From assembly GCA_029260215.1 (NCBI GenBank), contig JAJDDQ010000003.1, positions 1 to 36,672 of the forward strand: a DNA stretch of 36,672 nt, read 5' to 3'. The stretch's first letter is position 1; each line of letters begins with the position of its first letter. A program made the translations under genes and the position numbers. This DNA comes from Phycisphaerae bacterium. GTDB lineage: Bacteria; Planctomycetota; Phycisphaerae; UBA1845. Positions 1 to 36,672 of the stretch are shown piece after piece. The notes under the pieces are model-generated. The model searched no databases. It had not been told where the DNA came from and saw only the letters and a program-made list of their open reading frames with translations.

Positions 1-1
1 T

Positions 2-115
2 ACGGGCATGAAGTGGGATCACGCCAACGCCGCCGGCATGATGAACCTCGTCGCCCTCCAGGAAAGCGGCCAATGGGATCAGTATTGGACCACCCGGAAA
101 CGACAAGCGGCGTAG
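2..115 (+). pseudogene. C-terminal end of a transposase (ISKra4-like), cut by window edge
   Basis: An open frame enters from the left edge and stops at TAG 113-115, giving 37 residues that begin TGMKWDHANAAGMMNLVAL and contain SGQWDQYW. A GM(R/K)W...A...LRAL...G.W..YW ending is what I recall from the C-terminus of ISKra4-type DDE transposases; that assignment is from memory of the family and is moderate at best. Only the tail is visible, so whether the full gene is intact cannot be judged. It ends about 85 bases before the next gene, on the same strand, with a good promoter in between. Confidence 0.45.
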
Positions 116-165
116 TGCCAAAAAAACTAGCCAGACCCGCCGCGATCCGATTGTCTGATAATGGG

Positions 166-193
166 TTGACATCTCGCTAGTATATCCTAATAT
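166..193 (+). promoter_or_regulatory. Sigma-70-type promoter for the ArsR-methyltransferase/ahcY operon
   Basis: A perfect -35 TTGACA lies at 166-171 and a -10-like TAATAT at 188-193, with 16 bases between. The expected start of transcription is about 200, next to the ATG at 202, so the message would have almost no leader. No Shine-Dalgarno precedes that ATG. Confidence 0.6.
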
Positions 194-202
194 GCGGATA
201 TA
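181..202. promoter_or_regulatory. Inverted-repeat operator, candidate ArsR-family site
   Basis: TATATCC (181-187) and GGATATA (196-202) are perfect 7-base arms separated by 8 bases. The dyad covers the -10 element and touches the start codon of the regulator gene, where an ArsR-type repressor would block its own transcription. AT-rich dyads of this size are typical ArsR/SmtB targets. That this protein binds here is inference. Confidence 0.55.
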
Positions 203-1227
203 TGGATTTTGATGCCGAGCAGGTTTTCAAGGCGATGGCCGATCAGGTTCGCCGCAGAATTCTGCAACTCGTTTCCAGGCATGAGCTTAGCGTTTCGGAG
301 GTCGTCGAATGCCTCCGCCTGCCGCAATCGACCGTTTCGCGCCATTTGAAGGTCTTGCGCGAAGCCGGCCTGATTCTTGATCGGCGTAAGGGCACGGTCG
401 TTCTGTACGGGGCGGCTGACCGAAACAGTGATTGGGTGGGCGAACCGGTTTGTCTGCCCGAGATGCTTCTGGACTGGGTGGCGGTCGAGACTTTGCCTGC
501 GGTGATCGAGCGGCGATTGGTAGCTGTGGTGGACCGCCGGGTAGCGTCGCATGGGTCTTTTTTTTCGCGTTATGCCCACCGCTGGGACGAAATGCGGATC
601 GAGGCCTTTGGGGATGCGTTCCATCTGGAGGCTTTGACAGCTTTGCTGCCGGGGGAATGGACGGTGGCGGACATCGGGGCGGGGACGGGTTGGCTTCTTC
701 CTATATTGTCGTCGACGTTTTGGCGGGTTATCGCGGTGGAGCCGATTCCGGAGATGCTGGCTGAGGCGACGCGGGTCGCTCAGACGCGAAAACTCTCAAA
801 CGTGGAGTTGAAACGCGGCGATCTGGGCAGGCTGCCGATAGAGAGTGCATGCGTGGATATGGTGTGCGCTGCTTTGGTGCTCCATCATGTTCCGTCACCG
901 GCTGAGGCTGTGGCTGAGCTTTTTCGGGTGACCAAGCCGGGGGGGCGTCTGCTGATCGTTGAGCAGAAGGCACACGAGAACGAGTCGTTCCATCAGCGGA
1001 TGGGCGATCGTTGGCGCGGGTTTTCGTCTGTGGAGTTGGGTGAATGCGTCGCGTCGGCTGGTTTTTCGGACGTGGTGAGTCGCTCGCTTTCGCACGAATC
1101 CCGGGCGGCGACGGCTGAAGACGTGCCCGAGCTTTTTACAATTACCGCGCGGCGTGGAACTGAATCGCCGGCGAATCGTAGTCATGAACGCCCGGCTGAA
1201 CAGGCTGGGATCGAAACTGAAGAATGA
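202..1227 (+). CDS. ArsR-family regulator fused to a SAM-dependent methyltransferase
   Basis: A 341-residue protein. Residues 1-80 are an ArsR-type winged helix with recognition helix [16 protein letters not shown] (about 42-57). The classical metal-binding ELCVCDL segment is here ELSVSEVV (28-35), with serines for both cysteines, so it is not a normal arsenic or cadmium sensor. Residues 150-310 are a class I methyltransferase with the SAM loop DIGAGTGW (157-164) and an acidic E180 after strand 2. It lies 25 bases upstream of ahcY on the same strand. Regulators of this type next to ahcY are thought to sense SAM or S-adenosylhomocysteine; SahR is the studied ArsR-family example in Proteobacteria. 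Inference: it represses the operon and is released by SAH. Whether the methyltransferase domain is catalytic or only a sensor cannot be told. The start at 202 is set by the frame and promoter position. Confidence 0.85.
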
Positions 1228-1252
1228 AGAATCACGCAAGGAGATTGTACTG

Positions 1253-2569
1253 ATGGCCACAACGGCGCTTGAGGACTTCAAGGTAAAGGACATGTCGCTG
1301 GCAGAGTGGGGCCGGCGCGAGATTGAAATCGCCGAGTTTGAGATGCCCGGCTTGATGGCGTTGCGGAAGGAATACGCCGGCAAGAAGCCGCTGGCTGGCG
1401 CGCGCATCACGGGTTGTCTGCACATGACGATTCAGACGGCGGTGCTGATCGAGACGCTGGTCGATCTGGGTGCGGAAGTGCGCTGGAGCAGTTGCAACAT
1501 TTTCAGCACGCAGGATCACGCAGCGGCTGCGATCGCTGCCACCGGTGTTCCGGTGTTTGCGTGGAAGGGCGAGACGGACGAGGAGTACGACTGGTGTTTG
1601 GAGCAAACGCTGCGTTGGCCTGACGGCAAAGCGTTGAACATGATTCTGGACGACGGCGGCGATCTGACGCTGATGATCCACGAGAAGCACCCTGATCTGC
1701 TGAAGGACATTCACGGTATCAGCGAGGAAACGACCACGGGCGTTTTGCGTTTGAACCAGATGATGAAGGAGGGCAAGCTGGGTTGCCCCGCGTTCAACGT
1801 CAACGACTCATGCACCAAGAGCAAGTTCGACAATCTGTACGGCTGCCGCGAGAGCCTGATGGACGGCATCAAGCGCGCGACGGACGTGATGATCGCGGGC
1901 AAGAAGGCTGTGGTGGCTGGCTATGGCGACGTGGGCAAGGGTTGTGCCCATGCGTTCAGGGGCCTTGGTGCGACGGTGTTTGTGACCGAGGTCGATCCGA
2001 TTTGCGCGTTGCAGGCTGCGATGGAAGGCTATCAGGTCGTGACGATGGAAGAGGCCTGTAAGTTCGGCGACATCTTCGTGACCTGCACGGGCTGTTGCGA
2101 CATTATCCGGCGCGAGCATCTCGACCAGATGAAGCATCAGTCGATCGTCTGCAACATCGGGCACTTCGATCACGAGATCGACGTGGCCAGCGTGTTCAAC
2201 GATTCGAATCTCGTGCGTACGACGATCAAGCCGCAGGTTGATCAGGTTCGTTGGCCTGACAATAAGTGCATCACGATTCTGGCTGAGGGTCGTCTTGTGA
2301 ACCTCGGTTGTGCGACGGGTCATCCGAGTTTCGTGATGAGCAATAGTTTCACGAATCAGGTACTCGCGCAGATCGAGCTTTGGCAGAATCGCGACGGCAA
2401 CAAGTACGAGAACAAGGTCTACATTCTGCCGAAGCAGCTCGACGAGAAGGTCGCGCTTCTGCATCTGGACAAGCTCGGCGTGAAGCTGAGTAAGCTTTCG
2501 GAGAAGCAGGCTAAGTACATCGGCGTGACGGTTGAAGGGCCGTTCAAGCCGGAGCACTATCGGTACTAG
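1253..2569 (+). CDS. ahcY: Adenosylhomocysteinase (S-adenosylhomocysteine hydrolase)
   Basis: Catalyses reversible hydrolysis of S-adenosylhomocysteine to adenosine and homocysteine with tightly bound NAD, removing the product inhibitor of methyltransferases. The 438-residue product is full length. Visible landmarks are the substrate-domain segments [15 protein letters not shown] (about 81-95) and [14 protein letters not shown], the NAD loop GYGDVGKG (223-230), and the usual C-terminal PEHYRY. ATG 1253 was chosen because AAGGAG stands about ten bases upstream and the protein then begins like the family; an upstream ATG at 1154 would overlap the previous gene by 74 bases. It is the second gene of an operon with the ArsR-methyltransferase regulator and ends at a strong terminator. 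Confidence 0.97.
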
Positions 2570-2601
2570 TCGCCTGGGACGGGTTACGAATTGACTACGA
2601 C

Positions 2602-2637
2602 GGGCGCCGTCTTTCGCCTGGGAGACGGCGCCCATTT
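2602..2637 (+). terminator. Rho-independent terminator after ahcY
   Basis: A perfect 11-bp stem, GGGCGCCGTCT (2602-2612) with AGACGGCGCCC (2623-2633), around a 10-base loop, followed by the short ATTT stretch. It lies 33 bases after the ahcY stop. Confidence 0.75.
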
Positions 2638-2736
2638 CGTGCGCGATTGTCGGGCAGGCACCGTTGGCGGCTTACCGCGTTTTGGATTCAGATCGCGATG
2701 GCTTTGACATGTATCGAGGCGGCGGCAGCCCTGAAA

Positions 2737-2759
2737 AACTAGCTGCGTCCCCGTTTCAT
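2737..2759 (+). repeat. 23-base direct repeat, copy 1
   Basis: Matches 3221-3243 at 21 of 23 positions; both share GCGTCCCCGTTTCAT. The pair brackets the transposase remnant and may be the trace of an element's ends. Confidence 0.5.
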
Positions 2760-2954
2760 TCCTTGACCATCATTCTACCGCATGGGGCCTCTCGGTCGAA
2801 GCGGGAATCGCTGATTTCGCCGTGAATCCGCTTGTCCGGCTACTTCAACGTGCCAATTTCGCACCTGCCACCTTCTGAACAACGATTCCGGCCCGTTTCC
2901 GCGCAGCATCATCCTTTGCCCCCGCGAATCGCCAGTCTTCGTTCGGTCGCTGCG

Positions 2955-3200
2955 TCAGCCACGCTGCACCAACGGCGGCGGCACCCCGAAGCGCTGAATC
3001 CGCTCCAGGATCGCTACAAACAACTCACGAGGAACCGCCACGTCGGCCAGTTGGAACGTCACGTACTTGGCGCGCCGAACCACCTTGGCACCGACCTTGA
3101 TCGGCTTCTCTCACAGCGTAGTCATCGCTGAGTTGTCTGGCGCGTTGCTGTGCCGAGAAATTTCCCGTGTCATGTCGCCCGTGGCCATGTGTCGGGTGTA
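2955..3200 (-). pseudogene. Degraded transposase C-terminus (IS1380-like)
   Basis: On the minus strand the frame from 3110 to the stop at 2955-2957 reads 51 residues, including EKPIKVGAKVVRRAKYVTFQ and LADVAVPRELF. This pattern (REKLIKIGAKVVRH.RYVTFQMAEVAVPR) is one I recognise from the C-terminal end of IS1380-type transposases. Just before it, at 3111-3113, a TGA stands where the family has an arginine (TTLREK becomes TTL-stop-EK), which fits CGA to TGA decay. The same frame continues upstream to about 3200 with plausible sequence, then identity is lost. No amino-terminal or central catalytic part is present. The family name is from memory; that this is a dead fragment is clear. Confidence 0.6.
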
Positions 3201-3220
3201 GCGAGTATCCAACGGGCGTA

Positions 3221-3243
3221 AACTAACGGCGTCCCCGTTTCAT
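3221..3243 (+). repeat. 23-base direct repeat, copy 2
   Basis: Second copy of the 2737-2759 repeat, two mismatches. This copy also contains an inverted AACGG...CCGTT around CGTCC. Confidence 0.5.
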
Positions 3244-3298
3244 AGATTTGGGCGCTTGTGCGAACTGAGGCGTTTTCGGCGATGTTCTGCATTTGGGC

Positions 3299-3328
3299 GT
3301 CCGCGCGAACTGAAGTTCGCGGCTCGCT
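3299..3328 (+). repeat. REP-like palindrome, copy A
   Basis: A 30-base unit GTCC-GCGCGAACTGAAGTTCGCG-GCTCGCT whose core CGCGAACT/AGTTCGCG is an 8-bp inverted repeat around GA. An identical copy is at 36417-36446, a one-mismatch copy at 21029-21058 (other strand), and a compensated variant at 33772-33799 (other strand). All four are intergenic. Confidence 0.8.
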
Positions 3329-3355
3329 GCGCCGTAACTGAGACCGTTTTGAATC

Positions 3356-3395
3356 CGGGCACCGCTTTTCGCAGGGGAGGGCGGTGCCCGTTCTT
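3356..3395 (+). terminator. Terminator-like hairpin without an upstream gene
   Basis: CGGGCACCGC (3356-3365) pairs over 10 bp with GCGGTGCCCG (3381-3390), followed by TTCTT. No gene ends just upstream, so it may be the leftover of a lost gene. Confidence 0.45.
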
Positions 3396-3522
3396 GCGCG
3401 GTTTGTCGGGGCATGGTCGTGGGAGAGTGCGATTTCTTGGCTTAGACGCGCTTCAATTTTGATGCCCCGTCCGTTAGGGTGGTGCGGTACTTGGGGCTAA
3501 CCAGAAAGGAATTCGTGAGACT

Positions 3523-4566
3523 ATGTTGAGGATCGATTTTCGTAACGGCGTTGTTGCTTTGGCCGTCGTCGCGCTGTTGTGCGCGCACGATCGCGCCGGG
3601 GCGGAACCGGAACATCCCAAAGACGCGGCGCATTCCGGTGCGGGCGTGGCGGCGCTGGTCGAGGGAAAGGCGATCACCATCGCTGAAGTCGATGCGATCG
3701 CGCTCGGGAAGAACATGAAGCTTGCTCAAACCGTGTATGACGCTCGCTCGACGGCGTTGAATCAGATCATCATGCAGCGACTTCTTTCGCAAGAGGCTGC
3801 CGACGCGGGGATCACAGCCGAAGCGATGCTGACGAAGCGGCTGGCTGACGAGGCCGCGCCGGTGACCGACGAAGAAGTTGAAGCGTTTTTCAACGCCAAC
3901 AGTGCTCGAATGCGCGGCCAGAAGCTTGAGGCTGTTTCTGCGCAGATTCGTCAATTCCTCGCATCGCAGCGCACGGCTGAGGCGCGCAAGAATCTGCTGG
4001 CCAAGCTCAAGCAGGACAAGGACATTCGTCTTAAGCTGGACCCGCCGCGTGCTGAAGTGCTGGTCGCAGCCGATGCGCGCATGATGGGTCCGGCGGACGC
4101 CAAGATCACGATCGTCGAGTTTTCGGACTTTCAGTGACCGTACTGCACCAGAGTCGGTCCGACTCTCAAGAAGATTCGTGAAACGTACGGCGACAAAGTC
4201 AGAATCATTTTCCGCGACTTTCCTCTGGGCAACCACGCCCGTGCCCTGCCCGCCGCCTCGGCTGCCTTGTGTGCGAAGGAGCACGACAAGTTCTGGGAAT
4301 ACCACGACAAGATTTTCGAAAATCAGCGCAAACTCGGCGATGATGACCTGAAACGCTACGCTACCGAAATCGGACTCGATGCGGAGAAGTTCAACGAATG
4401 CTTCGATGCGGGCAAGTACAACGCCCAAGTTACGCAGGATGCGCGTGACGGTGCGGGGCTTGGTGTTACGGGTACGCCGGCGTTTTTCATCAACGGGCGA
4501 TTCCTCTCCGGGGCGCAGCCGTTCGAGGCTTTTGAGAAGATTATTGAGGACGAACTAAGCCGCTGA
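3523..4566 (+). CDS. Secreted DsbA-family thiol oxidoreductase with selenocysteine (UGA at 4135-4137)
   Basis: Read through one TGA, the frame gives 347 residues. Residues 1-27 form a signal peptide (hydrophobic VVALAVVALLC, then AGAEP). About 40-165 resemble the helical N-terminal segment of SurA/PpiC-type proteins. From about 180 a DsbA/thioredoxin-4 domain begins: ITIVEFSDFQ, then TGA at codon 205, then PYC. The family motif is FxDFxCPYC, so TGA replaces exactly the attacking first cysteine (Sec205-Pro-Tyr-Cys208). The next 142 codons stay open and are normal for the family (RIIFRDFPLGNHARALPAA, cis-proline loop GVTGTPAFFING with Pro319). A hairpin at 4150-4166 has the place and loop of a bacterial SECIS element. 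Role, inferred: extracytoplasmic thiol-disulfide or peroxide chemistry. Alternatives are a nonsense mutation or a base error; the exact position plus hairpin make these less likely. Ordinary annotation would split it into 3523-4137 and a fragment from 4267. selA, selB, selC and selD are not in the window. Confidence 0.85.
4150..4166 (+). promoter_or_regulatory. Candidate bacterial SECIS hairpin
   Basis: AGAGUC (4150-4155) and GACUCU (4161-4166) form six perfect pairs around the loop GGUCC, whose first G and last C could add a seventh. The loop starts 18 bases after the UGA. As I remember the published bacterial model, the apical loop lies roughly 16-37 bases after UGA and carries G in its first two positions; E. 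coli fdhF has GGUCU. This hairpin meets both. It would recruit SelB with Sec-tRNA. Confidence 0.75.
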
Positions 4567-4683
4567 TAGCGGACGCGTGTCGCTCGAATTCGACAAGGGC
4601 GGCGTTCGATCTGTTACAGCGATTGCGACGCGCATCGGCCGATATTCCTCGGTTTCCAAGCCGTGGGAATCGCGGCCGTTGCG

Positions 4684-4712
4684 TCGTCATGTGTTGGCCG
4701 ATGTGATATAAA
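4684..4712 (+). promoter_or_regulatory. Possible promoter for the ALDH7 gene
   Basis: TATAAA at 4707-4712 is preceded by a weak -35 TCGTCA at 4684-4689 with 17 bases between. The start codon follows 48 bases later. Moderate match only. Confidence 0.35.
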
Positions 4713-4759
4713 CGGCTGCGTGGTCGGGAAAAACAAGGGCGAACAGCGGGACAGGCATT

Positions 4760-6322
4760 ATGCGCGAAATTCTCAAAGAACTCGGCATCGAAGAGATTAA
4801 CAGCGGCGGTTTTTGCGGCGAGTGGATGGGCAGCGCGGAGCGTCTCGACAGCGTTTCGCCGATCGATGGTGCATCCATCGCAGCCGTTAGTCAGGTCAGG
4901 TCGGAAGAATACGGCCGGATTGTGTCGCGGGCGGCTGAGGCGTTCGCGTCCTGGCGGATGGTCCCGGCGCCGGTGCGCGGAGAGACGGTGCGTCGCCTGG
5001 GCAACGCGCTACGCGAGGCCAAGAGTGCGCTTGGAACGCTCGTGACGCTTGAAACGGGCAAGATTCGGGCGGAGGGCGAGGGCGAAGTGCAGGAGATGAT
5101 CGACATCTGCGACTTTGCCGTCGGCCTTTCGCGGCAACTCTATGGGCTGACGATGCACTCGGAGCGGCCGCTGCACCGGATGTACGAGCAGTGGCATCCG
5201 CTGGGTGTTGTGGGCGTCATTAGTGCGTTCAATTTTCCGGTGGCGGTTTGGAGTTGGAACGGGGCGTTGGCTTCGGTCTGTGGGGACGCGGTGCTTTGGA
5301 AGCCGTCGAGCAAGACGCCACTGACGGCGATCGCGTGTACGAAAATCGCCGAACGGGTTTGTCGTGACACGGGCGTGGACCCGGCCATCTTCAGCCTGGT
5401 TATCGGCAGGGGTTCGACGATCGGCGAGGAGCTGATCCACGATCGGCGGCTGCCGCTGGTATCAGCCACCGGCAGTTGCCGCATGGGGTATCGCATCGGC
5501 GAAGTCGTGGGGAAACGACTTGGCAGGACGATCCTGGAGCTTGGCGGGAACAACGCGATTATCGTTACGTCGTACGCCGATCTGGACTTGGTTGTGCCGG
5601 CTATTCTGTTCGGCGCGGTTGGAACCGCTGGCCAGCGATGCACGTCGACGCGACGGATCATCGTGCATGAGTCGATGCGTAAAGCGCTCGTAGAGCGGTT
5701 GCTGTCAGCCTACAAGCAGGTGCGCATCGGCAATCCGCTTGAGGACGGTACGCTGATGGGGCCGCTGATCGATTCGGGGGCGGTGGGCGACATGATGGCT
5801 GCCATCGAACGCGTGAAGAGCGAAGGCGGGGCGATTCTCTGCGGCGGGGAAACGCTCAGCGGTGACAAGTATCCGGGCGGATGTTACGTGTCGCCTTGTA
5901 TCGCCGAGGCGAAGAACGAATTCGCCGTTGTGCAGGAAGAAACGTTCGCGCCGATTTTGTACATCATGAGCTACGGTGGATCGAGTCGTCCCACGGACTC
6001 CGCCACGCTTCAGCGCGAAACCGATGAGGCTATCGCGATGCACAACGACGTCCCGCAGGGTTTGTCGAGCGCCGTGTTTACGCACCATGTGATTGAATCC
6101 GAAATGTTCCTGAGCGCAGCCGGCAGCGATTGCGGGATCGCGAATGTGAACATCGGCACGAGCGGTGCGGAGATCGGGGGGGCGTTCGGCGGGGAGAAGG
6201 AGACCGGCGGCGGTCGGGAATCCGGCTCCGATGCGTGGCGAGCCTACATGCGCCGGCAGACGAATACGATCAACTGGTCGACCGAGCTGCCGCTGGCGCA
6301 GGGGATCAAATTCGGCGAATGA
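4760..6322 (+). CDS. Aldehyde dehydrogenase, ALDH7 family (alpha-aminoadipic semialdehyde dehydrogenase type)
   Basis: NAD(P)-dependent oxidation of an aldehyde to the acid. ALDH7 enzymes (antiquitin, AmaB) act on alpha-aminoadipic semialdehyde, in equilibrium with piperideine-6-carboxylate, in lysine breakdown. The 520-residue protein has the N-terminal pattern LKELGIEE, the cofactor region FNFPVAVWSWN (158-168), the general base E260 in LELGGNNA, and the nucleophile C294 in GQRCTSTRR. The glycine-rich GAFGGEKETGGGRESGSDAW segment and the ending INWSTELPLAQGIKFG are strong ALDH7 signatures. It stands alone, with no lysine-catabolic neighbour, so the substrate is inferred from family only. 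It is convergent with the AraC-type gene. A stretch around GGSSRPTDSATLQRE appears slightly longer than usual before the conserved EAIAMHNDVPQGLSSA segment. Confidence 0.93.
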   Translation: MREILKELGIEEINSGGFCGEWMGSAERLDSVSPIDGASIAAVSQVRSEEYGRIVSRAAEAFASWRMVPAPVRGETVRRLGNALREAKSALGTLVTLETGKIRAEGEGEVQEMIDICDFAVGLSRQLYGLTMHSERPLHRMYEQWHPLGVVGVISAFNFPVAVWSWNGALASVCGDAVLWKPSSKTPLTAIACTKIAERVCRDTGVDPAIFSLVIGRGSTIGEELIHDRRLPLVSATGSCRMGYRIGEVVGKRLGRTILELGGNNAIIVTSYADLDLVVPAILFGAVGTAGQRCTSTRRIIVHESMRKALVERLLSAYKQVRIGNPLEDGTLMGPLIDSGAVGDMMAAIERVKSEGGAILCGGETLSGDKYPGGCYVSPCIAEAKNEFAVVQEETFAPILYIMSYGGSSRPTDSATLQRETDEAIAMHNDVPQGLSSAVFTHHVIESEMFLSAAGSDCGIANVNIGTSGAEIGGAFGGEKETGGGRESGSDAWRAYMRRQTNTINWSTELPLAQGIKFGE

Positions 6323-6419
6323 CGGCTTCTGCTATGGGTATCGAAACGCCGTCTGCCGCCGTTCGTAGGCGAGTTGGTGTCTGAAACGCTCAGCGAGTGT
6401 GTGAGGCTGCCGGTATGGA

Positions 6420-7343
6420 TCAGCATCGTTCGACCGGTAATTGTGCGAATAGCTCGAAGTACTCGTCTCCGTGTTTGAAGGGGCGTCCGATCCATGCTCC
6501 GAAGCATGGCTGATCGGCTGGCACGTATTTGCTGCTCGGAAGCCAGGTTCCGAACAGCCACTGTAACGCGCGCAATTCAAGCTCGATCGAGCCGCGAATC
6601 TCGATTTGCGCCACCGTCATGGCGGGGAATTCGTAAAGCCCGATGTCGCCTGTCGGAATCGCGTGCTCCACTTCAACGCCCACGTCGTAGCGGCAATCCT
6701 TGAGCGCTACGATTTCCGGATCTTCCCACATGTACCCAAGCCACTGCCCGTCAATCTGGCCGCAGTCTTCGGCCCATTCCATGAGGCGTTCGGTTGCGGC
6801 TTTCACGACCCCCGGCCGATACGGTTCCAACACGCGGATGTAGGCGACACTTCGGGCCGGCAACCTCCGCAACTGCACGTCGAAACCCTCGTCGTCGTTG
6901 CCAGCTTTTCGGCGATCGACGTGGTAATGTGTCTCTGAGTTGCCGACCAGCTCCTGCATTTCTTCGCGTCCTTTCGCTCGAACGCCTGCGATGTCGAATT
7001 CACGGGGCGGAACACCGTAACGCTGCTTGAAGCTGCGTGAAAAATCGGAGGATGAGTTGAATCCGCAAGCGAGCGAAATCTGTGTGAGCGACTTCCGCGG
7101 GCCGTGGGACAACAGATAGAGCGCACGCTCAAGCCGCACGCGTTTCACGAATTGGTTCAGCGTTTCCCCGAGCAACGATTTGAAAACACGGTGAAAGTGG
7201 AATTCTGAAAAACAGGCGACGTCAGCCACCACTTCGAGGCCGAGCGGCTGGTCGAGGTTTTGGACGATGTAGTCGATCGCGCGGTTGACGCGCGCTATGA
7301 GGTCGAGGTTTGAACCTTTTGAGTTTTGCGTGTCGATTCGCAA
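6420..7343 (-). CDS. AraC-family regulator with GyrI-like ligand-binding domain
   Basis: A 307-residue transcription factor. Residues about 15-115 hold two helix-turn-helix units of the AraC type, with LEVVADVACFSEFHFHRVFKS and ISLACGFNSSSDFSRSFKQRYG. Residues about 155-305 match the GyrI-like effector domain: LPARSVAYIRVLEPY near its start and PAMTVAQIEIRGSIE late. This N-terminal AraC plus C-terminal GyrI layout is that of Rob/SoxS-like and multidrug-type regulators that bind small hydrophobic ligands. It is divergent from the VOC gene at 7402 with 58 bases between start codons, so the two probably share a control region and the VOC gene is the likeliest target. Ligand unknown. Confidence 0.9.
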   Translation of the reverse strand: MRIDTQNSKGSNLDLIARVNRAIDYIVQNLDQPLGLEVVADVACFSEFHFHRVFKSLLGETLNQFVKRVRLERALYLLSHGPRKSLTQISLACGFNSSSDFSRSFKQRYGVPPREFDIAGVRAKGREEMQELVGNSETHYHVDRRKAGNDDEGFDVQLRRLPARSVAYIRVLEPYRPGVVKAATERLMEWAEDCGQIDGQWLGYMWEDPEIVALKDCRYDVGVEVEHAIPTGDIGLYEFPAMTVAQIEIRGSIELELRALQWLFGTWLPSSKYVPADQPCFGAWIGRPFKHGDEYFELFAQLPVERC

Positions 7344-7401
7344 GATTTGTCAATCAACGCTGTCGCGATTTTGTTATATGAGGGGAAAAGGAGATACCGT
7401 T

Positions 7402-7881
7402 ATGCCAAAAATCACTACTGCCTTGGTCGTTGTCATCGCCCTTCTGCTGTTCAAGGTTATGGACAGCGCGGATGCGACGCAAGGCGCCAAATCTGAACGG
7501 AGACAAAAAGTGGACTTGGGAGCATTTTCGATCAGCCTTACCGTCAAAGACCTTGCTGTATCACGCACTTTTTATGAGAAGCTGGGGTTCGCCATTATCG
7601 GCGGGAAGGAGGCGCACAACTACCTGATCCTCCGAAACGGGCAGGCTACGATCGGTTTGTTTCAGGGCATGTTCGACAAGAACATCATGACGTTCAACCC
7701 CGGCTGGGTGAAGGGGTACGATCACCCCGAGAAGTTCATGGACATTCGCGAGATTCAGCGTCGTTTGAAGCGGGCCGGCCTCAAGTTGAAGACCGAGGTC
7801 GACGAATCGACGAATGGACCTGCGAGCTTGACCTTGATTGACCCGGACGGCAATCCGATTCTCCTCGATCAGCACAGGTAG
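7402..7881 (+). CDS. Secreted VOC (glyoxalase/bleomycin-resistance) family protein
   Basis: A 159-residue protein. ATG 7402 follows AAAAGGAG at a good distance; the same frame is open further up but without a ribosome site. Residues 1-24 form a signal peptide (ALVVVIALLLF, then DSADA). Residues 33-158 are one VOC domain of two beta-alpha-beta-beta-beta repeats: FSISLTVKDLAVSRTFYEKLGF at the start, IGLFQG in the middle and LTLIDPDGNPILLDQH at the end. VOC proteins can be metalloenzymes (glyoxalase I, dioxygenases) or binding proteins; the substrate cannot be read from sequence. A secreted location is unusual for glyoxalase I, which argues against that role. Divergent from an AraC/GyrI regulator. 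Confidence 0.85.
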   Translation: MPKITTALVVVIALLLFKVMDSADATQGAKSERRQKVDLGAFSISLTVKDLAVSRTFYEKLGFAIIGGKEAHNYLILRNGQATIGLFQGMFDKNIMTFNPGWVKGYDHPEKFMDIREIQRRLKRAGLKLKTEVDESTNGPASLTLIDPDGNPILLDQHR

Positions 7882-7920
7882 CGGGGCGCGAATCGTCAAC
7901 CGGCCTGTTGCGGATGTGCC

Positions 7921-9060
7921 TTATTTGCGACTCTTTGCGGCGAAGCAATAGACGATGCCGTCGGTGGATGCGATGACGAGGCAGCCGTCGGCGACGGCGG
8001 GCGACGCGGTGATGGACGCGCCGGTTTCGAATTTCCAGACAGGCTTACCGGTGCCAAGGATGACGGCGTGGAGGATTCCGCCGTCGGAACCGACGAACAC
8101 GCGGTCGCCGACAATGACGGGCGAGGAATCGATGCGCGACTTGGCTGCGAACTCCCATATGAGTTGGCCTGTGTCGGCGGCGAGTGCGCGGAGTCGCTTG
8201 TCGCGGCCGCCGATGACGACGACCGTTTTCGTCGCGGCGGCGGAGGACATAAACGGGAACTGACGGTCGGGGTCTTCGAAGGTCCAGACTGTTTGCCCCG
8301 TGGTCCAATCGACGGCGCGCACCTGATTGCCATAGGTTCCGACGTACGCGCGCGGGCCGACGATGCAGGCGGAGGCGCCGGAGACGGAATTCATAGAGAC
8401 TTCGCGCACCGATCGCCCGTTGGCGAGATCGAGAACGTGGAGAAACTCATCGCAACCCGCCGCGATGACCTGGCCTTTGGGTGTGACGGCGGGCGTGCCA
8501 TGCACCCGACCTTGCGTTTCTTTTTTCCAGATGAGTTGGCCGGTCCTGGGGTTGAGACAGTAGATGAAGCCGTCGTAAGAGCCGAAGACGATTTTGCCTT
8601 GGGCGTAATTGACGGATGACGTGATCTGGCTGTTGGTGGCGAACGTCCACGCCCGTTTGCCCGTGTCGGTGTGTACGGCGTGCATGATGCCGAGATCGTC
8701 GCCGACGAGCACGAAGCCCTCATAGACGGCGGGAGGGGCTTGCAGGAATTCGCCTGCGTTGTACTTCCATTTTGACGCGCCGGTTTTGAGGTCGATGGCG
8801 TGCAGATGTTCGTCATCGGAGCCGACATAAACGACGCTGTCAGCGATGGCGGCTGTCGATGTGACCACGTCACCGCATTTGTATTTCCAGCGTACGGAAA
8901 GCTCGCGGGGAAGCTCGCCCGCAGCGACGCCGGTCTGCGTGGGCCGACCTCGGAACGTAGGCCAGGATTCGCCTGCGTGCGTGGTGGCGATGGGAACGAG
9001 CACCGCGACCACGGCGAGCAATCGGCTTGTGCGACGCTGGTTGTTTGATTGCGCATTCAT
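7921..9060 (-). CDS. Secreted PQQ-type (outer-membrane BamB-like) beta-propeller protein
   Basis: A 379-residue protein with signal peptide (RRTSRLLAVVAVLVPIATTHAG) and then WPTFRGRPTQTGVA, the usual opening of planctomycete PQQ-like repeat proteins. Roughly seven to eight blades repeat the pattern VYVGSDDEHLHAIDLKTG..KWKY. The tryptophan-docking repeats are clear, but no quinoprotein dehydrogenase catalytic residues or cytochrome domain are seen, so it is more likely a binding or scaffold protein. ATG 9060 was preferred; a GTG at 9096 in frame would add 12 residues before the signal peptide. It is a single gene, and no partner is obvious. Confidence 0.87.
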   Translation of the reverse strand: MNAQSNNQRRTSRLLAVVAVLVPIATTHAGESWPTFRGRPTQTGVAAGELPRELSVRWKYKCGDVVTSTAAIADSVVYVGSDDEHLHAIDLKTGASKWKYNAGEFLQAPPAVYEGFVLVGDDLGIMHAVHTDTGKRAWTFATNSQITSSVNYAQGKIVFGSYDGFIYCLNPRTGQLIWKKETQGRVHGTPAVTPKGQVIAAGCDEFLHVLDLANGRSVREVSMNSVSGASACIVGPRAYVGTYGNQVRAVDWTTGQTVWTFEDPDRQFPFMSSAAATKTVVVIGGRDKRLRALAADTGQLIWEFAAKSRIDSSPVIVGDRVFVGSDGGILHAVILGTGKPVWKFETGASITASPAVADGCLVIASTDGIVYCFAAKSRK

Positions 9061-9432
9061 TTGTTGGGGCAGGAGCGCGTCCTGCGGTTTTCGCACACAT
9101 CGGGAAATAGCCGGTTACGATTCACCAAACGTGATTCTCTTGAAACACGCGGCGGTTGCAAGCGGCCGTTCGTCGGAACGACCTGAGTACGTGGTGTATG
9201 AGAGGCCTGCCATGTCCCCGTCTCTTTCTCTGCCAAGTCGTGGCAGGCCGGACATCGTCAACGGTATGATGTCGAACGAGCACGATTGAGCTAGCCGTTC
9301 GATGACGCAATTCTGTCAGCCGCCGGGCACGATGTTGCAGCGGTGCCCTCAGCAGAAATCCTCAATCGAGGCGCGCGCCTTGTGTTGGGCGGCGTCAATC
9401 GGAAAGCGTTATCCTGTGCGGCGACTGCCGGA
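9061..9432. other. Intergenic stretch, mostly featureless
   Basis: About 370 bases between two minus-strand genes. No convincing gene, terminator or promoter was found. The last 50 or so bases (about 9380-9432) resemble the bases just after the neighbouring paralogue (about 10091-10127), which shows that the tandem duplication of these genes included 3' flank. Confidence 0.5.
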
Positions 9433-10041
9433 TTATCTTGTGAGATTAGCCCAGCTCTCGGGTGTTTGGTCAAGCTCATCAAGCGTGAATGGTCGGCCGC
9501 ATTCCGGACAAGTCATAGAGATGTTGCCGGTGAGATTGTATAAGCACTGGGGGCACTCCGGGGCGAATTGCGCTTGGCCGAATCGCTGTCGGAGCTTTCG
9601 CCAAACCCAGAAGGGGAACGACATCAAGAGAACCACAACGGGATGGGCCATCACGCAGATGGCGAGAATAATCGGCATCTTCCGATTGCGAAAGAGCGAA
9701 TCCAAGCCATTGGGCCACCACGCTATTATAGTGGCTGCGACCCCCAACAGCGCAGCGCACCCGGTTAGGGCACTGGATACGCAAGACTTCCATAACGATT
9801 TGCACCGTCGCCAGACACGGACAAAAAGCACGATGACGACGCCCGCGTAGTACCAAGGCACAGAGAACAGGAAAAACATCGCCACCATTTCGTATTCAAG
9901 GCTGGGGAAGTACAGCCACATGAAAACGGTAACGCAATTGGCGAAAAGAAAGATGGATAAAAACCCACCGGCGATGGAAACCAATGAATTCAGCCAGAAT
10001 GCCTTGAGTCGTGATTTACGCAGCTTTGGGCGCATTCGCAT
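9433..10041 (-). CDS. Membrane protein with C-terminal zinc ribbon (paralogue 1a)
   Basis: A 202-residue protein of unknown function. Four or so hydrophobic segments (SIAGGFLSIFLFANCVTVFMW, AMFFLFSVPWYYAGVVIVLF, ALTGCAALLGVAATIIAW, ILAICVMAHPVVVLLMSF) are followed by a cytoplasmic tail with CPQC...CPEC, a zinc ribbon (YNLTGNISMTCPECGRPF), ending LDELDQTPESWANL. The neighbour at 10128-10736 shares the ribbon and the ELDQTPESWA ending, and their DNA is alike across the 3' end, so the two arose by tandem duplication. The genes at 27263 and 27835 have the same ribbon type but different membrane parts. Role unknown. Start ATG 10041; ATG 10035 is equally possible. Confidence 0.7.
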   Translation of the reverse strand: MRMRPKLRKSRLKAFWLNSLVSIAGGFLSIFLFANCVTVFMWLYFPSLEYEMVAMFFLFSVPWYYAGVVIVLFVRVWRRCKSLWKSCVSSALTGCAALLGVAATIIAWWPNGLDSLFRNRKMPIILAICVMAHPVVVLLMSFPFWVWRKLRQRFGQAQFAPECPQCLYNLTGNISMTCPECGRPFTLDELDQTPESWANLTR

Positions 10042-10127
10042 CGCGCGATTCTCCTCATCGCACCCTTTTCGATTTCGACATCTATTGGGCTCTATTGTTA
10101 GCCTCGGGCGTCAACGACCGGAATGCG

Positions 10128-10736
10128 TCATCCTGCGTGACCACCGCCGGATTCCTTCGCAAGCTGCGCCCAGCTCTCCGGCGTTTGGTCAAGTTCTTCA
10201 AGCGAATAAGCACGCCCGCACTCCGGGCAGGTCATCGACGCGTTGCCGATAAGGCTGTACCCGCAACCGAAGCAAAGCGTGCCATCCTGTATCGCGCACG
10301 GCCTGTCTGAAATTGATTGCCAAATCCTAACAATGGCAATGGCCGCTAACGAAAGAGACAAATCCGTCGCCATGAGAATCAGCGCATACTTAATGCAGTG
10401 CCTCGATGAAAACCTGGCACCCATCAGCAATGTGGCAACGATCCAACCCGCCCCGGAAACGAATGCGAACAGCACTGCATGGCGCGAGACCGTCCGACTG
10501 CTCAGCCGCACCGCTAATCGCACCGTCCAAACTATGCAAGCAAGGGAGTTTAGGGGGAGCCCGAAGAAAACGAGGCCTATACCGAGCAATTCGTAACGGC
10601 CCCCATTAATCGTGCCCCAAGTGATCGTGGCCCCAACAAAGGGTACACCAATCCCCCAGACGCAAGCCAACAGAAAATTTCGCCTGGTAAGAACCGGCAC
10701 GCGGCGACCGACAACGACTGTTCGAAACCTCGTCAT
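10128..10736 (-). CDS. Membrane protein with C-terminal zinc ribbon (paralogue 1b)
   Basis: A 202-residue protein, same length as its neighbour at 9433. Hydrophobic segments include FLLACVWGIGVPFVGATITW, LLGIGLVFFGLPLNSLACIVW, AVLFAFVSGAGWIVATLLMGA and YALILMATDLSLSLAAIAIV. The tail has CFGCGYSLIGNASMTCPECG and the ending LEELDQTPESWAQLAK. Ribbons of the form CxxCGY(D/S)L.GN..CPECG on small membrane proteins are common in Phycisphaerae-like genomes in my recollection, with no known function. It is transcribed toward the paralogue, with 86 bases between them. Confidence 0.7.
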   Translation of the reverse strand: MTRFRTVVVGRRVPVLTRRNFLLACVWGIGVPFVGATITWGTINGGRYELLGIGLVFFGLPLNSLACIVWTVRLAVRLSSRTVSRHAVLFAFVSGAGWIVATLLMGARFSSRHCIKYALILMATDLSLSLAAIAIVRIWQSISDRPCAIQDGTLCFGCGYSLIGNASMTCPECGRAYSLEELDQTPESWAQLAKESGGGHAG

Positions 10737-10850
10737 GGAAATGGTACCGTTATCAGCCCGTTGCAGTCCAACTCCTCAATAGGTGCCTGCATCGTTTCTG
10801 CTCCAGAGGAGCGAAACGGAGGACGTAGCGATATTCCTTATGCCGTGTCT

Positions 10851-11402
10851 TCACCCTTCGTGATTCCGGGGCGGTGTGGATGGTATGCCCGCGGTTGTCG
10901 CTGCCACCGTCGTGGCTGGTGCGTGCGGTTTGGGGGACGGCTTGTAGCGGAGCACCATGGCTGCTCCGACGCCGGCCAACACGATGCCGATGAAGAATCG
11001 CGGGTCCGGCTTTGACACGTTTCCGTACAGGAGCATGGCGAAGATGGTGTTCATGATGGGCGCACCGGCGAACACGAGCGGGGCGACGCTCAAAGGATGC
11101 CCGCCGCTCTTGAGGGCGAAGATGATGCCAAGCGCCCCGGTAGCGCCGAGAATACCGGCTGCGAATGAGATCATCACGCCGCGGGGGGTGAAGATCATCG
11201 GCTCACTGCCGGGCGCGTCGCGCGTGGTCATGAGGTAAGCGAGGATGGCCAACGTCACGAAGATGTACGCCGCCCCGACGCAGACGAAAGCGCGCAGGGC
11301 GGCCTTTGTGGGTTCGGCGAAGGCCTGCTGTCCTTTGTGCAGCGTGGTGATGTAGGTGCCCCAGCAGAGGACGGTGCAGAGTACGAACCAATACCACTTC
11401 AT
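10851..11402 (-). CDS. Multi-span membrane protein, EamA/DMT-transporter-like
   Basis: A 183-residue protein with about five hydrophobic helices: WYWFVLCTVLCWGTYITTL, FVCVGAAYIFVTLAILAYL, MISFAAGILGATGALGIIFAL, LVFAGAPIMNTIFAMLLYG and FFIGIVLAGVGAAMVLRY, then a proline- and alanine-rich tail. The helix pattern and the CWGTY and GI.LAGVGAAMVL segments resemble half of a drug/metabolite transporter, but the assignment is loose. ATG 11402 overlaps the stop of the upstream thioesterase by four bases, so it is translationally coupled as the last gene of the operon that begins at 16908. A longer frame upstream is not a better start. Confidence 0.65.
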   Translation of the reverse strand: MKWYWFVLCTVLCWGTYITTLHKGQQAFAEPTKAALRAFVCVGAAYIFVTLAILAYLMTTRDAPGSEPMIFTPRGVMISFAAGILGATGALGIIFALKSGGHPLSVAPLVFAGAPIMNTIFAMLLYGNVSKPDPRFFIGIVLAGVGAAMVLRYKPSPKPHAPATTVAATTAGIPSTPPRNHEG

Positions 11403-11848
11403 GATGATTTCGCTTTCTGATTTTCGGTGTCGGTGCGGACGTAGGGTTCGAGTTTGGCGCGTGTGGCGGCGGGGATGCTCACCGAGCTGAACCGCCCATG
11501 CTCCATGGCGCAACAGACGATGGTCGTCTTGATAAGCGCGAGCCGGCGGTTGTCCCGGCGGACTTCGACCTGATGCGTCACGGAGCGCTCACCGATTTTC
11601 TCCAGAGTCAGCACAAGCTCGAGTTCATCCTCGAAACGCGCGGGGGCGGCATATTCGCAACTTGTCGCAACGCGAGGCCAACTGATAATGCGATCGCCGT
11701 CGGAGGCGTAAACGGGGACGCCGATGGACCGCCAGAAGGCGCACTCGGTTTCCTCCATCAGGCGGAAGTAGTTGGAAAAATGCAACACGCCCGCGAGGTC
11801 GGTTTCGGCGAACTGAATGCGTCTGTGGTAGGTGAATTCGGCGGTCAT
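11399..11848 (-). CDS. Acyl-CoA thioesterase, hot-dog fold (YbgC/FadM type)
   Basis: A 149-residue single hot-dog domain. The opening TYHRRIQFAETDLAGVLHFSNYFRLMEE carries the 4HBT signature with the catalytic-type Asp in the ETDLAGV segment. Such enzymes cleave acyl- or aroyl-CoA thioesters; 4-hydroxybenzoyl-CoA thioesterase belongs to the same superfamily, of interest since a chorismate-lyase-like gene lies in the same operon. The stop overlaps the start of the next gene by four bases. ATG 11848 gives the usual family start; ATG 11860 in frame would overlap the upstream symporter gene by eight bases and is also possible. Substrate unknown. Confidence 0.8.
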   Translation of the reverse strand: MTAEFTYHRRIQFAETDLAGVLHFSNYFRLMEETECAFWRSIGVPVYASDGDRIISWPRVATSCEYAAPARFEDELELVLTLEKIGERSVTHQVEVRRDNRRLALIKTTIVCCAMEHGRFSSVSIPAATRAKLEPYVRTDTENQKAKSS

Positions 11849-11852
11849 TGAA

Positions 11853-13520
11853 TTACGCATCCGAGGTTACGGGTTCGGCGGCAGCAGAAAGCGGCGACGG
11901 TTTTCGCGGGCTGAAGAATTTGGCAAGCGTGGCTTCGGGCGGCGGCGTGGTGGCCAGCGAGACTACGATGAGTGCGAGCGTTGACGCGGAAAGAATGACG
12001 GCGACCGGCATCATGCCGAACACCAGGAACTCCCGGCCGCTGGTCAGTTCCGCCTGCCTGAAGAACCAAAGCCCGAGGCCGGCAGCGGTGAGAATGCACG
12101 CATAGGCGCCGATCTTGGTGGCGCGTTTCCAATAGAGGGCGGCGAAAACGAGCGGTGCGAGGCTGGCGAAACCGGTGAAACACCACACGCCGAGGCGAAA
12201 CACGCTCGCATTGCGAAGCCACAAACTAAGCAGATACGTTGCGACGACGATTACCACGATGAACGCTCTGCCCATCAGAACGACGGTTTTGTCGCTGAGT
12301 TTTTTGTGCTTGAGGTAGTGGTTGGCGATGTCGTTGGTGAAAATACTGCCGAGGCAGATGAACTGCGAATCAAGGCTGGACATAATGGCGGCGAGAACAC
12401 CGGCGACCAGCAACCCGCCGATCATAGTCGGTGCGAGCTTTCTCACCATGATGGCCAACACCGCGTTGGCGTTTTCAAGACCGGGCGGGATGACGGGCTC
12501 GCCGTTGGGCATGACCGCCGACGTCGCCCACAAGCCAATGAGCACGCAAGGGAGCCAGGTGAGCATCATCAACAGCGGATGGGCGATGACCGCAAGCCGA
12601 AACGCCTTGGCGGATCGCGCCGTCAGCCAATGCTGAAACAGATGCGGGAACATAGCCACACTGAAGGGGATGAAGATGTAGGTGAAGAATACGATCGGCG
12701 GCACGTGGTGCGGCTGTCGCGGCTTGATCGGCGAATCGCCCGCTTCAAACGCAGCCAGCTTTTCCTCGTAGTTGGCTTGATCCTCGGGCGTTGATGCGAC
12801 TTTCAGATGTGCGGGATTGTATTCGGCCACCTGCTGTGTCGCGGCGACCGGTCCGCCGAGTTGATCGGCGATCACGGCGAACGTAACGATGCCGAGAACG
12901 ATGAAGATGCAGGTTTGCAAGGTGTTGGCCCATGCAGCGCCGCGCACGCCGCCGAAGAATACGTAGATCAGCGTCACCGTGCAGACGATCAAACCGGCCA
13001 ACCAGAAAGGGATGCCGCCCTTGGTGGCGGTGAATATCTCGGGGAACGCGCCCATCGTGATTTTTTCGATGGATGTCGCGCCGCCGATGACACCCATCAG
13101 AAGATAGGGAACAACCAATCCGACCAGCACCGGAAACAGCAGCAGGCCCAGTTTGTCGGAAGCGAATCGATCGCGGAAGAACTGAATCTGTGTCGTGTAG
13201 CCGTAGAGCTTGCCGTAATGCCAAAGCTTGATGCCGACGAAAAAGAAGCAGAACGAATGGAAAATCCCGGACCAGGAGACCATCTTGCCGTACGCACCGA
13301 TGCCCGACACGTAGGCTTCGCGACTGCTGCCGATGATGGCGAAGCTGGTCATGGTCGTGCCGAACATGGACATCAGCAAAACGAAAGGCCCGATCCCGCG
13401 CGACGCGACGAAGTAGTCCGCGGCAGTGCCTCGAAACACGCGACCGCTCAGCACACCCACACACAGAAGCATGGCCATGTATAGTGCGATGACCAGAACC
13501 GCGATTTGACCGGGATTCAT
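11853..13520 (-). CDS. Sodium:solute symporter (SSS family)
   Basis: A 555-residue integral membrane protein with about 13 helices. The helix 1-2 region reads VLVIALYMAMLLCVGVLSGR, then YFVASRGIGPFVLLMSMFGTTMTSFAIIG, matching the SSS core with the SRG and T/S-rich sodium-site stretch. Later the segment VLAAIMSSLDSQF is the conserved helix 8 sodium-site sequence (A.(M)SS.DS). SSS proteins carry sugars, amino acids, pantothenate, acetate or nucleosides; the substrate cannot be named. The adjacent DUF3311 gene overlaps by four bases, and DUF3311 proteins often accompany SSS carriers as a small partner. Inference: uptake or export step for the operon's metabolite. Confidence 0.9.
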   Translation of the reverse strand: MNPGQIAVLVIALYMAMLLCVGVLSGRVFRGTAADYFVASRGIGPFVLLMSMFGTTMTSFAIIGSSREAYVSGIGAYGKMVSWSGIFHSFCFFFVGIKLWHYGKLYGYTTQIQFFRDRFASDKLGLLLFPVLVGLVVPYLLMGVIGGATSIEKITMGAFPEIFTATKGGIPFWLAGLIVCTVTLIYVFFGGVRGAAWANTLQTCIFIVLGIVTFAVIADQLGGPVAATQQVAEYNPAHLKVASTPEDQANYEEKLAAFEAGDSPIKPRQPHHVPPIVFFTYIFIPFSVAMFPHLFQHWLTARSAKAFRLAVIAHPLLMMLTWLPCVLIGLWATSAVMPNGEPVIPPGLENANAVLAIMVRKLAPTMIGGLLVAGVLAAIMSSLDSQFICLGSIFTNDIANHYLKHKKLSDKTVVLMGRAFIVVIVVATYLLSLWLRNASVFRLGVWCFTGFASLAPLVFAALYWKRATKIGAYACILTAAGLGLWFFRQAELTSGREFLVFGMMPVAVILSASTLALIVVSLATTPPPEATLAKFFSPRKPSPLSAAAEPVTSDA

Positions 13521-13747
13521 TGCGAGCCTCCGCCATCGGTTGACTGGTCAAGTTCATCGACATCAGTCGGCCAGGAGTATTTGACGGCCAGCGCCGCCAC
13601 AACGGAGGACGCGATCGAGATACCCACATGGTGGGCCAAATTAACGGGAATGAAACCGAACACGAGCGGTTCGTAGGTATGCCACCACCAGAAGTCTTGA
13701 TGGAGGACCGCCAACACCGCAACCAGAACGAATACGAGCTTTTTCAT
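13517..13747 (-). CDS. DUF3311 small membrane protein
   Basis: A 76-residue protein with two membrane helices (KLVFVLVAVLAVLHQDFWWW and NLAHHVGISIASSVVAALAV) joined by PLVFGFIPVNLAHH, which is the DUF3311 pattern. It overlaps the symporter start by four bases and the flavoprotein stop by four, so the three are translationally coupled. DUF3311 genes are commonly directly in front of SSS symporters; a subunit or assembly role is inferred and unproven. Confidence 0.82.
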   Translation of the reverse strand: MKKLVFVLVAVLAVLHQDFWWWHTYEPLVFGFIPVNLAHHVGISIASSVVAALAVKYSWPTDVDELDQSTDGGGSQ

Positions 13748-15006
13748 CGGATGGAAGCGCCCGAATCAAGGCGGATAGGATTGGGCATATCGACGTACTC
13801 TTTCATGGCAGAAAACATGTCGTGCAGATCGTTCTTAAAGACATCGCCAATCAACACGCGCACCAAATCGTCGTGATATTGCGGATACTTCCGAAGAAAG
13901 TCCGCAAAGCTGAATTCACGGTTGTAGAACGCATAGACAAGTTGACGGATCATCTGAATGCCGTCAACCAGCTTCGGAGCGAATCGCCCCAAGCGTTCCG
14001 CAGACGGATCATCGGCCAGCAACGCGTCGTGGATAGCGTCAGCGGCCATCTCTCCGCTCGCCAGTGCAAGCATGACACCCGAAGAATAGACGGGATCGAG
14101 AAAACCGAACGCATCTCCGACGAGCACCCAGCCGTCTCCGGCTAGCCGCCGGGAGCAGGCGGAGAAATCACTGGTCACAAACGCGCGGCTGACGCACTCA
14201 GCCTTTTCCAGGCGACGCTGGATTCCGGGACAGTCCTCAGCCTCTTCAAAGAAAGTCGCAAGCGGATCGTCACCCCGTCCGGAGAAAAGATGCGACGGCG
14301 GTGCGACCACGCCGATGCTGGTGATGTCGTTGTCGAGCGGGATGACCCAGAACCAACCTTTGCGATCGGGTGTGTTGATAATGATGGTAGCGCCCGCGTT
14401 GCGCCCGGTGTCGCGATGGGCGTTCTTGAAATAGGCGTAGATGGATGCGTTTTTGAGATCGGCGTCCGCCTGGCGGATCCCGAGCTTGCGCGAGAGCAGC
14501 GCGTTCATACCGGTGGCATCAACCACGACGCGCGCGGGAATGCCAACGGTCTCGCCGTCAATCATCGCGCGTACACCGATTGCCCGATCGCCGTCAAACA
14601 GAACGTCTTTCACGTTGGCCTGTTCGCGCACTTGGGCACCGTGTTCGCGGGCGTTGTCGAGCATCATTTTGTCGAAGCGGTCGCGCGGCACCTGCCACGT
14701 TCGCGACCATTCGCCCGGGTCGCGATCCGTGAAAAAGAACGGCTGGGAATCTCGGCCTGACGCGGAAACAAACTGCACCGATTCCTTGACCGGAAAGTGT
14801 GACGCGCGAAGTTTTTCGAGCATGCCCAGGCGTTTGAATATCCCGTACGTTTCGGGCATGAGCGATTCGCCGATGTGGTGACGTGGAAACCCCCCCTTTT
14901 CGAGGATGAGCACGCGGCGACCGTGGTCAGCCAGAATCGCTCCCACGGTAGCACCCGCCGGCCCTCCGCCCATGACCACGCAATCTTGTGAATCGATCGT
15001 ACTCAC
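13744..15006 (-). CDS. FAD-dependent oxidoreductase, flavin halogenase-like
   Basis: A 420-residue flavoprotein. The N-terminal FAD loop is GGGPAG (13-18), then E36 in LILEKG and GESLMP (46-51), a pattern shared by flavin halogenases and geranylgeranyl-reductase-like proteins. The motif WFWVIP (218-223) matches the halogenase hallmark WxWxIP exactly. The second FAD segment VLVGDAFGFLDPVYSSG is near residue 300. No separate flavin reductase is nearby. Halogenation is possible, but many relatives are hydroxylases or reductases. GTG 15006 was chosen because GTGAGG lies upstream at good spacing and the protein then opens just before the FAD fold; an in-frame start at 15051 would overlap the gene in front by 35 bases. 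It sits between a chorismate-lyase-like gene and transport genes. Confidence 0.85.
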   Translation of the reverse strand: MSTIDSQDCVVMGGGPAGATVGAILADHGRRVLILEKGGFPRHHIGESLMPETYGIFKRLGMLEKLRASHFPVKESVQFVSASGRDSQPFFFTDRDPGEWSRTWQVPRDRFDKMMLDNAREHGAQVREQANVKDVLFDGDRAIGVRAMIDGETVGIPARVVVDATGMNALLSRKLGIRQADADLKNASIYAYFKNAHRDTGRNAGATIIINTPDRKGWFWVIPLDNDITSIGVVAPPSHLFSGRGDDPLATFFEEAEDCPGIQRRLEKAECVSRAFVTSDFSACSRRLAGDGWVLVGDAFGFLDPVYSSGVMLALASGEMAADAIHDALLADDPSAERLGRFAPKLVDGIQMIRQLVYAFYNREFSFADFLRKYPQYHDDLVRVLIGDVFKNDLHDMFSAMKEYVDMPNPIRLDSGASIR

Positions 15007-15016
15007 CGAAGCGACC

Positions 15017-15592
15017 TCACGCTTTCTTCCCCGCGTCCGTGACGACTTCAAGCAGCTGAATCGCAGGCTGGCCGTTGCAGTGGATGATGCCTACACGCCC
15101 GTAGGCGGCTGCCTGACCGTTGTTGGCGAAGTGGGTTGTGAACGGGCTGTCCTTGTCGAATCGGAAATACCATTTTGGGTCGATGCGGCGCATGACGTTG
15201 TGGCGGATGAGGATGTCGCCCAGGGGCGTCTTGCGTTTGCGGATTTCCTGTCGCACGGGCGGATCGACAAGGGCAAGGTTCAATCGCGCGATGCCGAATT
15301 CCACAACGTCGCCGCCTTCCAGCCGGAGCAAAATCTTGCGGGCGTACAGGTGAAGATCGAAACGTTCTTCGAGCACCTCAAGCTCGACCGGCTGATTGTG
15401 GTGCAATACCAGCGTCGTGGTCATGTGTTCGTTGTGAACCAGCAGGCTGCGGTACGGTTCGGGGACGTCATCCTGTGGCACCGCCGTCGCACCGCGGTCC
15501 GCTGTCTCCGCATCGAAGAAGTCCGCGCAGATGGAGGCCAACGCGACAACGCCGGTGTTCAACTCCTGAAGCGTTCGCTCTACATCGGTCAT
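15017..15592 (-). CDS. Chorismate-pyruvate-lyase-like protein (UbiC/DUF98 type)
   Basis: A 191-residue protein. The central part, RKILLRLEGGDVVEFGIARL, then LALVDPPVRQEIRKRKTPLGDILIRHNVMRR, matches the UbiC/DUF98 chorismate lyase pattern: an R..L..G..V.(E/F)A.....LP..(V/I)R..I.....PLG.IL sequence with the product-binding arginine and PLG turn. UbiC makes 4-hydroxybenzoate and pyruvate from chorismate. The protein is cytoplasmic. Its ATG overlaps the stop of the radical SAM gene by four bases, and it ends ten bases before the flavoprotein start. If active, it would supply a hydroxybenzoate for the flavoprotein and thioesterase encoded next to it; that is inference. Low conservation outside the core leaves room for another activity. 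Confidence 0.72.
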   Translation of the reverse strand: MTDVERTLQELNTGVVALASICADFFDAETADRGATAVPQDDVPEPYRSLLVHNEHMTTTLVLHHNQPVELEVLEERFDLHLYARKILLRLEGGDVVEFGIARLNLALVDPPVRQEIRKRKTPLGDILIRHNVMRRIDPKWYFRFDKDSPFTTHFANNGQAAAYGRVGIIHCNGQPAIQLLEVVTDAGKKA

Positions 15593-16908
15593 GTGTATCG
15601 AATATTCCTGAATTGGGGTTCAAAGAATCGCGGCAGCAGTCCGTCAACGCGGAGCAGGCCGGTGCGGGTAAGGATGATTTCGTTTGTGTGCAATTTCGCG
15701 AAGCCGTCGTCAACCAGACTCGCGAACGCATCACCGAACTCCTCGGTGATTTCGACGTCGAATTTGTCACGAAAATAACCCGTATCCAGCCGGCCCATCT
15801 TCATTTGAAGGATCAGTTCGCGGATAAGGCGCTGGCGATCGGTGATGGGCAGCGCCCGCGCGATCGGCAGTTTTCCACTCTCCAGTGTCTCGATGTAATC
15901 GTCCCAGCGGTCGGCGTTTTGATAATGCACACCCTGAAGATGACCAAAGGACGCAACGCCCGTGCCGACCATGTCCGCCCCATGCCAGATGGCATCCCGG
16001 TACACGAAGGAGCTGTGCTCCGACGGCTTGACCAGCGTAAATGCACTGGAGACGACGTAGCCCGCCTGTTCGAATTCATTGAACGCGTAATCGACCCACG
16101 CGCGTTTCGTGGGCCAACCCGCTACGGGCGTCGCTCCACCGGAACTCTTGGCGTCGCGGGCCACGATGGAATTGTGCGGAACCTCCATCTGGTAGATGGT
16201 CAAACAATCGGGCGAAAGCGCCAACGCCTTCTCAACGGTGTCCTTCCAGCCCTTTTCCGTGTCGCCCACCATGCCGGCGATGAGGTCAATATTGATCTGC
16301 TTGAAGCCCACGTCGCGTGCCCAATCGTAAGCCAGAAATACCTCGGGCGACTTGTGCGCTCGGCCGTTGAGTGCGAGAACGTCGTCGTCGAAATGCTCGA
16401 CGCCAAGACTCAAACGTGTAACACCGATTTTCTTGATCGTTTCCAGCTTGCTCTTCTTCAGCGTGCCGGGTTCGCACTCGAACGTCACTTCGCGCGCGTC
16501 GTCCCATCGCCAATAGCGACCGATGTGATCGACAAGGCGCGAGAGCTGATCGCTGCTGAGAAACGAAGGCGTTCCGCCACCGAAATAAACAAACTCAAAC
16601 GTACGGTCCGCCAAAGCGCGGCGATCGGCGTAGTGTGCGACTTCGGCTGCGAGGGCATCCATGTAGCGGTCAACGTCGCGTGCATTCTTGTCCGTGTAGA
16701 CGCGGAAATAGCAGAAGCTGCACCGCCGCCGGCAGAACGGAATGTGCAGGTAAAGACCGAGCGGAACGCGCCGTTCAGCCGGCACGTCCAGCGTCTCATG
16801 AACGTGCGCAGCCTGATCGGCTGACCACACCGAATACGGCGGGTAGTTTGAGATGAAGTAACTGCCTACTTCGGTTTTGGAGTCGTCAGAGACGACGTCG
16901 AGACCCAT
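15589..16908 (-). CDS. Radical SAM protein, HemN/HemW-like
   Basis: A 439-residue protein. The 4Fe-4S motif CRRRCSFC (C59, C63, C66; CxxxCxxC) comes after LGLYLHIPF, and GGGTPSFL (110-117) is the SAM-binding glycine motif; both are in the form used by oxygen-independent coproporphyrinogen oxidase relatives. The C-terminal region has LILQMKMGRLDTGYF, the HemN C-domain. The N-terminal extension SNYPPYSVW is not part of classical HemN. HemN relatives include haem chaperones (HemW), anaerobilin synthases (ChuW/HutW) and class C radical methylases or cyclopropanases; the exact reaction is open. ATG 16908 follows GAGGTGG at good spacing; longer starts up to 17025 lack this. It is the first gene of the overlapping minus-strand operon that runs to 10851. 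Confidence 0.85.
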   Translation of the reverse strand: MGLDVVSDDSKTEVGSYFISNYPPYSVWSADQAAHVHETLDVPAERRVPLGLYLHIPFCRRRCSFCYFRVYTDKNARDVDRYMDALAAEVAHYADRRALADRTFEFVYFGGGTPSFLSSDQLSRLVDHIGRYWRWDDAREVTFECEPGTLKKSKLETIKKIGVTRLSLGVEHFDDDVLALNGRAHKSPEVFLAYDWARDVGFKQINIDLIAGMVGDTEKGWKDTVEKALALSPDCLTIYQMEVPHNSIVARDAKSSGGATPVAGWPTKRAWVDYAFNEFEQAGYVVSSAFTLVKPSEHSSFVYRDAIWHGADMVGTGVASFGHLQGVHYQNADRWDDYIETLESGKLPIARALPITDRQRLIRELILQMKMGRLDTGYFRDKFDVEITEEFGDAFASLVDDGFAKLHTNEIILTRTGLLRVDGLLPRFFEPQFRNIRYT

Positions 16909-17110
16909 GCGACCACCTCGTTGTGTATCCGGATCCATGACACTTCCGGCAGGGCGTACACGATCGATCTGAACCGCGACAGTCATGGAGCGGCCACGCC
17001 GGTAACGTGTCAAACGCGCCCTCACCAGCGCCAGCAGTTCCTAAACGAAACTCTTGGTCCCGCCGACACTGTCGCGAGCCCTGCGTTACCCAGCTCGATC
17101 GATCCCCCGC

Positions 17111-17144
17111 ATTATAGTGGAACACCGTGCCAACCGTGTGTCAA
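17111..17144 (-). promoter_or_regulatory. Possible promoter upstream of the radical SAM operon
   Basis: On the minus strand a perfect TATAAT lies at 17116-17111 and a perfect TTGACA at 17144-17139, but 22 bases separate them, which is too long for a standard sigma-70 promoter. The first start codon is about 200 bases away. Recorded because both hexamers are exact; either the -10 works with another -35 or the match is chance. Confidence 0.3.
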
Positions 17145-17186
17145 AAGGTGTAAAGCGACAATTCGCACCCTTGGTGGGCGATCAAC

Positions 17187-17879
17187 TCAAGCTGACTGGG
17201 CTTGGCCGAGCACGATCGGCACGATCTGCGAGGGATGGTCCACGAGATGATCGGGGCCAGCGGACAGAATAACGTCCCGATCGCGAAATCCCCAGGTGAC
17301 GCCGACGGACCTCATGCCGGCGTTGTGCGCGGTCAGCACATCCACGTCGGAATCGCCAACGAACCCAATATCCTCTACACGACGCCCGATTGTTGACGCC
17401 AGCTCAATCGCGACAGCCGCGTCAGGCTTGCGTGCATGCGGTTCAAGATGCCCCCTGCACTCCACAAAAGGCCAGCGTGCCAGCAGCGAGGCACAGATGG
17501 GCTTGGTCAGGTAGTCCGGCTTGTTGGACAATACCGCCATCGGAATATCCGCACGATGCAAGGCGTCCAGCATGTCCGCCACACCGGGGTAGAGTCGCGT
17601 TTTGACCAGCATGCACTCGGCATACAAAGGCCGATAACGTTCGACGACGTCTCTGGCGAATGCGTCGTCGTCTGTGTCGAACGCGCCTTTGAGCAAATCG
17701 ACCAGCCCCTGACCTACCAGCGATCGCACTTTGGATAGGCTTATGGGTTTGCGATCGACCTCCGCCAGCACCGCATTCATCGCGTCGGTGATGTCTTCGA
17801 GCGTGTCAGCCAACGTACCGTCGAGGTCGAAGATAACGCCGCAAAGGGGCTGCCGGGTTTCAGTGTCGGACGTCGTCAT
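17187..17879 (-). CDS. gph: HAD-family phosphatase, phosphoglycolate phosphatase type
   Basis: A 230-residue HAD hydrolase. Motif I is FDLDGTLADT (17-26) with the nucleophile and acid Asp pair; a helical C1 cap follows with the typical VGQGLVDLLKGAF; motif II is AVLSNKP; motif III/IV is GFVGDSDVDVLTAHNAGM. This layout is that of 2-phosphoglycolate phosphatases, which remove the phosphoglycolate formed from DNA repair or carbon metabolism. HAD substrates are hard to fix from sequence, so the symbol is a family-level suggestion. It stands 278 bases upstream of the radical SAM gene on the same strand, probably as a separate transcript. Confidence 0.82.
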   Translation of the reverse strand: MTTSDTETRQPLCGVIFDLDGTLADTLEDITDAMNAVLAEVDRKPISLSKVRSLVGQGLVDLLKGAFDTDDDAFARDVVERYRPLYAECMLVKTRLYPGVADMLDALHRADIPMAVLSNKPDYLTKPICASLLARWPFVECRGHLEPHARKPDAAVAIELASTIGRRVEDIGFVGDSDVDVLTAHNAGMRSVGVTWGFRDRDVILSAGPDHLVDHPSQIVPIVLGQAQSA

Positions 17880-18019
17880 TGCGCAAGGCCCCTCAAGTGA
17901 AAACCGGAAGCGTGCATGGAACGATTACAGTCGTGCGTTCGGGCTACGGGATCGAAACGCGATTCTAGCGACCGCGTCTGGTACGTCCACGCCGGTTGCC
18001 CTATGATGCCCGGCTCGAT

Positions 18020-19222
18020 ATGAAGCATCGCAAGCAACGAGTGGGTATCTGGCTGATCGGAGCATGCGGGGGCGTGGGCGGCACCGTCGCTCTAGGTCTC
18101 GCAGCCTTGGCTAAGCGTCTGTCCGGCTCAACCGGGCTGGTCACAGCCCTGCCGGAACTCGAGGGGATCGATTGGGCATCTCCCGGTGATTTCGTGCTCG
18201 GCGGGCACGAAATACGATCGCAAACACTGGTCGAATCGGTGCGTCACCTGCACACGGAGTCGGGTGTTTTCAGCGCGGCAATGATTCATTCATGCACCGC
18301 GACGCTACGCAAGTTTCAACGCAATATTGTGCCGGGCGTTTTACTCGGAAGCCCGCGCGCCATCGAAGCCATCGCCGACAGCGAAGCGGTCACGGTCGTC
18401 AAATGCGGCGCGGAAGCGATCGAAGCCATCGCGGCGGACCTCGTCGCGTTTCGAAAAAAGAACCGTCTCGACCATGTCATCGTGGTTAATGTCGCGTCGA
18501 CGGAACCACCGCTCAAAGCGCACCCGTCGCACCGCTCCTACACGAAACTCTCCAAGGAATTGGTCAAAAAACGCGGCTGCGTACTGCCGTCGAGTTCGCT
18601 CTATGCGTTGGGCGCGTTCGCAGCCGATTGCTCCTGCATCAATTTCACACCGTCGGCTGGTTCGAGAATACCAGCCATCGAGGAATACGCAGCCGAGTGC
18701 GACGTGTTGTTCGGCGGGCGCGACGGCAAGACCGGCGAAACGCTGCTCAAGTCGGTATTGGCGCCTCTGTTCGCCACCCGCCATTTGCACCTGCACAGTT
18801 GGGTCGGCCACAACGTCCTGGGCAATCGAGATGGACAAGTGCTCAGCGACCCCGTGGTCAAAGCCTCCAAGCTCAAGAGCAAAGACGGGCTTGTCGGCCA
18901 AATCGTCGGTTACAAGCCGCAATCGCGCACCAGCATCGAGTACGTGCCGTCGCTCAACGACTGGAAAGTGGCGTGGGATTTTATCCATTTCGAGGGATTC
19001 CTCGGCACGAAAATGAACATGCAGTTCGTGTGGACGGGGAGCGATTCCGTACTCGCAGCACCGCTGGTTATCGACCTCGTAAGGCTGACACACCATGAAT
19101 TCGTAAACGGTCGGCGTGGCCGAATGGATCACCTCGGTTGTTTCTTCAAAGACCCCGAGGGAACGACGGATCACAACTACTTCAATCAATGGCGACGGCT
19201 GACCGAGCATCTGCTGGCCTAG
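18020..19222 (+). CDS. myo-Inositol-1-phosphate-synthase-like protein
   Basis: A 400-residue NAD-dependent protein. RVGIWLIGACGGVGGTVALGL is the Rossmann loop; VNVASTEPP is the conserved central strand; LHLHSWVGHNVLGNRDG corresponds to the active-site SxN.LGN.DG segment of inositol-phosphate synthases, and DFIHFEGFLGTKM to the D..(H/F).EGF.G..M segment. True synthases turn glucose-6-phosphate into inositol-1-phosphate. This sequence is more divergent than the usual actinobacterial or archaeal enzyme, so a related carbocyclic reaction is possible. It is followed after 41 bases by a TIM-barrel isomerase-like gene and then a coupled UbiA gene. ATG 18020 gives the normal N-terminus; a TTG at 17996 is less likely. 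Confidence 0.82.
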   Translation: MKHRKQRVGIWLIGACGGVGGTVALGLAALAKRLSGSTGLVTALPELEGIDWASPGDFVLGGHEIRSQTLVESVRHLHTESGVFSAAMIHSCTATLRKFQRNIVPGVLLGSPRAIEAIADSEAVTVVKCGAEAIEAIAADLVAFRKKNRLDHVIVVNVASTEPPLKAHPSHRSYTKLSKELVKKRGCVLPSSSLYALGAFAADCSCINFTPSAGSRIPAIEEYAAECDVLFGGRDGKTGETLLKSVLAPLFATRHLHLHSWVGHNVLGNRDGQVLSDPVVKASKLKSKDGLVGQIVGYKPQSRTSIEYVPSLNDWKVAWDFIHFEGFLGTKMNMQFVWTGSDSVLAAPLVIDLVRLTHHEFVNGRRGRMDHLGCFFKDPEGTTDHNYFNQWRRLTEHLLA

Positions 19223-19263
19223 ACGGGCTGCGCTGATTTCGAAACACTTCGAGATTTATCACC

Positions 19264-20091
19264 ATGCGACTGGCATACAGCACCAATGCGTACATGAAGT
19301 TTCCCATCGACGAGGCGATCGCGCGCGTCGCAAAGCTCGGGTACACCGGTCTGGAATTGATGGCCGACGTGCCCCACGCCTGGCCCGAGACGACCACGGA
19401 AGCGGAGACTGTCGCGATCCGGGAAACGCTCAGCGAACACAACGTCAAACTCTCAAACATCAACGCCTTCATGATGAACGCGATTCAGGATTTTTGGCAT
19501 CCGTCATGGATCGAGCCAGACGATGCCTATCGTCGCAAACGCATCGAACACACCAAAAAAGCGCTAACGATGGCCCGCATGCTCGGTGCCCCATGCATCA
19601 CGACCGAACCCGGCGGACCGCTTGACTCGGGCATGGATCGGGCGCGGGCGATGGACATCTTCGTCGATGGACTGCGCGAAACACTCGCCCACGCCGAGCA
19701 GGAAGGCGTTCTCCTGCTCGTCGAGCCGGAACCCGACCTGCTCATCGAAACCGCCGAACAGTTCGAAGGGCTGGCTGAGCGAGTCGATTCGCCCGCGTTC
19801 GGGCTGAACTTCGACGTCGGACATTTTTACTGCGTCTCCGACCCGCTGCCGGAGACCGTTCGCCGCCTGCAACACCTGACGCGACACTATCATTTCGAGG
19901 ACATCGCCGCCTCGCGCGTTCACGAACATCTCGTCCCTGGATCGGGCGCGATTGACTTTCCGGAGTTGATCGCCGCCATTCGCGAAACCGGATACGACGA
20001 TTGGCTGACCGTGGAACTCTACCCCTTTCTCGACAATCCCGACGCAGCCGGTGCGTCCGCGAAATCCTTTCTCGAACCCCTGATCGCATGA
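19264..20091 (+). CDS. Xylose-isomerase-like TIM-barrel protein (sugar phosphate isomerase/epimerase family)
   Basis: A 275-residue AP-endonuclease-2-type TIM barrel. It opens MRLAYSTNAYMKFPIDEAIARVAKLGYTGLELM, the family start. Expected metal ligands are seen as Glu in LLVEPEPDLL, Asp and His in LNFDVGHFYC, His in RHYHFEDI and Glu in LTVELYPF. Such proteins act as sugar isomerases, epimerases or inosose dehydratases. An inositol-type substrate would suit the synthase-like gene just upstream; this is inference. EboE proteins of ebo clusters share the fold but are longer as I recall. Its stop overlaps the ATG of the UbiA gene (ATGA), so the two are coupled. Confidence 0.82.
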   Translation: MRLAYSTNAYMKFPIDEAIARVAKLGYTGLELMADVPHAWPETTTEAETVAIRETLSEHNVKLSNINAFMMNAIQDFWHPSWIEPDDAYRRKRIEHTKKALTMARMLGAPCITTEPGGPLDSGMDRARAMDIFVDGLRETLAHAEQEGVLLLVEPEPDLLIETAEQFEGLAERVDSPAFGLNFDVGHFYCVSDPLPETVRRLQHLTRHYHFEDIAASRVHEHLVPGSGAIDFPELIAAIRETGYDDWLTVELYPFLDNPDAAGASAKSFLEPLIA

Positions 20092-20960
20092 ATCGCACAC
20101 GAGCCTGGATGCAACTGGTACGCCTGCCGAACCTGTTCACCGCACCCGCGGATGTGTTGGCCGGCTTCTGGCTGATCGGCGGCGGGGCGGACATTTCTGA
20201 TTTGGCGATCATCAACATCGCGTCGGTTTGTTTCTACGCGGGCGGTGTGGTTCTGAACGATGTGTTCGACGCTGCTCGCGACGCTGCCAACCGTTCCGAA
20301 CGACCGATTCCAAGCGGCTGGATCGGGCGCGGACAGGCTGCGATGGTCGGGGCTGCGCTGTTGGGATCAGCCGTGGTGCTTTGTTCGGTCGTTTCGGATC
20401 GTGCGTTATACGTCGGACTCGCGTTGGCTGCCTGCATTCTGCTCTACGACGGACCCTTGAAACGATCCGTGTTCGCGCCGCCGCTGATGGGCGCGTGCAG
20501 GGCACTGAATCTGTTACTGGGTGCCTGCCTCGCGGGGCAAACCTTCGAGCGCGTCAGTGTTTTCGCCGCATGTGTTTTGGGAATCTACGTCACCTCGCTG
20601 ACCCTGTTCGCACGTGCAGAGGCAGGCCGATCCGAAGCACGCGACTTACGCATGGCCGCTGGCGGAGTCTGCGTCGCAGTCTTCAGCCTCATCGGAATTC
20701 AGGCGTTTCTTCCGCAGGCCAACTCGTGGTACCTGCTCATGGTTGGTGCACTGCTGGGCAAGCTCATCGTCCCCATGCGCCGGGCCATCGAGTCGCGTCA
20801 GCCCGGCGATGTACAAACAGCCGTGGTCACGCTCGTCCTCGGGGTCGTCGTCGTCGATGCAAGTATTGCGTTCGCCGCACACGGGCCGCTGGCGGCGTGT
20901 TCGATTATCGTGCTGCTCCTGCCGTCGGTCGCGTTGTCCCGTGCATTTCGCGTCACGTGA
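20088..20960 (+). CDS. UbiA-family prenyltransferase-like membrane protein, EboC-like
   Basis: A 290-residue integral membrane protein with about eight to nine helices. The first Asp-rich motif is NDVFDAARD (57-65), followed by SERPIPSG (70-77); the NDvFD..D...RPeRPiPSG pattern is one I associate with EboC-type UbiA proteins. The second Asp motif of ordinary UbiA enzymes (DxxxD) is reduced to YDGPLKR (120-126), again as in EboC-like members. Function: transfer of an isoprenoid chain to a polar or cyclic acceptor at the membrane. The acceptor might be the product of the two upstream genes. It is co-transcribed with the TIM-barrel gene by a four-base overlap and ends this operon. Confidence 0.85.
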   Translation: MNRTRAWMQLVRLPNLFTAPADVLAGFWLIGGGADISDLAIINIASVCFYAGGVVLNDVFDAARDAANRSERPIPSGWIGRGQAAMVGAALLGSAVVLCSVVSDRALYVGLALAACILLYDGPLKRSVFAPPLMGACRALNLLLGACLAGQTFERVSVFAACVLGIYVTSLTLFARAEAGRSEARDLRMAAGGVCVAVFSLIGIQAFLPQANSWYLLMVGALLGKLIVPMRRAIESRQPGDVQTAVVTLVLGVVVVDASIAFAAHGPLAACSIIVLLLPSVALSRAFRVT

Positions 20961-21028
20961 ATTGAGAAAAACGCCTCAACTCCTCAAGTGCGTAACGTCG
21001 GACAATAGACCCGTTTCGACGCAGGCAC

Positions 21029-21058
21029 AGCGAGCCGCGAACTTCAGTTCCCGCGGAC
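21029..21058 (-). repeat. REP-like palindrome, copy B
   Basis: On the minus strand, the 30-base unit with one change (GTCCGCGGG instead of GTCCGCGCG). Located between the ends of two convergent genes. Confidence 0.75.
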
Positions 21059-21106
21059 CCTTCAAGGTTCATAAACGCAAACTGCTACGCGTGCGCTGAA
21101 GTCGCG

Positions 21107-22513
21107 CTAATCGATGCGGTGAACACCGTACTCGAGCGCACCCTGCGAGGAACCAGCGTAAAACGCCGTCCGGTGGCCGGTCTGAGATTCGTATTCACGG
21201 ACCGCCTCATCCACCGCAGCACGCGCCGGACCCTTGTCGTCGATAAGCGCAACCACAACGCCGCCCGCCCCCTGAGCCGAAACACGCGCGCCGTAAATAC
21301 CACAGCCTTTCCCGCCCCGCTCGCGCAGCAGGCCGTAGAGATGATCGGTCTCTACACTTCCCAAACCCGAGCGTTGACCATAACTCCAATGCGATGCATA
21401 CATCAGCTTACCGATCTCAGACAGTGCGTCTCGATCGTTGGTCGCACAAAAGCGTTTGTATAACTTCACGAATTGGTCCACGCGTTCGGATTCGTAAACG
21501 TGGTGTTCCGTCCGGGACCGGACCTTGTACACGGTGGACGGATCAACAGTAGTCAGTGGATCGGCCGTCTCGCCGAAGTGGTTGAGAAAGTCAGCCCCCT
21601 TGATCCTGGTTGGAATGCGATGACGAAGATGCTCAACAAAGTCGTCCGTGGTGATGCTGGCCAGTGAACGCCCCCATTTGACGGGCGGCGCGTCCGGCGC
21701 ACTAAGCACTCGCTCGACGATCACGCGACCCATGAACGCAGCCGTGCGTGCGCGCGTGTACTTTTCGAGTCGCTTGGGGCAACGAAAACCGCAATCAATA
21801 CCCACGACTGAAAGCCCGGGCACGATGGGCCATTGGCCTTCCACGCCGCCGTCCTTCGTGCTGATGCGCGTGAAACCGTCGCACCTGCCGTGAAGCATCG
21901 ACAACGCTGTCCCCACACCGGACGGGAACCCGACAAACACGTTCTCAATCTGTGTCGCGAGCGTCGCACACTCGAACGGGTCCATGCGAAACTGCCAGCA
22001 CTCCGCCAACACACGCAGAACCGCGACGGCGACAGCCACAGTCAGACCGATCTCCGGGCATGGCGACAGCTCAATATCGATCGTCAGGTCCAGCCCCGGA
22101 CGCTCGCCGGACACCTTTCCCTGTGCGTGAACGGCGTATACGGCGCCAGCCGCCGCCGCCAACCAATCGGTTTTCGGGAGATCAGCCACGAACATCTCGG
22201 ATGTTTCGATGTCACAATCCGACCGCGAGATGTTCAACGGCTTCGCCTGAGGTGATCCCGAGGAATTGACTCCGTGAACGACAACAAGATCGTCTGCCCG
22301 CGTGCGCGCGGTCACCGCGACACCTTCGCTGACGGGGAACCCGATAAGCGATGACTCGGAATACTCGGCAAAACCGCCAAGGACGTCGAGTCGCGCTGGA
22401 ACGCGCGTCGCCCACCCCGGAAGACTTGCAGGCGTTGCGACGGCATCTTTGGCACGTTGCACAATCAGGCTCAGACCGCCCGGCGGTTGCATAGGCTCGT
22501 TGGGCTTGTTCAT
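21107..22513 (-). CDS. GHMP-family sugar kinase homologue, L-arabinokinase-like, catalytic motifs eroded
   Basis: A 468-residue protein. RLDVLGGFAEYSES (41-54) matches the RLDVMGGIADYSGS start of L-arabinokinase-type GHMP kinases, and the C-terminal AGSSQGALEYG also fits that group. Other motifs are unusual. The phosphate-binding loop, normally G.G.SSSAA, is here PCPEIGLTVAVAV (151-163) with no serines. The galactokinase-type P.G.MDQ, holding the catalytic Asp, is PSGVGTALS (197-205) with no Asp. The third motif GGGSGG is SAQGAGG within 407-423. The length and fold landmarks are otherwise complete. So the protein may be a pseudokinase, a sugar-binding regulator, or use a different mechanism. 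It stands 30 bases after the nuclease-family gene on the same strand. Confidence 0.75.
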   Translation of the reverse strand: MNKPNEPMQPPGGLSLIVQRAKDAVATPASLPGWATRVPARLDVLGGFAEYSESSLIGFPVSEGVAVTARTRADDLVVVHGVNSSGSPQAKPLNISRSDCDIETSEMFVADLPKTDWLAAAAGAVYAVHAQGKVSGERPGLDLTIDIELSPCPEIGLTVAVAVAVLRVLAECWQFRMDPFECATLATQIENVFVGFPSGVGTALSMLHGRCDGFTRISTKDGGVEGQWPIVPGLSVVGIDCGFRCPKRLEKYTRARTAAFMGRVIVERVLSAPDAPPVKWGRSLASITTDDFVEHLRHRIPTRIKGADFLNHFGETADPLTTVDPSTVYKVRSRTEHHVYESERVDQFVKLYKRFCATNDRDALSEIGKLMYASHWSYGQRSGLGSVETDHLYGLLRERGGKGCGIYGARVSAQGAGGVVVALIDDKGPARAAVDEAVREYESQTGHRTAFYAGSSQGALEYGVHRID

Positions 22514-22543
22514 GGAGGCTGCCGACCCGTATCCTTCCGGCGC

Positions 22544-22975
22544 TTACGCGCCCTCGTCGTCGTTTGAGTCCATTTCGTCAGGAGAACAAACCGCACGCAA
22601 CACGCTTTCGTCCACAAAAATGGCCGTGTCGTTGGCCACGCCGAGGGCGATCGCGTCGGAAGGCCTGGAGTCGACCGAGACCACTTCCCCGTTTCGCCGT
22701 ATCACGAGTGTCGCGTAGAACGTGTGTTCTTTCAATTCGTTCACGACGACTTTTTCCAACTCGCCGTCAAGCTTGCGGATGATGTCAGCCATCAGATCGT
22801 GCGTCAGCGGGCGCGGCGGCTCAGCACCCTTGACACGTCGATCAATGGCAAGGGCTTCGTGGATACCGATAAGGATGGGAAAGTGGCGGTCGCCGTCGCG
22901 CTCACGGAGAACGATGATTTGCGAGTCCGCCTGCTCCCGGATGATGATTCGCGCCAAATCCATCCGTACCAGCAT
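22544..22975 (-). CDS. Bifunctional nuclease family protein (DUF151)
   Basis: A 143-residue protein of the BFN/DUF151 family: FPILIGIHEALAIDRRVKG is followed by the PLTHDLMADIIRKLDGELEKVVV block, LVIRRNGEVVSVDSRPSDAIALG (the family's SRPSDAIALA signature), and a short acidic tail. Members were named for DNase and RNase activity seen in plant and Thermotoga homologues; the cellular role in most bacteria is unknown. ATG 22975 has GGAG eight bases upstream; ATG 22981 is also in frame. It likely shares a transcript with the GHMP gene 30 bases downstream. Confidence 0.88.
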   Translation of the reverse strand: MLVRMDLARIIIREQADSQIIVLRERDGDRHFPILIGIHEALAIDRRVKGAEPPRPLTHDLMADIIRKLDGELEKVVVNELKEHTFYATLVIRRNGEVVSVDSRPSDAIALGVANDTAIFVDESVLRAVCSPDEMDSNDDEGA

Positions 22976-23069
22976 CGCCATCGCTCCGTGTTCTGAAAGC
23001 CAGAATTCACACTAAACTTCACGCCTTTTCATGTCAAGCATTACGCTGCCCGACACGCATTCCGAACGG

Positions 23070-23930
23070 CTAGGTGTCGCCGCGCATGCCCTGCCGAAGA
23101 CGCTCCAACTCATCCGGCAACATCGAAATACTGTTCTCAGCGATCGGAAACTCGCCGTCACGCACATCCTTCGCGTAAGCGCCGACAACAGTACACAAAG
23201 ATTCCGAAAAATGCGTGTACACCTTAACACTCTTCGGCGGATGGCCCGCGCTGCAACCGAGAATATCGTGCAACACCACAACCTGACCGTCGCAATGCGG
23301 ACCAGAAACGCATCCGATCACCGGCAAATCCGTCGACTCGGTGATAATCTGGGCAACTTCAGCCGGCACCGCCTCCAGCAACAGCGCCGACGCACCCACA
23401 TCCTCCATAATCTTCGCGTCCTCAATAATCGCCGACGCCGCACGTGCGGTCTTACCCTGCGCCTTGTATCCACCATAATGATGGATGGATTGCGGCCTCA
23501 GCCCCAGATGAGCCACCACGGGGATCGGCACGCGCGTCATCGCAGCCACCGTGTCCGCCAGACGACGATCGACCTCGACCTTCACCGCATCGCAGCCCGC
23601 TTCACTCATGAACCGTCCCGCGTTGCGCACCGCCTCCGAAGACTCCACCTGATAACTTAGGTAAGGCATGTCGCCGACCAGGAAAACACGCGGCGCACCG
23701 CGGCGGACCGCAGCCGTCACCGTTATCAGATCGTCCACCGTCACCGGCAGCGTCGTGTCGTATCCGAGACACACCTCGCCATACGTATCACCCACGAGAA
23801 TAGCGTCCAGGTCCGTCTCGTTCATGATGCGCGCCGTCGTGTAGTCGTAACACGTCAGCATCGCAAAGCGTTGGCCCTCTCGCTTACGCGAGCGCAACGT
23901 GTCCAACGAAATCTTGGCTGGTTTCGGCAT
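23070..23930 (-). CDS. panB: 3-Methyl-2-oxobutanoate hydroxymethyltransferase
   Basis: First step of pantothenate synthesis: transfers a hydroxymethyl group from 5,10-methylenetetrahydrofolate to alpha-ketoisovalerate, giving ketopantoate; cytoplasmic, Mg-dependent. The 286-residue protein shows MLTCYDYTTARI (24-35), VGDTYGEVCLGYDTTLPVT (Mg-binding Asp region), MPYLSYQ, EAGCDAVKVE, VVAHLGLRPQSIH and CDGQVVVLHDILG, all PanB landmarks. The reading frame is intact and of normal length. It is divergent from hsp20. panC is not in the window. Confidence 0.96.
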   Translation of the reverse strand: MPKPAKISLDTLRSRKREGQRFAMLTCYDYTTARIMNETDLDAILVGDTYGEVCLGYDTTLPVTVDDLITVTAAVRRGAPRVFLVGDMPYLSYQVESSEAVRNAGRFMSEAGCDAVKVEVDRRLADTVAAMTRVPIPVVAHLGLRPQSIHHYGGYKAQGKTARAASAIIEDAKIMEDVGASALLLEAVPAEVAQIITESTDLPVIGCVSGPHCDGQVVVLHDILGCSAGHPPKSVKVYTHFSESLCTVVGAYAKDVRDGEFPIAENSISMLPDELERLRQGMRGDT

Positions 23931-23984
23931 GACGGCGAAGCATAAAGCCCCATCCGCCCGGAGACAAGCGACACGCGCATGCGA

Positions 23985-24014
23985 TTGACGCTAAGTCCGT
24001 GCGTGTGCTACACT
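23985..24014 (+). promoter_or_regulatory. Sigma-70-type promoter of hsp20-lon
   Basis: TTGACG at 23985-23990 and TACACT at 24009-24014 with 18 bases between, about 58 bases before the GTG start of hsp20. No CIRCE inverted repeat was found, so HrcA control is not evident. Confidence 0.6.
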
Positions 24015-24071
24015 TGGGGTGAATCGTAAACGACGATTGTGTGCAGGTGACCTAAAGTTGGCGAAGCAGCG

Positions 24072-24473
24072 GTGACCGATAGCAACTACGACAAAATCTC
24101 CCGACAGCTCGACGCCCTGATGGACGAGCTGACCGGACAGAACTTCACCCGGCTCGTCTCGTCGGACGCTTGGGAGCCGGGCTGGAACATCTACGAATAC
24201 TCCGAACGCTACGTCATCTGCGTCGACCTCGCGGGCATGAGCCATCAGGAGATCGACGTGCATGTCGATCGCGGAACCCTGCGCATCAACGGCTACCGCG
24301 AAAAACCGGATTGGCCCGCCGAGGATGAAACCCCCAGCATACACGTGATGGAAATCGACTGGGGCCGCTTCGAACGCACGCTCGGCATCCCGGCGGATGT
24401 GGACGCTTCGAACGTCTCCGCCACGTACCGCAATGGATACCTCTGGGTACTCCTGCCCAAACAAACCGGTTGA
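24072..24473 (+). CDS. Small heat-shock protein, Hsp20/alpha-crystallin family
   Basis: A 133-residue ATP-independent holdase that binds unfolding proteins in the cytoplasm. The alpha-crystallin domain runs from about 37 to the end: WNIYEYSERYVICVDLAGM, then IDVHVDRGTLRINGYR, FERTLGIPADVD and the closing ATYRNGYLWVLLPK. The terminal I-X-I/V anchor of many Hsp20s is missing, and the chain ends four residues after LLPK. The start is GTG at 24072, the only start giving the normal N-terminus. lon follows after 12 bases on the same strand, so a chaperone and a protease for damaged proteins are co-expressed. Confidence 0.9.
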   Translation: MTDSNYDKISRQLDALMDELTGQNFTRLVSSDAWEPGWNIYEYSERYVICVDLAGMSHQEIDVHVDRGTLRINGYREKPDWPAEDETPSIHVMEIDWGRFERTLGIPADVDASNVSATYRNGYLWVLLPKQTG

Positions 24474-24485
24474 GGATACGCGCGA

Positions 24486-27035
24486 TTGTCCAGCAAAGAC
24501 GACAACAAGAATCTGCCCGAAAACGTATCCGTCGTACTTGGCGAACCCATCGGCGTGAGCGATGGCGTCGTCTCCGTCAGCAACGAGGAAGGCGAGGGCG
24601 AATCCAAATCGACGACGCGCATACCGGATGAGCTGCCCATCCTCCCCCTGCGCGAATCGGTCGTGTTCCCCGGAACCATCGTCCCCCTCAAAGTCATGCG
24701 CGACAAAGTGCAGCGCGTCCTCGATGCAGCCATCGCCGGGTCACGCATCGTGTGCGCTGTTCCCCAGCGAGACGGCGACACCGAAGACCCGACACTCGAC
24801 GATCTCTATCGGGTCGGAACAGCCTGCGCCATTCTCAAACTCGTACGCCTCGACGACGGCAGCGAGACCATCATCGTCCACGGACTTGCGCGCGTCGGCA
24901 TCGTCGATATCAAACAAACGTTGCCCTACTGGATCGCAGCCGTCAAAACCCGGCAGGACGAAGTCACCGCCTCAACCGAGCTCGACGCCCTCGTCCACTC
25001 CATACGCCAGTCAGCCCATCGCGTGATCGAACTGTCGCCCAACGTGCCCGACGAAGCCGCCGCAGTCATCGACACGATCGAATCCCCCGGCGCGCTGGCC
25101 GACTTCCTCGCCGCCAACCTGCCGCTCGACCTCGTTCAGCGTCAGGAAATCCTCGAAACATTCTCCGTCGAAGACCGCCTGCGCAAGGTCAACGAAGCCG
25201 TCGCCCGGCAGATCGAAATCCTCGAAGTCTCGCAAAAGATTCAATCGCAGGTACGCGATCGCATGGACAAGTCGCAACGCGAGTATTACCTGCGCGAACA
25301 GCTCAAAGCCATCCAACAGGAACTCGGGTTGGCCGACGCGCGATCGACCGAAGTGGAAAAACTTCGCGAGCGCATCAAAGAAGCCAAAATGCCCGAACCG
25401 GTCGAAAAACAAGCCGACCGCGAAGTCGAAAGGCTGGAGTCCATCCCGCAAGCCTCACCGGAATACTCCGTATCGCTCGAATACGTAAATTGGCTGTGCT
25501 CGCTGCCCTGGTCGGTCCAGACCACCGACCGGATCAACCTCAAGCGGGCCGCCCAAATCCTCAACGAAGATCACTACGGACTCGACAAGGTCAAGAAACG
25601 CATACTCGAATTCCTGGCCGTGCGACACCTCCGCCCCGACGGCAAAGGCCCCATCCTCTGCTTCTCCGGACCGCCCGGCGTTGGAAAAACCTCCCTCGGC
25701 AAAAGCATCGCACGAGCCATGAACCGCAAATTCATTCGCATCGCGCTTGGCGGAACACGCGACGAAGCGGACATCCGAGGCCACAGACGCACCTACATCG
25801 GGGCGATGCCCGGGCGAATCATTCAGGAAATAAGAAAAGCCGAGGCAAACAATCCGGTGTTCATGCTGGACGAGGTCGACAAGCTCGGCGCCGACTTCCG
25901 CGGCGACCCCGCTTCCGCGCTGCTCGAAGTGCTCGACCCTGCCCAAAACGCCACCTTCACAGACCGCTACTTGGACGTGCCCTTCGACTTGTCCAACGTG
26001 TTTTTCGTCGCAACCGCCAACTACATGGACGCCATCCCCTCGCCGCTCCGCGATCGCATGGAGATCATCCGGCTCACCGGCTACACCCATCGCGAAAAAG
26101 TCCAGATCGCAAAACGCTACCTCGTCCCACGCCAGCTTGAGCAGACGGGCCTGGAAAAAGCGGGCGTGAAATTCGACGAGCAAGCCCTCCGCGAGATCGT
26201 TGCGAAATACACCTTGGAAGCGGGCGTACGAGAACTGGACCGGCGCATCAGCGCACTCTGCCGCGCACGCGCCAAAGCCATCGTCGAAGGCTCACGAAGA
26301 TCACGCCGCGTATCCGCAGCCAGTTTAGCCAAAGACCTCGGGCCGCCGATTCACGAATCCGACGTCGCAGCCGCCGAAGCGATGCCCGGCGTCGTCACAG
26401 GCCTCGCATTTACACCCGTCGGCGGCGAAATACTTTTCGTCGAAGCCCGACGCATGCCTGGCTCCGGACAGTTGAAAATGACCGGACAAATCGGCGACGT
26501 CATGCGCGAAAGCGCCCAAGCCGCCCATTCGCTCATCCGCCACCACGCCCGTAAATGGAAAATCACGAACAAGGAACTTCAGACCAGCGACATCCACATC
26601 CACGTACCCGCCGGAGCGATCCCCAAAGACGGCCCCTCCGCCGGAGTAGCCATGTTCATGGCCTTGGCGTCCATGCTCGCAAATCGGGCAGTACCAGCCA
26701 CCACTGGCATGACCGGCGAGATCACGCTCCGAGGAGCCATCCTCCCCGTCGGCGGCGTGCGCGAAAAAGTGCTGGCAGCCCACCGCGCCGGATTGACCCG
26801 AATCATTCTCCCGCAACGCAACATGCGCGACCTCACCGAAATCCCCGACGACATCCGCAAGCAGATCGAGTTCATGCCCGTCAAAACAATCGACGGCCTG
26901 CTCAAAGCCGCCTTCGCCCCACCCCGATCCAAAAAGCGAAAATCGACGGCATCCACGAAAAAGAAAAAAACAAAAAAGAAAACCGCAAAACCCACCCCCC
27001 GCAAAAGCACCCCCAAGAAAACCGCAAAAAAATGA
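24486..27035 (+). CDS. lon: ATP-dependent Lon protease with a lysine-rich C-terminal tail
   Basis: An 849-residue cytoplasmic AAA+ protease. The N-terminal substrate domain starts near LPILPLRESVVFPGTIVPL; the coiled region contains REYYLREQLKAIQQELG; Walker A is GPPGVGKT (395-402), Walker B FMLDEVDK; the catalytic dyad is S718 in KDGPSAG and K761 in GGVREKVLAA, 43 residues apart as in E. coli Lon. The odd part is the end: residues 812-849 are almost all Lys, Thr, Pro, Ser and Arg (KKKKTKKKTAKPTPRKSTP and similar), like histone H1 tails. Standard Lon lacks this. It suggests DNA or nucleoid binding. The start appears to be TTG 24486, 12 bases after hsp20. This start fits the spacing, but no strong ribosome site was seen. 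Confidence 0.95.
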   Translation: MSSKDDNKNLPENVSVVLGEPIGVSDGVVSVSNEEGEGESKSTTRIPDELPILPLRESVVFPGTIVPLKVMRDKVQRVLDAAIAGSRIVCAVPQRDGDTEDPTLDDLYRVGTACAILKLVRLDDGSETIIVHGLARVGIVDIKQTLPYWIAAVKTRQDEVTASTELDALVHSIRQSAHRVIELSPNVPDEAAAVIDTIESPGALADFLAANLPLDLVQRQEILETFSVEDRLRKVNEAVARQIEILEVSQKIQSQVRDRMDKSQREYYLREQLKAIQQELGLADARSTEVEKLRERIKEAKMPEPVEKQADREVERLESIPQASPEYSVSLEYVNWLCSLPWSVQTTDRINLKRAAQILNEDHYGLDKVKKRILEFLAVRHLRPDGKGPILCFSGPPGVGKTSLGKSIARAMNRKFIRIALGGTRDEADIRGHRRTYIGAMPGRIIQEIRKAEANNPVFMLDEVDKLGADFRGDPASALLEVLDPAQNATFTDRYLDVPFDLSNVFFVATANYMDAIPSPLRDRMEIIRLTGYTHREKVQIAKRYLVPRQLEQTGLEKAGVKFDEQALREIVAKYTLEAGVRELDRRISALCRARAKAIVEGSRRSRRVSAASLAKDLGPPIHESDVAAAEAMPGVVTGLAFTPVGGEILFVEARRMPGSGQLKMTGQIGDVMRESAQAAHSLIRHHARKWKITNKELQTSDIHIHVPAGAIPKDGPSAGVAMFMALASMLANRAVPATTGMTGEITLRGAILPVGGVREKVLAAHRAGLTRIILPQRNMRDLTEIPDDIRKQIEFMPVKTIDGLLKAAFAPPRSKKRKSTASTKKKKTKKKTAKPTPRKSTPKKTAKK

Positions 27036-27127
27036 TCTTTTCCCCATACAAAAGGGGGGTATAGACCGGAGACAACGGTGCGGGGGAGTCTGGATCGGAG
27101 TAACGCTTTGCTTCGCAATACCCCCCC

Positions 27128-27159
27128 AAAAAAAAAGCCCCTCCTTTGCAAGGAGGGGC
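27128..27159 (-). terminator. Rho-independent terminator for the minus-strand zinc-ribbon genes
   Basis: A perfect 10-bp stem, GCCCCTCCTT (27137-27146) with AAGGAGGGGC (27150-27159), loop of three. Nine A residues at 27128-27136 become a T run after the hairpin on the minus strand. It lies about 100 bases after the gene at 27263. Confidence 0.85.
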
Positions 27160-27262
27160 GGAAGAGGGCAATCATCACGCCCGCAAGCCCCAACTGAGTT
27201 TGTCGTTGTATGGAATTGCACGCGGCCGAAGATTTACCGCGCGACAAAGGGGGTGACTCAAC

Positions 27263-27673
27263 TCAGGACGGGCTTCCGCACTCCGGGCAAACACCGCTTT
27301 CGTTCCCCGTCAAATCGTATCCGCACTTCATACAGGTCATCACACCCATTTCATTAAGCCGCTCACGCAGAAAACGCCGGTACTTATGACGCCCAAACCA
27401 CCAATTAATGGTGATACCGCCCCCGCCCATAGATACGCCTACTACAATAAACGCCAAAAATCCCAACGGATTCTGACCGCTAACGAATCTCATTAACACC
27501 GCCTGGAGCGCCATCATGAAAGCGGTGAGGGAAATGAACACGACCCAGAATGACACGGACTTGCACTGCCGCTTCCACCAGTCCCGATTGGCGTCTTGCG
27601 CGTCTATGTTCTGGGGGAACCGCTTAAGCTCCGGCGGCCAGCCTCTCCACTTGTCTTTCCAGAATATCAACAT
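27263..27673 (-). CDS. Small membrane protein with C-terminal zinc ribbon (paralogue 2a)
   Basis: A 136-residue protein of unknown function. A soluble N-terminus (FWKDKWRGWPPELKRFPQN, then DANRDWWKRQ) precedes two membrane helices (SFWVVFISLTAFMMALQAVL and LGFLAFIVVGVSMGGGGITI), then YRRFLRERLNEMGVMTCMKC and the zinc ribbon CGYDLTGNESGVCPECG. The last 35 residues are identical to the neighbour at 27835, and the DNA there is nearly identical too, marking a recent tandem duplication. ATG 27673 aligns with the neighbour's start; a TTG at 27685 is in frame. Ends before a strong terminator. Confidence 0.8.
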   Translation of the reverse strand: MLIFWKDKWRGWPPELKRFPQNIDAQDANRDWWKRQCKSVSFWVVFISLTAFMMALQAVLMRFVSGQNPLGFLAFIVVGVSMGGGGITINWWFGRHKYRRFLRERLNEMGVMTCMKCGYDLTGNESGVCPECGSPS

Positions 27674-27834
27674 GACATCACCCAATCAGCGCGATCCGGA
27701 GCCAACAACAACATTCTCAACAAACCCAACTGCCAAGCCGGGGCCCCATGACACTTCCGGCGTGGCAATCACAACCTATCAAAACCGCGACACCGAACGC
27801 AACCAGTGCGGAAGCGTGAAGGAATCGTCCCAAC

Positions 27835-28248
27835 TCATGACGGGCTTCCGCACTCCGGGCAAACGCCGCTCTCGTTCCCCGTCAAATCGTACCCGCACTT
27901 CATGCAGGTCATGACACCCATCTCATTAAGCCGCTCGCGCAGAAAATACCGGAACCGGTGACGCCAATACCACTGCAAGATAGCGACAGCGCCTCCCCCC
28001 GTGATACCACCAATGATTCCACCATGCACAGCCGGTGGTAGTGGAATCCAGCCGCGAACCAATTCCAGAAATCCCCTCAAGACCAGCGTCACAAAAGCGA
28101 CATAGGAAATAAGCACAACCCAGAAGGACACGGTCCTGACCTGCTGCTTCCACCAAACCTGTACAGCCTCTTTCGCATCCTTCTTTTCGGGAAACCGCTT
28201 AAGTTCCGACGGTCCGCCTCTCAACCAGCCCCTCCAGAAGTTCGACAT
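27835..28248 (-). CDS. Small membrane protein with C-terminal zinc ribbon (paralogue 2b)
   Basis: A 137-residue paralogue of the gene at 27263. Same order: FWRGWLRGGPSELKRFPEKKD, a VWWKQQ segment, two helices (SFWVVLISYVAFVTLVLRGF and HGGIIGGITGGGAVAILQWY), then FLRERLNEMGVMTCMKC and the ribbon CGYDLTGNESGVCPECG. The membrane part differs more than the tail, so the tail is either under strong constraint or was homogenised by gene conversion. ATG 28248 was chosen by alignment to the paralogue; upstream in-frame starts run into the gene in front. Confidence 0.8.
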   Translation of the reverse strand: MSNFWRGWLRGGPSELKRFPEKKDAKEAVQVWWKQQVRTVSFWVVLISYVAFVTLVLRGFLELVRGWIPLPPAVHGGIIGGITGGGAVAILQWYWRHRFRYFLRERLNEMGVMTCMKCGYDLTGNESGVCPECGSPS

Positions 28249-28291
28249 GATATCCCCGTAACGGCGCATTCCAAAGTGAAGACCACAGCCA

Positions 28292-29086
28292 CTATTCAGG
28301 CTTTGGATTTTGAGTGTAGCCCTCCGGCACGACAAGCTCAATCTCTTTCTTCTCGTCCTTCGGCTGCGTGACATCTACATTGGTGAGCACCAGTCGCGTC
28401 GTCCCGTGCTGGCCCGTGCGGGGATTGGTCGTAATACGATCAACACGGCGCGGGAGATAGTCCCGCGTCGATATGAACCAGCGCGAATCGGGAGCCTTTT
28501 GCGAGTAGGCGACGTAGATTTCGTGACACGGATGGCCTTCGACTTCGTTAATGCCCACATACTCCACTCGCTGCCCGTTCAACTCGTCGTCGAAGGGTGT
28601 CGGGTGCAGAAACTCGAGCATGCGCGCCCCGACGAAGCGGCGTGCATGCACCGAGAAAATGTCGTAGTTGTCGCCGCGTACAACAGTCCTGGCATCGTGG
28701 TCGACGAAGTAAAACGCCCCGTCGAATCCGCCCGCCGTCACGTGTCGCACCTTGTTCGATCCGACAGGGCGAATCGTCATATCGATTCGGAAGCGCTGCT
28801 GTGCCCGAAACATCTTCCCACCAAGCAGAACCTTGGCCTCAACATTCGGCACGAAGTCACGCATCCACCCCGTCCCCGACACAACAGCCTCATAGCGGAC
28901 GAACGTGACCGCTTGCGTAGCCTCGTCGGAGCGTTTGAGAATCTCCACAGCCCTGGCATCAACCCGCCGCTCCTCATCCGGCTGAGCGACCGTCGCAGAG
29001 ACCCCGCCCATCACAAGCAGCCCGACAACACAGACCGCCGCACCGCGCGCCGATCGGCGTAACCGCCTGAGACGCCCCAAACCCAT
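28292..29086 (-). CDS. Secreted LolA/DUF2092-like protein
   Basis: A 264-residue secreted protein of uncertain function. The N-terminus MGLGRLRRLRRSARGA, then AVCVVGLLVMGGVSATVAQ, is a clear signal peptide. After that, DARAVEILKRSDEATQAV starts a domain with repeated beta-strands (VEAKVLLGGKMFRAQQRFRI, GGFDGAFYFVDHDARTVV) and a closing RWFISTRDYLPRRVDRI. The order of strands and the (Y/D)LPRRV ending resemble DUF2092/LolA-fold proteins that bind lipid or lipoprotein in the periplasm. That fold is a guess from pattern. Starts at 29107 and 29116 are also possible. A large intergenic hairpin element lies just upstream. Confidence 0.65.
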   Translation of the reverse strand: MGLGRLRRLRRSARGAAVCVVGLLVMGGVSATVAQPDEERRVDARAVEILKRSDEATQAVTFVRYEAVVSGTGWMRDFVPNVEAKVLLGGKMFRAQQRFRIDMTIRPVGSNKVRHVTAGGFDGAFYFVDHDARTVVRGDNYDIFSVHARRFVGARMLEFLHPTPFDDELNGQRVEYVGINEVEGHPCHEIYVAYSQKAPDSRWFISTRDYLPRRVDRITTNPRTGQHGTTRLVLTNVDVTQPKDEKKEIELVVPEGYTQNPKPE

Positions 29087-29462
29087 GATTTCACGTGTCC
29101 CGTGCATAACGCTCATATCGTCCGTCCGCTTCGAATACAAAACCCGCAACGCAAACCCGCCACCACCATTCTCGTCGGAATGCAGCGGGTGCATCACATT
29201 CTGGGTGGCACGGTCTGGCGCAGCCAAGCCGTGGATATCCGCAACCCCCACGGCCTACCGACTGCGCCGGTAGACCGTGCCACCCTTCATCACGAATGGC
29301 CACCCGTTTTGGGATGCACCCCAATGCAGCCTCGCCCCTTCAGCCAATTCGCAAGATCGACCACAACGCGATAGAATACGCGAAATCGGGAGACGCAACC
29401 GCCACGAATTCGACGGAAACCTGTGAATTCTCCCAAGGCAGGCAGAATGATCGGACCGTCCA
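29087..29462. other. Divergent intergenic region with a large hairpin element
   Basis: 376 bases between two divergent genes. It contains the 29187-29321 nested inverted repeat and no other clear feature. I could not identify promoters for either gene with confidence. Confidence 0.5.
29187..29321. repeat. Nested inverted-repeat element (about 135 bases, MITE/REP-like)
   Basis: Four stems stack symmetrically. Outer: GGGTGCATC (29187-29195) with GATGCACCC (29313-29321). Next: GGGTGGCACGGTCT (29203-29216) with AGACCGTGCCACCC (29272-29285), 14 perfect pairs. Next: GGCGCAG (29217-29223) with CTGCGCC (29262-29268). Inner: GCCGTGG (29228-29234) with CCACGGC (29248-29254). It can fold as a long hairpin in either strand. 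No coding content. It may be a non-autonomous mobile palindrome or a structured RNA. Confidence 0.75.
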
Positions 29463-30203
29463 ATGACGCGACTCGCAACTGAAGGTATCCCGCAAATGAT
29501 CGCCACAACACTGGCACTGGGCTTGGCCTGCGTCGCCGCTGTGTGGTTGGGATGGTGGCCCGCCGCCGTGCCGTTGGCGGGCGTGTGGATATGGTCCATC
29601 GCATTCTTCCGCGACCCGCCGCGTGAAGCCGCCTTCAAAACGAACGAGCTTTGCGCACCCGCAGACGGAACGATTACCGATATCACAGAGCTGGAGCGAT
29701 ACGAACCGATCGACGGACCAGCCGTCCGAATCGGTATTTTCCTGAGTTTGTTCAACGTACACATCAACCGCGCACCGTGCGCGGGCGTCGTACGCAGCAC
29801 ACACCACAACCCCGGAAAATTCTTCGCAGCCATGAAACCCAAAGCCTGGGAACACAACGAATCGAACGCGCTCGTGATCGACCCGCACAACAACCTCCCC
29901 GGGCCTGTCGTCGTACGCCAAGTCGCCGGGATGGCCGCCCGACGCATCGTCTGCCACGCAAAAACAGGCGTGGAATACACAACCGGACAACGCTTCGGCC
30001 TGATCAAGTACGGATCGCGCACGGAGCTGATCGTACCAAACCTGCCCGGCACGCGCGTGCATGTAACATTGGGCGACCGCGTGCAAGCCGGCGTGACCCT
30101 GTTCGTCACACAGGCATTGTCCTCCCACTCGAATGAACCAAAAGATGAACGTGTTGAAGATTCCCGGGGGCGATCCGAGTCGCCCGCGGCACAGACGACT
30201 TAA
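29463..30203 (+). CDS. psd: Phosphatidylserine decarboxylase, short (archaeal/PSD-A) type
   Basis: Converts phosphatidylserine to phosphatidylethanolamine in the membrane with a pyruvoyl cofactor made by self-cleavage. The 246-residue protein starts with two helices (ATTLALGLACVAAVWLG and AVPLAGVWIWSIAFFRD). Landmarks include ELCAPADGTI, FLSLFNVHINRAPCAG and the self-cleavage Gly184-Ser185 in IKYGSRTEL; this short type uses GS rather than LGST. The last 24 residues are low-complexity and lie in the overlap with pssA, whose ATG at 30133 is 71 bases inside this gene. No ribosome site is obvious before ATG 29463. Confidence 0.92.
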   Translation: MTRLATEGIPQMIATTLALGLACVAAVWLGWWPAAVPLAGVWIWSIAFFRDPPREAAFKTNELCAPADGTITDITELERYEPIDGPAVRIGIFLSLFNVHINRAPCAGVVRSTHHNPGKFFAAMKPKAWEHNESNALVIDPHNNLPGPVVVRQVAGMAARRIVCHAKTGVEYTTGQRFGLIKYGSRTELIVPNLPGTRVHVTLGDRVQAGVTLFVTQALSSHSNEPKDERVEDSRGRSESPAAQTT

Positions 30204-31086
30204 GACCATCGCGGTCCTGCCCACGATGGTTACACTTGGCAACCTCGTCTGCGGGTTCGCCGCCATCCACTTCGCCATGCGCGCCATGTACGCAGCCGGC
30301 GCGGGCGAACCTGCCTCCGCCGAAGCAACCATGCACAGCGCGCTCGTCGAACGCATGCTCCCTTCGTATCTGTCCATCGGTGCGTTACTGATTTTTCTCG
30401 GCATGATCTTCGACATGTTCGACGGACTCGTCGCCCGACTCACCCGTCAAGCCACCGCGTTCGGCGCACAAGTCGATTCACTGGCCGACGTCGTTACCTT
30501 CGGCGCAGCCCCAGCCGTCCTGGTCATCGCACTCACCTTCCCTGCCCTCCAGTCGTCCGAAGTCCGCGTGACACCCCTGGCTGACCACCCGCTCGGACGC
30601 GGATTGTGGGTATGCACCGCCGTCTACTGCCTCTGTGCAGCCATCCGCCTCGCACGATTCAACGTCGAGCACGACAGGCCCGACTTCAGCCACAAGTGGT
30701 TCAGAGGCCTGCCAAGCCCCGGCGCCGCCGCGGTGATGGCCTCCCTGATCATGCTCCATGAGCACGTCGGCGGGGCGTTCGCCAAGTGGCTGATGTGGTC
30801 GCTCCCCATAATCGCTCTGGGCATGGGACTCCTGATGATCAGCCGAATCCGTTACGGTCGCCTTACCCAATCTTACCTGATCCATAGACGGCCCTTCGAG
30901 CACCTGCTGATTCTGGTCGCCGCCTTCGTGCTGATGTTGGCCTATCCTCCGCAAACTATTGCAGCCACGTGTGTTATGTACGCTTTGAGCGGCCCGGTAT
31001 CCGCCCTGTTTCGCAAGCCGGCCGCCGATTCCCTCGATTCCACAACAGTTTCCAGCGCGCCCGAAACCCACAAAAAAAGTGGTTGA
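30133..31086 (+). CDS. pssA: CDP-diacylglycerol-serine O-phosphatidyltransferase
   Basis: Makes phosphatidylserine from CDP-diacylglycerol and serine, the step before Psd. A 317-residue membrane protein. The CDP-alcohol phosphotransferase motif is complete: D94, D97, G98, A101, R102, G111, D115, D119 (DMFDGLVAR, then GAQVDSLAD). Helices flank it, e.g. GALLIFLGMIFDM and HLLILVAAFVLMLAYP. It begins 71 bases inside psd, ATG 30133 or 30145, and no later methionine would keep the N-terminal LPTMVTLGNLVCGF segment intact. Its stop codon lies inside the -35 region of the gltX promoter. A psd-pssA pair is a common arrangement for phosphatidylethanolamine synthesis. Confidence 0.94.
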   Translation: MNQKMNVLKIPGGDPSRPRHRRLKTIAVLPTMVTLGNLVCGFAAIHFAMRAMYAAGAGEPASAEATMHSALVERMLPSYLSIGALLIFLGMIFDMFDGLVARLTRQATAFGAQVDSLADVVTFGAAPAVLVIALTFPALQSSEVRVTPLADHPLGRGLWVCTAVYCLCAAIRLARFNVEHDRPDFSHKWFRGLPSPGAAAVMASLIMLHEHVGGAFAKWLMWSLPIIALGMGLLMISRIRYGRLTQSYLIHRRPFEHLLILVAAFVLMLAYPPQTIAATCVMYALSGPVSALFRKPAADSLDSTTVSSAPETHKKSG

Positions 31087-31111
31087 CGCGGAAATCCGTT
31101 CCTGTTAATGT
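31083..31111 (+). promoter_or_regulatory. Sigma-70-type promoter of gltX
   Basis: TTGACG at 31083-31088 and TAATGT at 31106-31111 with exactly 17 bases between. The -35 overlaps the pssA stop codon (TGA 31084-31086). Start codon about 38 bases further on. Confidence 0.7.
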
Positions 31112-31148
31112 TCGGGAGTTGTACGGTTCTTCGAAAGGCATGGTCCGG

Positions 31149-32660
31149 ATGTCAGACAACGGTATTCGCGTTCGTTTCGCCCCGTCGCCCACGGGGTATT
31201 TGCACATCGGCGGTGCGCGCACCGCACTGTTCAACTGGCTCTTCGCACGCAGGCACGGCGGGCGGCTGGTGCTTCGAATCGAGGATACGGACCGCAACCG
31301 GCACATTGGCGATTCGCTGGAAAAGATTTTCGCCGACCTGCGCTGGCTTGGGCTTGAGTGGGACGAGGGGCCTGAACACGGCGGGGAGTTCGGGCCTTAC
31401 GCACAGAGCGAGCGTCTGAAGATGTACCAGCAACATCTCGACGCTCTGCTCGAATCGGGGTCAGCCTACTACGCACTGGAATCGCCCGAGCAGTTGGCCG
31501 CCATGCGCGAGCAGGCCAAAACCGAAAAAGGTGAATTCAAGTACCAGCGTCCCGATCCGCTGCCGACCCCCGAGCAGGGGCGTCAGGCACGGGAGGCGGG
31601 TGAACACGTCACCGTACGCTTCAAAATGCCCGATCGCGACATCGTGGTACGCGACGCCGTGCTCGGCGAAGTGTGCATCCCCCGCGCGGAACTGGAAGAT
31701 TTCGTCATCCAAAAGAGCGATGGTTGGCCGACCTACCATTTCGCCTGCGTTGTCGATGACGAGTTGATGGGCATCACCCATGTCCTCCGTGGGCAGGAGC
31801 ACCTGATGAACACGCCCAAACACGTCGCCATACAGGAATCGCTCGGTTTTCGCACACCGGTGTACGCCCATCTGTCCATCATCTTCAACCCCGACGGGTC
31901 CAAGATGAGCAAACGCGACAAAGAGAAAGCCGCCAAAAAAGGCATCGCGCCACCGGAAATCGACGTGCATGATTTTCGCCGCAATGGCTACCTCCCGGAA
32001 GCCCTGTCGAATTTCATCTCGCTTCTCGGATGGTCCCCCGGTGAGGACCGGGAGCAGATGACACTCGAGGAAACGACCGCGTTGTTTTCGCTCGACCGCG
32101 TCAATCCGTCCAACGCCAAATTCGATCGTGACAAGCTCGTCGCATTCAACACCGATTGGGCCGCCCGACTCAGCCCGGATCGCCTGCTGGCCGCTTTGAA
32201 AGATTTCGCAACCGTCGCCAATTCACCGCTGACCGCCGACGACGACCAAACGCTGGCCTACCTGTTGCGCATCTGCAAGGGGTTCCGCACCTTTCGCGAT
32301 ATTGAGACCAAGACAAACTTCCTGTTTATCAAGGACGAGGCGATCGAGTTCGATCCAAAAGCCGTCAAAAAAGCCCTCGCCAAAAACGACGGCGCCGGGT
32401 TCGGCATGCTGGAACGCGTCTTGGGCGCCCTTCAGTCAGCCGAAGACTGGACAGCCACAGCGATGGAAGGACTGGTCACCCGATTCTGCGAAAGCGAGGA
32501 CGTCAAACTAGGCGCCATCGCCCAGCCTTTGCGGGTAGCCGTCACCGGCACGATGGTCAGCCCACCGATCTACGACACCCTCGCCCTGCTGGGCAGGGAC
32601 CGAACGATCAACCGCATAAAAAGAACACTAACGATGAGGGAATCGCTAACCACACAATGA
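31149..32660 (+). CDS. gltX: Glutamyl-tRNA synthetase
   Basis: Class I aminoacyl-tRNA synthetase that charges tRNA-Glu, or also tRNA-Gln in bacteria using the amidation route. 503 residues. RFAPSPTGYLHIGGARTALFNW (9-30) contains the HIGH motif as HIGG; the KMSKR motif is KMSKR (252-256); the zinc-site region and the C-terminal anticodon-binding helices are of usual length. ATG 31149 was chosen because AAAGG lies at suitable distance; ATG 31140 in frame is too close to it. Own promoter inside the end of pssA. Whether it is discriminating or not cannot be read here; gatCAB is not in the window. Confidence 0.96.
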   Translation: MSDNGIRVRFAPSPTGYLHIGGARTALFNWLFARRHGGRLVLRIEDTDRNRHIGDSLEKIFADLRWLGLEWDEGPEHGGEFGPYAQSERLKMYQQHLDALLESGSAYYALESPEQLAAMREQAKTEKGEFKYQRPDPLPTPEQGRQAREAGEHVTVRFKMPDRDIVVRDAVLGEVCIPRAELEDFVIQKSDGWPTYHFACVVDDELMGITHVLRGQEHLMNTPKHVAIQESLGFRTPVYAHLSIIFNPDGSKMSKRDKEKAAKKGIAPPEIDVHDFRRNGYLPEALSNFISLLGWSPGEDREQMTLEETTALFSLDRVNPSNAKFDRDKLVAFNTDWAARLSPDRLLAALKDFATVANSPLTADDDQTLAYLLRICKGFRTFRDIETKTNFLFIKDEAIEFDPKAVKKALAKNDGAGFGMLERVLGALQSAEDWTATAMEGLVTRFCESEDVKLGAIAQPLRVAVTGTMVSPPIYDTLALLGRDRTINRIKRTLTMRESLTTQ

Positions 32661-32686
32661 AAGCGTATGGAAGAACATGCTGTGGC

Positions 32687-32706
32687 AGTGGAGTGAACCA
32701 CTTTTT
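32687..32706 (+). terminator. Weak terminator-like hairpin after gltX
   Basis: AGTGG (32687-32691) pairs with CCACT (32698-32702), loop of six, followed by TTTTT (32702-32706). Only five pairs, so weak. It lies 26 bases after the gltX stop. Confidence 0.4.
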
Positions 32707-32740
32707 ATGCACATTACGTCACCCTTACCCGTTTAGCAGT

Positions 32741-32830
32741 GTCGCGTGCGACATGAATTCGCATAATCATGTCGCGTGCGACATGAATTCGTTCAACTGT
32801 ATCGCGCACAACACGAACCGAAGTTACAAG
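32741..32830 (+). repeat. Three 30-base tandem repeats carrying a dyad, candidate operator array
   Basis: Units begin at 32741, 32771 and 32801. The first two are identical over 21 bases (GTCGCGTGCGACATGAATTC and one more G); the third is degenerate (ATCGCGCACAACACGAACCG). Each perfect copy holds GTCGC-GT-GCGAC, and copy 2 extends to CATGTCGC-GT-GCGACATG, an 8-bp dyad. They lie 36-125 bases before the PfkB start codon, a usual place for a repressor or activator. Confidence 0.75.
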
Positions 32831-32865
32831 CAACACCCATAAGAAAAGCGAAAGAGCAACACCCT

Positions 32866-33771
32866 ATGTCCTTACTCGTAACCGGAAGCATCGGAATCGA
32901 CACCGTCACAACCCCCCACGGAACCGCGAACGACGTCCTGGGCGGAACCGCCGTCAACTTCGCATTCGCTGCCACCCTCTTTTCACCGGTCCGCCTCGTC
33001 GGCGTAGTCGGAGAAGATTTCCCCGACGCGTTCCGCACAACGCTGTCCAAACGCGAGATCGATCTCGCCGGGCTGGAAACGCGAAAAGGCAGCAAAACCT
33101 TCCGCTGGACCGCCAAATACGAAGGCGCGATGGCCGAAGCCGAGACCCTCGGTGTCGATCTCAACGTCCTCGCCGAGCATGGCCCCAAAGTCCCGGCCGA
33201 TTTCGCCGACAGCGAGGTCGTATTCCTGGCCAACACCCATCCGAAACTTCAACAGGAGCTTTTGGGGCAGTTGGCCGGCACGAAACTGACCGTGTGTGAC
33301 ACGATGAACCTGTGGATCGCCAACGAACGCGACGAACTGCTCCGCACCTTGTCGATGGTCGACGGCGTCATCATCAACGACGGCGAAGCCCGCCAGCTTA
33401 CTCAAAAGCACAATCTGATAGACGTCGCCGAAGTTCTCCTCAGCTACGGCCCCAAGTTCGCCGTCGTCAAAAAGGGCGAGCACGGCGCGTTGCTGATGAC
33501 CGCGGACGGGCCGTCGGTAATCCCCGCCTACCCCACAAGCCGCGTCGTGGACCCAACGGGCGCGGGCGACAGTTTCGCCGGCGGCACCCTCGGCTATCTG
33601 TCACACTCGGGCGACTTCAGCCCCGCAAACATCAAACGCGCCATCGTCCGTGGGACGGTGTGTGCATCATTTGTTATCGAGGATTTTTCGATCAACCGCA
33701 TGCTGGAGATCAAGCGGAAGGATGTCGACGACCGCGTCAACAAATTCTGCGAAATGCTGCGCGTCGACTAA
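32866..33771 (+). CDS. PfkB-family carbohydrate/nucleoside kinase
   Basis: A 301-residue ribokinase-fold kinase. LLVTGSIGIDTV is the start strand; GGTAVNFAFAATLF contains the N-terminal GG signature; the C-terminal signature DPTGAGDSFAGG has the catalytic base D235. Residues LDLAGLETRKGSKTF and VNDGEARQLT-like INDGEARQLT match sugar kinases near ribokinase and adenosine kinase, but the substrate is not clear. ATG 32866 gives the standard N-terminus; an ATG at 32776 would put 30 unrelated residues before it and run through the tandem repeats. Upstream repeats are candidate operators. A REP palindrome follows right after the stop, then recA. Confidence 0.88.
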   Translation: MSLLVTGSIGIDTVTTPHGTANDVLGGTAVNFAFAATLFSPVRLVGVVGEDFPDAFRTTLSKREIDLAGLETRKGSKTFRWTAKYEGAMAEAETLGVDLNVLAEHGPKVPADFADSEVVFLANTHPKLQQELLGQLAGTKLTVCDTMNLWIANERDELLRTLSMVDGVIINDGEARQLTQKHNLIDVAEVLLSYGPKFAVVKKGEHGALLMTADGPSVIPAYPTSRVVDPTGAGDSFAGGTLGYLSHSGDFSPANIKRAIVRGTVCASFVIEDFSINRMLEIKRKDVDDRVNKFCEMLRVD

Positions 33772-33799
33772 CGAGCCGCGGGCTTCAGCCCGCGCGGAC
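33772..33799 (-). repeat. REP-like palindrome, copy C (compensated variant)
   Basis: On the minus strand GTCCGCGCGGGCTGAAGCCCGCGG, then CTCG. Against copy A, AA is changed to GG in one arm and TT to CC in the other, so base pairing is kept. It starts on the base after the PfkB stop codon. Confidence 0.75.
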
Positions 33800-33892
33800 G
33801 CTCGAATACGTCAACGCTGAATCGCAACGGACCAACACACACGCCGCCGGGGCGTTCCCCGCCGTGCGGGGTTTGACAAGGAGGCAGATAAA

Positions 33893-35053
33893 ATGGGCAA
33901 CGAAAAACCAACGACACGCAAAGCGGCGCTGGACCGGGCCATCCAACAAATCGAAAAGTCCTTCGGCCAGGGCGCGGTCATGCAGCTCGCGCAGAGAAAT
34001 CTGGAAATCCGAGGCATCAGCACGGGATCGCTTTCTCTCGATCTCGCGCTCGGAGGCAAGGGGCTGCCCCGAGGCCGAATTGTCGAGCTTTTCGGACCTG
34101 AATCCTCGGGAAAGACCACGCTCGCACTGCACGTCATCGCGTGCGCACAGGCCGACGACGGTATTTGCGCGTTCGTGGATGCGGAACACGCTCTCGACCC
34201 CTCTTGGTCCAAACGATGCGGCGTGTTGACCGACAAACTTCTCGTAAGCCAGCCCAATTCCGGCGAGGAAGCGCTCGAAATTACCGAGATGCTCGTACGC
34301 AGCAACGCCGTCGATGTCATCGTCGTGGACTCGGTCGCCGCCCTGATTCCGAGGGCGGAAATCGAAGGCGAAATGGGTGATACGCACGTGGCGCTTCAAG
34401 CCAGACTGATGAGCCAGGCTTTGCGCAAACTGACGGCTGCGATCGCCAAGAGCAGTTGCATCGTTATTTTCATCAATCAGGTGCGTATGAAGATCGGGGT
34501 CATGTTCGGCAGCCCGGAAACGACGCCCGGCGGTCGCGCACTGAAATTTTATTCCTCCGTCCGTCTCGACGTTCGCCGAATCGCGACCCTCAAGGAGGGC
34601 GACGTCGCCATCGGAAACCAGGTACGTTGCAAGGTGGTTAAGAACAAGGTGGCAGCCCCGTTCAAATCCGTCGAATTCGACATCATGTTCGACTCCGGCA
34701 TGAGCAGGGAAGGCGACGTGATCGATCTCGGCATCAAGGAAAACGTCGTCCGCAAAACCGGAGCCTGGTTCAGCTACGGCGAAATGCGCCTGGGGCAGGG
34801 TCGCGAGAACAGCAAGCAGTTCCTCCGGGACAATCCCGATCTTTTCCGCGAAATCAGCAAGAAAATCTTGGAAATCAACACCGTACGGGCTGAAACGGCG
34901 GAGGCCGAGCTGAACAAGAGGGTCCAGGCCAAGACGGAGGACGCCAAACCATCTCCCGCACCAGACAAAGCAGCCGATACAGTCGCGAAAAACGTCAAAA
35001 TGCCTACAAGCGGTAAGCGATCAAGTCCCGTGGCAGTGAAAAAACGGGCGTAA
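33893..35053 (+). CDS. recA: Recombinase RecA
   Basis: ATP-dependent strand-exchange protein of homologous recombination and SOS induction. 386 residues. Walker A is GPESSGKT within [17 protein letters not shown], the core [22 protein letters not shown] follows, L1/L2 DNA-binding loops are present ([21 protein letters not shown]), and the C-terminal domain is normal to [10 protein letters not shown]. The last 40 residues are Ala-, Lys- and Pro-rich ([19 protein letters not shown] and on), basic rather than the acidic E. coli tail. A strong ribosome site AAGGAGG sits before ATG 33893. No SOS box of known type was recognised in the 120-base leader, which also holds a REP palindrome. Confidence 0.97.
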
Positions 35054-35192
35054 GGACCGAAAAAAACGAAAAATTCACGGTTTCCAGAAAAATCTGGCAA
35101 AAACTCGGAACTTGGACTGGTCAGGCCGGTTACAGTGTGCCTATCATTTTGCGGTGGCATGTCGTGTCTGACTGTAACGGTCAGGTGTGACT

Positions 35193-35627
35193 TTAATGCT
35201 CAAATGCCGCGTGCTCCGCGTAGGGCGGTTCATCAAGGATGACCCAGGCGCGTCGATCTTTTTTGAGCGGTATTTTCGGGTTTGAGGCCCTTACCGCGCC
35301 GAATTGTATGAGGGAGGCGTAGCGCACATCGGTGCGTTGCCAGAATCGCGGGTCGGTCGCCAGGACCGAGTCCTGATAACGCCTCCCGAGATCGATCAGT
35401 TTCGCGGGAGTCAAGTCGTCGAAGAAGGCGACCCGTCTGACGACTGCCTTGGCGAAGATAGCCTGCGACGGGGTCTTGAACCAGAGCACGTGACCCCGGT
35501 CGATGAGGTCGAACGGTGCGAAACGCCTGCGTGACAGCCGGCATTCGACAGTTTTTCGCCCCGCGAGGATTTCGGGGGCGAACGTTCGATGTACGATGGC
35601 GAGATGATGGGTTCCGAGCGTTTTCAT
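35193..35627 (-). CDS. ASCH-domain protein
   Basis: A 144-residue protein. It opens LGTHHLAIVHRTFAPEILAGRKTVECRLSR, then DRGHVLWFK, the ASCH/PUA-like pattern where a beta-barrel pocket binds RNA or a nucleotide-like ligand; EI.AGRKTVE.R is the signature. A C-terminal part with YASLIQFGAVRASNPKI has no recognised motif. Some ASCH proteins hydrolyse N4-acetylcytidine or act in RNA binding; the function here is unknown. ATG 35627 was chosen from the domain start; the in-frame sequence to 35693 has no good ribosome site. It is convergent with recA and divergent from the receiver-XRE gene. Confidence 0.75.
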   Translation of the reverse strand: MKTLGTHHLAIVHRTFAPEILAGRKTVECRLSRRRFAPFDLIDRGHVLWFKTPSQAIFAKAVVRRVAFFDDLTPAKLIDLGRRYQDSVLATDPRFWQRTDVRYASLIQFGAVRASNPKIPLKKDRRAWVILDEPPYAEHAAFEH

Positions 35628-35695
35628 CGCGGAACTCTTTGGATCAGAAACGAACCATTTGGAACCGATGTACAGTTTACCGATAGGGAGCAACC

Positions 35696-36337
35696 GTGAC
35701 TACAACGACCACACCACCGAAAAAGGGTAAAGCCACCGTACGACACCATATCAAGGTGCTTGTGATTGACGACGACCCGGCTGTGTGCAAGACGGTCGGC
35801 CTCTTGCTGGAGGACCACGGCTTTCGTCCCAAAACGTACACGGACGCACAGCAGGCGCTCGAGCACGCCGACGAAGAGTCTTACCAGATCGCGATCGTCG
35901 ATTTGCGCATGCCGACCATGGACGGCGTTGAAGTTGTGGAGCGTCTCAAGAACATCGACGAGCGTATGTGCTGCATCGTGATGACGGCCTATCCTGAGCT
36001 AAGCTCAGCCACCGAGACCATGCGCCGCGGCACGTGCGACTACATTCCCAAACCGTTTGAGAAGGAACAGTTGCTTGAAGCCGTCGATCGCGCCTGCCGG
36101 AATCTGGGGCTGATCTATCGGGACGAGCATGACCTGAATCAACTCATCGGCCATCGCATTCGGGCGGAGCGATTGCGTCTGAACCTGACGCTGCGTCAGC
36201 TTTCGGACCGGACGGACTTGACGACGTCTCAGCTTTCCCAGGTGGAACTCGGGAAGAACGCCGCCTCCATCTGGGCGTTGGCGCGTATCTCGAACTCCCT
36301 CGGCTTGCGGCTGGCTCGCCTGCTGGAAGGCCTGTAA
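35696..36337 (+). CDS. Response regulator: receiver domain fused to an XRE-type HTH
   Basis: A 213-residue cytoplasmic regulator. The receiver domain (about 18-135) has the acidic pair D25-D26, phosphorylation site D69 in IAIVDLRMP, T97 and K119 in YIPKPF, so it is expected to be phosphorylated. Residues about 153-210 are a Cro/C1-type helix-turn-helix (LTLRQLSDRTDLTTSQLSQVELGKNA). Receivers joined to XRE domains are uncommon next to OmpR, NarL or NtrC types. A Ser-, Thr- and Lys-rich N-terminal stretch precedes the receiver. The start is GTG 35696 with AGGGAG before it. No histidine kinase lies in the window. Confidence 0.87.
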   Translation: MTTTTTPPKKGKATVRHHIKVLVIDDDPAVCKTVGLLLEDHGFRPKTYTDAQQALEHADEESYQIAIVDLRMPTMDGVEVVERLKNIDERMCCIVMTAYPELSSATETMRRGTCDYIPKPFEKEQLLEAVDRACRNLGLIYRDEHDLNQLIGHRIRAERLRLNLTLRQLSDRTDLTTSQLSQVELGKNAASIWALARISNSLGLRLARLLEGL

Positions 36338-36416
36338 GGGCGTTGGCCGAACCGTAGAATTCTGTTAGAGCGAGTTCACCGCGCGCGTGGCAGCTTGCGG
36401 TTGTGATGCTTCGGAA

Positions 36417-36446
36417 GTCCGCGCGAACTGAAGTTCGCGGCTCGCT
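36417..36446 (+). repeat. REP-like palindrome, copy D
   Basis: Identical over all 30 bases to copy A at 3299-3328, same strand. It lies between the response regulator and its terminator. Confidence 0.8.
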
Positions 36447-36474
36447 ACGTTTGGGTCAAAATTGCCAGCTATCG

Positions 36475-36509
36475 AACGGGCGTGGACGTAGTTGTTCTCG
36501 CCCGTTTTT
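36475..36509 (+). terminator. Rho-independent terminator downstream of the response regulator
   Basis: AACGGGCG (36475-36482) pairs over eight bases with CGCCCGTT (36499-36506), followed by a T run to 36509. It lies 138 bases after the stop of the response regulator. Confidence 0.75.
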
Positions 36510-36549
36510 CTTGCGCGCGTCAGGCATGATGCGCAGCGTCATGACCAGA

Positions 36550-36672
36550 CGCTGCTAACCGGCTAGCGAAAGCGATCCGGGATGCGACTTGCCGGGTGAA
36601 AGTCCCGGTGGAGGCCTTAATGGCAGGAACTCCTAGCCGAATCGCAAGGGTGTCCGTCGCGAGGCGGAATCT
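36550..36672 (+). mobile_element. 5' part of a probable group II intron (runs off the window)
   Basis: From about 36580 the sequence GATGCGACTTGCC, then CCGGGTGAAAGTCCCGG, GGCAGGAACTCC, TAGCCGAATCGCAAGG and GTGTCCGTCGCGAGGCGG closely resembles the conserved domain I start of a common class of bacterial group II introns with LtrA-type maturases. The hairpin CCGGG-tgaaagt-CCCGG (within 36592-36609) is a known landmark. The exact 5' splice point is uncertain (36550-36581). The maturase and 3' end would lie to the right. It begins about 40-70 bases after a terminator hairpin. Confidence 0.6.

Follow-up and report, generated by a model that had tools for sequence, protein, structure and literature searches.

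Does an open reading frame of a Phycisphaerae bacterium that is broken by a single UGA encode a selenoprotein, or is it a damaged gene? The frame lies on the forward strand at positions 3523-4566 of the window, as we call the whole stretch of 36,672 nucleotides that was analysed. We conclude that the frame is very probably an authentic gene for a selenoprotein. With a probability of about 92%, judged from sequence comparison, the UGA would be read as selenocysteine (Sec) in a two-domain, exported DsbA-like selenoprotein, with a hairpin behind the codon acting as the SECIS element.

The reading frame and codon 205

Translated, positions 3523-4566 yield 204 sense codons, then the TGA (4135-4137), 142 further sense codons and the final TGA at 4564-4566. 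The first-pass annotation of this DNA had described a frame of 347 codons interrupted in frame by the TGA at 4135-4137 only, and the translation bears this out. Of 20000 mononucleotide shuffles, 68 kept the run of 142 codons open, and homology is the better evidence for the frame than this statistic. Two Pfam profiles span codon 205, Thioredoxin_4 (PF13462; 124.9 bits, residues 186-343, cut-off 23.2) and DSBA (PF01323; 102.2 bits, residues 196-341, cut-off 25.6). The TGA aligns with the first active-site Cys of the homologues, i.e. it takes the place of the nucleophilic Cys of the DsbA motif, as the annotation had proposed, and the motif reads UPYC. It had further claimed that family sequence is kept after the TGA up to the cis-proline loop. 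Both profiles indeed continue beyond this loop, and the TP of the loop is invariant in all nine aligned proteins, as are Cys250, Cys293 and Cys208 (TGC, 4144-4146), the resolving cysteine of the motif. Pro319 (CCG, 4477-4479), invariant as well, is the expected cis-proline (GTPAFF); its cis geometry is presumed from what is usual in the thioredoxin fold.

A likely ribosome-binding site, AAAGGA, is found at 3505-3510 on the same strand and precedes the ATG in six of the seven Sec orthologues, from which its function is deduced. The N-terminus looks like a signal peptide (residues 1-27, 3523-3603, with the cleavage point guessed by eye), and residues 1-39 have a pLDDT below 50 in the structure model; export of the protein is therefore probable, as judged by eye from this sequence. 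At the gene end the TGA is directly followed by TAG (4564-4569); a double stop of this kind would be fitting for an organism that decodes UGA. Two upstream frames were named by eye: at 202-1227 an ArsR-type regulator seems to be joined to a methyltransferase, and 1154-2569 resembles an S-adenosylhomocysteinase. Rfam and ARAGORN gave no match across the window. Around the seven orthologous loci, one of them on a contig of no more than 5.9 kb, the available stretches show no conserved partner gene apart from the gene and, in two genomes, its tandem copy.

A full-length orthologue is present in seven genomes (the own genome, G002, G012, G013, G016, G024 and G032) from six genera of one planctomycete family, although some DsbA-type match is found in 59 of 60 genomes, the own one included. 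In all seven, a copy is interrupted by a single TGA, and the codon affected is always the same; stops at other places in homologues, which the annotation had named as speaking against its reading, were not encountered in these orthologues. An order-level search (114 genomes, E up to 1e-60) recovered the identical seven genomes. In a phylum-wide draw of 392 genomes (E up to 1e-40) twelve had a match, among them the own genome, which was the only one with a TGA; most of the other matches either belong to frames of greater length, about 470-560 aa, or are confined to the DsbA domain.

The idea that a sequencing error or a recently arisen nonsense mutation produced the TGA, and that the gene is a pseudogene or two fragments, can practically be dismissed. 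The assembly is a draft of 88 contigs in which no tRNA-Sec was found, which would speak for such a defect, but the TGA is common to seven genomes assembled separately, and for this reason we reject it. Selection is moreover stronger after the TGA than before it: at non-synonymous sites the window gene differs from its six orthologues by 0.30-0.36 ahead of the TGA and by 0.18-0.26 behind it, with the lower value behind it in all six comparisons (synonymous sites are near saturation), and codons behind the TGA are frozen, as described below.

Two of the seven genomes, G012 and G013, harbour a second, adjacent copy with the motif CPFC and TGC at the position of codon 205 (L053:5196-6221 and L054:6757-7767, beside the Sec gene). 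The alignment at codon 205 thus gives TGA in 7/7 full-length orthologue genomes and Cys in the two tandem copies, so that comparison of these sequences establishes the frame as well as the exchange of Sec and Cys. A tree was computed from 103 DsbA domains, after removal of three rows from records L062 and L063, which duplicate G002 and G013. In it the Cys copies of G012 and G013 each have the Sec copy from the same genome as their sister, with support values of 100/98 and 100/99. The simplest reading is therefore that the gene was duplicated locally and that Sec then changed to Cys, on two occasions. Support is weaker for the branch joining the nine planctomycete rows (93/39, bootstrap not settled).

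The hairpin behind the UGA and the Sec machinery

Counted from the U of the UGA, positions 16-22 pair with positions 26-32 in all nine distinct Sec domains, with 7 bp in six and 6 bp in three of them. In the window this hairpin, the likely SECIS element, lies at 4150-4166, and GGT at 4156-4158 begins its apical part. GGU occupies positions 22-24 in 9/9 Sec domains and is extended to GGUC in six, the window included. Across the nine domains 60 of the 63 cells of the pairing scheme are paired, versus 16-54% for versions slid along the sequence. The GGU loop starts 18 nt past the UGA, which equals the spacing of GGUC in fdhF of E. coli; the fdhF element shares the GGU-initial loop, has a different stem sequence and carries a bulged U. 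The legend of Fig. 2 in PMC13188914 describes a bSECIS model with a loop of 3-9 nt, a stem of 4-16 bp, a G in the first two loop positions, a distance of 16-37 nt from the UGA and an MFE of -7.5 or lower. The window hairpin lies within these constraints as they are worded there, either as a 3-nt loop on a stem of 6-7 bp or with a 5-nt loop GGUNC, 18-19 nt from the UGA.

The folding energy of the 21-nt piece is -7.8 kcal/mol in the window and -9.6 to -10.5 kcal/mol in the six orthologues. The window stretch is no more stable than its shuffles (z -0.6 to -1.2), and the hairpin is part of the best fold at lengths of 41, 56 and 81 nt while a competing structure wins at 45-46 nt. Taken alone, the window copy is statistically unremarkable; what is remarkable is the conservation across the Sec domains. 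The third pair is A-U in the window and G-C in the other eight, a single double-sided change that 62 of 500 shuffles also reached, and covariation was dropped as a proof of the hairpin because there is too little variation.

The freezing of codons is stronger evidence for the hairpin than window folding or the pair change. Among the seven orthologues 53 four- or six-fold codons encode an invariant amino acid, and only four of them are fully identical. Three of these four stand at +1 (CCG), +6 (GTC) and +7 (GGT) from the UGA, the last two inside the hairpin and the first ahead of it, whereas +5, +9 and +10 vary. Synonymous draws that fold equally well make up 0.6-4.7% for the six orthologues and 10% for the window, compared with 70% for one Cys copy and 34% for the other. 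The Cys copy of G012 has kept the peptide SRVGPTLK with different codons, and only a 4-bp remnant of the hairpin is left. RVG follows the motif in 9/9 Sec domains and in 4 of 94 Cys domains (duplicates removed). The block of UGA and hairpin was not found in viral contigs.

The own genome encodes SelA (460.7 bits), an adjoining SelB (658 aa, 376.5 bits) and SelD (363.9 bits). Near the start of SelD proteins an active-site residue is either Cys or Sec, and the selD gene has one in-frame TGA there (L013:1531-1533), so that it probably encodes a selenoprotein itself. SelA was detected in 26 of 27 family genomes, picked from 36, and 20 of the picked genomes have SelA without the Sec-DsbA gene. The exception is G002, which lacks a SelA match and yet has the TGA gene and a tRNA-Sec.

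A check of the Sec machinery had been suggested by the annotation; selA, selB and selD were found, but selC, the gene of tRNA-Sec, was not found in the draft genome. Six of the seven genomes with the gene match a tRNA-Sec pattern, and ARAGORN calls all six tRNA-SeC; the one missing is the own genome, where none of three tRNA-Sec patterns matched. Rfam model RF01852 gave nine matches there, all below the cut-off (150 of 889 candidates scored), eight of which are Ser, Leu, Cys, Tyr or Arg tRNAs according to ARAGORN. A model built from the tRNA-Sec of the six relatives, with 150 of 1184 candidates scored, gave one match, which coincides with a tRNA-Ser. ARAGORN found only a tRNA-Leu on the contig with selA and selB (C37) and at the selD locus, and no syntenic place for selC was located. 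This is the main gap in the case. The assembly has an estimated completeness of 97.1%, and an assembly gap is a plausible guess for the missing tRNA.

The missing selC could also mean that there is no dedicated Sec insertion at this gene and that the UGA is decoded as another amino acid, is read through leakily or mainly ends a protein of 204 residues. The gene's own end points in the same direction, as UGA, backed by UAG, also serves as a stop there. Yet the codon sits exactly at the position of the active-site Cys, which the tandem copies do carry, selA, selB and selD are present in the genome, and the hairpin follows at the spacing of fdhF; we therefore regard such decoding as very improbable. 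For the preferred reading, Sec in UPYC of a probably exported DsbA-like protein, the orthologues, the Cys/Sec exchange, the conserved hairpin and the presence of selA, selB and selD, all established by comparison, agree with the annotation's proposal. We infer that SelB carrying Sec-tRNA would bind the hairpin at 4150-4166, whereby the UGA at 4135-4137 would be decoded as selenocysteine.

The two domains of the predicted protein

From the single gene one two-domain, exported selenoprotein would be made. The DsbA-like thioredoxin domain covers residues 186-343 (4078-4551), as delimited by Pfam and structure superposition, and has the marks of the DsbA superfamily, a U-x-x-C motif in place of C-x-x-C and the TP of the cis-proline loop. 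An AlphaFold2 model computed from nine sequences reached a mean pLDDT of 81.3 and a pTM of 0.66. Its C-terminal half superposes on BdbD of B. subtilis with Z 22.1 (rmsd 2.0, 171 residues aligned) and on ScsC and corynebacterial DsbA/TsdA with Z of about 20. These proteins have the DsbA fold in common with the window protein but possess Cys instead of Sec and other N-terminal parts. NCBIfam NF041057, the Rcas_1661 family of thioredoxin-like (seleno)lipoproteins, matches the C-terminal domain (E 4.7e-35, residues 185-343); its 121.3 bits remain far below the cut-off of 190 and the N-terminal domain is left unmatched. After export Sec205 would attack and Cys208 would resolve in a DsbA-like thiol-disulfide exchange.

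The N-terminal domain (residues 40-182, 3640-4068) is mostly helical in the model and weakly resembles SurA and PrsA. It had been labelled a SurA N-terminal segment. SurA-type matches do occur, but for the window protein all of them stay below threshold: PF13623, which has a cut-off of 28.5, reaches 20.1 bits with the whole protein and 21.3 bits with residues 40-182. Five of nine members match SurA_N_2 and three SurA_N_3 (E up to 0.01). Rotamase families were found neither in the window protein (E up to 0.001) nor in its N-terminal piece (E up to 0.01), and two of the nine members match Rotamase_2 weakly (best E 0.0036). With the isolated N-terminal model Foldseek ranks SurA first, at a best E of 0.51 and with nothing at E up to 0.001. 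The first ten rows after re-alignment are all SurA, PrsA, PEB4 or PPIase entries; the best structural match (Z 7.0, rmsd 3.5, 78 residues aligned) is in a range that unrelated folds also reach, and the comparison of this domain with the PDB gave no significant match.

We prefer to see in this domain a putative chaperone-like arm, which would probably bind or position client proteins; this reading leans on the structure model and on family matches. It is quite conceivable, if somewhat less probable, that the protein is a selenoprotein whose N-terminal domain is only a helical spacer or an oligomerisation arm without a chaperone part of the SurA type. The sub-threshold Pfam scores, the poor Foldseek E-value and a Z-score within the range of unrelated folds all fit such a spacer, and among the DsbA-fold matches are the DsbA-like proteins ScsC and BcfH with N-terminal arms, both of which are trimeric. 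Against it stand the uniform character of the ten best re-aligned rows and the SurA_N_2 and SurA_N_3 matches of several members.

Relatives in other phyla and a possible role

The annotation had called the protein a new type of selenoprotein. This is too strong, because DsbA-like selenoproteins with a UxxC motif are already published and the full-length architecture occurs with Cys in several phyla. Such proteins are listed in parts of PMC1794560, PMC2398784 (a GOS survey with 63 selenoproteins, among them 'DsbA 1'), PMC9312934 and PMC13188914. PMC4807772 reports selenoproteins of planctomycetes; its main text does not contain 'Dsb'. The published DsbA-like and DsbG-like selenoproteins, as described in those parts of the four papers, likewise have a DSBA or Thioredoxin_4 domain with Sec first in the active-site motif; the window protein differs by an additional N-terminal domain of about 140 residues, and no such fusion appears there. 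The main text of PMC13188914 does not contain 'SurA', and titles and abstracts of the open-access literature yielded no SurA-like Sec-DsbA fusion, though a description in print may exist. It seems that the two-domain version of Sec-DsbA, with its extra N-terminal domain and its occurrence in one planctomycete family, is undescribed.

The idea that the architecture itself is peculiar to this lineage did not hold. A scan of genome contigs confirmed at least 576 stretches, and among the best 80 of these, which were analysed, many Cys loci from Acidobacteriota, Myxococcota, Bdellovibrionota and others could be aligned over most of their length, with CPxC, i.e. Cys for Sec, at the same site; seven of the 80 had no match to the active-site motif. 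The scan is biased against Sec forms because a Cys was obligatory in one of the two peptide patterns that it used.

One locus from Baikal assigned to Myxococcales (L122) encodes two DsbA-like domains, each with UPFC and an in-frame TGA (4097-4099 and 4727-4729 of that locus), and judged from its sequence the protein is a probable double selenoprotein. Both domains show the same hairpin block after UPFC as the window gene. In the tree the two stand apart, both from the planctomycete rows and from each other, and five changes of the Sec state are needed. Separate gains of Sec, or transfer of a short block between domains, would fit this tree.

Could the gene product serve the cell envelope as its general disulfide oxidase, or is it instead an isomerase, reductase or repair enzyme with a specialised task? 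The DsbA fold and a UPYC motif close to that of oxidising DsbA proteins would agree with this. A VKOR protein, however, is present in all 17 family genomes tested, ten of which lack the Sec-DsbA gene, so that general disulfide formation is probably independent of it; the VKOR frame of the own genome also holds a DsbA-like match, and most family genomes do without the Sec gene. We consider a general oxidase unlikely. The enzyme may oxidise, isomerise or reduce, and a Sec-type DsbA joined to a client-binding arm would suit the repair, isomerisation or reduction of exported proteins.

Conventional gene calling, which takes UGA as a stop, turns the gene into frames of 204 and 99 residues, and genes of this kind are presumably easily missed. 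In two genomes Sec and Cys copies adjoin, and the Cys copy has an altered hairpin or none, which represents a natural experiment. A few codon choices past the active site suffice for the hairpin, which suggests a reason for the recurrence of Sec in DsbA-like domains. As a tentative and rather doubtful extension, the protein might be a selenium-dependent foldase composed of a chaperone-like arm and a Sec-type DsbA, which in species with a tandem Sec/Cys pair could switch with the selenium supply, and Sec might arise repeatedly because the RVxPTLK segment that this family has behind the active site becomes a SECIS hairpin when x is Gly (GGU) and a few codons fit. Such a route would explain the nearly identical hairpin blocks of the planctomycete and myxobacterial proteins in spite of their separate places in the tree.
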